NCBI RefSeq assembly: GCF_000196115.1
Contig: NC_005027.1
Span: 5,080,001 to 5,144,000, forward strand
Origin: Rhodopirellula baltica SH 1
GTDB taxonomy: Bacteria; Planctomycetota; Planctomycetia; Pirellulales; Pirellulaceae
Direction of reading: 5' to 3'
Length of the DNA stretch: 64,000 bases
Positions 1 through 64,000 of the stretch are shown piece after piece (position 1 is the first letter of the stretch; each line of letters opens with the position of its first letter). Both the position numbers and the translations under genes were made by a program. A model generated the notes under the pieces. The model was not told where the DNA came from and did no database searches. It saw nothing but the letters and a program-made list of their open reading frames with translations.

Positions 1-984
1 GATTCAACCTATCACGGCAGTTGCCCGGTTAGGCTTCCCGACTACATCGAAAGTGTCAAACTTCAAACGATCGAAGGCCAATACCCAAAACGGGAGGACC
101 TGCAACGAGCATTCAGCGACTTGTTGATCAACCCAAAGATGCTGCACCGTTTGGGTCCTGCAGTGGCCAGTGGACGCGGGATGTTTCTGTTTGGTTTCCC
201 CGGCAACGGCAAGACATCCATTGCCGAGCGAGTGACCGGCGCGTTCGGGAAATACATTTGGATCCCTCGCGCGGTAGACATCGACGGAGACATCCTGCGT
301 GTGTTTGACCCCATGAATCACGAGGCGGTCATGCCCGAAAGCTCCGGCGGATTGCTGAATTCGGGAAGCTTTGACAAACGTTGGGTACGCATCAAACGGC
401 CGACAATCGTCGCCGGTGGTGAACTCACCATGGAAATGCTTGAGGTGCTCAACAACACCACCAGCAACATCAGCGAAGCTCCGTTGCAGATGAAAAGTAA
501 CTGCGGAACCCTGGTCATCGATGACTTTGGTCGGCAGAAGATGTCCGTCGATCAACTGCTCAACCGTTGGATCATTCCACTGGAAAAACGCTATGACTTC
601 TTGAACATGGCATCAGGTAAGAAGATCCAGGTTCCGTTTGACCAACTGGTGATCTTCAGCACCAACCTGGAACCAAAAGACTTGGTCGATGACGCTTTCC
701 TTCGCCGGATCCCCTATAAGATTGAAGTGGAGAACCCACCGGAAGCAGACTTCCGCAAGCTATTTGAAATCATGTGCAAGGTCACCAAGATTCCTTATAA
801 CGCCGAAGCGGTCGACTACTTGGTGAAGACCCATTACTTGCCCGTGGACCGTCCCTTCCGCAACTGCCAACCACGAGATTTGCTGCTTCAGGTTCGCAAC
901 TACTGCCTCTACAACAACCTCGAAGTGGAACTCAAAAAGGAGTACTTCGACTTCGCCTGCGACAACTATTTCTCGGTGATGTAA
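1..984 (+). CDS. AAA-family ATPase, 5' end outside the window
   Basis: The reading frame is open from the first base to the stop at 982-984, so the start lies upstream and about 327 residues are visible. A Walker A motif GFPGNGKTS lies at about 193-219 and a Walker B-like stretch LVIDDFG at about 511-531. FSTN at about 655-666 fits a sensor-1 position, and the arginines in [11 protein letters not shown] (about 688-720) fit an arginine-finger region. These features place it in the AAA+ superfamily. No partner domain is visible, so the substrate cannot be named. A 411-base gap separates it from the next gene. Confidence 0.8.
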
Positions 985-1395
985 TCGCTCCATCAACGGC
1001 TTGTCCACCGGCGGAGCGAGTGCCCAAAGCATCCCCGGGCTGGCACTGAACGACCAAGGTTCACCCTCAATCCATCGATGGCGGGGTGAGTCGTGCGGCA
1101 GAAACGATGGCACTGCGAAGTGTCCCGCCCGCTACCTCGCCCGCCGCCTCGCTCGACCAACACACCTCTCTATACGCTTCTCAGCCCGTCATGACAGAGG
1201 GCGAGAAACCGGTTCGGCGTGGCAATCCAACGTCGATTCCTAGATTTGTGCGAAGCGGCACACCGACCGGGGCAGACAACTCGCAACCGACAAATGGGTT
1301 GCGATCCTGGTTTGGCGGGCACTCGTTCGCCGGTACAATGAGCATCCCCCTTCGCTCATTTTCAATGAGTCCCGCCCCTCAGTCTGCTTCCGATC
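985..1395. other. Intergenic region with one weak hairpin
   Basis: No convincing coding sequence is visible in these 411 bases. The only structure found is an inverted repeat AATGAGC (1337-1343) / GCTCATT (1354-1360) with a 10-base loop. It is followed by a weak T-rich stretch and then by a second AATGAG at 1364-1369. It could be a weak terminator for the ATPase gene or part of the leader of the next gene. Confidence 0.4.
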
Positions 1396-2625
1396 ATGCC
1401 TATCTATTCTCCCTTGCCGCCGATGCCCGAATCTCATTCTCGCTCGAACACAGCCCAAACTTCGCACCAGTTTGCCTTTTGCGGCCCGTTCGTATTGGCC
1501 TTGCTGTTCTCGCTGCTGCACCCCGGCAGCTCCAATGCCGCAGACGAATCAGAAACCAGTGCGGTTCGGATGCCGGTCGACGAAGAAGGCTTGGTCGTCG
1601 ATTTCGAACGGGACATTGCCCCCATTTTTCGACAACACTGCTTGGAATGCCACGGAGCCGAAGAAGCCAAGGCTGATTTTCGCGTCGACGATCGCGATAC
1701 CGTGTTTGGCTACGTTTTTGGAGAGGACCTCGAATCGAGCTCGATGTATATCGATTACTTGATCAGCGAAGACGATGACATGTTGATGCCTCCGCGAAGT
1801 CATGGCGGCCCGCTTTCGCCGGCGGAACTGGCGTTGATTCGGATCTGGATCGAAGAAGGTGCCAATTGGCCCGATGAAGCGAACGTCGTACAGTCCGATC
1901 TGGATGGCTCAGGACAACCAATTGAGTTGGCCGATGGCATTCGCAAAGGCATCGACCCAACTGACGCGGGACTGCTAGCCCGGGTTTGGTCATTCCAAGG
2001 ATTCCTCCATCCGGCGACGGTCCACTTTCCCATCGCATTGTTTTTGGTGGGCGGGTTGTTCGTCGTGCTGGGTTGGAAGTGGCCCGCACTCGGCGCACAA
2101 GTCCCGTTGGTTTGTCTGCTGCTCGGTGCCGCGACCGCGATCGTGGCAACGATGATGGGTTGGTCCTTCTCGGTCGAAAAAGGCTACGGCTCTTGGACAA
2201 AGGTCAACTTTGATTCCGAACTGTTTTGGCATCGGTGGTCGGCCATTATCGTGACGGTTCTATCAACCATCTTCGCAATCATTGCTTTGAAGTCGCTGCG
2301 AAGTGACGATGAAGCGGGACGTCAGCGTCTAACAAACGTCTGGAAAATCGGATTGCTGGTCGTCGCTGGCATGGTCGGTGCAGTGGGTCACCAAGGTGGT
2401 GAGCTGACCTATGGAAAAGACTTCTATCCCAAGGCGATCAGTATTCTGCTGGGCAAGCCTTGGCCACCGGAGTCAGCTCCCGAGACGGCTCAAGAGAGCG
2501 AATCCGAAGAAGAGCAGTCGCCCGAGATCACCCTGGATGCGGTCCCCACCGACTCGACCGTCCGATTGGACACATTCGCTATCCCCATCGCCATTCAATC
2601 TCCTTCAGTCCCTTCGCGAGTTTGA
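1396..2625 (+). CDS. Planctomycete cytochrome c domain fused to a DUF2231-like membrane domain
   Basis: The 409-residue protein has an N-terminal hydrophobic export segment (about 28-48). A heme-binding motif CLECH at 82-86 lies in a region typical of the planctomycete cytochrome c family (FERDIAPIF before the motif, MPPRSHGG and a LIRIWIEEGANWP helix after it). The second half has four probable membrane helices (about 200-335), opened by LHPATVHFPIAL, which resembles DUF2231. Conserved histidines (HPATVHFP, and GHQGG near 342) could bind heme or metal. The role is inferred to be electron transfer at the membrane. ATG at 1426 is an alternative start. The stop at 2623-2625 overlaps the proposed TTG start of the kinase gene. 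Confidence 0.75.
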   Translation: MPIYSPLPPMPESHSRSNTAQTSHQFAFCGPFVLALLFSLLHPGSSNAADESETSAVRMPVDEEGLVVDFERDIAPIFRQHCLECHGAEEAKADFRVDDRDTVFGYVFGEDLESSSMYIDYLISEDDDMLMPPRSHGGPLSPAELALIRIWIEEGANWPDEANVVQSDLDGSGQPIELADGIRKGIDPTDAGLLARVWSFQGFLHPATVHFPIALFLVGGLFVVLGWKWPALGAQVPLVCLLLGAATAIVATMMGWSFSVEKGYGSWTKVNFDSELFWHRWSAIIVTVLSTIFAIIALKSLRSDDEAGRQRLTNVWKIGLLVVAGMVGAVGHQGGELTYGKDFYPKAISILLGKPWPPESAPETAQESESEEEQSPEITLDAVPTDSTVRLDTFAIPIAIQSPSVPSRV

Positions 2626-5018
2626 CGTTGTCCCACGATCCTGCCCCCTCTCAGTCCGTCGGCAAACGCCCTCAGAAAAGCACCAAAACCGCGTCGCGAC
2701 GCAAAGTGGAAACTGCGGCTGCTGACGCACCTCGGTTCATCAACCGCGAGTTGGCATGGCTGGAATTCAACGCTCGCGTATTGGATCAAGCGGATGATCC
2801 GTCGGTACGACTTCTGGAAAGAGCCAAATTCCTGGCGATTACCAGTTCGAACCTCGATGAGTTCATGATGGTCCGCGTGGGCAGCTTGAAACTGCAAGCA
2901 GTCAGCGGAGGTGGTCGACGTGACCCGTCCGGTCGGACCGCGACGGAACAGTTGCAGGCGATTTCGAAACGTTGCCAAGGACACGTTGACCGGCAATACG
3001 AACTGCTCCGAAACGAATTGCTGCCGTTGCTGGGCGAACACAAAATCAATCAAGTCGATCCGGCCGAATGCAGCGACCGATTGCTCGCAGCTGCCGAACG
3101 CCATTTTCGTGGTGATGTGCTGGCGGTGCTTTCACCTCAGGCACTTCACGATCGACGCTTTCCCATGCTGCCTGGTTTGGGAATCCACTTGTGCGTGCAA
3201 TTGCGTCCGGGCGATGAAATCGGTCCGCAACGAACTCCACCACCAAGCGACTCTTTGGACAACCGAGTTCCATCAAATTTGAAGCGGAACTCTGACACTG
3301 CCAACCAACAACCCACCCCAGCCGAAAACATCTCGGCGCCGGAAGACGGTGCAGAACAAACCGAACCCGAAACTCAATTCGCGGTCATCCCGCTTGGCCG
3401 CACGCTTGGGCGTGTGATTCCGCTGCCGATCGAGAAACCGCCAATCGAAAAGGGCGTGGCTCCCAAAGAAAGCGACGACACGTCACCCATCGAGTCGGGC
3501 TACTCGTACGCATTGTTGGAAGATCTGGTCTCACACTTCGTTGACGAGTTCTTCCCTGGTCGCGAAGTGATTCAGTGCAAACCATTTCGTATCACCCGCA
3601 ATGCCGACATTGAACTTCGCGAAGACGGCGCAGGCGACTTGCTCGGCGGCATGGAAGAAGTCCTCGAAAGCCGACGTTTGTCCGATGTTGTTCGGTTGGA
3701 GATCGACGCCAACGCGAATTCAGAGATTCGCGACTACCTGATCAAGAGCTTCAACGTTGACCCTCAATTCGTTTTTGACATCGACGGTCCCTTGGACCTG
3801 ACGTATCTGTTTGCACTGCATGGGCTGAAGGGAATGAACACCCTTCGCGACGATGAATGGCCTCCGCAACGCAGCCCGAGAATCGACCCCGCCGAATCCA
3901 TGTTCACATCGATCTCGGACGGAGACATCATGCTGATGCATCCGTATGAGTCCTTTGATCCGGTCGTCCGATTGCTGGAAGAAGCCTCAGTCGACCCCGA
4001 TGTCTTGGCCGTCAAGCAGATCCTGTATCGGACCAGCCGCAACAGCCCGATTGTTGCCGCGCTGATGCGTGCGGCTGAGCGAGGGAAGTACGTCACCGCG
4101 ATTGTGGAACTGAAAGCCCGATTCGACGAAGCCCGCAACATTGAATGGGCTCGCGAAATGGAACAGGCCGGCGTGCAGGTTATCTACGGCATCCGCGGTT
4201 TGAAAACGCACGCGAAAGTTTGCATCATCGTTCGTCGCGAACCACAGGGTTTGGTGCGGTACGTCCACTTTGGAACCGGTAACTACAACGAAGTCACCGC
4301 CAATTTGTACGGTGACATTTCGGTGCTGACGTGCGATGAGATATTGGGGACCGACGCGACGATGTTCTTCAACGCCGTCACCGGGGCCAGCCAACCGCAA
4401 CCACTTCAACAACTTGGCATGGCGCCGCTGACACTGCGTCGGCAAATCCTGGATTTAATCCAAGGTGAGACCGAACGTTCCCGGCAGGGTCAGAAAGGCG
4501 AGATCATCGCGAAGATGAACGCGTTGGTGGACACCGAGGTCATCGATTCTCTGTACATGGCCAGCCAAGCGGGCGTGAAAATTCGCTTGAACGTCCGTGG
4601 CGTTTGCTGTTTGCGGCCGGGTGTGCCGGGAATGAGCGAAACGATTGAGGTCGTTTCCATTGTCGACAGGTTCTTGGAACACGCACGAACATTCTATTTC
4701 CGTCACGGTGGCGACCACGAGATGTTCATCAGCAGTGCGGACTGGATGCCTCGTAACTTGGACCGCCGAGTCGAATTGCTTGTTCCCGTGATCGATCCCG
4801 CCGCCCGAAAACGCCTTCGAGAAACGCTGCAGCTGTATTTCCGCGACAACCAAAACGCGTGGCGAATGCAACCTGACGGAAGTTACCAGCGTTTAAAGCC
4901 GCGAAAGAACGAAGCCCCCATGCGGGTTCAAGAGACACTGTATCATCAGGTGGTCGAGAATCGAAAAGCGGGCAAGCACGCCCCGCAATCGACTTTCGAA
5001 ACTCATCGTCCTGATTGA
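2622..5018 (+). CDS. ppk1: Polyphosphate kinase 1
   Basis: Catalyses reversible transfer of the ATP gamma-phosphate to polyphosphate. The frame is open from an ATG at 2460, but residues before FINRELAWLEFN are low-complexity and lie inside the upstream gene. The TTG at 2622, overlapping that gene's TGA as TTGA, gives 798 residues and is preferred; TTG 2628 is also possible. Family signatures include NRELAWLEFN, the HAK histidine at residue 530 (matching E. coli His435), HFGTGNYNE, and the EHAR histidine at 687 (matching His592), followed by SSADWMPRNLDRRVE. The protein is longer than the usual 690-740 residues because of a Pro/Glu-rich insertion encoded at about 3230-3390. Start overlap suggests translational coupling. 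Confidence 0.93.
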   Translation: MTLSHDPAPSQSVGKRPQKSTKTASRRKVETAAADAPRFINRELAWLEFNARVLDQADDPSVRLLERAKFLAITSSNLDEFMMVRVGSLKLQAVSGGGRRDPSGRTATEQLQAISKRCQGHVDRQYELLRNELLPLLGEHKINQVDPAECSDRLLAAAERHFRGDVLAVLSPQALHDRRFPMLPGLGIHLCVQLRPGDEIGPQRTPPPSDSLDNRVPSNLKRNSDTANQQPTPAENISAPEDGAEQTEPETQFAVIPLGRTLGRVIPLPIEKPPIEKGVAPKESDDTSPIESGYSYALLEDLVSHFVDEFFPGREVIQCKPFRITRNADIELREDGAGDLLGGMEEVLESRRLSDVVRLEIDANANSEIRDYLIKSFNVDPQFVFDIDGPLDLTYLFALHGLKGMNTLRDDEWPPQRSPRIDPAESMFTSISDGDIMLMHPYESFDPVVRLLEEASVDPDVLAVKQILYRTSRNSPIVAALMRAAERGKYVTAIVELKARFDEARNIEWAREMEQAGVQVIYGIRGLKTHAKVCIIVRREPQGLVRYVHFGTGNYNEVTANLYGDISVLTCDEILGTDATMFFNAVTGASQPQPLQQLGMAPLTLRRQILDLIQGETERSRQGQKGEIIAKMNALVDTEVIDSLYMASQAGVKIRLNVRGVCCLRPGVPGMSETIEVVSIVDRFLEHARTFYFRHGGDHEMFISSADWMPRNLDRRVELLVPVIDPAARKRLRETLQLYFRDNQNAWRMQPDGSYQRLKPRKNEAPMRVQETLYHQVVENRKAGKHAPQSTFETHRPD

Positions 5019-5030
5019 TCTTGTCTCTGT

Positions 5031-5393
5031 TTGATCGAACGCATGCCTGCCCCCGAACCGATCATCACGCCAACACCGTCGATTCAACCGGTCATTCGCA
5101 GCCGTGTGCTGCCTCGTGTCTCGTTCCGAATGATGATGGCGATCACAGCATTGGCCGCCATCCTTGCCGCGATCACTCGAGCGGCGGGCAACGGGGCCGT
5201 CTTTGCAAAGGCCGCCCTAGCCGTGGTGGGTGTCTTTGTTCTCTTCTTCGCGATGGCCGCCTGTGCTTTCTTGGTTTCTTGGCTGGTCGCTCGATTGACC
5301 ATCGGTCGCGTCGACCAATCTCGCCAGGGCAGCCCGTTCGCCAGAGACGAATTGCCACCGCAGTTGCTCAAGCCTCGGGAGAAAGAACTATGA
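5031..5393 (+). CDS. Small membrane protein, unknown
   Basis: A 120-residue protein with a Pro-rich N-terminus and two probable transmembrane helices (about 33-52 and 58-88), ending in a charged cytoplasmic-type tail. It starts 12 bases after the ppk1 stop, and its TGA overlaps the next ATG (ATGA at 5390-5393). It therefore looks translationally coupled to the large membrane protein and ABC ATPase that follow. No family is recognised. The coupling suggests an accessory membrane component of the same system. Confidence 0.65.
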   Translation: MIERMPAPEPIITPTPSIQPVIRSRVLPRVSFRMMMAITALAAILAAITRAAGNGAVFAKAALAVVGVFVLFFAMAACAFLVSWLVARLTIGRVDQSRQGSPFARDELPPQLLKPREKEL

Positions 5394-7720
5394 ACCGCTC
5401 CACGCTTGCAGTTTGCTTCACGATCGCCTTGCTGTTCGTTGGATTGTTTGAAACCAACGCGTGTGCACAACCACACACTGGCAAGGACAGCTTCTGGGTC
5501 AACGACGGTAACAACGCCACGATTTTCCCACGTGGCCGAATCAATCGACTGGGATACCAAATCAGCGTTCGCCTATCCGCGCCAAACATTCCCGAAACGC
5601 AGCGTGTCGAGATTGAGTTCAGTTCGACAGGCGGCCCCACCACAGCCGACCACAACTTCACTTTGGTCCTTGCACCGCGTGGAAACGGACACAGCCCACC
5701 GCAGTCGGCCTTGGAAGTGGAAATTCCATTCCGGATTCCCGAGAACTCCACCCAGCAAACTATCATTCGCCATGTCCCCAAGACTTCTTACGGGGATTTG
5801 TACGACGCATCGATCCTAGAAGACGGCCGCTCGATCGCCGACATACCAAATGAGATTGGCAAACCGCTGCAGCGTTACACCGCGGTGGAAAAGGCCATGC
5901 GTGACGAAATCTGTTGGCGATTGATTTGGGTCAACTCCGATGAAGACATGGAGTTGCGAGATGATTCGCTGCAGGCGTTGGTTGATTCCACCTTTGACAT
6001 GCAATGGGAAAGCGAAACCTTTCAACCCAACATGTCAAACGTCGATGAAAACGGAAACGTCAATCAAAATTTCATCACCGTACAATCACACTCTGCCGAC
6101 GAAATGCCGCTCGACTGGCGATCGTTGCTTCCATTCGATGCAATCGTCTTTCATCGTGAAGACTACATCAAACATCAATCCGAAAAACCGCCATGGTGGA
6201 AACCGCTGATGCGGTGGGTGCATGGTGGTGGCGTGATTCTGATCCGAGGCACCCTGCCCGATCAAATGAACGATACAAAAATGATCAGCAGCTCTGCTGC
6301 CGCATTCGATGCCGCCACGATTGATGCCATCGCAACCTCGGCGTCGCAAACACTTCGCACCGACGTGGCAAACATGCCTAGCCAGTGGGGAAGTGTCAAC
6401 GCGATCAACATGCAGTTGAACGGAATGGGCACGGGCGAGGTTGAGCTCAATGCCATCGAAAAGTTCCGCCGCTCGGTCGTGAACGCCTATAACAACAATA
6501 AGAAAATCGATCGGCTGGGCACCGAAAAAGGCATGATGGTGTTTCCGTCCGAGGCGGGGATTCTCGTGCAAATGCCCGCTCGCAATGCTGACGAACCAGT
6601 CAGCATGCTGGATTGGCGGACAACCAAATCTCTGCTGGGCTTTCATGCCTATCGAACACTTCGCCGCGGCGTGGATCCAATGATCGGCACCCAGCGTTTC
6701 TTTGAATGGATGATCCCGGGCGTCTCACAACCTCCGGTTTACACCTTCATGGGATTCTTGGGATTGTTCGTTGTTCTGGTTGGGCCGGTGGCCTACCGCA
6801 AAACAACCAAGAGCGGACGTAGCTACCTGATGTTCTTGATCGCTCCCGTGCTCGCCGTCGCAACCACCGTCGCGATGATGGGATACGGAATCATCGCCGA
6901 CGGTTTTGGAACTCGAATGCGAGCCAGACAAATCACTTGGGTCAATTCCGATGGTGACGCAATGTCCCGGACTCGCTCGACCTACTTCGCTGGTATCCGA
7001 CCTTCCAATGGGCTGCGGTTCCCAAGCGACGCATCGGTCACGCTGCTTTTGGACAATGAGGAAACCAGTTGGGAAGACCGAGTCCAACAACGATTCGATC
7101 CCCGCGGAAGAGTCACCGTGACCGAGGACGAAATTCGTTTCTCGAGTCGCTTGCTTCCCAGTCGTCAGCAACGTCAGTTCGTGGTGGAACAACCTCGCGA
7201 CCAATTTGGCACGGTTCGAATCACCGAATCTGAACCGGAGGCCGTCAAACGCGTCAGCGTGGAAGTGAAGAACGACTGCAAGCTGAACCTGCAAGGAATC
7301 TTGGTCCGCGATCAAGACGGATTGTTCTTTGTGGCTGAAGATGTGAGTCCAGGTGAGACTGCTCGTGCAAAACTACTGACCACGCTCGAAGCTTCGAAGT
7401 TGATGGGGGATTGGTACAAACGCCAATGGTTGGTGAATTCGAAAACGAACCGTCAATCCGATACGGCGGATCGGCAAATGCGACGTCGCATGATGGAGGA
7501 GACCTTCGACGTCATCAACAAAGTTCGATCGTCACTCGCAATGACATCCGCTCCTTCCGATGGTGTGTTTGAGTACGAGCTTCAACAGCGCATGCAGTTG
7601 GGTAAATCATTGCCCAATCACTCTTACATCGCACTTGCTGATTTGTCCGACGACGTCCCCGCGATCGATGGTATCTCCATCGAAAACAGCATCCACTTCG
7701 TGATGGGAGACCTGCCATGA
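5390..7720 (+). CDS. Large secreted/membrane-anchored protein of an ABC-transporter operon
   Basis: The frame extends upstream, but the ATG at 5390 begins a clear signal peptide (MNRSTLAVCFTIALLFVGLF, cleavage probably near ACAQP) and overlaps the preceding stop, giving 776 residues. The N-terminal 440 residues look extracytoplasmic. They include a segment around LPFDAIVFHRED and a GGGVILIRG strand reminiscent of GATase-like domains in membrane proteins that accompany ABC transporters. Two transmembrane helices follow (about 450-470 and 479-502), then a beta-rich C-terminal region. The stop overlaps the ABC ATPase start (ATGA at 7717-7720). By analogy with GldG-type auxiliary proteins, it may connect the ATPase to envelope work. 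That function is inferred from context only. Confidence 0.7.
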   Translation: MNRSTLAVCFTIALLFVGLFETNACAQPHTGKDSFWVNDGNNATIFPRGRINRLGYQISVRLSAPNIPETQRVEIEFSSTGGPTTADHNFTLVLAPRGNGHSPPQSALEVEIPFRIPENSTQQTIIRHVPKTSYGDLYDASILEDGRSIADIPNEIGKPLQRYTAVEKAMRDEICWRLIWVNSDEDMELRDDSLQALVDSTFDMQWESETFQPNMSNVDENGNVNQNFITVQSHSADEMPLDWRSLLPFDAIVFHREDYIKHQSEKPPWWKPLMRWVHGGGVILIRGTLPDQMNDTKMISSSAAAFDAATIDAIATSASQTLRTDVANMPSQWGSVNAINMQLNGMGTGEVELNAIEKFRRSVVNAYNNNKKIDRLGTEKGMMVFPSEAGILVQMPARNADEPVSMLDWRTTKSLLGFHAYRTLRRGVDPMIGTQRFFEWMIPGVSQPPVYTFMGFLGLFVVLVGPVAYRKTTKSGRSYLMFLIAPVLAVATTVAMMGYGIIADGFGTRMRARQITWVNSDGDAMSRTRSTYFAGIRPSNGLRFPSDASVTLLLDNEETSWEDRVQQRFDPRGRVTVTEDEIRFSSRLLPSRQQRQFVVEQPRDQFGTVRITESEPEAVKRVSVEVKNDCKLNLQGILVRDQDGLFFVAEDVSPGETARAKLLTTLEASKLMGDWYKRQWLVNSKTNRQSDTADRQMRRRMMEETFDVINKVRSSLAMTSAPSDGVFEYELQQRMQLGKSLPNHSYIALADLSDDVPAIDGISIENSIHFVMGDLP

Positions 7721-8817
7721 GCACGACTTCGCAAGAATCCCAATCGACCGCTCAAGCGACTGGCACTTCGGCCAGCAACCACATCTCAGCCGGAGTCCAC
7801 GCGGGCACTGCAGATTGCATCGAACTCCGCCGATTGCATCGCTACTTTGGCAAGACCCATGCGGTGCATGACATTTCGTTCTCGGTTCGCCGAGGACACG
7901 TGTTTGGATACATCGGCCCCAACGGTGCTGGCAAAACAACGTCGATGCGAATCCTCGCGACGTTGGATCTGCCCAGTTTTGGCGACGCGTTTGTCGATGG
8001 TTTTTCGGTCGTCAATGATCCCGAACTGGTCCGCAGCCGACTCGGTTTCATGCCCGACAGCTTCGGCACCTATCGGGACGTCAATTGCGAAGAGTACCTG
8101 GATTTCTTTGCTCGAGCCTACGGTTTGACAGGCCGTGATCGCACGCGACGTTTGCGTGAAGTGCTGGAATTCACCGGCACGGTGGGCATGAAGGACAAAC
8201 CGATTCGTGGTTTGAGCAAAGGTATGAAGCAACGCCTGTGTCTCGGGCGAGCTTTGGTCCACGACCCCGCCGTTTTGATTCTGGATGAGCCAGCGGCCGG
8301 ATTGGATCCGCGTGCCCGGATTCAGTTGAGACAAATGATTCGCCAGTTGGCCAATCGCGGCAAAACCGTTCTGATCAGCAGTCACATCCTGACGGAACTC
8401 GCAGAGATGTGTGATAGCGTCGGAATCATCGAACAAGGCCAACTGTTAGCGACCGGCAGCGTCGAAGACATCCAACGTCAACGAGCTCAACATCGCGAAC
8501 TCACGCTGCGAGTGCTCGAACGTGCAAACGACGCCGCCGATCTGATTCGCAACCATTTGGCCGAACAATCTTCCAAATCAAACGGTGCTCCCGTCGAAAA
8601 TCAATCTTCCGAAACCGACGAACAATCTTTGCCGCCCGCGTCCCAAGTCGTCGTTGACGGCGAACTGGTCCGGTTTGAATTTGAAGGCGACGTTCGCGAT
8701 CAAGCCAACTTGGTCGCCTGGTTGATCGGACAAGGTTTTCTGATTGCCGAAGTCGCCGCTCACAAGAAGAGCCTCGAGGACGTTTTCCTGCAGGTCACCG
8801 AGGGATTGGTTCAATGA
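7717..8817 (+). CDS. ABC transporter ATP-binding protein (ABC-2/CcmA type)
   Basis: A 366-residue nucleotide-binding subunit. It shows Walker A GPNGAGKT (67-74), signature LSKGMKQR (166-173), Walker B VLILDEP (186-192) with the D-loop AAGLDP, and an H-loop ISSHI. A C-terminal extension of about 120 residues after the ATPase core resembles the regulatory tails of multidrug/antibiotic-type ABC ATPases. The start overlaps the upstream membrane protein and the stop overlaps the methyltransferase (ATGA). The likely permease is the ABC-2 membrane protein encoded at 10809-12401, about 2 kb downstream on the same strand. Cargo is unknown. Confidence 0.9.
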   Translation: MSTTSQESQSTAQATGTSASNHISAGVHAGTADCIELRRLHRYFGKTHAVHDISFSVRRGHVFGYIGPNGAGKTTSMRILATLDLPSFGDAFVDGFSVVNDPELVRSRLGFMPDSFGTYRDVNCEEYLDFFARAYGLTGRDRTRRLREVLEFTGTVGMKDKPIRGLSKGMKQRLCLGRALVHDPAVLILDEPAAGLDPRARIQLRQMIRQLANRGKTVLISSHILTELAEMCDSVGIIEQGQLLATGSVEDIQRQRAQHRELTLRVLERANDAADLIRNHLAEQSSKSNGAPVENQSSETDEQSLPPASQVVVDGELVRFEFEGDVRDQANLVAWLIGQGFLIAEVAAHKKSLEDVFLQVTEGLVQ

Positions 8818-9818
8818 GCGACTTCTTCACCCCACCCAAACCCGTGACTCCCCTGCCCTCGCCCGAGGTCACCGCTCGACAAAGCGAAGAGTTCGCCGCG
8901 CGCCTGCGCAAACGAGCCAAACACCTTCGCCGTTGGCCCACAAAACAAGACATCACGTGCTACCGGCTCTACGAACGCGATGTTCCTGAGGTGCCTTTGG
9001 TTGTCGATCGATATGAAGACCATTTGCACATTGGTGAGTTCGAACGCCCCCACGATCGCAGCGACGATGAGCACACCGTGTGGCTGGAACACATGGTCAA
9101 GGTCGCCGCGAAAACCCTCGATGTTTCACGTTCCAAAGTCTTTTTCAAACAACGTAAACGTCAACGCGGAACGGCCCAGCACGAAACTGTGGCCAGTCGA
9201 CACTACCAGATCGAAGCGAAAGAAGGTGGCTTGAAGTTTCAGGTCAATCTGTCGGACTACATCGACACGGGTTTGTTTCTCGATCACCGCATCACACGCT
9301 CGATGGTTCGTGATGAAGTCGCTGGAAAACGATTCCTCAATCTGTTTGCCTACACGGGTTCGTTCACGGTTTATGCCGCCGATGGTGCTGCCGCATCCAC
9401 GACAACGGTGGATTTGTCGAACACGTATTTGACCTGGGCGAAAGAGAACATGCGCCTGAATGGCTTCGAAGGCGACTCGCACGAGTACGTTGCCGAGGAC
9501 GCGATGACGTTTATCAAAAACTTGCCGGCCACCGCGGTTTTTGATGTGGCCGTCGTCGATCCTCCCACTTTCAGCAACAGCAAACGCACCCAGAAAGACT
9601 GGGTTGTGCAAGACGACTACAAGGACTTGCTTCAGCAAACCCTCAAACACATCGCTCGAGATGGTGTCATTTACTTCTCGACGAATTTCCGACAATTCCA
9701 GATGGACGAATCCGCTTTCCCGGGAGCCAAAGTCCACGAAATCAGCCGGCAAACCGTTCCGGAAGACTTCCGCAATCGACGCATTCACCGGTGCTGGCGA
9801 ATCACCCGAACCAGCTGA
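8814..9818 (+). CDS. SAM-dependent rRNA methyltransferase, RlmK-like
   Basis: This 334-residue protein matches the C-terminal (RlmK) half of E. coli RlmL, which makes 7-methylguanosine in 23S rRNA. Supporting motifs are SAM motif I NLFAYTGSFTVYAA (176-189), the acidic VDLS (199-202) for ribose binding, and the catalytic-type loop DPPTFSNSKR (249-258). The N-terminal 100 residues fit a small RNA-binding region. It stands alone, without the RlmL N-terminal methyltransferase half. Its ATGA overlap with the ABC ATPase implies co-translation, although no functional link is obvious. The exact target base is inferred. Confidence 0.82.
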   Translation: MSDFFTPPKPVTPLPSPEVTARQSEEFAARLRKRAKHLRRWPTKQDITCYRLYERDVPEVPLVVDRYEDHLHIGEFERPHDRSDDEHTVWLEHMVKVAAKTLDVSRSKVFFKQRKRQRGTAQHETVASRHYQIEAKEGGLKFQVNLSDYIDTGLFLDHRITRSMVRDEVAGKRFLNLFAYTGSFTVYAADGAAASTTTVDLSNTYLTWAKENMRLNGFEGDSHEYVAEDAMTFIKNLPATAVFDVAVVDPPTFSNSKRTQKDWVVQDDYKDLLQQTLKHIARDGVIYFSTNFRQFQMDESAFPGAKVHEISRQTVPEDFRNRRIHRCWRITRTS

Positions 9819-9838
9819 CCGGGACAGACAATCAGATA

Positions 9839-10633
9839 CTATTGGATGACTTCGCTACCATCCTTGGTTGCCAACGCTTCCAAAAGACCAACATCGATGG
9901 AATTCGTAATGAACTTGACGGCACCATCACCCAAAACCACGTGCCCTCCGCCCTGGTGAGAGTCGCCTTCCGCAAGTTCCAGCAACGTTTGCAGATCAAT
10001 GTCTTCGGGGCTCATCCAGTGAACCTCGTTCTGGTGCTCGGTTTCGACGAACAAGATAGTGTTTGCCAAGCCATCAGTCACTTGGCCAAATCCCGTTGGA
10101 ATCGCACCTTCAAACATACCCGACGGATCCACCACTGCGACATAGCTGGTCATCAATGGATCGCCCACCTTGGAAGGACAGGCATAAGCGGACACCGCGG
10201 TCGATGCCACCAAAGTGTTCTCGGGTGCATCCCAAGGTTTCGAAAGATCAATCTGCTGATACAGGGATTCCTGCTCCATGAAAGGCAGAATCAAAACTCG
10301 CCAACTATGCAGTTTGTTGCCATTCTCATCGACCGTGTATGCGGGCGGCAATTGATCGTAAGCGGAATGGTAATTGTGCAGCGCCAGCCCTATCTGCTTC
10401 ATGTTATTGCTGCAACTCATTCGCCGAGCCGCTTCACGTGCGGCCTGCACCGCCGGAAGCATGATCCCCACCGCAATGCCCCCGCAGACAAGCACTCCCA
10501 CAAACGCGAGCGCCAAAAGAGGAGCCATCACGCACCCAGAATTGAAACCGCCCTGTCCCACCACTTTCGCCTCGACTGGCATCGTTTCGGTGTAATGATT
10601 TCCAGGAACGAGTGGATCAGGCGAATCAGACAT
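9839..10633 (-). CDS. DUF1559 domain protein without a prepilin signal
   Basis: A 264-residue member of the planctomycete DUF1559 family. One transmembrane helix (about 36-58) leads into MLPAVQAAREAARRMSCSNN and KQIGLALHNYH, the family hallmark. The C-terminal LGDGAVKFITNSID fits the usual family ending (an H...DG...F motif). Most DUF1559 proteins begin with a prepilin-like G-F-T-L-V-E segment. Here a 35-residue polar N-terminus replaces it, so type II/IV prepilin processing is not expected. The gene lies antisense between the ABC ATPase operon and the permease. Function is unknown. Confidence 0.85.
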   Translation of the reverse strand: MSDSPDPLVPGNHYTETMPVEAKVVGQGGFNSGCVMAPLLALAFVGVLVCGGIAVGIMLPAVQAAREAARRMSCSNNMKQIGLALHNYHSAYDQLPPAYTVDENGNKLHSWRVLILPFMEQESLYQQIDLSKPWDAPENTLVASTAVSAYACPSKVGDPLMTSYVAVVDPSGMFEGAIPTGFGQVTDGLANTILFVETEHQNEVHWMSPEDIDLQTLLELAEGDSHQGGGHVVLGDGAVKFITNSIDVGLLEALATKDGSEVIQ

Positions 10634-10808
10634 GGCGATCTCGTTGTGGATGTGCGGGGAAAGCAGCCAAAATTGACGAGCAACACAATTCTACCCTGCT
10701 CGCGAGCGACGTGCTGAACCAGCGAGCATTGGCGTGAGCCACCTCGCAACGGAGCAAAACCCGGTATCATTCAGGACGCCAATTGTTCTCTTCTTCTGTT
10801 GAAATCGC

Positions 10809-12401
10809 ATGAGCACCGCATCGATATCGGATCCAAACGCTTCCGTTCGTGAGAACACCGCGTCGTGGTTGCTACGCTTGGATGAATGGGCCGCTCGAAC
10901 AGGCGACAAACTCAATCCGATCTTGATCAAAGAAACGCGTCAAGCGCTCAAGAGCCGACAATTCGTGGTCACGTTCTCGGTGCTGTTGGTCGCCGCGTTT
11001 GCATGGACAGTGATCGGCAGTCTGATGCTGATGCCCCAAATCTACACGTCGCCGTCGGCACCTCGATTGTTGATCGGTTACTACTTTGTGCTCGCCGTGC
11101 CGATGCTGCTGATCGTCCCGCTGGCCGCCTACCGTTCTCTCGAAGCCGAAATTGACGACGGGACGCTGGAACTGCTTTCGATCACTTCGCTGAGTGCCTG
11201 GCAAATCGTGATGGGCAAATTGGCCAGTGCCTCGCTGCAAATGATGCTGTATTTGATCACGCTGTTTCCTTGCGTGGCTTACGCCTACACACTGCGCGGC
11301 ATCGACCTGCCGACGGTGGGATTGATCATGGCAATATTGATTGGCAGCGGTTTGCTACTGACCGTGGTTGCCTTGTCATTTGCGCCGCTGGCTCGAGGTC
11401 GTACCGGACGAATCTCGACACTACTGGTGGTTCTGATGATCCTGATGCTATGCGAGTATTTGGTGGGCGCCGCAGCCGTCGCGTTGATCCTATATGGCAA
11501 TCCGCTCAATGCCGGTTGGACGTCGTTCATCTGTGTTGGCAGCCTGCTCACCGCAATTTGCATCAGCCATTTGCTGCTAACAACCACCGCCGCCCAACTG
11601 ACTCCAGAAAGCGAAAATCGATCCAGTGGGATTCGCTGGTCGATCTTGGTGCTCACCGCGACTTTGATCGGACTGGCAACCTTCACAATGGAGTGGAACC
11701 CGGGTGATTCACAAGAAGGAATGATCCTGTGGATTCCGGTTGCGATGATTCTGGCAGGCGTCTGGACCGGAGCCGGGGCCATGATGGCGGCAGAATCCAG
11801 CAGCCTGACGCCACGAATTCAACGTGAGCTACCCGGCAACTTCCTCAGTCGACTGACGCTCACGTTTCTTACGCCCGGGCCCGCAACGGGTTTGGTGTTC
11901 GCCAGCCTAGGCTCGATCCTCGTTGCAGCCTTGTTGCTGGCCGCTGCCTACCGAGCGGAATCAATTGTGGGAACGCCGATGCCTGGCGGTGCGGTGACGA
12001 CCCTTTATCACTTAGTTATCGCCTACACGTCGTACCTGGTGATCTTTTTGTTCTGCGTTCGTTGGATCGTCGCGTTGGTCCGAATCAATAACAACCCGCG
12101 AGTCGAAATTGGTTTGGCCGCCTTCATCGTGGTCGCTGTGCTGGCCGCACTGATTCCCTACGCGATTGGGCTGCACCTGAACGACTATCGCCAATACGAC
12201 TACTCGGCGTGGCAAATCACCAACTGGGCTTGGACCATTGGCATGATTGTCGATCGAAGCGTTTCTGACCTTTTGATCGGCGCACTGGGCGTTTGCGGAC
12301 TGATCGCTTTGTTGCTTTCAATTGCAACGGTTGGTCGACGTTCCCTAGCTATCAAAACAGCCACTCCAGAAGCGGTCCTGGCTGCTCGGGAGAAGAAGTA
12401 G
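10809..12401 (+). CDS. ABC-2 type transporter permease
   Basis: A 530-residue polytopic protein with about 11-12 hydrophobic segments. The cytoplasmic N-terminus DKLNPILIKETRQALKSR is typical of ABC-2 permeases that precede a first helix. EIDDGTLELLSITSLS lies after helix 2, the usual coupling-helix position where such permeases touch their ATPase. It is the only ABC permease in the region, so it probably works with the ATPase at 7717-8817 and the auxiliary protein at 5390-7720. The DUF1559 gene on the opposite strand separates them, so it probably has its own promoter between 10634 and 10808. Confidence 0.8.
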   Translation: MSTASISDPNASVRENTASWLLRLDEWAARTGDKLNPILIKETRQALKSRQFVVTFSVLLVAAFAWTVIGSLMLMPQIYTSPSAPRLLIGYYFVLAVPMLLIVPLAAYRSLEAEIDDGTLELLSITSLSAWQIVMGKLASASLQMMLYLITLFPCVAYAYTLRGIDLPTVGLIMAILIGSGLLLTVVALSFAPLARGRTGRISTLLVVLMILMLCEYLVGAAAVALILYGNPLNAGWTSFICVGSLLTAICISHLLLTTTAAQLTPESENRSSGIRWSILVLTATLIGLATFTMEWNPGDSQEGMILWIPVAMILAGVWTGAGAMMAAESSSLTPRIQRELPGNFLSRLTLTFLTPGPATGLVFASLGSILVAALLLAAAYRAESIVGTPMPGGAVTTLYHLVIAYTSYLVIFLFCVRWIVALVRINNNPRVEIGLAAFIVVAVLAALIPYAIGLHLNDYRQYDYSAWQITNWAWTIGMIVDRSVSDLLIGALGVCGLIALLLSIATVGRRSLAIKTATPEAVLAAREKK

Positions 12402-12451
12402 TCACTCGGTTTACCCGGCAAAGTTCCGAGTCAAACAAACGTGACGTCTAT

Positions 12452-13891
12452 TCAGATGCAGTACTCGGTTGTATCCAGACTAGAAACAACGACGGGCTCT
12501 TGATGCAAGATGGACTGTGCGACCAAGTAAGCTTGCTGCCGCAATTCAGGAACGGCGATGCTCTCCCACAACGTGCCCTTTAGGATCGGACCAATCGCAT
12601 GCAAAAACGGAGTCGGTAAATCGTCTTTTCCCAGTACGGTGAAATCCTCGGTGACGGCAATCCCCATGTCCATGTCGTCCGGTCGAGCCAGACCTCGTTC
12701 GAACAAATTTCGGTACAGCGGCAACGCAGAATCCGAGAACCGAGACTTGGGTCCCGTGCAATTGATCACCAAATCGCCCTCGATTTGTTTGGACGATCCG
12801 TCTCGTTCCACCATTTGAATCTCGATGCCGTGTTCACCCGATGCCAACGATTCGATCGTTGCGGGCGTGATGGTCAACTGACCACAATCGAGGGCATCCG
12901 TGATGGCATCGTGGATGGGTCCCGCGATTCGGTGCCGGATCACATTCCAATCGGCCGAATACTTCTTCAAGAACAACTGACGCTCTTCCAACGACAATGC
13001 TTTCCACAGTTGTTGCGTTCGACCTCGCAACTTGTCGACCGCGATCGCCGGGTTCTGGCTGACCCCACGAAGACGCTCACAATCTGAACGGATCAATTTC
13101 ACCAGCTCCTTCAGCGAACGCGTTTGCCCATCATCGGGAACTGCGTGAGGCCATTCGATGCCGCGGAAATGGCGCTGTGGCAACATGCCATTGCGAGAAA
13201 TTGCAGTGACCTTGCCATTCCAGCCTTTGTTGCGAAGCGTCACGATCACATCGACCGCGGTCAGCCCCGTTCCCAGGATCACAATGTGCTGGTCTTCACC
13301 TGGGAGGTTCGCATGCCAATCTTTCCACGGGTTGCCACAATAGCGGCGGTCGTTGGCGAGCTTCTTCGCACCTGGCAATCCAGCGGGCGGCTGATTTCCA
13401 GTCGCAAGCAGAACCGATTCCGCTTCGATCGGTTCACCATTTTCCAGCATCACGACGCCGCCCTGGTTTGAACCAGGCTCAACGCCGCGCGGAATAACAT
13501 CCACGGCTGAATCCTCCACCACTTCACACTGCACATGCGAGCGAGGGTCCGCTGTCCCCAAATAGTGCGTCGCCATCCCGCGAATGTAGTCACCAAAAAT
13601 GCGACGGGGAATGAACATCTCTCGAAGAGTATGGTCATCAATCGCATCAAACTCCGACCGCGAACGCAGCCACTCGAAAAAGTGCGTCGGTTGATCCGGG
13701 AACGCTGACATGTTTCGAGCAGCGACATTCAACAAATGCTCACCGCGCGTCGTTCCATACGCGGTCCCACGACCAAATGGACGTCCGGAGTTGACGATCA
13801 CAACTCGCTGGGGCGATGTGGCAAAGCGAGCAAGGTTAACGGCGGCCAGCGTTCCGCTGAATCCACCACCGATGATGGCCGTGGTTGGCAT
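12452..13891 (-). CDS. FAD/NAD(P)-binding protein, YdhS-like (COG4529)
   Basis: The frame is open from 14011, but the first recognisable residues are MPTTAIIGGGFSGTLAA, so the start is placed at 13891 (479 residues). A dinucleotide-binding GGGFSG (8-13) binds FAD. PFGRGTAYG and HLLNVAARNMSAFPD are typical of the COG4529 family. A second nucleotide site is ILGTGLTAVD near the middle, and VINCTG is a GG-like motif near the C-terminus. It is an uncharacterised flavoprotein oxidoreductase or hydroxylase. It is divergent from a MarR regulator with a perfect palindrome in the shared promoter region, which suggests MarR control. Confidence 0.85.
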   Translation of the reverse strand: MPTTAIIGGGFSGTLAAVNLARFATSPQRVVIVNSGRPFGRGTAYGTTRGEHLLNVAARNMSAFPDQPTHFFEWLRSRSEFDAIDDHTLREMFIPRRIFGDYIRGMATHYLGTADPRSHVQCEVVEDSAVDVIPRGVEPGSNQGGVVMLENGEPIEAESVLLATGNQPPAGLPGAKKLANDRRYCGNPWKDWHANLPGEDQHIVILGTGLTAVDVIVTLRNKGWNGKVTAISRNGMLPQRHFRGIEWPHAVPDDGQTRSLKELVKLIRSDCERLRGVSQNPAIAVDKLRGRTQQLWKALSLEERQLFLKKYSADWNVIRHRIAGPIHDAITDALDCGQLTITPATIESLASGEHGIEIQMVERDGSSKQIEGDLVINCTGPKSRFSDSALPLYRNLFERGLARPDDMDMGIAVTEDFTVLGKDDLPTPFLHAIGPILKGTLWESIAVPELRQQAYLVAQSILHQEPVVVSSLDTTEYCI

Positions 13892-14031
13892 AACGACAAA
13901 TTCGTGATGAGAGGTTGAACGTGAAGTGTCGAAGAAGACGCACACACGTAGCAAGATTCTGCTGAGGGCGGGACACCAATCTCTGTTGGAACGATTCGCA
14001 ACCGATTGCACAAAGAGCTTGATACGCGAAA

Positions 14032-14047
14032 ACTTTATCGATAAAGT
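14032..14047. promoter_or_regulatory. Perfect 16-bp palindrome, candidate MarR operator
   Basis: ACTTTATCGATAAAGT is identical to its reverse complement. It lies 128 bases before the MarR ATG (14175) and 141 bases before the flavoprotein ATG (13891), inside the divergent intergenic region. MarR proteins typically bind 16-20 bp AT-rich palindromes in their own promoters. The assignment is inferred from position and symmetry only. Confidence 0.55.
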
Positions 14048-14174
14048 ATTCCCGCGTCAACAGTTTCCCGATCCGATGCCACCCTGCGAAGGATACGTTG
14101 TTCGCTAGAGCGACCGATCGTCAGACACCGCCGACCCGTCGCTCTTCTTTGCCAATCTCCCCTTGGTTCCGTCG

Positions 14175-14687
14175 ATGAACGACCTCTCAAAAGAACTTCA
14201 CCGCTGTCAACCTTTTGCCAGCGTCGATCAAGAAGCCGTTGTCAGTTTGGTGCGCACCAGTGACCAACTCGGTAACCACTTGGCGCGTTTCTTCCGGCAG
14301 CACGACATGACGTTCTCGCAGTACAACCTGCTTCGGATCTTGGACATGGAAGATCGACCGCTGACGTGCAGCGAGATTGGCGAGCGTCTGGTCCAAGTGG
14401 TTCCAGCCGTCACCGCGCTGGTTGACCGACTGCTAAAACGAGAACTGGTCACGCGAGAACGTTCGGAGACCGATCGCCGCACGGTCTATGTTGCCATCAC
14501 CAAAGAAGGTCGCAAATTGGTAAAGCCAATTGTCGAACATCTTCGCGAACTTGAACACGAAGTCATGAGCGAACTAAAACGTCGCGAACAAAAAGAACTG
14601 ATTCGATTGCTGCAACTTGTCCGGACCAGCATGAACAAAGCGGTCGAACGAAGAGCCAGCGAATCGCTTTCCAGTTCGGGACTTTGA
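14175..14687 (+). CDS. MarR-family transcriptional regulator
   Basis: A 170-residue winged-helix regulator (an upstream in-frame TTG at 14163 is an alternative start). The central part shows the MarR pattern: FSQYNLLRIL, a DNA-recognition helix region CSEIGERLVQVVPAVTALVDRL, and a wing ERSETDRRTVYVAITKEGR. Flanking helices (about 15-40 and 120-160) would form the dimer interface. MarR proteins usually repress themselves and a neighbouring gene until a small phenolic ligand or oxidant releases them. Here the neighbour is the divergent flavoprotein at 12452-13891. The shared region holds the palindrome at 14032-14047. The YeiH-type transporter 69 bases downstream may be co-transcribed. Confidence 0.88.
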   Translation: MNDLSKELHRCQPFASVDQEAVVSLVRTSDQLGNHLARFFRQHDMTFSQYNLLRILDMEDRPLTCSEIGERLVQVVPAVTALVDRLLKRELVTRERSETDRRTVYVAITKEGRKLVKPIVEHLRELEHEVMSELKRREQKELIRLLQLVRTSMNKAVERRASESLSSSGL

Positions 14688-14756
14688 CCTGGTTCGTATC
14701 CTTGCAATTTCTCTCCTCATCGCACTCCCGCCTAACCTCCTACCTCACTCCCGCCA

Positions 14757-16388
14757 ATGAACTCCAACACACCTTCCTCGGATAATTCTTCACCCGACAA
14801 CGTCTCCCCCGACACGAGCGACATGGCTTCCGCCGGTGACGACTCCGCACTTGCAACTCCGCCACCGCGACCGAGTTTGTGGAAAGACATGACCACCAAC
14901 GAGGACTGGTGGGCAATCTGGTGCGCTGCTTTGTTGCTGCTCATCGCTTTCGCAGCAGTGTGGATTGGCCAGCCTGAAAACTTGAGCGAATTGATCGCCG
15001 GTTCAACCATGGAAGAAGTCTCGCAAGTCGAGACGGCCCCAGAGAACGCGGGCCCATCAGCGGAAGCAGAGAACGAAGCGATCGAAACTGAAAACACTGC
15101 GCCGGCAGAAAACGCAGATTTAGAAGTAGCCGAGACGCAAGAAGTGGCGGAAGAAGAACCCTATGAATACGCCAGCCCACTCAAGCCGTTCCTGGCCAAA
15201 CCGGGCAAATGGACAGCCAACCCTCTGGATGCCATTTCTTCAAGTTGGTCAGGCATTCTCGGAGTGTTTCTGATCATCGCTGCACTATTTGCTTTCGCAA
15301 ATCAAATGCGCGGCAAATCCGCTGGGGCATTTTTGGCCGCATTCCCGGTCATATTTTTGCTGGCAACGCTGGCGTATTGGATGTCTGGGCAAAGCGTGGT
15401 CAAAGCCTACAACCTTGAATACGCCCTTTGGGCCTTGCTCGTTGGATTGATCATCAGCAACACCGTCGGAACACCGGACTTCCTTCGTCCCGCAATCTCG
15501 ACGGAGTTCTACATCAAAACCGGATTGGTTTTGCTCGGTGCCGAGGTGCTGATGAGTCGTTTGCTGGCCCTCGGTCTGCCCGGTGTGTTTGTCGCTTGGT
15601 TGGTCACGCCAGTTGTCTTGATCACGACCTACTGGTTCGGCCAGAAGGTCCTGAAGATCCAATCCAAATCACTCAACATGGTGATCTCCGCTGACATGTC
15701 CGTGTGCGGTGTCTCCGCCGCGATTGCAACGGCGGCGGCCTGCAAGGCCAAGAAAGAAGAACTGTCACTTTCAATTGGTTTGTCGCTGGGATTCACCGTG
15801 ATCATGATGGCGGTGATGCCAGCGGTGATCACCGCGATGGGAATCGACCCGATCCTGGGCGGTGCGTGGTTGGGCGGCACGATTGACTCGACCGGCGCCG
15901 TCGCCGCTGCCGGTGCAGTTCTGGGCGATGAAGCCCTCGAAGTCGCTGCCACGGTGAAGATGATCCAAAACATCTTGATCGGTGTGACCGCGTTCTGTGT
16001 CGCCATCTACTGGGTCACATTCGTCGAACGAGATCCAGCCGGCCCAAGGATCGGCATCTCTGAAATCTGGTACCGCTTCCCGAAGTTCGTACTTGGATTC
16101 GTCTCGATGTCGATTCTGTTTTCGATCCTGTATTCCTACATGACCAACGGTCCCGAACTCATCAACGCGATGATCGGCGGTTCCACCAAAACGCTTCGTG
16201 GATGGTTCTTCTGCCTCGCGTTTGTCAGCATCGGACTGGAAACCAATTTCCGTCAATTGCTTCCTCAACTCAAGGGCGGGAAGCCGCTTGTTCTGTACGT
16301 GTGCGGTCAATCGCTCAACTTGGTTTTGACGTTGGTGATGGCGTACTTGATGTTCAAAGTCGTCTTTGCTGACACGGTGGCGCCATGA
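14757..16388 (+). CDS. YeiH-family putative sulfate exporter (UPF0324)
   Basis: A 543-residue membrane protein. From about residue 160 onward it matches the YeiH/UPF0324 family, with many helices plus the signatures [34 protein letters not shown] and [13 protein letters not shown]. Family members are annotated as possible sulfate exporters, on weak evidence. Unusually, the family core (about 340 residues) is preceded by an extra helix (about 51-73) and a roughly 75-residue Glu/Ala-rich acidic linker. The stop overlaps the next ATG (16385). With several sulfatase genes in the window, sulfate export would be a sensible role, but this is inference. Confidence 0.85.
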
Positions 16389-16651
16389 GCGACAGAGAAC
16401 CAAGTTTGCGTGAACGCTCTTACCGAGCAGCAGCGTTGGTCGGAATCACTTTGCTGCTTTCGATCGTTTGGCTGGTGATCCTTCCCGCTTATTCTCGCCA
16501 GCCCAAAATGCGACAGCATTTGAGATGGCTCGACGACCGGGGCATCGATCCTAGTGCGATGTACTACACCGAACTGGAGGTCATGGAGGACATCCTTGCC
16601 AAGCAACGATTGGCGGAGCTTCGCCAGAAAAGCGACGGCCCCAATCAATAG
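16385..16651 (+). CDS. Small single-helix membrane protein
   Basis: An 88-residue protein whose ATG overlaps the stop of the YeiH-type transporter (ATGA at 16385-16388), so the two are probably co-translated. One transmembrane helix lies at about 17-38, followed by a charged tail. No family is recognised. The coupling suggests an accessory subunit or regulator of the transporter. A strong terminator hairpin begins 25 bases after its stop. Confidence 0.65.
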
Positions 16652-16676
16652 AGTTGATTGCACGACGAGAAACCAA

Positions 16677-16715
16677 ACAAAGGCCGAACCTTCAAGGCTC
16701 GGCCTTTGTCTTTTC
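16677..16715 (+). terminator. Rho-independent terminator
   Basis: A perfect 11-bp stem ACAAAGGCCGA (16677-16687) / TCGGCCTTTGT (16699-16709) encloses an 11-base loop that itself contains CCTT/AAGG. It is followed by CTTTTCC. It should end the transcript of the YeiH-type transporter and the small protein. Its presence argues against the acetyltransferase starting at 16658. Confidence 0.85.
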
Positions 16716-16774
16716 CGCCATCTCGCAATGAAGATCGGTCTTCAACGCCGACAATGCCTGCAACCATCCACGGA

Positions 16775-17221
16775 ATGAATCCAGTGATACGCAGCTACGA
16801 ATCTACCGACCTGGACGCATTGTTGGACGTTTGGATGTCGGCCTCAAGATTGGCTCATCCGTTTCTCAGCCCGGAGTTTCTCGCCCAAGAACGCGAAAAC
16901 ATTCCAGCAATCTATCTGCCCAATGCTGAAACCTGGGTCTACGAATTGGACCATACCGTTGTGGGATTTATCGCCCTGCTAGGCAACGAAGTTGGTGCAA
17001 TTTTCGTCAATCCAACGCATCAAAAACGCGGGATTGGCCGGCAACTCATGGATCATGCCGTTTCGGTCCGCGGCGACCTGGAACTGGAAGTATTTGTTGA
17101 CAATCCAACCGGTCGCGGTTTCTACCAACACTATGGATTCGTTTCGCTGGAACAAAAACTTCACGAACCGTCAGGGCATCCCGTCCTTCGTCTGCGGTTC
17201 GATACCGCTTCGACCGTTTGA
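16775..17221 (+). CDS. GNAT-family N-acetyltransferase
   Basis: A 148-residue acetyltransferase. The frame is open from 16658, but that start would put the terminator hairpin inside the gene. The core begins at MNPVIRSYESTDLDAL (ATG 16775); ATG 16754 is also possible. Motif A is GAIFVNPTHQKRGIGRQLMDHA, whose QKRGIG segment binds acetyl-CoA pyrophosphate. Motif B is NPTGRGFYQHYGF. The substrate (amine or protein N-terminus) cannot be told from sequence. The gene is probably monocistronic, lying between a terminator and the convergent pirin gene. Confidence 0.85.
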   Translation: MNPVIRSYESTDLDALLDVWMSASRLAHPFLSPEFLAQERENIPAIYLPNAETWVYELDHTVVGFIALLGNEVGAIFVNPTHQKRGIGRQLMDHAVSVRGDLELEVFVDNPTGRGFYQHYGFVSLEQKLHEPSGHPVLRLRFDTASTV

Positions 17222-17274
17222 TACAGCTTGGCTTGAAGACGATCAAAACCAATCGTCTTCGCCGAGCAAGTTGT

Positions 17275-18132
17275 TCAGTCCAAACGGCCCATTTTCCCGG
17301 CTTGGTAGTCAGCGATCGCAACACGGATTTCGTCACGCGTATTCATCACGAATGGCCCCTGCCCCACGACGGGCTCGCCCAGTGGTTCGCCGGTCATCAA
17401 TAAGACGCGGGATTCTGACTCCGCTTCTAAAACCACCTCGTCGCCGGATCGTTCCAACAAAGCCAGCTCGACCGCGTGAATCAAACTTTCGTTGACTTGG
17501 ACGCTTCCTTTTTGAACGATCACAACGCAGGTGTGCCCAGCGGGAACCGTCAGCGTGGCCGTTGCGTTTCCAGTGAGCTGAATGTCCCATAAATTGATGG
17601 GCGAAAACGTGCTGGCAGGCCCCTCCGCATCACCCAATTGACCCGCAATCACACGAACGATCCCCGCGTCGTTAGGCAACGAAAATCGAGGAAACTGTTC
17701 GTCACGCAGATCTTGATACTTCGGCGGTGCAGCCTTGTCCGTCGATCGCAGGTTCACCCATAGCTGGACCATCTCCAGCGTTCCGCCCTCCTTTGCGAAT
17801 CGTCGGCTGTGGAATTCTTCGTGAACCACGCCAGAGGCAGCGGTCATCCACTGCACATCGCCGGGGCCGATTGTGCCCTGACTGCCACTCGAATCTCGGT
17901 GTTCCAGTTCACCTTGATAGAGAATCGTGACAGTCTCGAAACCACGATGGGGATGCTCACCAACACCGCGCTTGGCTTCGTCAGGGGCAAAGTTGTGCGG
18001 ACCGGCATAGTCGAGCAACAAAAACGGGTCGAACTCATTGCCGCCGGCGTACGAAAACAAACTTCGAACCGGGAACCCATCGCCCACCCAGTGCTGAGGA
18101 ACGCCCCGAATGACTCGTTGAATCGATTTCAT
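17275..18132 (-). CDS. Pirin family protein
   Basis: A 285-residue bicupin. The four metal ligands of pirin are in place: H60 and H62 in HPHRGFETV, H104 in GVVHEEFHS, and E106. The N-terminal cupin is therefore expected to bind Fe(II). The C-terminal cupin (about 165-260) has no obvious metal set, as is usual. Bacterial pirins have been linked to quercetin dioxygenase activity and to redox or metabolic regulation; the role here is unknown. The gene lies immediately downstream of the 116-bp mobile element at 18216-18331, which may affect its promoter. Confidence 0.92.
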   Translation of the reverse strand: MKSIQRVIRGVPQHWVGDGFPVRSLFSYAGGNEFDPFLLLDYAGPHNFAPDEAKRGVGEHPHRGFETVTILYQGELEHRDSSGSQGTIGPGDVQWMTAASGVVHEEFHSRRFAKEGGTLEMVQLWVNLRSTDKAAPPKYQDLRDEQFPRFSLPNDAGIVRVIAGQLGDAEGPASTFSPINLWDIQLTGNATATLTVPAGHTCVVIVQKGSVQVNESLIHAVELALLERSGDEVVLEAESESRVLLMTGEPLGEPVVGQGPFVMNTRDEIRVAIADYQAGKMGRLD

Positions 18133-18215
18133 TGCACTTTGTCCCGCGTGAGAGTTCCGGTTTCCTCCCTTCTACGCGAGATCCGATGCGGCAACAAGCG
18201 TCCCGTTTTCCCTAA

Positions 18216-18331
18216 CAGGCTGTTGATTTAGTCGCATACCGAATGACAATCATTAGCCGTTGGGCGTTAGCCCCGGTTGGCGTCTAATCAACCGCCGCTA
18301 ACGCGGTGCGGCTCAATAAATCAACAGCCTG
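18216..18331. mobile_element. 116-bp MITE-like element, copy 1
   Basis: Perfect 15-bp terminal inverted repeats CAGGCTGTTGATTTA (18216-18230) and TAAATCAACAGCCTG (18317-18331) enclose 86 bases with no coding capacity. CTAA flanks both sides (18212-18215 and 18332-18335), which fits a 4-bp target duplication. The reverse complement matches copy 2 at 37874-37989 at 115 of 116 positions. The interior contains GC-rich quasi-palindromes that could fold into hairpins. A non-autonomous transposable element mobilised in trans is the most economical reading. No transposase is in the window. Confidence 0.85.
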
Positions 18332-18523
18332 CTAAGTGAAGTCACCTCGCTCGTTGCCCTCATCGTCGTATCGAATGAATGCGAAATACACAAACGACAC
18401 CGGCAAACATGGCAGCAAAAGCAGGTAGTACCACGAAACAAAGAACGCGAACGCGAAAATGATCGAGACAAAAATCATCCAAACGATTTTCGTGTCACGC
18501 CACAAACCTCGAAACTGTTCCAT
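18332..18523 (-). CDS. Small two-helix membrane protein
   Basis: A 63-residue protein with two adjacent hydrophobic segments (about 14-30 and 33-50) and charged ends (MEQFRGLWRD, YDDEGNERGDFT). The segments lie where membrane helices would be expected and the charge pattern is sensible, so it is probably real, although no family is recognised. Its TAG stop lies within the 4-bp CTAA duplication that borders the mobile element. The element therefore begins directly at the end of this gene without disrupting it. Confidence 0.55.
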   Translation of the reverse strand: MEQFRGLWRDTKIVWMIFVSIIFAFAFFVSWYYLLLLPCLPVSFVYFAFIRYDDEGNERGDFT

Positions 18524-19138
18524 CGATTCTCTTCGTGTGCTTGGCGTTGGTGGGGAGCTTCCGCCAGCGAGTCCGGCTGGTCTGCAATTCCGATGACCAA
18601 TTTGCCAAGGGCGACATCGGGCAGAACATCTCTTTTCTTACATTCAAATCGATTGCAAAACGACCGCGATCGCAGCAAAACGATCGACTCACCAATCAAC
18701 TGTGTCGCCGCAAAAACGATTCACGTCGAAACATTATGCCTCCCAATGACGATGTTGGGCATGCGTGGTCATTTGGATGCGACCTTCTGTCCCGACCTCA
18801 AAGCAAACCCTTCGGCCTCGGAACGAACACGTCAAACGTATTGCTAAATCAAGCCGGCAGCCGCCAACTTCCTCGCCAAGGTGTTGGCGAACAACAAACC
18901 GTGACGTCCCGATGGAATCGCAGAACACAGGGTCAGAACTTCGCAGCACCCCCCTGTATCCATGCGTGCGCGTTCGAAGTGATTGGGCAAATCGACCGGG
19001 TAAATCGACCGGTAAAAAATTCAATTTATCTTGCACAAAAACTCATCGAACCCAGTTGAACGAGCTGGGTGCTTCGCGAAGAATGACTCGGTTGCGAAAT
19101 GCAACCTTCTCCTTCCCGACTTCTTTCGGAGCCAACCG
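18524..19138. other. Long intergenic region with a short tandem repeat and a hairpin
   Basis: About 615 bases without a convincing gene. Open frames here lack any recognisable domain and have atypical composition. Just before sulfatase 1, AAATCGACCGG occurs twice with a 13-base period (18989-18999 and 19002-19012), followed by an A/T-rich stretch that could hold the promoter. A 6-bp hairpin ACCCAG (19050-19055) / CTGGGT (19065-19070) lies in the probable leader. Confidence 0.4.
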
Positions 19139-20695
19139 ATGTCCGTTGTTTCAAGACTCGTGCTCATAGCGGCAGCTCTCCTGCCTGCTCTGTCGCTACA
19201 AGCCCAAGACAAACCCAACATTGTCGTCATTTGGGGTGACGACATCGGCGTGCACAACATCAGTGCCTACAACCATGGTGTGATGGGTTATAAGACGCCC
19301 AGCATCGACAGTCTCGCCAAAGAAGGCGCGATGTTCACCGATGCTTACGCTCAGCAAAGCTGCACCGCTGGACGAGCCTCGTTCATCCTCGGCCAGCATC
19401 CATTCCGCACCGGATTGCTGACCATCGGCATGCCAGGTAGCGAACACGGGATCCCTGACTGGACACCAACCATCGCCGACGTGTTGAAAGAACAAGGCTA
19501 CACGACCGGCCAATTCGGCAAGAACCACTTGGGCGACCGAGACAAACACTTGCCCACCAATCACGGGTTCGATGAATTCTTCGGCAACCTCTACCACCTC
19601 AATGCCGAAGAAGAACCTGAAACCTATTACTACCCCAAAGATCCTGAGTTCCGAAAGAAGTATGGACCTCGCGGGGTCATCCATTCGTTCGCCGATGGTC
19701 GCTTGGAAGACACGGGACCACTGACCAAGAAACGCATGGAAACGATCGATGAAGAAGTCCACACCAAAGCCATGGACTTCCTCGAACGAGCCACCAAATC
19801 AGAGAAGCCAGCGTTTCTTTGGTACAACTCGACCCGCATGCACGTGTGGACTCACCTGAAGAAAGAATCACAAGGCCGCACCGGCATCGGGCTGTATCCC
19901 GACGGAATGGTCGAGCACGACGACTATGTCGGCAAAGTGCTTCAGAAGATCAAAGATTTGGGCATCGAAGATAACACGATCGTGGTCTACAGCACTGACA
20001 ACGGCGCTGAAACGTTCAGTTGGCCCGATGGAGGCATCACCCCATTCCATGGTGAAAAGGGAACGACTTGGGAAGGCGGTTTCCGTGTCCCGTTGTTGGT
20101 TAAATGGCCTGGCGTGATCGAGCCTGGAACGGTCTACAACGACATCATTTCGCAAGAAGATTGGATGCCCACTTTCGCAGCCGCGGCGGGCGAGCCCGAC
20201 TTGGTCGAAAAGATGAAGAAAGGCTACAACGCCAACGGAAAAGAATTCAAAGTTCACCCGGACGGCTACAACTTCTTGCCCTATTTCAAAGGTGACGCCA
20301 AAGAAGGGCCCCGCAAAGAAATCTACTACTTCGGACAAGGCGGCGACCTGAACGCGGTTCGCGTCCAGAACTGGAAGATCCACTTCGCGACCGTCAACGG
20401 CAACATCGCCACCGGCACGCGAGAAATCCCGGGCTGGCCGTTGATCATCAACCTTCGCGCCGACCCTTACGAAAAAATGTGGAAAGAAGGCACGCTGGGT
20501 TACTTTCGCTGGTACGCCGACAACATGTGGACCTTCGTCCCCGTGCAGAACTACATTCAACAGTTCATGGCAACCATTCCGAAATACCCTTGGCAATCGG
20601 GATCCAGCCTGAACGCGGCTGGTATCAACTATCAAACCTTGAAAGCCCAAGAGTGGATCAAGAAACTCGAACAAGTTTCGCCACCACGGAATTAG
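19139..20695 (+). CDS. Secreted arylsulfatase-type sulfatase (CTAGR)
   Basis: Hydrolyses a sulfate ester after the active-site cysteine is converted to formylglycine. The ATG at 19139 is chosen because it begins a signal peptide (MSVVSRLVLIAAALLPALSLQA), giving 518 residues. The metal-binding GDD lies at 33-35 and the formylglycine motif CTAGR at 75-79 (the C-x-A-x-R version). GKNHLGD and STDNGAET provide later metal and sulfate ligands. Export suggests attack on extracellular or periplasmic sulfated polysaccharide. The formylglycine-generating enzyme must be encoded elsewhere. The ester specificity is unknown. Confidence 0.92.
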   Translation: MSVVSRLVLIAAALLPALSLQAQDKPNIVVIWGDDIGVHNISAYNHGVMGYKTPSIDSLAKEGAMFTDAYAQQSCTAGRASFILGQHPFRTGLLTIGMPGSEHGIPDWTPTIADVLKEQGYTTGQFGKNHLGDRDKHLPTNHGFDEFFGNLYHLNAEEEPETYYYPKDPEFRKKYGPRGVIHSFADGRLEDTGPLTKKRMETIDEEVHTKAMDFLERATKSEKPAFLWYNSTRMHVWTHLKKESQGRTGIGLYPDGMVEHDDYVGKVLQKIKDLGIEDNTIVVYSTDNGAETFSWPDGGITPFHGEKGTTWEGGFRVPLLVKWPGVIEPGTVYNDIISQEDWMPTFAAAAGEPDLVEKMKKGYNANGKEFKVHPDGYNFLPYFKGDAKEGPRKEIYYFGQGGDLNAVRVQNWKIHFATVNGNIATGTREIPGWPLIINLRADPYEKMWKEGTLGYFRWYADNMWTFVPVQNYIQQFMATIPKYPWQSGSSLNAAGINYQTLKAQEWIKKLEQVSPPRN

Positions 20696-20725
20696 GCAGG
20701 TACGCAGGTGTCATCGGGTATGTGG

Positions 20726-20782
20726 GCCGTTTGGCGTTCGCCACGGTTCCCACGCAAAACCGGGGCTAACGCCCAAACGGCT
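20726..20782. repeat. REP-like palindromic repeat related to the MITE core
   Basis: The sequence from 20758 to 20782 equals a 24-base piece of the mobile-element interior (37927-37950, and reversed at 18255-18278), apart from one inserted A. It faces a degenerate inverted partner (20726-20748, beginning GCCGTTTGGCG), so the whole can form a long imperfect hairpin. The mobile element's terminal repeats are absent. It is either an independent repeat family or an old, decayed relative. Confidence 0.6.
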
Positions 20783-20874
20783 CACAAGGTGAAACCCAAT
20801 CATCCCTGCTTAGGTCGGCTTTTGTTTGCCACGCTTGGCCCGAACCTATCCGCCGAGCCACGAAACTCTGCATC

Positions 20875-20911
20875 AACGGCCTCACCCCCATCTTTGGGCG
20901 AGGCCGTTTTT
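20875..20911 (+). terminator. Rho-independent terminator
   Basis: AACGGCCTC pairs with GAGGCCGTT, and CCC with GGG below it, across a short loop, followed by TTTTT ending at 20911. It lies between sulfatase 1 and the MoxR operon, so it probably ends the sulfatase transcript and insulates the operon. Confidence 0.75.
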
Positions 20912-20993
20912 CATGGAGTCCCCACCGCCATGTTGCGATGTGCAAACACGGCCACTACAAACAATCTTTCATCTTCTCCACTGGAACAATTGC

Positions 20994-21953
20994 ATGACGC
21001 CGCGGGAAACCATCCAGCAAATCTCCGACGCGATGAACGCGGCCGTGATTGGCCAGCAATCCGTGGTGGAACGAATCCTGGTCGCCTTGCTGGCCAAAGG
21101 CCATGTCCTTATGGAAGGCCTGCCCGGGACCGCTAAAACCCGCTCGGTTAAAACACTGTCGAATCTGGTCGACAGCCAATTCGGACGCATCCAGTTCACC
21201 CCCGATTTGCTGCCATCCGACGTCACGGGATCGGAAATCTATCGCGAACAAAACGGTACCTTTGAATTTCAAGAAGGCCCGATTTTCGGCAACTTGATCT
21301 TGGCCGACGAGATCAACCGAGCTCCCGCCAAAGTCCAATCGGCTCTCTTGGAGGCGATGGAAGAACGGCAGGTCACGGTCGCATCGCAAACACATAAACT
21401 GCCAGAACTATTCATGGTGCTGGCCACCCAAAACCCGATTGAGCAAGAAGGAACTTACCCACTGCCCGAAGCGCAGATGGATCGTTTCATGCTCTACGTG
21501 CGAGTGGATTATCCCGAAGACGCAGACGAAACATCGATCTTGAAATTGGTTCGAGGCGAAAAGACCGGCGCGACCTCTGCGGCGCACGAGACGGTCTCGC
21601 AGCAGTTGATCTTTGACGCACAAAAGGAAGTCGGTGCGATTCATGTCGCTGACTCCGCGGAAAAGTACATCGTCGATTTGGTCATGGCGACACGGCACCC
21701 GGATCGCTACGAAGGTGACTTGCCAAAATGGATTTGGCTTGGTGCCAGCCCTCGTGGAACGCTGGCACTCGACGCGGCGGCACGGGCGCATGCTTGGTTA
21801 GCTGGACAAGACTTCGTTTCCCCCGACAACATTCGTGCGATGGCACCGGTTTGTTTGGCTCACCGAGTTCACTTGACCTACGAAGCGGAAGCCGCCGGTG
21901 TGACTCGCACGCAAGTGATCGACGCGTTGCTGAAGCACGTGGTCCCTGTCTGA
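20994..21953 (+). CDS. MoxR-family AAA+ ATPase
   Basis: A 319-residue chaperone-like ATPase. The ATG at 20994 (MTPRETIQQ) is preferred to an upstream one because it gives the usual family length and falls after the terminator. Walker A is GLPGTAKT (42-49), Walker B LILADEINRAP (101-111), and sensor 1 is in VLATQNPIEQEGTYPLPEAQMDRF. MoxR proteins act with von Willebrand factor A (VWA) proteins in folding or metal-insertion tasks, and two VWA genes follow. It opens a seven-gene cluster (20994-27351) of the Bat (aerotolerance) type. No promoter could be assigned with confidence. Confidence 0.93.
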   Translation: MTPRETIQQISDAMNAAVIGQQSVVERILVALLAKGHVLMEGLPGTAKTRSVKTLSNLVDSQFGRIQFTPDLLPSDVTGSEIYREQNGTFEFQEGPIFGNLILADEINRAPAKVQSALLEAMEERQVTVASQTHKLPELFMVLATQNPIEQEGTYPLPEAQMDRFMLYVRVDYPEDADETSILKLVRGEKTGATSAAHETVSQQLIFDAQKEVGAIHVADSAEKYIVDLVMATRHPDRYEGDLPKWIWLGASPRGTLALDAAARAHAWLAGQDFVSPDNIRAMAPVCLAHRVHLTYEAEAAGVTRTQVIDALLKHVVPV

Positions 21954-21995
21954 TCGAGTTTGCTTTCGATTGCCCGCTTTGAACGAAGGCTGCCC

Positions 21996-22925
21996 ATGTC
22001 CGCCCGAGTCACCGTCACGTTTCAAGATCTGCTGCAATGCAAGGCAGATGCGCGCGGGTTCTCGCTACTTCCTCGTCAACCAGTCGGATCGCTGCTAGCC
22101 GGACGCCATGCGTCGCGGCTTCGTGGCCGCGGGCTGTCCTTTGAAGAACTTCGCCAATACCGACAGGGCGATGACATTCGTCAAATGGACTGGAAGGCAA
22201 CCGCTCGCCTGCGATCACCCCACATCCGAGTTTACAGCGAGGAACGCGAACGACCGGTATTGATGCTGATCGATCAACGCACGCCAATGTTCTTTGGAAG
22301 CCAACGAGCAATGAAATCCGTCGCGGCCGCCGAATTGGCCGCGATGGGTGCCTGGCGCTCACTTGCCAGCGGCGACCGGGTCGGCGGGTTGGTGTTCAAC
22401 GAAACCGAAATCGCGGAAGTCCGCCCGCACCGCAGCCAGACCCGAGTCCTGCACCTGCTGCATCAAATCGTTCGACTGAATCAAGAGCTGGCTGCACCAT
22501 CGCCCTCGCCAACGACACCATCCGCGGCAGCACCAATCACCTTGAATCAAGTTCTCGAAAACGCATCCCGAATCGCTCGGCATGATCACTTGGTAATATT
22601 GATCAGCGACCTCGATGGAGCGGACGAAGAAACCAGTCGCCTCGTGACTCGGATCGCCGCTCACAACGATGTGCTTGTCACGGCGGTCTACGACCCGCTT
22701 GGCATTCGATTGACCGGTGCCCCTGACATGTTGGCTAGCCACGGTGGACGAACCTGGGAAATCCCGGATCACAACTCCTTCCCGGAAGACTTCCAGGCAG
22801 CATTCGGGCAAGTCCTGTCGCACTGGCGAAGCGTTTTCCGTTCCCTGCAAATTCCATTGATGCCACTTTCCACGGCCACACCTGTCGCGGAGCAAATCCG
22901 GGTTCTCTTTGGGAACACCGCATGA
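21996..22925 (+). CDS. DUF58 domain protein
   Basis: A 309-residue protein starting at ATG 21996, after an unconvincing upstream extension. It shows the DUF58 signature GDDIRQMDWKATAR (G-D-D-x-R-x-x-D-W). The rest resembles a VWA-like fold: VLMLIDQRTPMFF takes the place of the MIDAS strand and LVILISDLDGA is a later strand. DUF58 proteins almost always sit next to MoxR and Bat genes and probably form part of the same complex. It lies 42 bases after MoxR, and its stop overlaps the next ATG. Confidence 0.9.
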   Translation: MSARVTVTFQDLLQCKADARGFSLLPRQPVGSLLAGRHASRLRGRGLSFEELRQYRQGDDIRQMDWKATARLRSPHIRVYSEERERPVLMLIDQRTPMFFGSQRAMKSVAAAELAAMGAWRSLASGDRVGGLVFNETEIAEVRPHRSQTRVLHLLHQIVRLNQELAAPSPSPTTPSAAAPITLNQVLENASRIARHDHLVILISDLDGADEETSRLVTRIAAHNDVLVTAVYDPLGIRLTGAPDMLASHGGRTWEIPDHNSFPEDFQAAFGQVLSHWRSVFRSLQIPLMPLSTATPVAEQIRVLFGNTA

Positions 22926-23431
22926 AGGCCAGCGACCCAACCAGCCTCGATCGGCTGAACGACATTGTCGTGCCCGCCCCCGTTCCCTGGTGGCCACTCG
23001 CGCCGGGATGGTATGTGCTGATCGCGGGATTGCTGGCGACCTGCGGCTGGTTGGCGTGGAAAAACTGGCGAAACTGGAAAGCGAACGCCTACCGCCGCGA
23101 AGCGATCCGCGAACTGGAATCCGCAAACACGGTCGGTGCAATCTCGGAACTGCTCCGCCGCACTGCCCTGGCAACCACCTCGCGATCGAAGCTAGCTGCG
23201 ATGACAGGCGACCGCTGGCCAGAATGGTTGTCGCAACAAATTCCAAACGAGTCCGCTGCATCGCTTTCGCCAACCGTTCACGAACAATTGGCAACCGCAG
23301 CCTATCGCGACACCCAGACAGAATCACTGGATGAACTAAGAGCGTTCGCCGCCACTTGGATCACTCAGCATCCATCCACTTCGCCAAATTCGGCGGATTC
23401 CAACACCACCAGCGAGGAACGATCATGCTGA
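22922..23431 (+). CDS. DUF4381 domain protein
   Basis: A 169-residue protein with an N-terminal APVPWWPLAPGWYVL and one transmembrane helix (about 31-47), then a helical cytoplasmic-type domain ending in a polar tail. This is the DUF4381 pattern found between DUF58 and VWA genes in MoxR/Bat operons. It overlaps DUF58 by 4 bases and the next gene by 7 bases. The role is unknown, but it is expected to be a membrane component of the same assembly. Confidence 0.85.
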   Translation: MKASDPTSLDRLNDIVVPAPVPWWPLAPGWYVLIAGLLATCGWLAWKNWRNWKANAYRREAIRELESANTVGAISELLRRTALATTSRSKLAAMTGDRWPEWLSQQIPNESAASLSPTVHEQLATAAYRDTQTESLDELRAFAATWITQHPSTSPNSADSNTTSEERSC

Positions 23432-24462
23432 CGTTTGCCTACGCTTGGTGTTTCTTCCTTCTGCCGCTGCCTTGGTTGGTGCGTCTGTTCTTGCCGCCCA
23501 AGCAACGCCACCAAGTCTCCGTCCAAGTTCCCTTCGGCGATCGCTTGCAACAAGTCCTAGGTGGCAAGCATTCAAACAGCACCCAGCCGCAAACGTGGCC
23601 TCGACGTGTGTTGTCGGTTGCCATTTGGGTTTGCGTGTTGACTGCGGTTGCGAGACCTCAATGGCTGGAACCTCCCATCACAAAAGAGATCCCAACACGT
23701 GACCTGTTGCTGCTCGTTGATTTGTCGGGCTCAATGGCACAAGAAGACTTCAAGAATGATGCTGGCAAAAAGGTTTCGCGACTGGATGCGGTCAAGGAAG
23801 TTCTCGACGGCTTCCTAGCGAAACGCAAAGGCGATCGAGTCGGCTTGGTCGTCTTCGGCGATGCCGCTTACCTGCAGGCTCCGTTCACAACCGACCTGCA
23901 GCTATCGCAGGAACTTCTCGGTGAATGCGAAGTCGGCATGGCTGGACCACGAACCGCGTTTGGTGACGCGATCGGACTGGGCGTCAACTTGTTCGACGAA
24001 GACACCGAGCGAGCCAAAACGATCATCGCATTGACCGACGGCAACGACACCAAAAGCAAAGTCCCTCCGGTCGAAGCCGCTCGCGTCGCAACTCAGCGAG
24101 ACATCAAGATCTACACCGTTGCCATTGGCGACCCAACGACCGTCGGCGAAGACAAGCTGGACGAACAAAGCCTCAAAGACGTCGCTTCGGAGACTGGCGG
24201 CAAGTACTTTTTCGCCGCGGACCGAGAGCACTTGGCGGGGATTTATGACGAGCTCGACAAAATCGAAACACAGACCATCCAAACCATCAGCCACCGCCCA
24301 CGCACCGACATCTACTACTGGCCGCTTCTGATCGCATTGCTGCTGTCCATGTTTGAAAAAGCCATTGCAACCTGGCGAGGCCGACGTCACACAACTCCCG
24401 CTGAACAAGACCGACGGATCCACGTCAATCCGATCACGGGCGAGATGGAGGTGGCGGCATGA
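23425..24462 (+). CDS. batA: BatA-like VWA-domain membrane protein
   Basis: A 345-residue protein starting at ATG 23425, overlapping the previous stop. An N-terminal helix and a second one near 62-78 precede a von Willebrand factor A domain. The metal-site motif is intact: DLSGSM (99-104), with a later LTDGND, and a C-terminal helix (about 300-318) anchors the protein. BatA/BatB-type proteins are implicated in aerotolerance and envelope stress in Bacteroides and Leptospira. Its neighbours are the ATPase MoxR and the sister VWA protein, which lacks the metal site. Confidence 0.88.
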   Translation: MLTFAYAWCFFLLPLPWLVRLFLPPKQRHQVSVQVPFGDRLQQVLGGKHSNSTQPQTWPRRVLSVAIWVCVLTAVARPQWLEPPITKEIPTRDLLLLVDLSGSMAQEDFKNDAGKKVSRLDAVKEVLDGFLAKRKGDRVGLVVFGDAAYLQAPFTTDLQLSQELLGECEVGMAGPRTAFGDAIGLGVNLFDEDTERAKTIIALTDGNDTKSKVPPVEAARVATQRDIKIYTVAIGDPTTVGEDKLDEQSLKDVASETGGKYFFAADREHLAGIYDELDKIETQTIQTISHRPRTDIYYWPLLIALLLSMFEKAIATWRGRRHTTPAEQDRRIHVNPITGEMEVAA

Positions 24463-25412
24463 TCGGTGCATGGAACGCATTTCATTTCATTCGGCCGGCG
24501 TATTTGCTGCTGATTCCGGTGGCCTTCGGTCTGGCTTGGATGTGGCATCGCAGTCGTGATCCTCTTCGAGGGTGGCGGAACCAAATCGACTCCGATCTGC
24601 TCGATGCTTTGGCTCACCACGATGGGCCACGATCCTCGCATTGGTGGCAACGATTCCCAGCGGTCGCATGGTTGTTGACTGGATGGACGGTGTGCGTCGT
24701 CGCGATCGCGGGTCCCACTTGGCAAGTGGAAGCCAATCCGTTTGCCCAGGACGCTCAACCATTGATCATTTTGATGAAAGCGGACGAGACCATGGCGTCG
24801 GCCGCGCTCACGACCACGCCGCTGGAACGGGCCACTCTCAAAATCGCCGACTTGGCCGAGGCACGCAAAGGCGATCCGCTGGGTTTGATCGCTTACTCCG
24901 GATCCGCTCACACCGTGTTGCCGCCCACCGAAGACACCACGGTCGTCGCGGACATGGCCGCTGAAATCAGCCCCGCCATCATGCCCGTCGCGGGCGATGC
25001 ACTTGACCAAGCGATCACCGAAGCGGGTCGTTTGATCAACCGCGAAGAAGGCGGTGCGACGTTGTTGATCATCGCGAATCAGGCCAGCGTCGATCCCAAA
25101 CAAGTCGCCGCGGCTCATCAAGCGATCGGCTCACCACCCATCGAGATATTGAGTCTGCTGCCGGAGGATTCTCAAGAGACCGCATCGCTTCAGGCCATCG
25201 CAAAAACGCTCGGCGGCACTCGGGTTCCACTGACCGTGGATGATCAAGACATCCAGTCAATCATCCAGTTCGCAGAACGACGTTCGACATCGGGCATCGC
25301 GGGACAAAGCGACCGCTGGCAAGAATCCGGTTACTGGCTATCACCGTTGCTCGCGGCCATAGTGGCATTGTCTTTTCGCCGCGAACGCACCGCCAACGAG
25401 GATGCCTCCTGA
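24459..25412 (+). CDS. batB: BatB-like VWA protein with a lost metal site
   Basis: A 317-residue protein with two N-terminal helices, a VWA-like domain and a C-terminal helix (about 290-308). Aligned with its neighbour, the DLSGSM metal site is replaced by KADETM (107-112): the metal aspartate is a lysine and both serines are changed. The later TDG becomes ANQ. It cannot bind a MIDAS ion in the usual way and is probably structural or a pseudo-VWA partner. It overlaps batA by 4 bases and the next gene by 1 base (TGATG). Confidence 0.82.
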   Translation: MIGAWNAFHFIRPAYLLLIPVAFGLAWMWHRSRDPLRGWRNQIDSDLLDALAHHDGPRSSHWWQRFPAVAWLLTGWTVCVVAIAGPTWQVEANPFAQDAQPLIILMKADETMASAALTTTPLERATLKIADLAEARKGDPLGLIAYSGSAHTVLPPTEDTTVVADMAAEISPAIMPVAGDALDQAITEAGRLINREEGGATLLIIANQASVDPKQVAAAHQAIGSPPIEILSLLPEDSQETASLQAIAKTLGGTRVPLTVDDQDIQSIIQFAERRSTSGIAGQSDRWQESGYWLSPLLAAIVALSFRRERTANEDAS

Positions 25413-26041
25413 TGAAAACTTGGCTCATTCTAGGCGTGATCGGTTGGTCGAGCTGGTGGTGGACTCCCGACCAACTTGGCCAGCGACAAATGAAGCAGGA
25501 ACGATACACCGATGCGGCCAACGCATTTGATGATCCGATGTGGCAGGGTGTCGCTTGGTACCGCGCCGGCGAATTCAAGTCCGCCGCACAATCCTTTTCA
25601 CGAGCGTCCGGTCCCGAGGCGAAATTCAATCTCGGCAACTGCTGGTTGATGTTGGGAAAGTACGACCAAGCGATTGCCAGCTATGAAGACGCAATGAAGC
25701 AACGCACGGATTGGACGGAAGCCCAACAGAACCTGGACCTCGCAAAGGCACGAAAAAAAGCGACCGAGTCCAAAGGTGGCGACGCCGGTGACCAACGTCT
25801 CGGGGCCGACGAGATTGTGTTTGACAAAGACAAGAAAAAGCAAAACGAGGGCCAGGACACGGACATCACCGCTGAACAAGCTGTCAACGATGCGTCGGTG
25901 CAAGCAGTTTGGCTGCGGCAGGTGCAAACCAAGCCCGCTGATTTCTTGAAATCAAAGTTCCGCTACCAAATGTCCAATCGCAACAAAGATGCGAAAGACG
26001 AACCAGCCGAAATTGAAGACAGCGAAGGAGAACCTCAGTGA
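25412..26041 (+). CDS. batC: BatC-like TPR protein
   Basis: A 209-residue protein with an N-terminal hydrophobic segment (about 1-18) that exports or anchors it. Two or three tetratricopeptide repeats follow (about 34-100, including AWYRAGEFKSAAQSF and CWLMLGKYDQAIASYEDAM), then a charged Lys/Asp/Glu-rich tail. TPR proteins of this kind lie between BatB and BatD in other Bat clusters and are thought to hold partner proteins together. The start overlaps the batB stop, and the stop overlaps the next GTG start. Confidence 0.85.
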   Translation: MKTWLILGVIGWSSWWWTPDQLGQRQMKQERYTDAANAFDDPMWQGVAWYRAGEFKSAAQSFSRASGPEAKFNLGNCWLMLGKYDQAIASYEDAMKQRTDWTEAQQNLDLAKARKKATESKGGDAGDQRLGADEIVFDKDKKKQNEGQDTDITAEQAVNDASVQAVWLRQVQTKPADFLKSKFRYQMSNRNKDAKDEPAEIEDSEGEPQ

Positions 26042-27351
26042 CTCTTCATTCGCAACATGCTTTTCGTGCAGCACCACTGCACGTTCTGTTGATCACCCTC
26101 GCATGGGCTCTTGCACTGGAAGTTGCTCCTGCCATTGCGGCTGACGAACCGCCAAAGCCGGTCACAATCGAAGTCCCCACACCCAAAGCCTGGGTGGGAC
26201 AACGTCTGCCGTTCTACGTCAAAGTTCGTGCGCCCGGATCGTTCGTGGGTGCGACTTCTTTTTCGCTGCCACAGATCCCCCGAACCGTGATCCTACAAGT
26301 CGGAACGCCCGTGGTTTCCTCCGAGGATGTCGGAGACGATTCCTGGTTCGTTCAAACTCACGAATTCGCGTTGTACTCGCAAACCTCCGGAACCGTCAAA
26401 ATTCCCGCGTTCGAAGTTCGCTACGCCAACCGAGATGGTTTCACTGGACCGGCCACGGACCACAAACAGCGGACCTCCGACGTGACCGTCGAGATTCAAC
26501 AACCTCCTGACTACGATCCCAACGTTTTTCTGGTCACCGCTGACAAAATCAACGTTCAAGAGACCTGGGATCCACCACCGGGTGAGGCCAAACAAGGTGA
26601 CGTGATTCACCGAACCATCACGCAAAAGGCCGACCAAGTCTCCGGGATGGTTCTCGCCCCGCCGCCGACGAACGCTCCCGACGGCATCCAGGTCTACGTC
26701 AAATCTCCGCAAGTCACTGACAAAACAGAGCGTGGTGAATTTCTGGGCGAACGAATCGACACGGTGACGTATCAATTCAAAGGTTCCGGAACACTCACCC
26801 TGCCCGCGATCCGGTATGTGTGGTGGAAGCCGGACGATGAATCCTACGGTTCACATACCTTGCCGGAGGCCACCTTCGATGTCGCTGCTGCTCCTCAGCC
26901 ACAACTCGCAACGGTGGAAGATCCCAACTGGCAACCGTTGGTATGGACGATCTCGACCTTCGGCGTGCTGGCCATTTTGGTCGCGACGCAATTCAACCGC
27001 ATCGCCTCCTGGTTGCGTTCGCTGAAGCTTCGCCTCAATCCGCCCGACCGAGTTGCGGCTCGGAAACTCGTCCGAGCGTGCCATGCAAACGATGCCCGCG
27101 CGGCTGAGACCGCTTGGAACCAGTGGCTCAACACACAACCCGAGAACGTTCGTCTCTCAAACGACTTGCGATCGTCGGTCTTGGATTTACATCGTCAACT
27201 CTACGGGCAAACTTCTGCAACCACTTCGTCGGCCATCTCCGCTTGGGGCGGCAAAGCCTTGAACGAGACCTTCAAACAACACATTCATCGGCCACCATCC
27301 GGTGATGTCATTGCCGACGAAAGTCTGCCGCCTTTAAACCCCATCACTTGA
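26038..27351 (+). CDS. batD: BatD-like envelope protein
   Basis: A 437-residue protein using a GTG start at 26038-26040 overlapping the batC stop (GTGA). It has a signal peptide (about 1-34), then beta-rich extracytoplasmic domains (RLPFYVKVRAPGSF, TLTLPAIRYVWWKPDD), a transmembrane helix (about 304-320) and a cytoplasmic tail. This layout matches BatD, the largest exported member of the aerotolerance cluster. As the last gene, it is followed by a convergent porin gene 25 bases away. Function in this organism is inferred from the family. Confidence 0.85.
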   Translation: MTLHSQHAFRAAPLHVLLITLAWALALEVAPAIAADEPPKPVTIEVPTPKAWVGQRLPFYVKVRAPGSFVGATSFSLPQIPRTVILQVGTPVVSSEDVGDDSWFVQTHEFALYSQTSGTVKIPAFEVRYANRDGFTGPATDHKQRTSDVTVEIQQPPDYDPNVFLVTADKINVQETWDPPPGEAKQGDVIHRTITQKADQVSGMVLAPPPTNAPDGIQVYVKSPQVTDKTERGEFLGERIDTVTYQFKGSGTLTLPAIRYVWWKPDDESYGSHTLPEATFDVAAAPQPQLATVEDPNWQPLVWTISTFGVLAILVATQFNRIASWLRSLKLRLNPPDRVAARKLVRACHANDARAAETAWNQWLNTQPENVRLSNDLRSSVLDLHRQLYGQTSATTSSAISAWGGKALNETFKQHIHRPPSGDVIADESLPPLNPIT

Positions 27352-27376
27352 TCGAAGCGAAACGGCTGCTTCATTC

Positions 27377-28723
27377 TCAGAACGCAATGTTCATCCGAAG
27401 TCCCAACAGGTACGCATCCGCGACTTGTTCGCGGGCTTGGTCGACCCACTGAAAATCTGGTGTCACCGAAATCGATTCGGTCAACTGACTGCGATAAAAG
27501 ACTTCCACGCCCTGCGAGTCGCCGATGGGCCCCAAGGCTCCGACCAACAAAGGCCCGATCTCGTCGCTCGTTCCGCTGTAGTAATACCCCACACCAAACG
27601 TGTCCCCATCGCGAAGCGGACTCGCACCACCCAAACCTGCACTGAGCAGATAGCTGATCGGGTTCGTATCACTGTCGGCGATTCCAGCCCGAGCGAAGTA
27701 GCCCCAGTGACGTGTCGAGTCACACGGGTCAACCCACAACGCTTGGTCCGTATTCCAGTACACCGACCACGAATCGGATGCACGATTGATCGGCACATTG
27801 GGCAGAATGATTCGGGGATCTTGTCCCAATGAAACGTAGTCGCGACTGCTCCAAGAGGCTCCAATCAATTGATGCCCCGGCGTCCCCAACCAATCGGTCG
27901 CAACTCGCATTTCCGCGGACACGGCCACTCCGTCGGCGAACAGCTCATCAAAGCCATCGGAATCAGCGGTGTCGGTTGGATTCATCACCAAGAAGTTGAA
28001 GGCTGGTTCACCTTCCTCACCCATCACGATGAAACCGCAACCAAGCGAAGCATAAGGAACCGATCGCAACACGATTGGGTTAGCGATGAATGCTACGTTG
28101 GAAAACTGGGTGATACCTCGACCGCTCGCGTAAGCATTGGTGTCACCATCCAGCGTATCCAGTTTGCCGGCGTAAACCGCGAAACGTTCGGACAAAAACT
28201 GCGTGAACAGCACATTGGTCAGATACAAACCTTCGCTATCAGCGACTGGCAAATCGGCGGCCAAGGTGGGCGGCAAAATCACGCCCGCGGACTCACCAAT
28301 GCTTTGGCCGAATCGATGTTCGGCCCGCAGCTTGAGATACAACCCTTCGTGGACACCGAGCTTTCCAAGATCCAGGTTTGCCACATAGTCACCGTGGCCT
28401 CCGTAACGGGCGGTTTCTTCGAGACCACCGCTGACCGTGCCAAAGTAGTACTGGGTCAAATTGTTTGAAAATGTGATTCCACTGTCCGCGAGACATTGGC
28501 GAATCGATTTGCAAAGGCAATCCTCACCCAAACAGTTTTCGCCGCAGCACAAGGCGGAATCACAAGACAACGAATCGCATCCGAGCGAATCACACCCGAA
28601 CAACGGAGAACAATCGTCCACCTGAGCATGCGCAGCTTGCACACCAAAACTCGCCAAAATGAAGGCGGCGCAAAGAACAACCTTCGCAATGTGAAGCTTC
28701 TGTGCAGATTGGTTTTGGTCCAT
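27377..28723 (-). CDS. OprB-like carbohydrate porin with a Cys-rich N-terminal repeat
   Basis: A 448-residue protein starting at ATG 28723 (MDQNQSAQKL), chosen for its signal peptide (about 8-33). The beta-barrel part (about 85-448) resembles OprB-type carbohydrate-selective porins: GLYLKLRAEHRFGQS, the periodic AVYAGKLDTLDG, GASWSSRDY, GYFARAGIADSDTNP, and a terminal aromatic residue (NIAF). Between signal and barrel are ten cysteines in forty residues (38, 44, 49, 54, 59, 60, 64, 69, 71, 77) in a C-D-S-x-x pentapeptide repeat. It probably admits sugars or other small solutes. Confidence 0.75.
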   Translation of the reverse strand: MDQNQSAQKLHIAKVVLCAAFILASFGVQAAHAQVDDCSPLFGCDSLGCDSLSCDSALCCGENCLGEDCLCKSIRQCLADSGITFSNNLTQYYFGTVSGGLEETARYGGHGDYVANLDLGKLGVHEGLYLKLRAEHRFGQSIGESAGVILPPTLAADLPVADSEGLYLTNVLFTQFLSERFAVYAGKLDTLDGDTNAYASGRGITQFSNVAFIANPIVLRSVPYASLGCGFIVMGEEGEPAFNFLVMNPTDTADSDGFDELFADGVAVSAEMRVATDWLGTPGHQLIGASWSSRDYVSLGQDPRIILPNVPINRASDSWSVYWNTDQALWVDPCDSTRHWGYFARAGIADSDTNPISYLLSAGLGGASPLRDGDTFGVGYYYSGTSDEIGPLLVGALGPIGDSQGVEVFYRSQLTESISVTPDFQWVDQAREQVADAYLLGLRMNIAF

Positions 28724-28991
28724 CGAGGTGCCTCGAAATCGCTCAAAAAAGGCTTCATTGTCCAAACAATTCACACCCTCCATTTCGGTTGTTTGAGCAC
28801 CGGAACCGTTCATTTCCTGAATGCTAAAAAACAATGCTTCGGAAATTTCGCTGGAAGATCAAGTTCTGCGGATTATCTGGTCTTCGGCAGGAGCAATTCG
28901 CGACCCGACTCTTTAAGATTAGAGGACGATCATCGGCGGCATTTGCCCTGCTCCGACCTCTCTTTTCAACTGCTGGCTGGAACACTCACAA

Positions 28992-29963
28992 ATGAATTCA
29001 GGCCCCACACTGCTGCTCGGTGCATGCCTCACCGCGGCGATTTTCGGATCGACCACTCCCGGCCTCGTCGCACAAGACAGCCAACCGACCGTTGCCGAAT
29101 CTCCTTTGGCTTCGCCGGTTCGCGAAAGGCTGGAACAATACGCCAACGCGTTCAATGATCGCAAATTGGATTCACTCGGCCAGTTCCTCGCGGCGGACGT
29201 TCATTACCAAGATGAAACATCAGGGCGAACGGCACACTCCTCCACCGAATTGATTGATTTGATCCGAACCGCCGTGGAGGCCGAGCCAACGCTCAAACTC
29301 AGTGCGAGCGTCGAAGACATCGAACAGACCGATCCCAATCAGGCGACCGTTCGCGGAACGACAACGCTGACATCCGAAGATGCCCCCGACGAAGTTTCCT
29401 CATTCGAGATAGCGTTGGTAAAAACATCAGAAGGTTGGACTATCAAATCGATCACCGAACGATCGATTGACTCCGCTGCATCCGCAAACCCGATCGAGTC
29501 GCTCACCTGGCTGGTGGGAACTTGGAAAGAGGACGCCGAGGATGGACTGAACAGCCGCATTGAATTCTTACCCGGGAATCGTTTCCTGCGTCGCACGTTT
29601 CAGATGGGATCGAGTGCTGAACCTATCGGCTACGAGATGATTGGCTATGACCCACGATCCAACCTTGTGAAATCATGGACCTACTTTGCCGATGGCAGCT
29701 TTGGCAGTGGTCACTGGGCAGGCGAGGAGGATCATTGGCGAATGGAGATGACACAAACTCTCGCCGACGGTGGACAAGCGACCGCGACGTGCATTGTTCG
29801 ACCAATTGATCAAGACACGATGACCGTTCGAATCATTTCGCGTGTCGTCAATGGTCAACCACTTCCCAACGGCAAGGCCGTCACGCTGACCCGGCAAACA
29901 GAAACCTCATCGACCATCGAACCTTCGACCAACACCGCGACCCCATCGGGAGCCAACCAATGA
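28992..29963 (+). CDS. Secreted protein with a SnoaL/NTF2-like domain
   Basis: A 323-residue protein with a signal peptide (cleavage near VAQD, residue 27). Residues about 44-160 match the SnoaL-like NTF2 fold (LEQYANAFNDRKLDSLGQFLAADVHYQ at the start, VKTSEGWTIKSI at the end). The second half (about 168-305) begins with SLTWLVGTWKED and resembles DUF1579-type lipocalin-like domains. No catalytic residues are evident, so a binding role is possible. The stop overlaps the ATG of the Gly/Arg-Pro-rich protein (ATGA at 29960-29963), showing tight coupling. Confidence 0.7.
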   Translation: MNSGPTLLLGACLTAAIFGSTTPGLVAQDSQPTVAESPLASPVRERLEQYANAFNDRKLDSLGQFLAADVHYQDETSGRTAHSSTELIDLIRTAVEAEPTLKLSASVEDIEQTDPNQATVRGTTTLTSEDAPDEVSSFEIALVKTSEGWTIKSITERSIDSAASANPIESLTWLVGTWKEDAEDGLNSRIEFLPGNRFLRRTFQMGSSAEPIGYEMIGYDPRSNLVKSWTYFADGSFGSGHWAGEEDHWRMEMTQTLADGGQATATCIVRPIDQDTMTVRIISRVVNGQPLPNGKAVTLTRQTETSSTIEPSTNTATPSGANQ

Positions 29964-31885
29964 ATCTTTTGATCAATCAAATGCAGCCTCTGCGTTGGGT
30001 GTCGGTCTGCATCGCTTTGTCCATCAGCACCATGCTGCAACCATCGCTCGATGCCGGCGGATTTGGCGGGCGAGGCGGCGGTGGAGGCGGTCGATCGTTT
30101 GGAGGCGGCGGAGGGGCACGACCCAGCATGGGTGGAGCTCGTCCGAGCATGGGCGGAGGTGCGAACTTCAATCGCGGAAACATGGGCGGCAACTTCAGTG
30201 GTGGCAACCGCATGCCCGTCAATCGACCTCAGACCAGCATGCCACATGTTGGCGGCAACAACTTCAGTCGCCCGAACATCAGCCCACCTAACTTCAATAC
30301 AAACCGTCCCGGAACCAGCCGTCCCAGCACCGGAATTCCTAACACCAGTCGGCCAAGCATTCCCAGCACCGGATCACGCCCGTCTCGGCCAGGCACGTCG
30401 CGTCCTGATCTCTCTCGCCCTGGCTCGAACCAACCCGGAGTCACACGTCCGGGCGGCAACCAGTCCAATCGCCCCGATCGCCCCAGCACCCTGCCCGGCA
30501 ACCGTCCCGAGCTGGACCGTCCTGGTTCGAATCGCCCCGGATCGAATCGCCCCGGCTCCGACCGACCAGGCTCCAATCGACCAAACATTGATCGTCCAAA
30601 CACCAGTCGGCCGAATCTGCCCGGCGGAGATCGTCCCGGCGGAAGCACTCGCCCCGGTATGCCCGACTTTGGAAAACTTCCTGGGGGGCGTCCATCCGCT
30701 GGAGATGTCGGCAACTTCCTTGGGATTGATGGTCCTCTGCGTCCCGGCGGCAACGAACGTCCAAACTTGTCTGATCGCCCGGAACGACCAAACCGACCCG
30801 GTACGGGTGATCGGCCCGGCGATGGCAACCGACCTGGAATCGGAGATCGCCCAGGCAACGGCGACCGCCCGTCGCTCGCCGATCGTCCTGGGGCAGGAAC
30901 ACGTCCCGGCCTGGATCAGCGTCCCAATCCCGGTGATCGATTGCCGCCCGACCGTCGCCCAAACATCGACATCGGCGATGTCAACATCGGCAACAACAAC
31001 ATCATCAACAACAAAGTTGGCTGGGCGAACCTCGACAACAATCGAGTCAACCAGATCAACAATCGTTGGCAAAACCGAATGGCCAACGTCAGCAATTGGC
31101 CCACCATCCCGCCACATCGATTTGATCATTTCCATCGATGGGGCAATCAAGTTCGCCGAGGTTGGCACTACCATGGTTTTGGACCGAATTGGTGGGTTCG
31201 ACACCCATTCCGGTTCTGTGGTTGGCACTACTTCTATTCGTATCGATATTACCCTTACACGTATTGGTGGAGCACACCGACCTATCCAATGGTCACCAAC
31301 TGGTTCACACCAACTGCGTCTTCGACGACGCTCTCGCAACCGGTCTACTATGACTATGGCAGCGAAGGCAACGTGACCTATCAAGACAATCGTGTTTATA
31401 TCGGTGGCGAAGAAGTGGCGACGACCGAAGAGTTCGCGCAAACCGCCGCTGACCTCGCGACCGTCGAAGCCCCCGAAGATGAAGAGTCCGCTGAACAATC
31501 CGAATGGCTCCCCTTGGGAACCTTCGCGTTGACGACGGATGCCGACGATGTTGACCCCGATCGAGTGATCCAGCTCGCAGTCAACAAAGAAGGAATCATT
31601 TCCGGAACGCTCTACAACCAAAAGACGGATGAGACTCAGGCCATTCAAGGACGAGTCGACAAAGAGACTCAACGGGTCGCTATGCGAATTGGCGAGAGCG
31701 AAGATGTCGTCGCTGAAACAGGCCTGTACAACTTGACCCAGGATGAAGCCTCCGTTTTGGTTCATTTTGGAACGAAGACACAAGACACTTACATGCTTGT
31801 GCGATTGCCCAGCCCCGAAGATTCCGACGAATCAGCGGATTCATCTGACGACGAATCCGGAGACACGTCCAACGACGAAAACTGA
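29960..31885 (+). CDS. Exported Gly-rich and Arg-Pro-repeat protein
   Basis: A 641-residue protein. After a probable signal (about 1-32) comes a Gly-rich stretch (33-75). A long low-complexity region follows (about 76-325) built on R-P-G-x-N/D units such as NRPGSNRPGSDRPGSNRPN. Next is a conserved-looking aromatic region (about 340-460; W-N-N-R-W-Q-N-R, HYHGFGPNWWVRHPF, YYPYTYWW), a beta-rich domain (about 505-615), and an acidic Ser/Asp tail. Basic repeats on an exported protein suggest binding to acidic polysaccharide or surface structures. Large shadow frames on both strands are side effects of the biased codons. Confidence 0.75.
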   Translation: MNLLINQMQPLRWVSVCIALSISTMLQPSLDAGGFGGRGGGGGGRSFGGGGGARPSMGGARPSMGGGANFNRGNMGGNFSGGNRMPVNRPQTSMPHVGGNNFSRPNISPPNFNTNRPGTSRPSTGIPNTSRPSIPSTGSRPSRPGTSRPDLSRPGSNQPGVTRPGGNQSNRPDRPSTLPGNRPELDRPGSNRPGSNRPGSDRPGSNRPNIDRPNTSRPNLPGGDRPGGSTRPGMPDFGKLPGGRPSAGDVGNFLGIDGPLRPGGNERPNLSDRPERPNRPGTGDRPGDGNRPGIGDRPGNGDRPSLADRPGAGTRPGLDQRPNPGDRLPPDRRPNIDIGDVNIGNNNIINNKVGWANLDNNRVNQINNRWQNRMANVSNWPTIPPHRFDHFHRWGNQVRRGWHYHGFGPNWWVRHPFRFCGWHYFYSYRYYPYTYWWSTPTYPMVTNWFTPTASSTTLSQPVYYDYGSEGNVTYQDNRVYIGGEEVATTEEFAQTAADLATVEAPEDEESAEQSEWLPLGTFALTTDADDVDPDRVIQLAVNKEGIISGTLYNQKTDETQAIQGRVDKETQRVAMRIGESEDVVAETGLYNLTQDEASVLVHFGTKTQDTYMLVRLPSPEDSDESADSSDDESGDTSNDEN

Positions 31886-31917
31886 TTCCTTTTCAACCAC
31901 TCCGATGAGACAACACC

Positions 31918-32856
31918 ATGCTTCGTCACTTCCTTCTCCTTGCCGCCGTCCTCTCGACCGCCTCGTTCGCCAGTGCCAAGCCTCGCACTTGGACCAGTGC
32001 TGATGGCGCATACAAATTGGAAGGTGAATTGATTGGATCCAATGACACCACGGCGATTTTGAAGCGACGTGGTTCCGGTCGCTTGGCCGCGGTCGAATTG
32101 AAAGATCTCTCCGAAGAGGATCGCGATTTCGTCAAGAAGCAAACCAAGGACGATTCTGAACGGGAATCCTCTGGCGACATCGAGATGCACACCTGGACCT
32201 CTCGAGATGGCCTGAAGATCCGTGCCAAAATTCTCGCTTATGGAAAAAAGGAATACACGCTGGATCGAAAACTGGGCGCCGTGACCATCAACGGCAAAGC
32301 CTTCTCAACCTTTGATCCGCTGCACCAGAAACTCATCCTGCGTGTCCTCAGCGTGCTTGAGAAAACGCCTCTGGAGAAAGAATCCGACCTCAACAAATTT
32401 GTCTCGCTCTTTGCCGGGCAACCCAAGACATACCCGCTGGAAGGTGTGTTGATGGAGTTGCCTTCGGGCGACCAAATCGCGGTCCCTTTCTTTATGTTTG
32501 GCGAAGAGGACCTCGACGTTCTTCAAGCCGGCTGGGAGAACTGGCAAAAGTATCACTCCGACGAAGAAGCTCGTGCCCGCGAAGATTTGATGATGCGTTC
32601 CGAAGCATCTCACTACCAGCAAACGATGGCGCAAGAGCAACAACGGCAACAATTGGAAGTCCTCAAGTTCAACATGGCTGCCGTGCGAACTGGACTGACA
32701 TCCGTTTGGGAAGTCCAGATTGCTCCCAACGTGGGTATCTATGGACGGCCGACCAGTGTGATGGTGACCGCTCGAGATAGCTTGACCGCGACTCAAATGG
32801 TTCTGCCAAACTACCCGGGCTATTCCATGATCGGTGTCCGCAAAGTCAGCTATTGA
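31918..32856 (+). CDS. Exported protein with two SHD1-like domains
   Basis: A 312-residue protein with a signal peptide (about 1-20). Two copies of an SHD1-type module (SLA1 homology domain 1, widespread in planctomycetes) follow: residues about 22-76 (RTWTSADGAYKLEGEL, VELKDLSEEDRDFV) and about 91-145 (HTWTSRDGLKIRAKIL). A helical, charged C-terminal half includes a Glu/Gln-rich stretch (about 215-250). The start is 32 bases after the repeat protein, so all three secreted-protein genes are probably one operon. SHD1 function in bacteria is unknown. Confidence 0.75.
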   Translation: MLRHFLLLAAVLSTASFASAKPRTWTSADGAYKLEGELIGSNDTTAILKRRGSGRLAAVELKDLSEEDRDFVKKQTKDDSERESSGDIEMHTWTSRDGLKIRAKILAYGKKEYTLDRKLGAVTINGKAFSTFDPLHQKLILRVLSVLEKTPLEKESDLNKFVSLFAGQPKTYPLEGVLMELPSGDQIAVPFFMFGEEDLDVLQAGWENWQKYHSDEEARAREDLMMRSEASHYQQTMAQEQQRQQLEVLKFNMAAVRTGLTSVWEVQIAPNVGIYGRPTSVMVTARDSLTATQMVLPNYPGYSMIGVRKVSY

Positions 32857-32896
32857 AACTGGCACGACACATGTCGCCCTGCCCCCCTCTGAATCG

Positions 32897-34306
32897 TCAG
32901 GGCAGATAGAAACCGAACGTCATTTGCAACCGAGTCGCATCGGCTTGGTTGCGGTTTTGGTTCTCTCGATTTCCGTACAAATACTCGATTCCGATAAATA
33001 CGCGGTCGATCGGGTTGTGAATCAGGTTCACCGCCAAATAGTTGGTTGAACGCAGGTTGGTTCCCGCCTGACCCGCAATCGGATCGAGCGTCAACTCGCT
33101 ATAGGTCAGGTTGGATGTCAAGCGTTCGTTCCAAACGTGCTTCAGCCCGATCATCCATCCGAACATTGGCAAGATCTCGGCGGTGTTCGGGCCGGTGGAC
33201 ACCACATCGGGCGATCCTCGATAGCTACCGATCCCTTCTCCGAATGTGATCTGAGAATAAACCCGCGTGTCTTCCAGGAACTTGGCCGATCCGGTGAAGT
33301 TCAGTCCCCACGCGGTATCCGTCAGCACCGGATCCCCGACCGGCTGAAAACCTAATTCGCGAATCACAAACGCCGCCTGGAAATCGCCACGGTCTCGTTC
33401 TAATTTCACATGTGTGATCACATCAGGCGTTTCCGTACGTCCCTCTCCCGTGACACCGATTGGAATGTCAATTTCAATGCGTGGGTCTTCCAGCGAAACC
33501 GCCCACGACCATCCCGATTCACCCAGCGGCAGATCCAATCGAACCAAACCTTGACGTCGATTCACGTTCGAAACGGCGCCTTCGAAATCCAACGTTTGTG
33601 GAACGGCGGATGGATGCGTGAACGTGGTCCACGTTTGTCCTGCTGTGAAATAGCCCATCGTCCCGTAGGCGTGACGCAACCTCAGTGAGCCATTGCTACC
33701 ATCCTCGCCACCGAAAAAGTCCGCTTCCACAAAGGCTCGGACTACCTCTTGCTGAACTTTCCATCGAGTATCGAAACTCAATCGCGACGAGCGTGCATGG
33801 AAGCGAGCATTCTTGCGGTCCGCGGCACCAACAGGAATCTCACTGGTGTCAAACGAATCCACCGAGTCGATGGGATCAAAGTCGGAAATGAAATCCGCTT
33901 TGACAAATCCGCCAATCTTCAACGCGGCCTCTTCACCGTACACAACGATCCCACGATCAAAATCAGGAAACGCGGTGAAGTTGTTTTGCTGCTGCTCGCC
34001 TCGTGAACGATCAAACGAATCGGATGTAAAGGACTGGCGAACCGAACGCTCCAACAATCCTTCGTCCAACTCCTGCAAAACTTCCGTGACGGGCGATTCG
34101 ATCGCGTCCAAACTTTCACTGAATTCAGTGAACTGCGTCAATAGCAACGGATCTTCCATTTGATCCTGCTCCGCCAATCGCAAGAGCGATGCGAAGCTGT
34201 CCTCCGCATTGAGCGGTGACGAGAGCAATCCAAGGCTGATCAAAAGAAAGAGCAATCGCCCGAAGGCAAGCTCAAAGATCGTCTTTGGGTTGAAGCTGGA
34301 ACTCAT
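32897..34306 (-). CDS. DcaP-like outer-membrane porin
   Basis: A 469-residue protein. The start is placed at ATG 34306 (MSSSFNPKTIFELAFGRLLFLLISL), which opens a signal peptide; the upstream extension is not credible. A short helical region (about 40-100) precedes a barrel with the DcaP-type opening ALKIGGFVKADFISDFDPID. Also present are ARSSRLSFDTRW, AFVEADFFG, LRLRHAYG and GYFTAGQTWTTF, and a terminal FGFYLP. DcaP channels in Acinetobacter carry dicarboxylates and other anions. It is divergent from the DUF3302/HlyD gene set. Confidence 0.82.
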   Translation of the reverse strand: MSSSFNPKTIFELAFGRLLFLLISLGLLSSPLNAEDSFASLLRLAEQDQMEDPLLLTQFTEFSESLDAIESPVTEVLQELDEGLLERSVRQSFTSDSFDRSRGEQQQNNFTAFPDFDRGIVVYGEEAALKIGGFVKADFISDFDPIDSVDSFDTSEIPVGAADRKNARFHARSSRLSFDTRWKVQQEVVRAFVEADFFGGEDGSNGSLRLRHAYGTMGYFTAGQTWTTFTHPSAVPQTLDFEGAVSNVNRRQGLVRLDLPLGESGWSWAVSLEDPRIEIDIPIGVTGEGRTETPDVITHVKLERDRGDFQAAFVIRELGFQPVGDPVLTDTAWGLNFTGSAKFLEDTRVYSQITFGEGIGSYRGSPDVVSTGPNTAEILPMFGWMIGLKHVWNERLTSNLTYSELTLDPIAGQAGTNLRSTNYLAVNLIHNPIDRVFIGIEYLYGNRENQNRNQADATRLQMTFGFYLP

Positions 34307-34723
34307 GCATCTTCGATTGGGATGAATTCCTCGTAATTGCCAGCGATCAACCGGACACCAACTCGCTCCAACTGATTCGTACAACAACCCGCCATCGCGA
34401 CAAAATTTCTGCGCAGCAGCTTTTGAATCAATGTTGATTTCGTCATCCGCGTTGGCAAACTTGAACGATTCTCCCGAATCTAACGCCTTGGCCATTCAGC
34501 AGCTTTCTTCATCGAAAATGAACAACGATCTGTTTGTCTTTCCGCCATCAAACGACCAAACGCAACGTGACGTGTTGCTGGTTCCGATTGGACCCCACCG
34601 GTATGATGAGCGATGTTCCGGTGGGCGACTTACATAACCTCTCAGTGATGCCGGTTGCTTACCAGAGACAGCGTTTTGGGACTCATCATCACCGCGTTTT
34701 CTATCTCGAACATCGAGCCTGCC
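34307..34723. other. Divergent intergenic region with one hairpin
   Basis: About 417 bases between the porin and DUF3302 genes, with no supported coding sequence. An 8-bp inverted repeat CCCACCGG (34594-34601) / CCGGTGGG (34618-34625) with a 16-base loop lies about 100 bases before the DUF3302 start. It could be an operator or a leader hairpin. Promoters for both directions must lie here. Confidence 0.4.
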
Positions 34724-35068
34724 ATGGAATATGGACTGCAATCCGCCGGCCCGGCGCTTCGCATTGTCTCACTGGTTTTCCTACTCGTCTTTGCTGTGTT
34801 GATCTTGGCCTGCATCGTGGGCTTGGCCGCCCTCCCAGGCAAAATCGCCCGCCGACGACACCATCCATTCGCCGACGCGGTCAATGTCGCCGGCTGGCTG
34901 GGTTTGCCCACTGGAATCGTTTGGGTGCTGGCAATGGTTTGGGCACACATGGGGCCTCGTGGTAACAACGTCTCAACCGACCAGACCAATCGACTTGCCA
35001 CCCAAGTCCGACAACTTGAAACGCTGGTGGATTCACTTGAGCAAACTCAAAGCGGAGCCCAGTCATGA
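34724..35068 (+). CDS. DUF3302 inner-membrane protein (YibI-like)
   Basis: A 114-residue protein starting at ATG 34724; an upstream TTG extension is unlikely. It has two transmembrane helices (about 13-33 and 50-70) separated by RRRHHPFADAVNVAGWLGL, which closely follows the DUF3302 pattern of E. coli YibI (RNHPHADAIHVAGW). A coiled C-terminus follows. In E. coli, yibI pairs with yibH, an HlyD-type adaptor. The same pairing occurs here with a small gene between. The stop overlaps the next ATG. Confidence 0.85.
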   Translation: MEYGLQSAGPALRIVSLVFLLVFAVLILACIVGLAALPGKIARRRHHPFADAVNVAGWLGLPTGIVWVLAMVWAHMGPRGNNVSTDQTNRLATQVRQLETLVDSLEQTQSGAQS

Positions 35069-35250
35069 TCCCTGCCATACTGAGTTGTGTTTTCGTGATC
35101 TACCTCTATCGAAGCTTGAACGCTCCCGAAGCCACGCCCGCCGAGCCAGACGTCATGGCAGATAGCGATGACCTCGCATGTCGAATCATCTCGTTACAAA
35201 AACGCATTGCGCGACTGGACTCCAAACCATCTCAAGGAGAATCGTCATGA
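35065..35250 (+). CDS. Small membrane-anchored protein
   Basis: A 61-residue protein with an N-terminal hydrophobic segment (about 3-17) and a polar tail including a short helix (SLQKRIARLD). It is fused into the translation chain by 4-base overlaps on both sides (ATGA at 35065-35068 and 35247-35250). It has no recognised family. Its place between a YibI-like and a YibH-like gene suggests it is part of the same membrane assembly. Confidence 0.65.
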   Translation: MIPAILSCVFVIYLYRSLNAPEATPAEPDVMADSDDLACRIISLQKRIARLDSKPSQGESS

Positions 35251-36371
35251 GTTGGATTCTCGGCGGCGTCTACTGCGGAATCATTTGGTTGGTCTTCGCA
35301 AAGCTGAAGCTCATGCGACTTTCATTGCCCTTGGCCATCATCCTTGCATCGGTTGGTCCCGGATTGATCGTCGTCCTTTTGTTCTGCGCCCAGTACTTTC
35401 ACCCTTACACGAAGCAAGCGATTGTCATCGCCCAAATCGATCCGATCACCGCTCAACTATCGACCAACGGCCGGGTGAAGGAAGTTTTCGTCTCGCCCAA
35501 CGTACCGATCCAAGCGGGCGATGTTTTGTTCACCGTGGATCCGATTCCATACGAGAACGCGGTGGAGGTTGCCAAGGCGGGACTCGAGCAAGCCAAGCAG
35601 AATGTTCAGCTTTCCGAGTCGACCGTTGAACTTTCACGCGCGACACTCGTGCGTGCCAAAGCCGATCTGACCTATGCGACCAATGATCGCGATCGTTACC
35701 AAAAGCTTCGCGAATCGGGAGGCGCCAGCCAGGACGAACTGGAACGCGCAGTGACTCTCTTTCAACAATCCGACGCCGCTCTGACTCAGGCCGAACAATC
35801 TCTGAAACAAGCCGGCATCTCGGTTGGAGTTGCAAAAGCAAAACAGACACAAGCCGAAACGACGTTGGCAAACGCGGAGTACGACCTTCAGCAAACCACC
35901 GTCAAAGCACCCGCGGATGGCTATGTGACCAACCTTCAGGTTCATCCCGGCATGCTGCTGGGACCGGCAACCGGCCCAGTCATGTCGTTCATTCGTGACA
36001 CGGACGAACGTCAAAAAGGCGTCGTCGTCGCGGTGTTCGTCGAAAAGAACTTCTTAAGGATCAGGACCGATCAATACGCAGAACTAGCAATGGACGCCTA
36101 TCCAGGTGAGATACTAACCGGGCGAGTGCTCAACTCGATCAATGTTTCCGGCAAGGGTCAATTGGTCGCCGGCGGCATGGTCCCAACGGACTTAGCGGAC
36201 GGAAAACCAACGCAATTCGCGGTTCGGATCCAGCTTGACGACGTTGATTCGTACCCGCTGCCCGGCGGTGCACAAGGGCAAGCCGCTGTCTATACTGGCG
36301 ACGTCCAAATTGCCGGAATTCCTATCATGTTTCTTATCCGTGCGAACAGTTGGATGAACTATCTCTTCTAA
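35247..36371 (+). CDS. HlyD-family membrane fusion protein (YibH-like)
   Basis: A 374-residue periplasmic adaptor starting at ATG 35247. Two N-terminal helices (about 1-18 and 29-48) are followed by a biotinyl-lipoyl-like half (ITAQLSTNGRVKEVFVSPNVPIQAGDVLFTVDP). A long coiled coil (about 100-205) and the second lipoyl half (YDLQQTTVKAPADGYVTNLQVHPG) come next. It probably bridges an inner-membrane transporter to the outer membrane. No ABC, MFS or RND partner lies beside it, so the exporter is either elsewhere or DUF3302-based. Confidence 0.88.
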   Translation: MSWILGGVYCGIIWLVFAKLKLMRLSLPLAIILASVGPGLIVVLLFCAQYFHPYTKQAIVIAQIDPITAQLSTNGRVKEVFVSPNVPIQAGDVLFTVDPIPYENAVEVAKAGLEQAKQNVQLSESTVELSRATLVRAKADLTYATNDRDRYQKLRESGGASQDELERAVTLFQQSDAALTQAEQSLKQAGISVGVAKAKQTQAETTLANAEYDLQQTTVKAPADGYVTNLQVHPGMLLGPATGPVMSFIRDTDERQKGVVVAVFVEKNFLRIRTDQYAELAMDAYPGEILTGRVLNSINVSGKGQLVAGGMVPTDLADGKPTQFAVRIQLDDVDSYPLPGGAQGQAAVYTGDVQIAGIPIMFLIRANSWMNYLF

Positions 36372-36427
36372 TCGCTCCGCGGATCGACACTTTTGATCCA
36401 CATCCTTTGACGTACCGAGCCGAAACC

Positions 36428-37846
36428 ATGCGAACGCTGTTGAAGTCAGGCCCTGCCGTGGCCCTTGCTCTTCTTTTCTCAATTTCTTCAACTGTTATTC
36501 AGGCTGAAGAAAAGGCCAAGATCGAACTGCTGCTCGATCGCTCACCTGCTCCAGGCAACGCCATCGGTTACGTCAACGTTCCTGCACTGAACAAATTGAT
36601 GAAGGACGCTGGCTTCTCCCCAGCCGCTGCTTCGACAGTCAGCGAAGTCTGGTTTCTCGCTGACCTCGACATCGGATCCCTGCGTCCCAAATGGGAAGCC
36701 GGATATGCCGTCCTCAATCAACCCGTCGACGCCAAAAAATTGGCTGATCGATTGGGTGGCTATGTCGACAATGTCGTCAACCAAGATGTCGTTCATGCTC
36801 CCAATCAAACCTATTTCGTTCCTGGCAAGGACCACCCGGAACGTTTGGGCATCCTTCGTCCGACCGACCGCTCGCTGCTGGCGGGATGGTTGACTCCAGT
36901 CATCGACGTGAAGTACACGCCGTTTTTGAGCGCCCATGCAAAGCAACCGGAGTCGTATCTGTCGTTCATGTTGGCGATTGATTTGAACAACGTTCTATCG
37001 CCTATCCCATTGAAGACTCGGCTCGAAGGACTCGAATCACTGAAATCCAACTCGCCCGAATCCGTTGCTGGCACTTTGGCATCGATCCAAGGTTGCAGCA
37101 TCATCGTTGGCCGACGAAGCCTCAACGAATGCATCGCCAAATTCGAATTTTCGAAATCGCCCTCCTCGTTGAAACTGATCGCTCCCGAATTGCTTGCCGA
37201 AATTCTTCAACGCAACGGAACTGACGCTCCGGAAGTCAAACAATGGGAAGTCTCGGTCGACGGAAATGCTCTTTCACTCAAAGGTCCCATCACTCAATCC
37301 AGCCTCAGCGGTTTGATGGGAATCTTCAGCCTGCAAAGCCAAGCTCAACAGGCCGCCGCACGAGCCAGCCTGTCCGAGCAGAGCGAAGAGCAACGCGTTG
37401 CCTACGAATCCAAGCATTACTTCGATGAAGTCAACTCGATTATCGAACACACACGTGACCACAAATCGCAGACCGCCGGGGCGATGGCAAAGTGGAGCGA
37501 TCAACGTGCTCGCCAAATTGATGAACTCGGCACGCTCAATGTCGACCCCGACATGATTCAGTACGGAACCAACGTGGCCGAACTTCTTCGCGGAAACGCA
37601 CTGACGGTTCGTCAAACCAACATCGATGCCGGAAAGGTCAAAGCGAGTCAAAGCTTGGACACGGGCTACTACAACGATGGCTATGGATACTACAACTCCA
37701 ACAGCACTTCCGACTATCAGCGTGTCACCAGTGCCATCGCCCAAGGTAACGCCTATGGAAACTACCGCGAAGCGCTCAACCAAATCGACAAACTGACCGC
37801 CGCCATGCGTCGCGACATGACTCAGAAGTACAAAATGCAGTTCTAA
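36428..37846 (+). CDS. Exported protein of unknown function
   Basis: A 472-residue protein starting at ATG 36428, which begins a signal peptide (MRTLLKSGPAVALALLFSIS, cleavage near IQAEE). The body is mixed alpha/beta without a recognised domain. Residues about 330-385 look helical and Gln/Ala/Glu-rich, and a Tyr-Asn-rich stretch (about 415-435; GYYNDGYGYYNSNS) lies near the C-terminus. It starts 56 bases after the HlyD gene. It is followed, after 27 bases, by copy 2 of the mobile element and then a terminator. An envelope role is likely from export, but nothing more specific can be supported. Confidence 0.65.
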   Translation: MRTLLKSGPAVALALLFSISSTVIQAEEKAKIELLLDRSPAPGNAIGYVNVPALNKLMKDAGFSPAAASTVSEVWFLADLDIGSLRPKWEAGYAVLNQPVDAKKLADRLGGYVDNVVNQDVVHAPNQTYFVPGKDHPERLGILRPTDRSLLAGWLTPVIDVKYTPFLSAHAKQPESYLSFMLAIDLNNVLSPIPLKTRLEGLESLKSNSPESVAGTLASIQGCSIIVGRRSLNECIAKFEFSKSPSSLKLIAPELLAEILQRNGTDAPEVKQWEVSVDGNALSLKGPITQSSLSGLMGIFSLQSQAQQAAARASLSEQSEEQRVAYESKHYFDEVNSIIEHTRDHKSQTAGAMAKWSDQRARQIDELGTLNVDPDMIQYGTNVAELLRGNALTVRQTNIDAGKVKASQSLDTGYYNDGYGYYNSNSTSDYQRVTSAIAQGNAYGNYREALNQIDKLTAAMRRDMTQKYKMQF

Positions 37847-37864
37847 GGACTGAGCGGTAAACAA

Positions 37865-38041
37865 GTGGCATAGCAGGCTGTTGATGTATTGAGCCGCACC
37901 GCGTTAGCGGCGGTTGATTAGACGCCAACCGGGGCTAACGCCCAACGGCTAATGATTGTCATTCGGTATGCGACTAAATCAACAGCCTGATAGGCTTCCA
38001 GCCTGTGATTGCGAGGAACACAGGCAGGAAACCTATACCAC
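37865..38041. repeat. Palindromic repeat split by the mobile element
   Basis: Removing the 116-bp element and one copy of its ATAG duplication reconstructs a long palindrome. The left arm starts GTGGC at 37865-37869 and continues through 37990-38007. The right arm is 38019-38041. The arms are 23 bases each with three mismatches and an 11-base loop. This looks like an older REP-type hairpin into which the element inserted. Confidence 0.75.
37874..37989. mobile_element. 116-bp MITE-like element, copy 2
   Basis: It has the same length as copy 1 (18216-18331), lies in the opposite orientation, and differs only at position 13 (G instead of T in the left terminal repeat). The ends are CAGGCTGTTGATGTA (37874-37888) and TAAATCAACAGCCTG (37975-37989). 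It is flanked by ATAG at 37870-37873 and 37990-37993, a target duplication different from that of copy 1. This shows independent insertion rather than segmental duplication. Confidence 0.85.
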
Positions 38042-38113
38042 ACTCTCTGTCCGACACTTATCCTTTGCTCGTTGTGCTAAGCAACAAATTGCCTTCCTTC
38101 GACGCTCTTCAAG

Positions 38114-38156
38114 CCGATCGACACCAGACTTAAACTGGTTTGTCGATCGGTTTTTT
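38114..38156 (+). terminator. Rho-independent terminator
   Basis: CCGATCGACA pairs with TGTCGATCGG (38141-38150), with an inner CCAG/CTGG pairing and a 2-base bulge, followed by six T residues. It faces plus-strand transcription, so it most likely ends the transcript of the exported protein at 36428-37846. The mobile element would then sit inside that gene's 3' untranslated region. Confidence 0.8.
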
Positions 38157-38293
38157 GTTGCTCTGCAGCCCTACGATGTCGAACACAAATTCCCGAGCAT
38201 GGTCTGTACAGAGTCGCCCCATCAAGGTGAGACTTGCCATTCGACTTCCATGGTGCTGGCCTACTATTGTCGGCGAGCGTCTTCTCAAGCTTC

Positions 38294-39886
38294 TTAGAGT
38301 CCAACTTCTTTGGCGGGATACTTTTTGAAAGTTGTCGCATGAGCCTTCAGCTTTCCTAGAACCGTTGCGAGCCACGCATTGCGTCGGTGCCCCACGGGCA
38401 ACTGCTCTTTGGGATCAATGTAGAGGTTGAACAGCCAAGGCGCTAAACCGACATCAACCAAAGTTGAATAGTCGATGTGCATGTGCGTGGATTCCGGCAG
38501 CACCGCTTTGACGTGCACCTTGTACTCGTGCATGCGGCAGGACATCAGTTCTTTCCCCCACCAGAAGTAGACCGCTTCACGTTTGGATTGCCCATCGTCT
38601 TGCAGCAGGAAGGACGTTTGATCGATGTAGTCGTAGTAACGATCTACCGGCAAATCGCTGGTCGGGATTTCTGCCAACTTTAGCGACACACCAAACAAAT
38701 CGAGCAAATCAAACAATCCGTCACTTTGTCGCCCACCGGAAACAACACCTTTCCAATACGCAATCCCCGGAACGCGAACGCCTCCTTCAAAAGTCGTTCC
38801 TTTGGCGCCACGAAACGGCGTATACCCTGCATCAGGCCATCCGTCCATTTGCGGTCCGTTATCACTGGTGAAGAACACGAACGTGTTTCCTAGGACGTCA
38901 GCTTCTTTCAACGCAGCCATGATTTCGCCAACATGCAGGTCCACCTCTGCAACCGCTTCTTTGTAGTAGTATTTCGCGGCGCTCAAAGGTCCCAGGTCGG
39001 GGTTGGGAAAGTTGTCGCAGTGGACCTTCATGAAGCAATGCTCCAAGAAAAAAGGTTGGTCTTCCTTGGCCAATTCCTTGATCCGCTGGATCGTAAAATC
39101 CGCTAGCACCTTTTCGGCGCGCCCCATGTCTTCCGTGGACTGAATCTGCTTCAGCTTTTCTGTCCGGCCACCCTTGAAACCATGCGTCAGATGGTTGTCC
39201 GGTGCGATTGCCTCAAAGGCGCGTGCCCGTTCCGGATTGTTGACCAAATCGGGAAAACGTCGCTCATCGAATCGCTGAGAGATTTCTTTCTGGGCAGGAT
39301 AGTACCCGTAGTACTCATCGAAACCGATGTCGTGCGGACGCATTCCAACTGGTTCTCCGACATGCCACTTCCCGGTCAGCAACGTGTAGTAACCGGCGTC
39401 ACTCAACAGCTTCGGAAGACTAACCTCGTCTTCCCAAGGATTTCGAGTCAATTTGTCTCCGGCCAAGATCGGTCGAGTCAGCCCCGTCCGGACTGGCAAA
39501 CGACCGGTCAGAATCGCCGAACGAGTTGGAGTGCAGGTCTGCTGGGAATAACAACTCGTCAGCCTCAATCCCTCGCTGGCCAACCGATCAATGTTAGGCG
39601 TTGCAGCACCAATCGCGGCACCTCCGCCATAACATCCCGGATCCCCGTACCCCATGTCGTCGACCACCAACCACAGAATATTCGGACGCTTTCCATGCTT
39701 GGCTTTGATCTCAGCCAGTTTGTCTTCCGCGGCCTGATCTTGCGTTGCAAGCGGGATTGCCGCCTCGTGATTCTCGAGCGAAACGACGGTTCGATCCAAC
39801 CCAGGCGTGTCCGCGTTGCAAATCGACACGCTCCATAAAGCAGGAACGCACAAAATGCCAAAACCACGCAACCACTTTGCAACCAT
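38294..39886 (-). CDS. Secreted sulfatase (CTPTR)
   Basis: A 530-residue sulfatase. The start at 39886 is preferred because GGAG lies 6 bases upstream and MVAKWLRGFGILCVPALWSV is a signal peptide; ATGs at 39898 and 39910 are alternatives. The metal aspartates are in LVVDDMGYGD (76-77), and the formylglycine motif is CTPTR (118-122). GKWHVG and FTSDNGPQ supply further ligands. The relatively long N-terminus (about 27-65) before the catalytic domain is Glu/Ala-rich. It acts outside the cytoplasm on a sulfate ester, specificity unknown. It is divergent from the cardiolipin synthase gene. Confidence 0.92.
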   Translation of the reverse strand: MVAKWLRGFGILCVPALWSVSICNADTPGLDRTVVSLENHEAAIPLATQDQAAEDKLAEIKAKHGKRPNILWLVVDDMGYGDPGCYGGGAAIGAATPNIDRLASEGLRLTSCYSQQTCTPTRSAILTGRLPVRTGLTRPILAGDKLTRNPWEDEVSLPKLLSDAGYYTLLTGKWHVGEPVGMRPHDIGFDEYYGYYPAQKEISQRFDERRFPDLVNNPERARAFEAIAPDNHLTHGFKGGRTEKLKQIQSTEDMGRAEKVLADFTIQRIKELAKEDQPFFLEHCFMKVHCDNFPNPDLGPLSAAKYYYKEAVAEVDLHVGEIMAALKEADVLGNTFVFFTSDNGPQMDGWPDAGYTPFRGAKGTTFEGGVRVPGIAYWKGVVSGGRQSDGLFDLLDLFGVSLKLAEIPTSDLPVDRYYDYIDQTSFLLQDDGQSKREAVYFWWGKELMSCRMHEYKVHVKAVLPESTHMHIDYSTLVDVGLAPWLFNLYIDPKEQLPVGHRRNAWLATVLGKLKAHATTFKKYPAKEVGL

Positions 39887-40239
39887 CTGCTGCTCCATAT
39901 TGATGTTCATGCCGACTGAGCAGCTCTGATGATTCGCTTGCCGACGTTTGCCTGCCACTCACAGAGGTGCCGGAACAAGATTGCTCCAATAAAATGCTTC
40001 AACACTCTCAAGCATTTTTGCATTTTGAATGCAACAATAATATCCAGAACCGCGCAATCCAAACAACGTTCTGATGTCGAAGGTAGCTTATTTGTGAACA
40101 ATCATTGTCCATACGCACGCGTCTTGGAAGACTGCCGAGCACCGCGGTGCGGGCCTACACTGTGCGTCTTCCGGTGCCACACGACATTCGGTTGCAATGT
40201 CCGACCAAAACGCACCTTCACGAAACATAAACTGATCGA
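39887..40239. other. Divergent intergenic region with stacked inverted repeats
   Basis: About 353 bases with no supported gene. Before the cardiolipin synthase start lie GTCTTGGAAGAC (40121-40132, a near-perfect palindrome) and a perfect 12-bp palindrome GCACCGCGGTGC (40139-40150). GTCTTCC (40166-40172) can pair with GGAAGAC of the first. Together they could form a cruciform-like structure, or a leader hairpin if the cardiolipin synthase transcript starts upstream. Confidence 0.4.
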
Positions 40240-41715
40240 ATGATGGATCTCGGACAATACTTTCAAATTCATATCGATGCGGTTTCGATCGGGTTGGTCG
40301 CGCACGTCACCATAGAAGCCATCACCATCATTCGCGTGATGACGCGGCCCCATCGCGAACCGGCGTCTCGTGTCGCTTGGGTCACCATCATTGCAGCGGT
40401 GCCGTTTTTAGGTGTGCTGCTGTATGTGTTGTTTGGCGAAACCAACATCGGTCGTCGCCGAATGGAACGCATGAAGCAAGTGATCAAACGCTTGCCGACG
40501 ATGCCAGAGATCAATCCTGAGGAATCTCGGAACACATTGGCCAACGTCCCAATCCGATACCAGCATTTGTTTCGAATGGGTGAATCAATCAATGGATTCG
40601 AAGCGATCGGTGGCAACTCCGGAACGTTGATGCAAGATTCTAACTCCGCCGTCGACTCCATGATCGCCGACATCGATCGAGCAACCGACCATGTGCATTT
40701 GCTCTTCTACATTTGGTTGCCCGACAACAACGGATTGAAGATGGTGGAGGCACTCAAACGAGCGGCGAAGCGAGGCGTTACTTGCCGAGCGATGGCGGAT
40801 GACTTGGGGTCACGGACAATCATTCGATCGACTCATTGGAAGGAGATGCAGGAAGCCGGCGTTCATCTTTCGAGAACTTTGCCAATTGGCAACTTGATGC
40901 TACGTGCACTTCGCGGACGCATCGACCTTCGCAATCACCGAAAAATCCTGGTGATCGATGGATCGGTCACGTACTGCGGAAGCCAGAACTGCGCCGATCC
41001 CGAATTCCGCGTCAAACCCAAGTACGCTCCCTGGGTCGACGCTGTGATTCGTTTCGAAGGACCGGTGGTCAGACAGAACCAAGAACTCTTTGTCGCTGAT
41101 TGGATGGCCGGTACCGATGACGACCTGACCGATCTGCTCGACCGACCGCTTCCCAACACCGGGCCTGGTTTTTCAGCGCAAGTCATTGGAACGGGACCAA
41201 CCGTTCGCGATTCTGCCATGCCCGAGGTTTTCGAAACGTTGTTCCACACGGCGAGACGCAAACTGACAATTTCAACGCCGTACTACGTGCCCAACGAATC
41301 CATGCAACAAGCTCTCTGCGCCGCGGCATGGCGAGGCGTCGAAACAACCATCATCCTGCCCGCCAACAATGATTCGCGAATTGTTGGGGGAGCCAGCCGA
41401 AGCTACTACGCGGGACTGCTAGAAGCCGGCGTCCGAATCTACGAATACACCGGTGGGTTGTTGCATACCAAGTCTGTGACTCTGGATGACGAAGTCACTC
41501 TGATCGGTTCCGCCAACATGGATCGCCGCAGCTTTGATCTGAACTACGAAAACAACATTTTGTTTCATGACCCGCAACTGACCGCTGATGTCTTCGCGAG
41601 ACAACGCGTCTATATCGAACGCTCCAACGAGATCACGGCACAGCAGGTTTCCGACTGGTCGCTTCCCCGGCGACTGTGGAACAACGTGCTGGCGACACTC
41701 GGCCCGATTCTTTAG
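40240..41715 (+). CDS. cls: Cardiolipin synthase (phospholipase D family)
   Basis: Joins two phosphatidylglycerol molecules to make cardiolipin in the inner membrane. The 491-residue length is typical. Two N-terminal helices (about 12-34 and 44-64) are followed by two HKD motifs: H233 in NHRKILVIDG, with GSQN, and H409 in LLHTKSVTLDD, with GSANMDRRSF. STPYYVPNE lies between them. ATG 40240 and ATG 40243 are both possible starts. The downstream permease lies close on the same strand. Confidence 0.93.
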   Translation: MMDLGQYFQIHIDAVSIGLVAHVTIEAITIIRVMTRPHREPASRVAWVTIIAAVPFLGVLLYVLFGETNIGRRRMERMKQVIKRLPTMPEINPEESRNTLANVPIRYQHLFRMGESINGFEAIGGNSGTLMQDSNSAVDSMIADIDRATDHVHLLFYIWLPDNNGLKMVEALKRAAKRGVTCRAMADDLGSRTIIRSTHWKEMQEAGVHLSRTLPIGNLMLRALRGRIDLRNHRKILVIDGSVTYCGSQNCADPEFRVKPKYAPWVDAVIRFEGPVVRQNQELFVADWMAGTDDDLTDLLDRPLPNTGPGFSAQVIGTGPTVRDSAMPEVFETLFHTARRKLTISTPYYVPNESMQQALCAAAWRGVETTIILPANNDSRIVGGASRSYYAGLLEAGVRIYEYTGGLLHTKSVTLDDEVTLIGSANMDRRSFDLNYENNILFHDPQLTADVFARQRVYIERSNEITAQQVSDWSLPRRLWNNVLATLGPIL

Positions 41716-41749
41716 GTCCTCGATTTTTGGGTCGCTGCCGGAATCAAAT

Positions 41750-43204
41750 GTGATTGCGACGTGTGGCGGTGAAGACGTCCGGCGATTGGACTACATTAGC
41801 GACCACCGGCCCCGGACGATCTGTTTCCCTGCTTCTGCCGGCACCGATTCAAGCTCGGAATATCATCTCGAAAGCAGTCGTTTGAGCGGCAAATACGGAT
41901 TCTGGACCCTCGCGTTTCTAGTCATCGCCAACATGATCGGCGCTGGCGTTTTCACGACTTCTGGGTATTCGCTGGCCGATCTGGGTTCTCCCCAACTAGT
42001 CCTGTGGGCGTGGCTGGCCGGCGGTGTCATCGCTGTCGCGGGCGCCATCAGCTACGCCATGTTGATCCGAGTCATGCCACAGTCGGGTGGCGAATACCTA
42101 TTTCTTTCGCGGGCTGCACACCCGTTGCTGGGATACGTTGCCGGATGGGTTTCATTGATCGCAGGTTTTTCGGGCGCGATCGCTTTCGCGGCCACGGCAC
42201 TGGAAGGTTATCTCCTACCCGAACACTTGCGTCCCGAATGGATGCCCGCCGGCATCGTCACCATCATGGCGATCGTCTTGGCGGGCTTCTTTCATGGCTT
42301 GCATCCTCGGGTCGGTGCCACCACACAGAACATCGCTGTCAGTGTCAAACTGATTCTGTTGGCCACGATCCTTCTCTTCGCCGTCTACCAGTGGTTCGGT
42401 GGCGATTTGATCGTCCGCAATTCTGAAGTGCAAATGACTGCCGAAACCACCTCATGGTCGCCGTGGGTTGCCTTCGCTGGAAGTCTGGTTTGGATCTCGC
42501 TGAGCTATTCGGGCTTCAACGCAGCGGTTTATGTCGCCGATGAAGTTATCGACGCGACTCGTGTGGTGCCTCGAGCATTGGTCTTCGGCACACTCGCGAC
42601 GACGTTGCTGTATTTATGCCTCAACGCCGTCTTTGTGTTTGCCCCCTCCGCGGCGAGCATCGTTGGCAAACCGGATGTGGCGGCAATCGCGGCCGCCAGT
42701 CTGGGTGGCAATGGATTCGCTCACTTCGTCCGCTGGACGATTGCACTGTGTTTGCTGACATCTGTCCTCAGCATGATGATGGCGGCACCACGTGTGTACG
42801 CGAAAATGGCTGACGATGGCATGCTGCCCGCTTGGATGCGGTTCCGAGGGGAAGCGCCCTTCGCCGCGACGGTGGTGCAAATGATGGTGGCAATCACACT
42901 GGTATTGATATCAGACTTGCAAGGCTTGTTATCCTACCTCGGACTGACACTTTCGCTGTCTGCGGCTTGCTCGGTTTGTTGCCTCTTCTTGCCATCAATC
43001 CGCAATCACCCAAAGGCTGCGCCCAAACATTGGCTGATCGCCCCCGCTTTCTATGTCGCCGCAACAATCGTTTCCGCCGCCATCATGACGCTCAATGATC
43101 CAAAGCAATTGATTGCGACTGGAATCACATTCATGGTTGGCGGGACAATGTACGTGCTGACGACTCAGTTCAAATCAGACAACACGCACGAGCAACCAAG
43201 CTGA
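41750..43204 (+). CDS. APC-superfamily amino-acid permease
   Basis: A transporter with about 12 helices. The hallmark GFWTLAFLVIANMIGAGVFTTSG opens helix 1, and SGGEYLFLSRA and SLSYSGFNAAVYVADEV mark helices 3 and 6. The frame opens at an ATG at 41588 inside the cls gene, which is unlikely as the start. The next candidates are GTG 41750 (used here), TTG 41786 and TTG 41882, so the start is uncertain. It probably imports or exchanges amino acids; the specific one cannot be told. It follows cls by 34 bases at this start and could be in one transcript. Confidence 0.82.
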   Translation: MIATCGGEDVRRLDYISDHRPRTICFPASAGTDSSSEYHLESSRLSGKYGFWTLAFLVIANMIGAGVFTTSGYSLADLGSPQLVLWAWLAGGVIAVAGAISYAMLIRVMPQSGGEYLFLSRAAHPLLGYVAGWVSLIAGFSGAIAFAATALEGYLLPEHLRPEWMPAGIVTIMAIVLAGFFHGLHPRVGATTQNIAVSVKLILLATILLFAVYQWFGGDLIVRNSEVQMTAETTSWSPWVAFAGSLVWISLSYSGFNAAVYVADEVIDATRVVPRALVFGTLATTLLYLCLNAVFVFAPSAASIVGKPDVAAIAAASLGGNGFAHFVRWTIALCLLTSVLSMMMAAPRVYAKMADDGMLPAWMRFRGEAPFAATVVQMMVAITLVLISDLQGLLSYLGLTLSLSAACSVCCLFLPSIRNHPKAAPKHWLIAPAFYVAATIVSAAIMTLNDPKQLIATGITFMVGGTMYVLTTQFKSDNTHEQPS

Positions 43205-43258
43205 ACTTCGAATACGCGTCGCAATGCAACAAACGCTCGATCCGTTGCTACAGGCCGA

Positions 43259-43963
43259 TCACTCTTCCGCGTTTTCGCGGCGCTGTGACACTTGCAATCC
43301 GACCATGCGTGCGATCACGATTGCCACGTAAAGTTGTCCCAACATCGCTTGCATGACAGCTAACATCTTGGCTGGCCGAGACAATGGCACAACATCACCA
43401 TAGCCAAGCGTTGTTAGCGTCACGTTGCTGAAGTAGATGAATTCGCTAATCAATCGAGTGTTCTGCGGCATCTCCGATGCTGGCATCGGAAACAAAAACG
43501 AACCCGGTTCGACAAGTTCGACCAACGTGTAGAGAAACGCCCACAGCAACCCCAGCAAAAAGTAGATCGACACGGCACCGATGATTCGGTTGGCATCGAT
43601 CGGGCCCTCGCAAAAGACGTTCACGCCGACCGCATGAATGAGAGCAAAGAACACCATTGCAAAACACAGATCGCTGGCGATTGCCAAACCCATTATCTCT
43701 GTGATCTCGTTGGCCCAAGAAGTTGCATACGCCAAGACTCCCACCAGCAAAGTCGCCCACATCCGTTTGGTGGAACCGGAAAATGAACGAATCGCCGACA
43801 GAACGACCACAAAGAAAAATCCGTTGAGAACTACCCGATGAACCACATTCTCCACGGACAAACATGATTGAACAAAAATCAGGGCAATCAAAGCCAGCAA
43901 CAATTCGCCATGCCGAGGTTCTCTCAACCATCGGTGCGATTCAAATTTGAGTGGGAGTGTCAT
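43259..43963 (-). CDS. Potassium channel-like protein
   Basis: A 234-residue membrane protein with several helices (about 21-35, 45-60, 68-82, 92-112, 126-150, and a final one at 197-220). The selectivity filter TLGYGD (185-190) follows a pore helix region ISEFIYFSNVTLT, which is diagnostic of K+-type ion channels. The extra helices before the pore unit distinguish it from minimal two-helix channels. No cytoplasmic RCK domain is present. It probably controls membrane potential or ion balance. Confidence 0.85.
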   Translation of the reverse strand: MTLPLKFESHRWLREPRHGELLLALIALIFVQSCLSVENVVHRVVLNGFFFVVVLSAIRSFSGSTKRMWATLLVGVLAYATSWANEITEIMGLAIASDLCFAMVFFALIHAVGVNVFCEGPIDANRIIGAVSIYFLLGLLWAFLYTLVELVEPGSFLFPMPASEMPQNTRLISEFIYFSNVTLTTLGYGDVVPLSRPAKMLAVMQAMLGQLYVAIVIARMVGLQVSQRRENAEE

Positions 43964-44209
43964 GCCGACGGATCAATGGGTCGAGGAAAGCGAGCCACGG
44001 ATTGTAGAGAGCAAGAATTCCCGGTTCAGATTCCCCCGCTTCGGAATTGCTGCGTAGGACGTTCAATCCGCTTGGTGTAGGATGCTACGCGGATCCCGCC
44101 ACTGAGTCGATCGCTTCGATTCGCAAGGTTTCTATTTTCACCAGGAACTTCACGACTCTCGTCGGGACTTTCCATTGCCAAGGTTCATCACGCTGTCCCC
44201 TTTTGACGC

Positions 44210-45622
44210 ATGAACAAACTCCAACTTGCCCGCCTTTGTCCAACGCTTGCGAAACCGAGGCGGCATACCTGCTTCGCTAGCACGTTGAACTCATTGGTCC
44301 TGTGCCTGCTCGCAGTGTTCGGTTGCACACCCGCCTCGAACGAATACCAGGCTCCTCCGCCTCCTGAAGTGACGACGGCGAATCCCGTTCAACAAAGCCT
44401 CACCATTTTCATCGAAGAAAACGGCGAAACCGAAGCGGTGGAACAGGCCGACATTCGTGCCCGAGTTGGAGGCTTCGTTGAAAAGCTTTCCTTTGAACCG
44501 GGGCAATTTGTGAGCGTCGACCAAGAGCTCTACCGGATCGAACCGGATACCTATGAGGCCAACCGCAATGCCGCCGCAGCATCGGTGGAGGCTTCCAAAG
44601 CAAGCATCCAGGTGAGCGAAGCTGCACTGGCCGCCGCGTTGGCCGAAGTACAGAAGGCCGAAAACGACCTGAAGCGTGAACGACGCTTGGAAGCATCCAA
44701 TGCGGGATCCCAAGCAACACTCGATGCCGCACTGGCCAGTCGTGATTCAGCATTGGCCCAGCAAAAGGCCGCCGAGGCGAATATCGAAGCCGACAAAGCA
44801 AAGCTGCTTCAAGCTCAAGCGCAACTGGCGCAAGCAGAACTGGATTTGAAGTACACCGTCGTTCGTGCCCCGATCGAAGGTCGCGTTTCCAAAACAGAAA
44901 TCAAACTCGGCAACCTCGTTCAAGTCGGCAGCACACTTGCGACCGTTGTGGACCAACGAAAAATCTTTGCCAACTTCAGCATCAGCGATCGAAAGTTGTT
45001 GGAACTCGTCGAAGCCCGACCTGAAACCGATGAACCGGCAGACTCCCCCGAGGACTGGTCCAAGATCCCGGTCTATCTGCAACGTGACGGCGACACCGAC
45101 CAATGGCTGTCAGGAAAGTTGGACTACGTCGATCAACGTGGTATCGATCAAGAGACCGGAACGTTCGGCTTGCGAGCCGATTTCGACAACCAAGACGGCA
45201 AACTGTTGCCGGGCATGTTTGTGATCATCCGTTTGCCGGTCCGAGAAATCTCGAATGCCATTTTGATTCCCGAGCGAGCCATCGTCCGCAATCAAACGGG
45301 ATCGTACGTGATGTTAGTGGGTTCCGAAAACCAAATCGAACAACGCAAGATCTCCATTGGCCAAACGCTCGATGGCTGGGCACTGATCAAAGAAGGTCTT
45401 ACCGCCACAGACACGTTTGTTTTGGATGGGCTGCAACGCGCTCGACCAGGCAGCACCGTCACACCCAAGCCAACGGAATTGTCCACGAAGGACAGCCCAA
45501 TGTTGCAAGCGGCGGTTGGCCCCAACAATGAATCCGCCGAACCAGGATCCAATTCTGAAACAGCACCGACGGTCAATCCGACCAACGATGAACCCGCCCC
45601 CGATTCATCCACCGCGGACTGA
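44210..45622 (+). CDS. RND efflux periplasmic adaptor (lipoprotein)
   Basis: A 470-residue membrane fusion protein. An N-terminal hydrophobic segment ends near C39 (VFGC), a plausible lipobox. Also present are a lipoyl half (IRARVGGFVEKLSFEPGQFV), an alpha-hairpin rich in Ala/Gln/Glu (about 110-210), and the second lipoyl half (LKYTVVRAPIEGRVSKTEIKLGNLV). A beta-barrel and membrane-proximal domain end near residue 420, followed by a Pro/Glu/Asn-rich tail. It is encoded 3 bases before the RND pump gene, forming an AcrA-AcrB type pair. Confidence 0.92.
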   Translation: MNKLQLARLCPTLAKPRRHTCFASTLNSLVLCLLAVFGCTPASNEYQAPPPPEVTTANPVQQSLTIFIEENGETEAVEQADIRARVGGFVEKLSFEPGQFVSVDQELYRIEPDTYEANRNAAAASVEASKASIQVSEAALAAALAEVQKAENDLKRERRLEASNAGSQATLDAALASRDSALAQQKAAEANIEADKAKLLQAQAQLAQAELDLKYTVVRAPIEGRVSKTEIKLGNLVQVGSTLATVVDQRKIFANFSISDRKLLELVEARPETDEPADSPEDWSKIPVYLQRDGDTDQWLSGKLDYVDQRGIDQETGTFGLRADFDNQDGKLLPGMFVIIRLPVREISNAILIPERAIVRNQTGSYVMLVGSENQIEQRKISIGQTLDGWALIKEGLTATDTFVLDGLQRARPGSTVTPKPTELSTKDSPMLQAAVGPNNESAEPGSNSETAPTVNPTNDEPAPDSSTAD

Positions 45623-45625
45623 ACC

Positions 45626-48600
45626 ATGTCAAAGTTTTTCATCTACCGCCCGATCTTTGCCACGGTGATCTCCATCGTGATTGTGATCGCCGGTGCGGTC
45701 TCGTTCTTTGGACTTCCGATCGAGAAGTTCCCACCGATCACGCCGCCCACGGTCCAAGTGACGGCGGTCTATCCCGGCGCGAATGCTCGAACGGTCGCTG
45801 AAACCGTTGCCGCTCCGATTGAACAAGCGGTCAATGGCGTCGAAGGCATGATTTACATGTCATCGACAAGCACTAACGAAGGTCTGTACACCCTGACGGT
45901 TACGTTCGAGTTGGGAATGGATTTGGACATCGCTTCGGTCTTGGTCCAGAACCTAGTCGGCAGTGCGGAAGCCAGCTTGCCTCAAGAGGTTCGGCAACAA
46001 GGCATCACGACCAAGAAGCGTTCCACACAAACACTTCAATTCATCGCGCTGACATCACCCGGTGGAGCTCACGATGGATTGTTCCTGAGCAACTTCTCGC
46101 TCGATGTTCGAGACGAGATCAGTCGCATCAAAGGCGTCGGCGACGTTCAGTCATTTGGCGATGGTGACTACAGCATGCGAGTCTGGTTGGACCCGCGTTT
46201 GTTGAAACAGCGTGGACTGACAACCGAAGATGTGGTCTCGGTGATCTCCGAACAAAACGTTCAAGTCGCGGCGGGACAAATTGGGGCTCCGCCTGCTGAA
46301 TCCGGCACCGCGTTCCAATTTTCAGTCAACACGCAAGGTCGCTTTTCAAGCGTCGAACAATTCCAAGACATCATCGTCCGCACCGGTGACAACGGCGAAG
46401 TGCTGCGTCTGGGCGATCTCGCTCGCATTGAGCTTGGGGCCGAGGCCTACACCTATTCCAGTTCTTTCACTGGCGACGCCGCCGCGACGCTCGCGATCTA
46501 CCAGTTGCCGGGCGCCAACGCTCTGGAAACCGCAGAGGCGATCCGGATCAAGATGGACGAACTGTCTTCGGCGGCAAACTGGCCGGATGACGTGGAATAC
46601 CAAGTCGCATACGACGCGACTGAATTCGTCACCGCCTCCATCACCGAAGTCTACAAGACATTGGCGATGGCAATCGCGTTGGTTGTGTTCGTCATCTTTG
46701 TCTTCCTGCAAGATTGGCGAGCGACGGTGGTTCCCGTCGCGGCGATTCCGGTCTCTTTGATCGGCACCTTCGCCATCATGGCAGGCATCGGGTTCTCGCT
46801 GAACATGTTATCCCTGTTCGGCATTGTGCTCGCCATTGGCATCGTGGTCGACGACGCCATCGTGGTCGTTGAAAACGTATCACGACACATCGCCGATGGG
46901 CTGTCCAGCCGAGACGCCGCAGTCAAAGCCATGTCCGAGATCACCGGGCCAGTGATCGCCACAACACTCGTGTTGCTAGCCGTCTTTGTTCCGTGTGCAT
47001 TCATGCCCGGCATCACCGGTGAATTGTTCCGCCAGTTTGCATTGACGATCTCAGCATCGGTGATCATCAGCACGATCAACGCACTGACGCTCAGTCCCGC
47101 CCTTTGCGCGATTTTCCTTCGGCCACCAACCGAGACTAAGTTCATCGGATTTCGACTGTTCAACCAAGCCTTTGAACGAACCACGGCCATCTATGGTGCC
47201 ACGGTGGCCAGACTGGTTCGCTTGACATTGGTTGTGTCGGTTGCATCCATCGCCTTGGTGATGGCGACGGGCTGGATCCTCACACAGTTGCCCACTGGAT
47301 TTGTTCCAGACGAGGACCAAGGTGTGTTGTTCGTCAACGTTCAGTTGCCTGACGCAGCCAGCAAAGAACGCACCGATGAAGTGATCAAAGACTTAGACCA
47401 GATCTTCGAACAAACCCCAGGAGTCCATGGCTGGTTGTCCGTGACCGGCTACTCGTTGCTCGGTGGGAGTGGTGGTCCCAACGTCGGATTCTCGGTTCTG
47501 GTGTTGAAACCATGGGAAGACCGGGATGCCAAAACCGAAAGCGTCACTGCGATCCAGCAATACATTCAGCAAAAATTCGCGTCCGAACAACGCGCCATCC
47601 TGTTCACGTTTGCTCCACCTCCGATCGATGGTTTGGGGACGGCCGGCGGATTTCAAATGGAAGTCCAAGACCGCGGCAGCAATGGCTACCTTCCGTTGCA
47701 AAACGCGACGGAAGAACTCGTCGCCAACGCATCCACCCAATCCAGTTTGGCAGCTCTGAACAGTTCCTTCCGAGCCACCGTCCCTCAACTCTACGTGGAT
47801 GTTGACCGAGAAAAAGCGAAGACGATGGACATTCCGCTGAGCAGCGTGTTCGCGACCTTGCAAGCATCGCTGGGTTCGTCCTACATCAACGACTTCACTC
47901 TTAATAATCGTTCGTATCAAGTCCGAGCGCAGGCCGAAGCACCGTTTCGACGATCCGCTTCGGACATCACGCAGCTCGATGTACGTGACAGCAATGGCAA
48001 CATGATCCCACTCGGATCGATCGTGACGGTGCGAGATGATTTTGGGCCTGACGTGGTACGTCGATACAACATGTACCCGAGCGCCGCCGTCAATGGTTCC
48101 GCAGCACCCGGCGTCAGCTCCGGAACCGCACTGGAGCTGATGGAACAAACGGCTGATCAAACCCTACCCGCTTCATTCTCTTACGAATGGACGGGGATGT
48201 CATTCCAAGAAAAACAAGCCTCCGGTGGTCAGTACTTGATCTTCGGCCTGGCAATTTTGTTCGTCTTCTTGGTTCTTGCCGCACAGTACGAAAGCTGGAC
48301 CAGCCCCGCCGCGGTCATCGCAGTCGTGCCTCTGGCCGCTCTCGGTGTTGCCTTGTCGCTGATGCTTCGAGGAAGCGATAACAACACCTACACTCAAATT
48401 GGAATTGTGTTGCTGGTCGCTCTGGCCAGCAAGAACGCAATTCTGATTGTGGAGTTTGCCAGCGAACAACGTGCTGAGGGGAAATCCCCCCGCGATGCAG
48501 CGACCACGGCAGCCAAGCTTCGATTCCGAGCCATCCTGATGACGGCGTTTTCGTCGATCCTTGGTTTCTTACCGCTCCTGGTTGCGACCGGTGCCGGTGC

Positions 48601-48739
48601 TGCCAGTCGCCAAGCGGTTGGAACCGCGGTTGTCGGCGGCATGATCGCCGCCACCGTCTTCGCGCTGCTACTCGTCCCCACGTTCTTTGTCGTCTTCCGA
48701 ACGCTGTCCGAACGAATGGCACCCAAGTCCGACAATTGA
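45626..48739 (+). CDS. RND-family (HAE1) multidrug efflux pump
   Basis: A 1037-residue inner-membrane proton antiporter of the AcrB/MexB class. The N-terminal FFIYRPIFATVISIVIVIAG and PIEKFPPITPPTVQVTAVYPGA are family hallmarks. Helix 4 carries AIGIVVDDAIVVVENV, whose aspartates relay protons. TGFVPDEDQG marks the second half, and LASKNAILIVEFA is the matching helix 10 motif. It assembles with the adaptor encoded just upstream and an outer-membrane TolC-type channel not found in the window. The substrate range is unknown. Confidence 0.95.
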   Translation: MSKFFIYRPIFATVISIVIVIAGAVSFFGLPIEKFPPITPPTVQVTAVYPGANARTVAETVAAPIEQAVNGVEGMIYMSSTSTNEGLYTLTVTFELGMDLDIASVLVQNLVGSAEASLPQEVRQQGITTKKRSTQTLQFIALTSPGGAHDGLFLSNFSLDVRDEISRIKGVGDVQSFGDGDYSMRVWLDPRLLKQRGLTTEDVVSVISEQNVQVAAGQIGAPPAESGTAFQFSVNTQGRFSSVEQFQDIIVRTGDNGEVLRLGDLARIELGAEAYTYSSSFTGDAAATLAIYQLPGANALETAEAIRIKMDELSSAANWPDDVEYQVAYDATEFVTASITEVYKTLAMAIALVVFVIFVFLQDWRATVVPVAAIPVSLIGTFAIMAGIGFSLNMLSLFGIVLAIGIVVDDAIVVVENVSRHIADGLSSRDAAVKAMSEITGPVIATTLVLLAVFVPCAFMPGITGELFRQFALTISASVIISTINALTLSPALCAIFLRPPTETKFIGFRLFNQAFERTTAIYGATVARLVRLTLVVSVASIALVMATGWILTQLPTGFVPDEDQGVLFVNVQLPDAASKERTDEVIKDLDQIFEQTPGVHGWLSVTGYSLLGGSGGPNVGFSVLVLKPWEDRDAKTESVTAIQQYIQQKFASEQRAILFTFAPPPIDGLGTAGGFQMEVQDRGSNGYLPLQNATEELVANASTQSSLAALNSSFRATVPQLYVDVDREKAKTMDIPLSSVFATLQASLGSSYINDFTLNNRSYQVRAQAEAPFRRSASDITQLDVRDSNGNMIPLGSIVTVRDDFGPDVVRRYNMYPSAAVNGSAAPGVSSGTALELMEQTADQTLPASFSYEWTGMSFQEKQASGGQYLIFGLAILFVFLVLAAQYESWTSPAAVIAVVPLAALGVALSLMLRGSDNNTYTQIGIVLLVALASKNAILIVEFASEQRAEGKSPRDAATTAAKLRFRAILMTAFSSILGFLPLLVATGAGAASRQAVGTAVVGGMIAATVFALLLVPTFFVVFRTLSERMAPKSDN

Positions 48740-48795
48740 TATCACGACGACGAAAGTTGTCTTTGCTAGCTCGATCCCGGCGCCACTGACGAGAG

Positions 48796-49950
48796 TCAGC
48801 TTGTCGCGATCGAGTCGTTGGCCTTTGGTCCTAAACGACCTGCCATGACGCGTGCCACCGGACGAGTCACATCCATTCGATCCAGTGCAATCTTGATTGC
48901 TGCCGTGATGGGCGTCGCCAAGAACATCCCGGTGATCCCCCAAAGCGTTCCCCAAAACATCAGTGCCAGCAAAATCACCACGGGATGCAAGTCGGCCGAA
49001 TTACCCATCAGCTTCGGTTCCAACAAGTTTCCGCTGGCGACTTGAATCGAACACGTCACCGCAATCGCAATGATCATCCAAAGCATACTGCCATCGGGAT
49101 GCAACAAAATGAAAGGCAGCGGCAAAATGCTGGCCAGAATAGGACCGATGTTGGGAATGTAATTGAGCAGGAATGCCAACAACCCAAACGTGAGCGCCAT
49201 CGGAACACCAAACAACCAAAGTGCCATCCCGAACACGATGCCGGTTGCCAGAGAGATCATCGTCTTGACGAACAAGTACGATCGAACCTGCCGATCAACT
49301 TGATACGCTAATGTGTTCTCGCCATATCCGCTCAAATTGCCAAGCAGCAAAAAGAACACATAAATCAAAATCACAATGCTGGTCGACCCAAGCTGGAACA
49401 GTTCGCTTGATAGCGTCGCTACTGCGTTTCGTAGAAAAGCCTCCAACTGGTCTCGCAAATCCGCTGCCGCATTGGCCAGCAACTCGTCGGGTTCCTGCCG
49501 CTCCGCGGGGACGACCGTTGCTTCTGATTCTTCCACCAAATCAGCAACCGCAGCTTCCGAGCGTTCTCCCACTTCGCTGGATTCAAAACGCTCAGCAACA
49601 TTTTCATGCAGCCAGTCTTCCGCGTTCGAAACAATCTCGGACACCCGCATTCGGTACAGTTTGCCCTCTTCGGACATCTGAGCCATCGACAACCAAATGC
49701 TCATCCCAACCAGGAATGTTCCACCGATCGCCAGCGCAAACGTGACTCCCGCTGCGACAATGCGATTCACGTTCAAACGGGCCTGCAAAAAGTCCAGGAT
49801 CGGCGTGATCCCGCTGACAATGAACAACGCCACGACAAACGGAATCAATACAGACCTCAACCAATACACCGCCGCCGTCAACGCAATTGCCGTGAGGATC
49901 AGCAAACAGGCATCCTGGACCGGGTTGCTTCGTGAAGGCCGGTTCGTCAT
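48796..49950 (-). CDS. AI-2E family transporter
   Basis: A 384-residue membrane protein with about eight helices. LIPFVVALFIVSGITPILDFLQ at the start and NYIPNIGPILASILPLPF in the C-terminal half are typical of the AI-2E (PerM/TqsA) family. A hydrophilic Glu-rich stretch (about 105-180) forms the usual large soluble insertion. Members are linked to AI-2 export or sodium/proton antiport, so function is uncertain. It is convergent with the RND pump gene, 56 bases apart. Confidence 0.88.
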   Translation of the reverse strand: MTNRPSRSNPVQDACLLILTAIALTAAVYWLRSVLIPFVVALFIVSGITPILDFLQARLNVNRIVAAGVTFALAIGGTFLVGMSIWLSMAQMSEEGKLYRMRVSEIVSNAEDWLHENVAERFESSEVGERSEAAVADLVEESEATVVPAERQEPDELLANAAADLRDQLEAFLRNAVATLSSELFQLGSTSIVILIYVFFLLLGNLSGYGENTLAYQVDRQVRSYLFVKTMISLATGIVFGMALWLFGVPMALTFGLLAFLLNYIPNIGPILASILPLPFILLHPDGSMLWMIIAIAVTCSIQVASGNLLEPKLMGNSADLHPVVILLALMFWGTLWGITGMFLATPITAAIKIALDRMDVTRPVARVMAGRLGPKANDSIATS

Positions 49951-50160
49951 GGGTGACTTCGTCTTGGTTGCGTTGGAAACGATGATTGCGGCTTGGCAGG
50001 ATTCGCTCGGGCTGCTCGGCGGAACTATACCAAATCGCCGTTTTCATCATCAGTCACCGCTCGTGACCAGACAACTTGTTCAATCAGTCACGTTTGTTCT
50101 TCGCTGGCATCAATGCATCAGCGACTGATGTGTTATTGCGAATCATAGATTCGCAGCGGT

Positions 50161-50991
50161 TCACTTTTCGTTTTGGTGACGCAACAACCAGGCGTAAACC
50201 TCAGGGTTGGCATACGTTTCTGTCCAGCTGTCATGCCCGGCTTCTGGGTAGATCGTGAGCTTGACGTCCCCGCCGGCTCGTTGGATCGCGGCGACCATTT
50301 CTTCGCTTTCTTTAAGCTCGACGACAAAATCCTTCCCGCCATGAAACGCCCAAATAGGAAGCGTCGCGAGTTGGTCAGCCCATTCGGTCTTGCCGCCACC
50401 GCAAATCGGAATGGCCGCGGCAAACCGTTCAGGATGAGTCGCTGCCAAACGCCATGTCCCAAAACCGCCCATGCTCAACCCGGACAAGTAAACGCGAGAC
50501 GTATCGATCGAAAGATGTTCTTCCACGTGATCAAGCAAAGCCATCAGTTCGTCAACTTTCCACGACTCGACCACGTCCGCGCGATCCTTACCCGGCTTCG
50601 GACTTTGAGGTGACACGATCACGAACGGAAACTCCTTTCCTTCCTTCGCGACTCGTTTGGGTGGCCCGTGAACGGCCAGTTGCTTGAAATTTCCATCACC
50701 GCTTTCGCCCAACCCATGCAAAAACAACAGCATCGGAACCTTCTGCCCGGCTTGGTAGTTGCTCGGTGTGTAAAGCAAGAACGGAAGCTTCTCCGGCCGA
50801 CCTTCAGCGGGTTCAGGAATGACAAAGAAATTTTCAGACTGCTGGCCCGGCTCCACCTGAATTTGCGACGCAGATTCAACATCCGATGACGCAGAATCCT
50901 GTGCCGACAAGTCGTTGCTGGAGGGACAATTCATGGCAACGATCGTCGAAGCAAAGATCAGGACAAAGGAAGCGTGGGGACTGCGTTTCAT
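50161..50991 (-). CDS. Exported alpha/beta-hydrolase esterase
   Basis: A 276-residue hydrolase with an N-terminal signal segment (about 8-24). The catalytic serine is S173 in GLSMGG, the acid D221 in GGKDFVV, and the base H253 in AGHDSW. FLHGLG provides the oxyanion turn, and the sequence resembles prolyl-oligopeptidase/phospholipase-like esterases and PHB depolymerase-type hydrolases. It is probably a carbohydrate-ester or acyl esterase in the periplasm. It is divergent from the double-sulfatase gene, and the pair could act on the same polysaccharide; this is inferred from position only. Confidence 0.85.
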   Translation of the reverse strand: MKRSPHASFVLIFASTIVAMNCPSSNDLSAQDSASSDVESASQIQVEPGQQSENFFVIPEPAEGRPEKLPFLLYTPSNYQAGQKVPMLLFLHGLGESGDGNFKQLAVHGPPKRVAKEGKEFPFVIVSPQSPKPGKDRADVVESWKVDELMALLDHVEEHLSIDTSRVYLSGLSMGGFGTWRLAATHPERFAAAIPICGGGKTEWADQLATLPIWAFHGGKDFVVELKESEEMVAAIQRAGGDVKLTIYPEAGHDSWTETYANPEVYAWLLRHQNEK

Positions 50992-51294
50992 GGTTTGCCT
51001 ATCAAAAGTAGCTGATGCAGATGGGAATAGTTAGAGGCGACGCATAGCGATCCGCCTCCGCATCCTGCGATGGAACGTCATCGCATTGCAGCATAATCCA
51101 TGGATAGCGGCAGTTTGTCCGCTGTCACGAATCGAAACAAAACAGCGATGACGGCCGCATTGTATCATCGACACCTGCACCCGGACTTTCCCGGAGACCA
51201 ATGGTCGATTGCAACGTTCATTCTGTCTCGATGAACGAGTTACGATCGGTTCTCAACACCCACGCCCGTTTTCTCGCGCCCCGAAAGATTCGCG
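50992..51294. other. Divergent intergenic region with two hairpins
   Basis: About 303 bases holding no supported gene. Two inverted repeats were found: GAGGCG/CGCCTC (about 51036-51060) and TGCGATG (51066-51072) / CATCGCA (51079-51085) with a 6-base loop. They may be regulatory or leader structures. Confidence 0.35.
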
Positions 51295-54200
51295 ATGATG
51301 CATCGCCTTTTGCTCGCTTCGATGATTTGGATTTTGTTGGCCGCGCCGTCAACTTTCGCGGACTCACCGCCGACACCATCGGGGCCGAACGTCCTGTTCA
51401 TCGCAATGGACGACTTGAATGACTGGATAGGTTGCTTGGGGGGCCATCCGCAAACCATCACACCCAATTTGGACCGATTGGCGGCCAGCGGTATTCTCTT
51501 CACCAACGCTCATTGCCCCGCACCCGCTTGCAACCCTTGCCGCTCGGCTGTCTTCACCGGAAGAGCTCCCAACCAATCGGGCCTGTATGACAATCGCCAA
51601 CAAATGCGTGAGGTCATGCCGGACGATGTCATCTTGCCTCAATACATGAGGAACCATGGTTACCACGCTTCGGGATCGGGCAAACTGCTGCATTACTTCA
51701 TCGATGCCGCATCCTGGGATGAATATTTCCCCAAAGCGGAATCCGAGAATCCTTTCCCACAAACTTTCTATCCTTCACAACGCCCCGTCAACCTGAAACG
51801 CGGCGGACCATGGCAATACGTCGAAACGGACTGGGCGGCACTCGACGTGACAGATGAAGAGTTCGGTGGCGACTGGGCGGTCAGCCAATGGATCGGCGAA
51901 CAACTACAACAAAAGCATGATCAACCGTTCTTCCTCGGTTGCGGAATCTATCGGCCACATGAACCTTGGTTCGTACCGAAGAAATACTTCGAACCTTTTC
52001 CTCTCGACTCGATCCAGCTCCCACCGGGATACCTCGAGAATGACTTGGATGACGTCCCTCCGATTGGACAGCGTGCTGCACGCAATCGCTACTTTGCCCA
52101 CATCCAAAAGCAGGACCAATGGAAACAGGGCATCCAAGGCTATCTCGCTTCCATCCACTTTGCCGATGCGATGCTCGGTCGCCTGTTAGATGCATTGGAG
52201 TCTGGACCGAATGCCGACAACACCATCGTCGTGCTTTGGTCGGATCACGGTTGGCAACTGGGTGAAAAAGAGCATTGGCAAAAGTACACGCCGTGGCGAG
52301 GTGTTACTCGTGTCCCATTGATGATTCGAGTTCCAAAAACATCCAGTCCGTCGCTCCCGAACGGCACGCCGATTGGAGCCCGTTGTGATGCTCCGGTGAA
52401 TCTACTCAGCCTCTTTCCGACTGTGCTCGACCTTTGTCAATTACCCTCCAATCCGGTCAATGATGGGCCAAGTCTTCTGCCTTTGCTGAAGGAACCAAAG
52501 ACCGACACTTGGAAACACAACTCGGTCACCTACCTGTCTCACCCCGGTGCCTACGCCGTGAGCGGTCGGACTCATCGATACATTCACTATCAAGACGGGA
52601 GCGAAGAGCTCTACAACATCGAAGCCGATCCCTACGAATGGAACAATTTGGCAACGAAACCAGAGTCGTCTGAACAACTCGCCCAGTTCCGTTCAACATC
52701 ACCGACAAAATTCGCGAAACGTATCGAACCGTCGGTGAAGTCACTCGCGAAACTAACCTTTCGTACGATCCCCGAGGGAGGCATCCCCGCGTCCAAGCCC
52801 GACGGAAACCCGTTTCCGGTGCACTTCATCAACCAACAGCGTGGTCCAGTCGAATTATGCTGGATCGATGCCAAATCAAAGTCAAAGTCTTATGGTCTGA
52901 TTCAGCCAGGGCAAACGAAAACCCAATCGACCCGCCCGGGCGCCATTTGGATGGTAAAAGAATCCGATGGAGACAAACAACTTGGTTACTTCCAAATTGG
53001 CGACCGGACGGCTCAAGCGGTCATTCCCGCCAGCAAACCCAATGTGGTCGTCATCCTCACCGACGATCAAGGCTGGGCCGATCTGAGTTGTCAGAACGAG
53101 GTCGACGATATTCAGACACCACACATTGATGGCTTGGCCGCACGCGGAGTTCGCTGCACCAACGCCTATGTGACCGCCCCCCAGTGCAGCCCATCGCGTG
53201 CCGGATTGATCACTGGCCGGTACCAACAACGTCTCGGCATTGACACCATCCCGGACATGCCACTGCCGACCAATGCGGTGACCATCGCCGAACACTTGCA
53301 ACCCAAAGGCTACAAAACCGGCTTCGTCGGCAAATGGCACTTGGAACCCAACGTCACCTGTATCGATTGGATGCGTCGCGAATTGCCGGCGATGGCTGGT
53401 AAACCCAGACGCAAGGTCCGGATTCCATGGAATAAAATCGAACCCTATTCACCATCGCAACAAGGTTTTGACGAATATTACTGGGGCGAGCGAACAAACT
53501 ATCGCACCAACTTTGACCTCACCTCGGGTGAGTTGCTCGCAGAAATGAAACCGATTCGTGACGAGCGTTTTCGCATTGATGTCCAAACCAATGCGGCGGT
53601 CAAGTTCATTCAACGCAATCATGATCAGCCGTTCTACTTGCAGCTGAATTACTACGGTCCGCACACGCCCTTAGAAGCAACTCAAAAATACCTCGATCGT
53701 TTTCCCGGACCGATGCCGGAGCGACGTCGCTACGCGTTGGCGATGATCTCAGCGATTGACGACGGCGTGGGTCAAATCGTCGACCAGTTGAAAGCCGAAG
53801 GAGTGCTCGACAACACATTGATCGTCATGACCAGCGACAACGGCGCACCGCTGAAAATGACAAAGACCGACTCACCCATCAACGGCGACGCTGGTGGTTG
53901 GGACGGATCACTCAACGATCCTTGGGTCGGCGAAAAAGGAATGCTTTCCGAAGGCGGCATCCGCGTGCCAATGATTTGGAGCCTGCCCACTCAATTGCCC
54001 AGCGGAATCACCTACGACTGGCCGGTCAGTGCATTGGACATCGCACCGAGTGTTTTGAAACTCGCCGGCGGAGAACTCCCGTCCGGTGACGCAGCCTTCG
54101 ACGGCATCGATCTGATTCCTCGATTGAACGACATCCAAAATCCACCCACCCGAACGTTGTATTTCCGGTTCTGGGATCAAGCCGCGATTCGCCGTGGCAA

Positions 54201-54444
54201 GTGGAAATACATCTTCGCTGGCGATGGTCGTCGCTTCCTTTTCGATCTGGAAAGCGATCAACACGAACATCGCAATCTCGCGGAAGAATATCCAGAACTC
54301 GCTAACAAACTTCACGCCAGCTTGGCATCCTGGACATCCGAATTATCGCCCAAAGGCATGCCAATCGGAAAGAAGATGCGAGAACGAGCGTGGTACGACT
54401 TCTACTTTGAAGAGGTTGATCCAACACTGGAACCCTCGAACTGA
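51295..54444 (+). CDS. Two-sulfatase fusion protein with a central VHL-beta-like domain
   Basis: A 1049-residue exported protein (signal about 1-22) carrying two complete sulfatases. The first (about 30-475) has metal aspartates in AMDD (39-40) and the active-site motif CNPCR (79-83). Its layout resembles iduronate-2-sulfatase types (QWIGEQL, GIYRPHEPWFVP, WSDHGWQLGEKEHW). The second (about 581-1040) has LTDDQGW (589-593) and CSPSR (631-635), in an arylsulfatase style (FVGKWHLE, TSDNGAP). Between them, residues about 506-577 resemble the von Hippel-Lindau beta domain. Both active cysteines need formylglycine conversion. No frameshift or break was seen between the halves. Confidence 0.9.
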   Translation: MMHRLLLASMIWILLAAPSTFADSPPTPSGPNVLFIAMDDLNDWIGCLGGHPQTITPNLDRLAASGILFTNAHCPAPACNPCRSAVFTGRAPNQSGLYDNRQQMREVMPDDVILPQYMRNHGYHASGSGKLLHYFIDAASWDEYFPKAESENPFPQTFYPSQRPVNLKRGGPWQYVETDWAALDVTDEEFGGDWAVSQWIGEQLQQKHDQPFFLGCGIYRPHEPWFVPKKYFEPFPLDSIQLPPGYLENDLDDVPPIGQRAARNRYFAHIQKQDQWKQGIQGYLASIHFADAMLGRLLDALESGPNADNTIVVLWSDHGWQLGEKEHWQKYTPWRGVTRVPLMIRVPKTSSPSLPNGTPIGARCDAPVNLLSLFPTVLDLCQLPSNPVNDGPSLLPLLKEPKTDTWKHNSVTYLSHPGAYAVSGRTHRYIHYQDGSEELYNIEADPYEWNNLATKPESSEQLAQFRSTSPTKFAKRIEPSVKSLAKLTFRTIPEGGIPASKPDGNPFPVHFINQQRGPVELCWIDAKSKSKSYGLIQPGQTKTQSTRPGAIWMVKESDGDKQLGYFQIGDRTAQAVIPASKPNVVVILTDDQGWADLSCQNEVDDIQTPHIDGLAARGVRCTNAYVTAPQCSPSRAGLITGRYQQRLGIDTIPDMPLPTNAVTIAEHLQPKGYKTGFVGKWHLEPNVTCIDWMRRELPAMAGKPRRKVRIPWNKIEPYSPSQQGFDEYYWGERTNYRTNFDLTSGELLAEMKPIRDERFRIDVQTNAAVKFIQRNHDQPFYLQLNYYGPHTPLEATQKYLDRFPGPMPERRRYALAMISAIDDGVGQIVDQLKAEGVLDNTLIVMTSDNGAPLKMTKTDSPINGDAGGWDGSLNDPWVGEKGMLSEGGIRVPMIWSLPTQLPSGITYDWPVSALDIAPSVLKLAGGELPSGDAAFDGIDLIPRLNDIQNPPTRTLYFRFWDQAAIRRGKWKYIFAGDGRRFLFDLESDQHEHRNLAEEYPELANKLHASLASWTSELSPKGMPIGKKMRERAWYDFYFEEVDPTLEPSN
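52810..53025 (+). other. VHL-beta-like domain region within the double sulfatase
   Basis: Residues about 506-577 of the sulfatase fusion show the pattern of the von Hippel-Lindau beta domain: VHFINQQRGPVELCWID, then SYGLIQPGQTKTQSTRPGA, then IWMVKES with GYFQI. Human VHL has the corresponding strand order (F-x-N-R-S-P, P-x-W-L-x-F/D, Y-x-T-L-x-P-G, H-S-Y-x-G-H-x-W-L-F). In eukaryotes this domain binds hydroxyproline peptides. Here its binding partner is unknown. Confidence 0.7.
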
Positions 54445-54563
54445 CCAGGCGAGACGCGTCCACTCGGTGCAGAAGTCCGGGCAACCAACTCATTGCCGAT
54501 CCGCGTCGAAACGACCAAGCAAGATCTCTCCTGCATGTCAGCTGCTGGGGTGACCTTATCCAG

Positions 54564-55298
54564 CTAACAGCCACTCGCAGACGTTGGTGCGACGAAGTCA
54601 TGCCACTTCACGCCGTCCGGTAGAATCCTCGATTCGGCAAATTCCAAATGCAGAATTCGCCGGTGCCGCCGCGTGCCCGGCTGGGATGAGCCGCTGCAAT
54701 GGCTGAGCAAGGGTCTCATTGCCAACACATCGCCCGCCTTCGCGAAAATTGACATGGCGGCACTGACATCTTCCCCATCGCTGTCGCTTGAATGGTGCGA
54801 ACGGGGAATCACTCGCAGTGGGCCATTCTCATCCGTCACTTCGTCCAGATGAATCCGAAGTGTCAGCATCCGTCGCAACACGTCGTCCGCTGCGATGAAG
54901 TGAGGGACTCCTGCCTTGACGGTCGGACGAGAGAAACAATCGGAATCCACTGCGTTATCTTCAACCGCAACGGATGTGTCTTTGTGCCATGGCAACGCCC
55001 AGGTCCGATCGGGCGGCTTGTCGAAAAACAAAGCTCGCACCAATCCCAACTCATCACCGAGTTGCTTCTTCAAAAAGTCAATCAACGGTTCGCATTGCCA
55101 AACCGTCGTCACCTCGGGAATGCTGCCGATCAAATTGCGAGCCGCGTACACATGACCGCGACTGGATCGAGCCCGAACGGACTCTGACTCCTGAATCAAA
55201 GTCTGCGTGCAAACATCCAGCAGATGCTTAACCATCGACCTCGGCACCGCGCCGCGAAGAATCTGGAATCCATCTCGATCCAGCTCGTCGCTGCTCAT
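54564..55298 (-). CDS. Phytanoyl-CoA dioxygenase family protein (PhyH-like)
   Basis: A 244-residue Fe(II)/2-oxoglutarate dioxygenase-type protein. The iron triad is H105 and D107 in WHKDTSVAV, plus H200 in LLSHCSG. RRHRRILHLEF follows with the arginine for 2-oxoglutarate. GFQILRGAVP near the N-terminus and GPLRVIPRSHHSS are family features. The substrate is unknown. It follows arsA by 59 bases on the same strand and may be co-transcribed with arsD-arsA. Confidence 0.85.
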   Translation of the reverse strand: MSSDELDRDGFQILRGAVPRSMVKHLLDVCTQTLIQESESVRARSSRGHVYAARNLIGSIPEVTTVWQCEPLIDFLKKQLGDELGLVRALFFDKPPDRTWALPWHKDTSVAVEDNAVDSDCFSRPTVKAGVPHFIAADDVLRRMLTLRIHLDEVTDENGPLRVIPRSHHSSDSDGEDVSAAMSIFAKAGDVLAMRPLLSHCSGSSQPGTRRHRRILHLEFAESRILPDGVKWHDFVAPTSASGC

Positions 55299-55357
55299 TG
55301 AATTGGTCGCCTGTCGGTATGCCTTGCCTGAATCGAATCGTCAAACAAGATTCTGTC

Positions 55358-57139
55358 TTAGCAAGAAGCCTTGTCTGCGGTCAACTCCCGCAAACCTTCG
55401 ATTCCGATTGGCGGGTCAAGTTGCCAGGGAATGATCACCGCTTGCTTCGCGTGCTGAGTGAATACCTCACGCAGGTAAGGCTCTTCGTTTTGTTGACGCC
55501 CAACCAGAATCCGATCCTTGACAACCAACGGACTAAGCGATTGATTGACCACCCAAGCAAACGGCTCGATCTCCGCTCGCCGCAAATCCTGTTGCAACCG
55601 CTGAGCTTCATGTACCGGGGTCGACTCGGGCAGCGTCACCACCAACACCCGCGTGAAATCTGAATCTCGCAAGCGTGGCAACAATTCCCGAACGCTTTCA
55701 GGCACCTCGTTGGTCTGCCGCGAAACTTCGCGATGATATGCAAGTGCCGAATCCAACAGGAGAATCGTGTGACCGGTGGGCGCGGTGTCGAGAACGACAA
55801 AGCCATCCTCGCCTTCCGCCACGGCATCGGCGAACGCTCGAAACACGGCGATCTCTTCCGTGCAGGGAGAACGAAGATCCTCTTCCAACAACGCTCGCCC
55901 TTGCTCATCCAAACCATCTCCCGCGGTCCGCAAGACTTCTTGTCGATAAGCCTCGGTCACTTCGGCGGGATCAATCCGACTGATTGTCAAACCGCTCAAC
56001 TCTTCAGCGGCCAAGGTCGCGCTCACGTGTGCGGCCGGATCGGTGGTCGACAAATGAACCTTCAAGCCGCGTTCGGCAAGTGCCACCGCAACCGCAGCAG
56101 CGATGGTTGTTTTACCGACGCCACCTTTGCCCATCGTCAGAATCACGCCGTGTTGCTGAGTCGCCAACTGATCGATCAAAGCGGATGCGGGCAATGCCTC
56201 CAAGATCGAAACGCGTTCTTCACCGGCAATCTCGTTCCTGGCCATCTCCCCGTTCGGTTCAGTTCTCCCGAGCAGACGTAGAGCGTCAATACCAACCAAG
56301 CCATGAGGTGCCAAAGGCACAACCGTGCGTTGCAGTTGAGCGAGCCCGCTGGGCATCGCCATCAACGCTTCTTTGCACCGTTGTTCCATCGCGTTGGCAA
56401 TCGGATCTGATTTGTCTCTTGCCTCGAAGGTTCCGTTGATCACCAAGGCTTGGTTTTCAACGCCGAGCTCCCTCAGTTCGTCGCTGGTTCGATCAGCCTC
56501 CCGAAGCGTGGACGCTTCCGGTCGAGTCACCAACACCAACGTTGTGCGAGATGAATCGCCAAGGGACTCCACCGTCGAATGGTAGATCGCTTGCTGCTTT
56601 TGCAAACCTGCCAGCGGTCCCAGACACGATGTTCCGGACGTGTTTTCATCCATGAATCCCGACCAAGCTGATGGCAACGTCAACAACCGCAACGTGTGTC
56701 CGGTCGGCGCGGTGTCAAAAACGATGTGATCAAAGTCTGCCGTCGCGTTTTCGTCGCCCAACAGTCTGGCGAATTCGTCGAAAGCAGCGATCTCCACCGT
56801 GCACGATCCCGAGAACTGTTCTTCCATGCTCTGAACAGCAGCCTCGGGCAAAACATCTCGATACGGCCCCACCATTCGCTCGCGATACTCCGCCGCCGCC
56901 TGCTCCGGATCAATGTTCATCGCCGAAAGGTTGTCCACCGCCGGAACGGATGTCGGCTTGTTACTGAGCGTCACGCCGAGGACTTCGTCCAAGTTTGACG
57001 CGGGGTCGGTCGACACGAGCAGAACGCGCCGGCCTCGATCCGCCAAACGAACCGCGGTGGCACAAGCCATGGACGTTTTGCCAACGCCTCCTTTGCCCGT
57101 GAAGAACAAATTGCGAGTGGGTGATTCGAGATAGTGCAT
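55358..57139 (-). CDS. arsA: Arsenite-translocating ATPase ArsA
   Basis: A 593-residue protein with two homologous ATPase halves. The first P-loop is GKGGVGKT (15-22) and the second GKGGVGKT (337-344), each followed by a DTAPTGHT signature (142-149 and the matching site in the second half). The three arsenite/antimonite-binding cysteines are present: C113 (GSCTVEIAAFDEF), C172 (GTSCLGPLAG) and C426 (SPCTEEIAVF). ArsA drives an arsenite channel (ArsB). No ArsB or Acr3 permease is in the window. It lies 62 bases after arsD. Confidence 0.95.
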   Translation of the reverse strand: MHYLESPTRNLFFTGKGGVGKTSMACATAVRLADRGRRVLLVSTDPASNLDEVLGVTLSNKPTSVPAVDNLSAMNIDPEQAAAEYRERMVGPYRDVLPEAAVQSMEEQFSGSCTVEIAAFDEFARLLGDENATADFDHIVFDTAPTGHTLRLLTLPSAWSGFMDENTSGTSCLGPLAGLQKQQAIYHSTVESLGDSSRTTLVLVTRPEASTLREADRTSDELRELGVENQALVINGTFEARDKSDPIANAMEQRCKEALMAMPSGLAQLQRTVVPLAPHGLVGIDALRLLGRTEPNGEMARNEIAGEERVSILEALPASALIDQLATQQHGVILTMGKGGVGKTTIAAAVAVALAERGLKVHLSTTDPAAHVSATLAAEELSGLTISRIDPAEVTEAYRQEVLRTAGDGLDEQGRALLEEDLRSPCTEEIAVFRAFADAVAEGEDGFVVLDTAPTGHTILLLDSALAYHREVSRQTNEVPESVRELLPRLRDSDFTRVLVVTLPESTPVHEAQRLQQDLRRAEIEPFAWVVNQSLSPLVVKDRILVGRQQNEEPYLREVFTQHAKQAVIIPWQLDPPIGIEGLRELTADKASC

Positions 57140-57201
57140 GACTGTGGACCGCTAAAAGAAGGAATTGATCGGCCATCGGTTCGATGGATCGTCAGACAAG
57201 A

Positions 57202-57570
57202 TCAGCAGCAACTCGAACCGCCGCAGCATCCACCATCCGCCGTTGGCAGCATGGGCTTCATTTGCGTCTTCGTTGCCGTCCACAACGCCAGATTCTCTCG
57301 CGAAGGATAGTCACTGCGACTGACGATTCGGCCATCAACCAGAACCAAAGGCAAACACTCGACACCTTCTTCGCTCAACATCTGCTGCACGGTCGCGTTG
57401 CCAGCAAACTCGGCTGGTTCCTGCGCTAAATTGAATCGATCAACACGATGACCTTGTTGTTTCAGCCAATCCAAATCGGCTGCGAACCTTGGCAACGTTT
57501 CATCCACCTGAGGCCCGCAAACGCCGGTGCTGCAACACATCGCTCGGTCATAAATTTGAACGTGACTCAT
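57202..57570 (-). CDS. arsD: Arsenic metallochaperone ArsD
   Basis: A 122-residue protein that hands arsenite to ArsA. The essential cysteines C12, C13 and C18 are in MCCSTGVCGP, exactly as in the R773 protein. The C-terminal cysteine pairs C115/C116 and C121/C122 (GCCGGSSCC) are also present. The middle is a thioredoxin-like fold (QVDETLPRFAADLDWL, ECLPLVLVDGRIV). A good ribosome site AGAGGAAG lies before the ATG. It precedes arsA on the same strand, giving a minimal arsD-arsA unit. Confidence 0.93.
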   Translation of the reverse strand: MSHVQIYDRAMCCSTGVCGPQVDETLPRFAADLDWLKQQGHRVDRFNLAQEPAEFAGNATVQQMLSEEGVECLPLVLVDGRIVSRSDYPSRENLALWTATKTQMKPMLPTADGGCCGGSSCC

Positions 57571-57686
57571 TGTTTCTTCCTCTGCAGATCGCCAATCGCC
57601 GCTAGACGATACAAATAGATAAATAGAAGGACGAAGGAACGGGCGAATCAGTCAACTCGCCCTTTCGTATCGCCGATCTACGATTA

Positions 57687-57715
57687 ACGATATCGGTCAT
57701 TCCCATGGTCGTCAA
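57687..57715 (-). promoter_or_regulatory. Candidate sigma-70 promoter for arsD-arsA
   Basis: Read on the minus strand, TTGACG (57710-57715) and TATCGT (57687-57692) are separated by 17 bases, an ideal spacing, about 117 bases before the arsD start. The -35 matches consensus at five of six positions and the -10 at four of six. No ArsR-type operator was recognised. Confidence 0.35.
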
Positions 57716-57782
57716 CACAAAAAGTGCCGCAACTTCTCGCGTGAATGCCTTCACCGGCATTTCCACCGACACGATCCGCCTC

Positions 57783-60662
57783 TCATTGATAGTCGAACAT
57801 CGCCGTCGCGGTCGTGTCGGAATCGCTGACGACACGTGCCCAGCAGGCAGAGAAACCAACCGGAAACTCGTGCCGGACCGTGCTTCCGACAGGCACAACC
57901 AATTCCTTCACCGGGATCCACCGACCTTCGCCGTCCAAGTCCACTTCCACGGTCATCGTTACCGGAGTCGTGTCGGTGTGCGACAGTGTCAGCACTTTCT
58001 TGTCGTAGCCCCGCATCAGATAGGCATCCGACGGTTTCCCCGCCCGGACGTCGGTGTTTTTCCAGGGGCCCCCGTGTCCGACCGGTTTGCCAAACTTCCA
58101 AAGGTCGTCCACTCCACCAAACCACAGTCCCATGCCTGATGCCGAATCACGAAACACATGCTCGCTCGCCGCTGCGTCTTGCTTGATACCACTCAGCACC
58201 AACAATCCGTTCCAGGAACAATAGTCCGAGATCCGCTTTCCATGACTCGACACCGGGCGGATCAAATTCCAAGCCGGCGGAGCACCATTGATCACCAATG
58301 GCACTTCATAAAACGTCCCATGAATATTCGCGATCGTGCGTTCTGACTCCACTTCTCGTAGCGCTCGAGGCCAACCCGATTCAAAGGGCTTGTCATAGAT
58401 CGCGTCGCCCTTGGGCAGTCGATAATTTCTTCCCTGATTTCGAACGATGACGGAAGCCTCATCCACCGTGAACTCCGGTTCCACTTGCAGCTTCTCGGCC
58501 AACTTTGAATCAAATTCATCCGACTCAAATTGGAAGCCGTCCTTTGTGAATTCAAATGCCTTTCCATCAGCCGTCAGCAACCGCAAATCACGACTGCGTT
58601 GAGCGGGATAGACCAATGCTTCAATGGCTTGCGAATCATCCACGTCGGCCAATCCAGCAAACAGTTCCTCGTGACGCTGCTGATTTGGATAGGCGGATGT
58701 TTGATGCAAGAACACCGTCGCCATGCAATCACGATCCGTTTTGAACCGTACCCAAACAGCTTCCAACTCTTCGGGAAGCAACTCCACCGCGCTGTCTCCA
58801 CCAGCCACCGAAAATTCGCGAAAATCAACCCACTCGTTCGTTCCATTGGGATCGATTTGCATGGTGAGCTGAACCGACGAATCTGCAGGCACTGCGAATT
58901 TCTTGGATTGCCGCGAAGCTTGCGGTTCGTTCAACGTCGCTCCTTCACCTCGAATCGTTTTCACCGTCGCGTTGCCTTCGACGAACGCAGTGTGCGGCAT
59001 CCCAAACGATCCGGGTGTGTGCTCGGTTTCATTCGCAGGAATGGAGATTTTCCCTGCTGGGAACGAACGTTTGTAAACGCGATCATGGTGCCCGTTGCCC
59101 CACCGGACTTCCATCTGCGTCAACTGCCATTCCGATGACATGGGCGGGTCACCTCGATGATCCACGGCCAAGTAAACCGTGACGGGCTGATCGACTTCAA
59201 AGGCATATCCTTTTGCCGGCCGAGTCCAGTTGCCACGTCGCACCGTGACGTTCGGAAGCACGCTTAGCTTCTCGGGCATCGATGTGATCGCTTGCTGATC
59301 CGTCGCTCGCAAGGCGACCACCGGCTTCGATTTCAACTGGCCAACCGCCAGATACAACGTTCGCGTTTGAAAACCGTCGACGAGGAATGGATCCGACCAC
59401 TGATCCGCGTTCACTTCATCATCAATCCAGGGGCCACCGTAAGCTGACGCGGGCCCCCAAGTCTTCAGATCCTGGTAGTCACCAAACCACAAATTGCTCT
59501 GTGGTTGGCCCGCCAAGGGATTGCCTTGAACACTGGTTTCATCCGTTGCCAGCACCAACCGATCGTTCCAAGCACAAAAATCAGGAACGTAGCGGAGATG
59601 GCTTCCGATGGGGCGCAAGCCTTTGGAATTGGTCGCCGAAAACCCCTTCGGAAAATCAAAGAACATGCCGTGCATGTCCATCATCCAACGTCCGTCTGTG
59701 ATCTCGCGGATTCGCGGCCATTCGGTGTACCAACCATGACTGGCATCATTGCAATAGGCAGCCTTGGGCAGCAGATAAGTGTGCCACGTTCCGTTCTCCA
59801 ACAACTTCAAACGAACGCTCCGTCGATCCCAGCCCATCGACCAAATCGGCTCATTTCCATCACTGCCGCCCGTGATGCCCTTGGGGCCAGTGACTTCGGT
59901 GTATTGCCGACGCTCAACGATCCGCCATGTCTCGCCATCCCACTCCGCCAACACCCCACGCTCTTCTTCGTCCGTGGCTTCGCCACCAACCAAAACATCT
60001 TTGTAATCACCAACGTGCAATTCCCCGTTGTTGGAAATCACCAAACGTCCTTGCGAGGTGTAGCCGCCCTTTCCATGCCAACCCGGAACGGGCTTTTTGA
60101 ACAACCGCTTGACCTCCAACGAATGCACGTTGGCCTCCCAAATGGATCCCTCCATGTCGATGTAGTACACCATGTTCTCGGGATCTTTCAGATGCCGCGT
60201 GATCGCCGTCACTCGCATTGGCATGTCGCCGGGAGAAATGGTTCGCACCTTGCCTTTGGCATCGATCAAGTGGTGCCCAATCAGCAACTGCTGCGACTCT
60301 TCGTGAATCATCCGCCCCGCTGGTGTTCCACCGACGCTTTCGGGATGCACATTCAGGGGCTTGGTCAGATCCGATTCGACGGAGAACAATTTGTGTTCGC
60401 TGCCGCGCGGCATGTGAGGCGCGTAATTGACCATCCAAAGCCTCCCGGCCCACGGCACAATCGCTCCGATCCCACACTCATTGTGTCCCGACTTCAGATG
60501 CGCCCCGTTTTGGCTGTAGATGCCATACGTCGTCAGGTGCGGCCGAACGCCACTGATGACCAGATCCGTCCGAATCGGTGGCTGCTGGCCGCCAGCAAAC
60601 TTTGCATTCGTGACGATCAACAAGAACCAACAGCATAAAATGAGACGCCGCAGAGATTGCAT
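57783..60662 (-). CDS. Large secreted protein with an internal tandem duplication
   Basis: A 959-residue protein starting at ATG 60662, which begins a signal peptide (MQSLRRLILCCWFLLIVTNA, cleavage near FAGGQQ). The N-terminal 290 residues look like a beta-propeller (repeated short strands such as GRLWMVNYAP, NMVYYIDMEGSIWEAN, GRLVISNNGELHVGDYKD). A unit is then repeated. Residues about 300-445 and 749-897 share WPR-R-E, HG-F, a -RP-SH- pair, D-C-WN--LVL, LWFG and GGPW. The tail (to 959) repeats a segment ending near V-F-L-H-Q. No catalytic motif was recognised. It is divergent from the sigma factor gene, sharing a 197-base promoter region. Confidence 0.7.
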   Translation of the reverse strand: MQSLRRLILCCWFLLIVTNAKFAGGQQPPIRTDLVISGVRPHLTTYGIYSQNGAHLKSGHNECGIGAIVPWAGRLWMVNYAPHMPRGSEHKLFSVESDLTKPLNVHPESVGGTPAGRMIHEESQQLLIGHHLIDAKGKVRTISPGDMPMRVTAITRHLKDPENMVYYIDMEGSIWEANVHSLEVKRLFKKPVPGWHGKGGYTSQGRLVISNNGELHVGDYKDVLVGGEATDEEERGVLAEWDGETWRIVERRQYTEVTGPKGITGGSDGNEPIWSMGWDRRSVRLKLLENGTWHTYLLPKAAYCNDASHGWYTEWPRIREITDGRWMMDMHGMFFDFPKGFSATNSKGLRPIGSHLRYVPDFCAWNDRLVLATDETSVQGNPLAGQPQSNLWFGDYQDLKTWGPASAYGGPWIDDEVNADQWSDPFLVDGFQTRTLYLAVGQLKSKPVVALRATDQQAITSMPEKLSVLPNVTVRRGNWTRPAKGYAFEVDQPVTVYLAVDHRGDPPMSSEWQLTQMEVRWGNGHHDRVYKRSFPAGKISIPANETEHTPGSFGMPHTAFVEGNATVKTIRGEGATLNEPQASRQSKKFAVPADSSVQLTMQIDPNGTNEWVDFREFSVAGGDSAVELLPEELEAVWVRFKTDRDCMATVFLHQTSAYPNQQRHEELFAGLADVDDSQAIEALVYPAQRSRDLRLLTADGKAFEFTKDGFQFESDEFDSKLAEKLQVEPEFTVDEASVIVRNQGRNYRLPKGDAIYDKPFESGWPRALREVESERTIANIHGTFYEVPLVINGAPPAWNLIRPVSSHGKRISDYCSWNGLLVLSGIKQDAAASEHVFRDSASGMGLWFGGVDDLWKFGKPVGHGGPWKNTDVRAGKPSDAYLMRGYDKKVLTLSHTDTTPVTMTVEVDLDGEGRWIPVKELVVPVGSTVRHEFPVGFSACWARVVSDSDTTATAMFDYQ

Positions 60663-60859
60663 GGGGGAACCCAAAGGGTTTCGGTGTGAGAATCGTTCCA
60701 AGGTGGCTGAACTGCCTTGAAATAGCGGAACACGGAAACATTGGACATGAATTATCGACCATTTTGAGATTGCCCCCACATTTTTGTCCAAAAAGGCGTC
60801 CCATCGGCTGTCTTCTTTTGCATGACAAGACACCGTCCGAACCGCGATTGATCAACGGC

Positions 60860-61429
60860 ATGAACCCATCTCACGAAACTCCCGAACACGATGCATCGAT
60901 CACCGGTCCCATCGATCACACCGAAGAGTTTGTGCGGTTGCTCGGGCAAACCCGTCGTCATCGGTTTGCCTACCTGATGAGCCTGATGAATGACCGCAAC
61001 GATGTGGAGGAGGTCTTGCAAGAGACCGATTTGGTTCTGTGGCGAAAATTCGATGACTTCGAATGGGGCACCAATTTCACCGCGTGGTCCTGTCGCGTCG
61101 CATTCAATCAAATGAGAGCGTGGCGGCAAAAGCAACAACGCAGCCGTCTGCAATTTTCAGATGAGTTCTTGACCGCGGTGGCAACCCAACTGGACACACA
61201 AACGGACCGCTACGATCAACGTCTCGAAAATCTCCGTGCCTGTGTCAGATCGTTGCCCGAGCGACACCGGCAACTGATCGACCAGCGGTACACCGAGGGT
61301 GAAAAGATCGAATCCATCGCCACTCGCACCGGCCGATCCCTCGATGCCGTTTATCGCATGCTCAGTCGCATTCGGGATTCGTTGCGAGACTGTGTGACTC
61401 GAAAAATGAACGCAGGAGTGACGTCATGA
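60860..61429 (+). CDS. ECF-type sigma factor (Rhodopirellula/Verrucomicrobium family)
   Basis: A 189-residue sigma factor starting at ATG 60860. Region 2 is RRHRFAYLMSLMNDRNDVEEVLQETDLVLWRKF, and the adjacent FTAWSCRVAFNQMRAWR fits the -10 recognition end. Region 4 is LRACVRSLPERHRQLI with a helix-turn-helix (EKIESIATRTGRSLDAVYRMLSRIR). Its style matches the planctomycete sigma-70 subfamily TIGR02989. It is translationally coupled by ATGA overlap to a FecR-like protein that is probably its regulator. The divergent secreted protein is a candidate target. Confidence 0.92.
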   Translation: MNPSHETPEHDASITGPIDHTEEFVRLLGQTRRHRFAYLMSLMNDRNDVEEVLQETDLVLWRKFDDFEWGTNFTAWSCRVAFNQMRAWRQKQQRSRLQFSDEFLTAVATQLDTQTDRYDQRLENLRACVRSLPERHRQLIDQRYTEGEKIESIATRTGRSLDAVYRMLSRIRDSLRDCVTRKMNAGVTS

Positions 61430-62799
61430 CCAACGTCGAAAAACGCTACCTCGAGTTACGAGACGCTGCTTTGGATGGCCGCGCAACCCAAGCAGAAATT
61501 CAAGAACTCGAATCCATCGCGATGGCTTCTCCAGAAAGAATCCGAGACTTCGCCGAAGCCGCGGGTTTGCATGGCGACCTGTGCTTGCTGGGCATCGAAG
61601 CTCGTGATCAACGGCCAGCCGAGAAGTTGGAGACTCGCGAAAAATCAAAGCTTGGACCGTGGCAACTCATTCCGTGGGCCATCGGATTGGCCGCATCCAT
61701 TCTTTTGATCGTGACGTTTTGGAATCGCAATCCAAGCGAGTCACCATCCACCGAAACGTTCGCGGTGCTCGAACAAACTGTCGAGTGTTTGTGGCAGACC
61801 TCGACCATGCCGCTCGCCGAAGGACAACGACTGGGCACCGGACGCTTGCGGTTGGCCAGCGGATTCGCCTCCTTGCGTTTTGACAATCAAACGCAGTTGA
61901 ACTTGGAAGGTCCTGCGGAGCTGCAGATTTTGGATCCAATGCACTGCCGCCTTGTCAGCGGGACCGCTGTGATCACCGTTCGCGATGGCTTGCGAGGCTT
62001 TGTCGTCGACACCCCCAACGGCCGCCTGATTGATCAAGGGACCAGCTTTGGTGTGTCTGTGAAATCCGGTGGAGCGTCGGTGGTCGAGGTGTTCGATGGA
62101 CAAGTCGACATCGAAGTGGCCGCAACGGGAGAAACCCGCAGCATGACCGAACAAACATCCGCTTGGTTGCTGCCTCAGCAAATTGTGGCCGCTAGCGAAT
62201 ACCGAGTGCCGCTCGAACAGAACTCCGGACAACTCACCCAAATCATCGCGGCGCAAGGGAACGGTGGAGACATCTGGGTCCAAAGGAATCCCAACATCCG
62301 CAAGGGGCCCGAGGACCTGCTGCTGGTCAAGAAATCCAGCGAACAAATCGGATTCGATCGCCAAATCCGCTTGCGTTTTGACCTGCGAAACCTCTCCGAG
62401 CAACCGATCCAGCGAACCTCGTTGCAACTGACCGCCGTCCCGTCCGGGATCGGTTTCGCTTCCAGAACCCCGGACGCCACCTTCTCAATTTACGGACGCC
62501 CCATTCCTCCTGGAACCGCTCGACTCTCACTCGAATCAACCCAGTGGCTGGATCTGCAAACCGAAACGGCTGATTGGTCGTTGCTGGATCGATTTGTGAT
62601 CCCCAAGGGGATTCAATCGGGGGCCCACAACATCGAGTCCACTCGACTCGATGAACTTTTGAACCAACACCGCAATGGAGTCATCGAGTTGGTGATCATA
62701 CGGGACACACCTGAAACCATGGGCGGCGGTTTGGTCCATGCGTTTGCCAGTTCGCGACATGAATCCATCCCCGGTCCTACTCTGCGTGTTTGGCAGTGA
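61426..62799 (+). CDS. FecR-like sigma regulator with a C-terminal carbohydrate-binding-like domain
   Basis: A 457-residue protein overlapping the sigma gene by 4 bases. A cytoplasmic N-terminal part (about 1-76) could hold the sigma factor, followed by one transmembrane helix (81-99). An extracytoplasmic FecR-like domain spans about 140-235 (LRFDNQTQLNLEGPAEL, LVSGTAVITV, VVDTPNGRLIDQGTSFGV, VEVFDGQVDI). The C-terminal 180 residues (about 275-457) resemble the DNRLRE/CBM96 beta domain: RLRFDL, LQLTAVP, WLDLQTETADWSLL, VHAFASSRHE, P-T-L-R-V. This suggests sensing of an extracellular ligand, perhaps a polysaccharide. Confidence 0.82.
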   Translation: MTNVEKRYLELRDAALDGRATQAEIQELESIAMASPERIRDFAEAAGLHGDLCLLGIEARDQRPAEKLETREKSKLGPWQLIPWAIGLAASILLIVTFWNRNPSESPSTETFAVLEQTVECLWQTSTMPLAEGQRLGTGRLRLASGFASLRFDNQTQLNLEGPAELQILDPMHCRLVSGTAVITVRDGLRGFVVDTPNGRLIDQGTSFGVSVKSGGASVVEVFDGQVDIEVAATGETRSMTEQTSAWLLPQQIVAASEYRVPLEQNSGQLTQIIAAQGNGGDIWVQRNPNIRKGPEDLLLVKKSSEQIGFDRQIRLRFDLRNLSEQPIQRTSLQLTAVPSGIGFASRTPDATFSIYGRPIPPGTARLSLESTQWLDLQTETADWSLLDRFVIPKGIQSGAHNIESTRLDELLNQHRNGVIELVIIRDTPETMGGGLVHAFASSRHESIPGPTLRVWQ

Positions 62800-62811
62800 A
62801 GGCCGCGTCGT

Positions 62812-63795
62812 TCAGCGTGAATGCACGTGCTGGCCAAGGAACCGTCGCATGTGATTCGCGATCACCTCACCATCTTCTTCCAATGCGAAGTGTCCGGTGT
62901 CGAGCAAGTGCAACTCCGCGTTTTTCAAATCGCGTTGATAGGGGTATGCACCTTCAGCAGGGAAGATCGCATCGTTCTTTCCCCACACGATCAATGTCGG
63001 CGGTTGATGCTTGCGAAGGTAAGCTTGCCACTGGGGATACAACGCTGGATTGCTGCCATAGCTGTGGAACAACTCGAGTTGAATCTCATCGTTCCCAGGA
63101 CGATCGAGCAGTGGCTGCACATGTCCCCAGTTGTCCGGACTGATCGTCGCGGCGTTGCGAACGCCGTTGGTGAATTGCCACTTGGTCGCATCCAGCGTCA
63201 ACATCGAACGAAGCGCGTCCCGGTTCTCAGATGACCGTTCATTCCAAAACGCTTTCACGGGCACCCAAAACTGGTTGTCGATGCCTTCTTCGTAGGCGTT
63301 TCCGTTCTGAATGATCAGCGTTTGAACTCGTTCAGGATGTGCCGTCGCCAAGCGGAATCCGATCGGGGCGCCGTAGTCCATCACGTACAGCGAGTATTGG
63401 TCCAGCTTCAGTCTTTCAGTGAAAACCTGAATCTCACGAGCCAGGTTATCAAACGAGTACTCAAACTCGTCGACCGACGGAGCCGAACTGAACCCGAACC
63501 CGGGATAGTCCGGTGCGACCACGTGATAGCGATCCGCCAAAGCAGGAATCAAATTTCGAAACATGTGGGAAGAAGTCGGAAACCCGTGCAACAGCAACAA
63601 TGTCGGTGCATCTTTCGGCCCCGCTTCCCGGTAAAAGATCTCCAGGTCATCGATCTGGATCGTGCGATGCATGACCTGTGAATCAGCAGTGACATGCCCG
63701 CGGTCATCTGCGCGGGCGGTCTTTGTGATGGGTCCAACGAAAGCCACAGCAATGGCAGCTCCGATGACCAACTGGGTGATTGATTGAGTTTTCAT
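62812..63795 (-). CDS. Exported alpha/beta hydrolase, haloalkane dehalogenase/epoxide hydrolase type
   Basis: A 327-residue protein with a signal peptide (about 1-29). The nucleophile is an aspartate, D140 in VMDYGAPIG. Such an Asp nucleophile is characteristic of haloalkane dehalogenases and epoxide hydrolases rather than of esterases. D275 (GKNDAIFP) and H302 (DTGHFALEE) complete the triad, and LHGFPTSS (69-76) forms the oxyanion loop. Whether it acts on haloalkanes, epoxides or fluoroacetate-type compounds cannot be decided from these motifs. It is convergent with the FecR gene, 12 bases apart. Confidence 0.85.
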
Positions 63796-63852
63796 AGTTC
63801 GATATTTCGAGTTGGTTGGTTAATGGGATGTTCAATCGTCTGCTACGCCGCC

Positions 63853-63888
63853 AAAACGCCCTCGCGGAAGCGGAGTTCACGCGAGGGC
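63853..63888 (-). terminator. Rho-independent terminator, minus strand
   Basis: On the minus strand a 9-bp perfect stem GCCCTCGCG/CGCGAGGGC (63880-63888 with 63858-63866), with a 13-base loop, is followed by GTTTT. It begins 15 bases past the stop of the truncated gene at the right edge and should end its transcript. Confidence 0.8.
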
Positions 63889-63903
63889 AAGTGATCGGCC
63901 GCT

Positions 63904-64000
63904 TCATTTCACGAGCTCTTGCAAGCCAGGGTCGTCCAATGGTCGGGCACCCAACGGCCAATGAAACTTTCGCTCCGAGACATCGATCGCATGGTCGTTG
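63904..64000 (-). CDS. 3' end of an unidentified gene, truncated by the window edge
   Basis: On the minus strand, 32 codons up to the TGA at 63904-63906 are open and read like a normal protein C-terminus ([18 protein letters not shown], then [13 protein letters not shown]). A strong terminator follows directly, which supports a real gene. The bulk of the protein lies to the right of the window, so no family is offered. Confidence 0.5.

Follow-up and report, generated by a model that had tools for sequence, protein, structure and literature searches.

The window, i.e. the whole stretch of 64,000 bp that was analysed (positions 5080001-5144000 of the 7,145,576-base single-contig genome of Rhodopirellula baltica SH 1), holds two almost identical short elements, and the question is what they are, what moved them and what lies between their ends. 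Copy 1 is found at 18216-18331 on the plus strand and copy 2 at 37874-37989 on the minus strand; both were recognised in the sequence and by genome search, are 116 bp long and belong to subfamily A as defined below. A sequence-only reading had described two copies in opposite orientation, differing at a single position, with 15-bp terminal inverted repeats (TIRs) and separate 4-bp duplications, and each of these statements was borne out. The one difference in 116 positions lies in a TIR of copy 2, giving one mismatch there, and the TIRs of copy 1 match perfectly (CAGGCTGTTGATTTA at 18216-18230, plus strand, and its partner at 18317-18331, minus strand; sequence and motif count). Copy 1 is bordered by CTAA at 18212-18215 and 18332-18335, the left one also recognised from an element-free site in R. 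europaea, and copy 2 by ATAG at 37870-37873 and 37990-37993 (all four in the plus-strand reading).

A 63-aa ORF on the minus strand (18332-18523) adjoins copy 1, which lies directly past the stop codon; judging from the alignment this stop is a TAG supplied by the right CTAA duplication, where R. europaea has TGA. In the mechanical ORF list, copy 2 is flanked by a convergent pair of long ORFs. The edge GGAAGCCTAT/GCCACTT, or a close form of it, of another, interspersed hairpin repeat (GGTTTCCTGCCTGTG...CACAGGCTGGAAGCC) is a shared MITE insertion point, found at window copy 2 (37990-38036) and in the flanks of L243, L232, L241, L240, L227 and L008.

The genome of R. baltica SH 1 contains at least 61 near-full copies, a lower bound because copies were read among the matches listed from two genome searches. 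Sixty are 116 bp long and one is 115 bp; at five loci (L018, L029, L246, L247 and L248) the match stopped 1-2 bases short of one end and was extended to 116 by position. Outside the 61 are a 243-bp composite, a single-ended remnant, two IS-interrupted copies and longer or diverged pairs. The 15-mer CAGGCTGTTGATTTA occurs 22 + 27 times in the genome and 0 + 0 times in the backward-read control, so the ends are not due to chance. An exact 4-bp target duplication, expected by chance in 1 of 256 per copy, flanks 41 of the 61 copies, and 54 have a duplication with at most one mismatch. The exact targets are TTAG (10), CTAG (10), CTAA (8), CTAT (5), ATAG (4), GTAG (2), TTAA (1) and CAAG (1); strict YTAR accounts for 29 of the 41, and a central TA is present in 40. 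Of the two central bases of the left flank, the first is T in 56 of the 61 copies and the second is A in 55. The copies are nearly identical, with 51 distinct sequences among 60 copies and 30 identical pairs out of 1770. Two subfamilies, separated by about eleven columns, can be distinguished: subfamily A, with the window copies, has symmetric ends CAGGCTG/CAGCCTG and subfamily B has ends CAGCCTG/CAGCCCG. Among 17 copies read in relatives 12 have exact duplications and 16 are within one mismatch. In viral contigs an 18-base end motif was found in 10 records, with two weak pairs only, neither of them MITE-like.

The family is thus short and non-coding, with many near-identical copies, TIRs and a constant 4-bp duplication. 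The earlier classification as a MITE is supported by the TIRs, by duplications at numerous loci, by the near-identity of the copies and by the empty counterpart of the copy 1 site in R. europaea 6C. That the family was recently active, as also proposed, would fit the near-identity and this empty site, and is less in keeping with the 20 of 61 copies that lack an exact duplication; the missing exact duplications in some MITE and IS copies are perhaps due to decay.

The insertion sites preferentially avoid long open frames: 30 of 58 lie inside a frame of at least 150 codons, compared with 334 of 348 control points, with frames taken as open reading frames and 58 of the 61 loci long enough for use. 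The nearest named relative found, R. europaea 6C (94% identity over the best segment of a 485-aa protein), lacks the element at the site of copy 1 and has there one target-like sequence, slightly diverged. This comparison covered 2 of the 61 copies, against R. europaea only. For copy 2 the region is rearranged in R. europaea 6C and a clean empty site was not found. The reverse comparison, for an R. europaea MITE near window position 17265, likewise gave no empty site, as synteny breaks there. By eye, some copies sit within REP cores, whose GCTAAC includes a YTAR target. A nested double insertion was seen at L027/L130 (G000:C1:4478701-4480217), where a single CTAG lies between a MITE and an IS701-like element and serves both, each of them having its own CTAG duplication.

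A REPIN consists of two inverted REPs. The element has one REP at its positions 40-65 and another, inverted, at 74-98, and both contain AGCCG....GCGTTAGC; they lie in copy 1 as REP 1 (AGCCGTTGGGCGTTAGCCCCGGTTGG, 18255-18280, plus strand) and REP 2 (AGCCGCACCGCGTTAGCGGCGGTTG, 18289-18313, minus strand), and in copy 2, also by motif, as REP 2 (37892-37916, plus strand) and REP 1 (37925-37950, minus strand). The two REPs are separated by a short loop and the motif is over-represented, with 73 + 89 matches in R. baltica, many of them inside MITEs, against 2 + 1 in the control. Free relatives of the core are known, since REPs or REPINs without MITE ends are present in G002, G005, G008, G009 and G018, and as motif matches in G010. 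By sequence, the interior consists of paired inverted REP hairpins, which make up a REPIN, and is not a deleted IS. This interior, and the other REP pairs found behind the same ends in a relative, go beyond what had been noted from the window.

An alignment of 25 chosen copies contained some with the same ends and a different interior. End pairs were read, with no core required, in 2.06 Mb from three genomes (800 kb of G010, 400 kb of G018 and 864 kb of R. baltica), at a length of 60-300 bp and with a duplication within one mismatch; the R. baltica stretches, the second G010 set and the G018 set were chosen near known copies. This gave 62 end pairs (47 with exact duplications, 15 with one mismatch) and none in the same DNA read backwards. 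Each of the 62 contained an R1, R2 or R3 REP motif and no other core type was found; the labels allow up to 3 mismatches and a few could be wrong. R1 was found in 36 (29 in R. baltica, 4 in G010 and 3 in G018), R2 in 17 and R3 in 9, the latter two in G010 only. G010 alone therefore has three different REP pairs behind the same ends and at the same length (17 R2, 9 R3, 4 R1), and 53 of the 62 end pairs are 116-119 bp long. Comparing motifs outside and inside the pairs gave 24 and 47 for R2, 5 and 6 for R1 and 2 and 26 for R3 in G010, and for R1 8 and 31 in the R. baltica stretches and 20 and 6 in G018. R1 and R2, with centres GCGTTAGC and GCGTGAGC, may be distant relatives of each other. Ends and core are modular, and the same ends around three REP pairs in one relative suggest that the ends have captured or exchanged REP-dimer cores more than once.

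The cores are also strongly palindromic. The interior inverted-repeat score, with any loop allowed, had a median of 18 in the 62 elements and 6 in 1240 random segments, and was above the control 95th percentile in 61 and above the 99th in 54. All 26 R2 and R3 cores score at least 20; one R1 core scores 8, which is not above the control 95th percentile. When the measure was restricted to tiny loops, none of the 62 exceeded the control 99th percentile. Fold energy alone separates less well, with 26 of 62 under the control 1st percentile and 42 under the 5th. The element itself folds with z -7.6 as RNA and -8.5 as DNA, which is strong, as is to be expected for a palindrome; covariation is weak (term 0.02) and lends no support to selection for folding, and no Rfam match was found in 18000-18600 of the window.

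In G002 and G010, GTAG-tagged hairpins with the centre GCGTTAGC or GCGTGAGC, similar and not identical to the MITE REPs, are found on the sides of some Y1 genes, and the REPs therefore look like RAYT-associated REPs, though this is only suggestive. The R. baltica genome has 8 Y1 matches, and the R1 pattern is absent within 1.5 kb of all of them. Around 38 Y1 loci, which cover 123 kb, 50 motifs were counted, and three overlapping loci contribute 18 of these; the background is 0.23-0.31 per kb.

Two Y1 loci can be described separately. L285 (G002:C1:6430500-6443500) contains three tandem, near-identical Y1 genes, each flanked by GTAGCCATTGGCGTTAGCCAATGG, about 4.5 kb from the copy in G002 that matches the window MITE at 99% identity. 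At L258 (G010:C3:468802-469146) a Y1 gene has hairpins CCCCACGCGTGAGCGTGGGG on both sides after TTAG or GTAG, in a form close to the R2 core.

The sequence-only reading had supposed a transposase not present in the window and had suggested searching for an IS with the same ends. Such an IS, of about 1.47 kb, with MITE-like ends and target and an IS1182-like transposase, was found in relatives and not in R. baltica. In G006 a 453-aa transposase, found via PF01609 and containing the domains DUF772, DDE_Tnp_1 and DDE_Tnp_1_6, lies between the ends CAGCGTGTTGATTTT and CAGCCTGTTGATTTT at CTAA/CTAG. The best NCBIfam model is IS1182, with 188 bits and a cut-off of 270 that was not reached, and the family name is therefore approximate. 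Matches to this transposase were found in 17 of 60 genomes, several of them fragments. Of the 14 IS ends read at seven loci, 13 begin with CAGC and the other one with CCGC, the right end at L189 being visible over 9 bases only; the flanks are YTAR, and the duplications are exact at four loci and have one mismatch at three. All 15 bases of the subfamily B left TIR recur at one end of the G003 IS. G006 probably represents R. europaea 6C, since its MITE L032 has a flank identical to the end of L221, and this sister species is thus probably among the relatives that carry the IS. In the R. baltica genome a single-protein search gave no match to the partner transposase, and the best match of a profile of seven sequences had E 7.

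Several other candidates were considered as helper and rejected. The R. baltica genome has 30 PF01609 matches, with no pair of MITE ends readable as IS ends. Two of them (L101 and L102) lie between MITE ends about 1.6 kb apart and are ISs inserted into MITEs, with their own ends GAATGGCACTTACTTT and a 10-bp duplication; the other 28 showed no readable end pair at IS spacing within 1.5 kb, allowing up to 3 mismatches. IS701-like PF13546 elements have the target class in common with the MITE and not the ends. An IS1380 transposase in G010 (L150) and an IS701-like transposase (L156) each have a single similar end, with no counterpart seen; that of L150 adjoins an R3-type MITE.

A 468-aa PF01609 IS with ends GAATGGCACTTACTTT lies inside the REP core of two MITEs (L073 and L074, G000:C1:2219300-2221900 and 2226200-2228900), with the 10-bp duplication GGCGTTAGCC. 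The other two copies found of this IS (L103 and L104) are also in hairpins, CTCGGGG...CCCCGAG, and it seems to target hairpins (four of four copies).

The elements could be ordinary MITEs formed by internal deletion of an IS, with an incidental REP-like interior. Their ends and target are those of an IS, and the usual description of MITEs in bacteria likens them to degenerated ISs (PMC3733652). This origin is nevertheless improbable, since by eye the likeness to the IS does not extend beyond about 15 bp of ends, the core is a REP dimer whose relatives also occur without the ends, and three REP motifs, and no other core type, were found behind the ends in 62 elements. The resident IS701-like element (447 aa, 9 copies) also uses YTAR targets, shares the 4-bp target class and is nested with a MITE at one CTAG, but its ends, TACTACAGCGCTAA, are unlike CAGGCTGTTGATTTA, and it is very improbable that it moves the MITE.

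The REP dimer in the core, the 8 Y1 matches in the genome and the GTAG-tagged hairpins with GCGTTAGC or GCGTGAGC centres beside some Y1 genes in G002 and G010 would also agree with transposition of a REPIN by a RAYT, a Y1 tyrosine transposase, the outer repeats being part of a larger REPIN. RAYT mobilisation is, however, not known to produce target duplications, and 41 of the 61 copies have an exact one; moreover, the ends match a DDE IS, the R1 pattern was found at none of the 8 R. baltica Y1 loci within 1.5 kb and the motif density at the 38 Y1 loci is barely over background. Spread of the 116-bp unit by a RAYT is contradicted by the duplications and can be regarded as highly improbable; it is possible that a RAYT acted on the core before or after its capture. 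Alternatively, the host could have domesticated and spread a non-mobile intergenic RNA or terminator element, a reading that has the strong fold (z -7.6 as RNA, -8.5 as DNA), the bias against long frames and the position of copy 1 right after a stop codon in its favour. It is hardly credible given the target duplications, the empty site and the lack of an Rfam match, and the folding is expected from the palindrome itself.

Very probably, then, the elements form part of a large MITE family of marine planctomycetes that an IS1182-like transposase moves in trans and whose ends have captured or exchanged REP-dimer cores. The non-autonomous element of 116 bp, with its 15-bp TIRs, would enter TA-centred, mostly YTAR, sites of 4 bp and duplicate them. 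The DDE transposase of the IS1182-like IS would bind the MITE ends and move the element in trans, and in R. baltica this helper may have been lost or have been no more than a visitor. The exchange or capture of cores would have taken place more than once. As a guess, a foldable core may bring ends just 116 bp apart together within the transposase complex, or may render the insert harmless between genes. A tentative and rather unlikely extension is that the REP-dimer core is a working part of the transposon, which folds or extrudes and so brings together the ends of a unit of about 11 helical turns that is too short and stiff for looping. If true, this would explain the acceptance of different, nearly always palindromic cores (61 of 62) of near-constant length, and the fusion of MITE and REPIN would offer REP hairpins in general a second way to spread, driven by a DDE transposase.

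In the open-access literature, mainly titles and abstracts, no description of the element was found for Rhodopirellula or planctomycetes, nor under IS1182 or REPs with MITEs. Nezha, NEMIS and RUP are examples of bacterial MITEs (PMC3733652). The present family resembles them in being short and non-coding, with TIRs, and in depending, as it appears, on a TIR-recognising transposase that acts in trans; it differs in that the core is an exchangeable REP dimer, with three cores per end kind, and in its nearly invariant length. The origin of bacterial MITEs and the reason for their shortness are open questions that are touched by this family, in which one end kind, three hairpin pairs in one genome and a near-constant length form a natural experiment on the minimal interior of a transposon. 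With IS1182-like/DUF772 DDE insertion sequences the MITE has the ends CAGCCTGTTGATTT and the YTAR target in common, but as far as seen only the ends are shared, and the transposase was undetected in R. baltica.

The core is likewise built as in REPINs, with two inverted REPs and a short loop, but is here wrapped in DDE-transposon ends with target duplications. REPINs are the subject of Bertels and Rainey 2011 (PMC3116915). The closest precedent found are the REPs regularly embedded in a larger palindrome described by Di Nocera et al. 2013 (PMC3733652), with REP dimers inside palindromes in A. variabilis and H. neapolitanus and small palindromes in T. roseum; its passages on these mention neither duplications nor a matching IS nor exchangeable cores. 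The same source lists R. baltica as holding several REP families, and the REPs of the MITE cores may be among these. IS elements that target REPs are also known (PMC1525189), and similarly some MITE copies lie in REP cores, whose GCTAAC holds YTAR, but here the REPs are also cargo. The family links REPINs to MITEs, repeat classes that are usually treated apart, and two kinds of genomic parasite appear to be fused in one unit.
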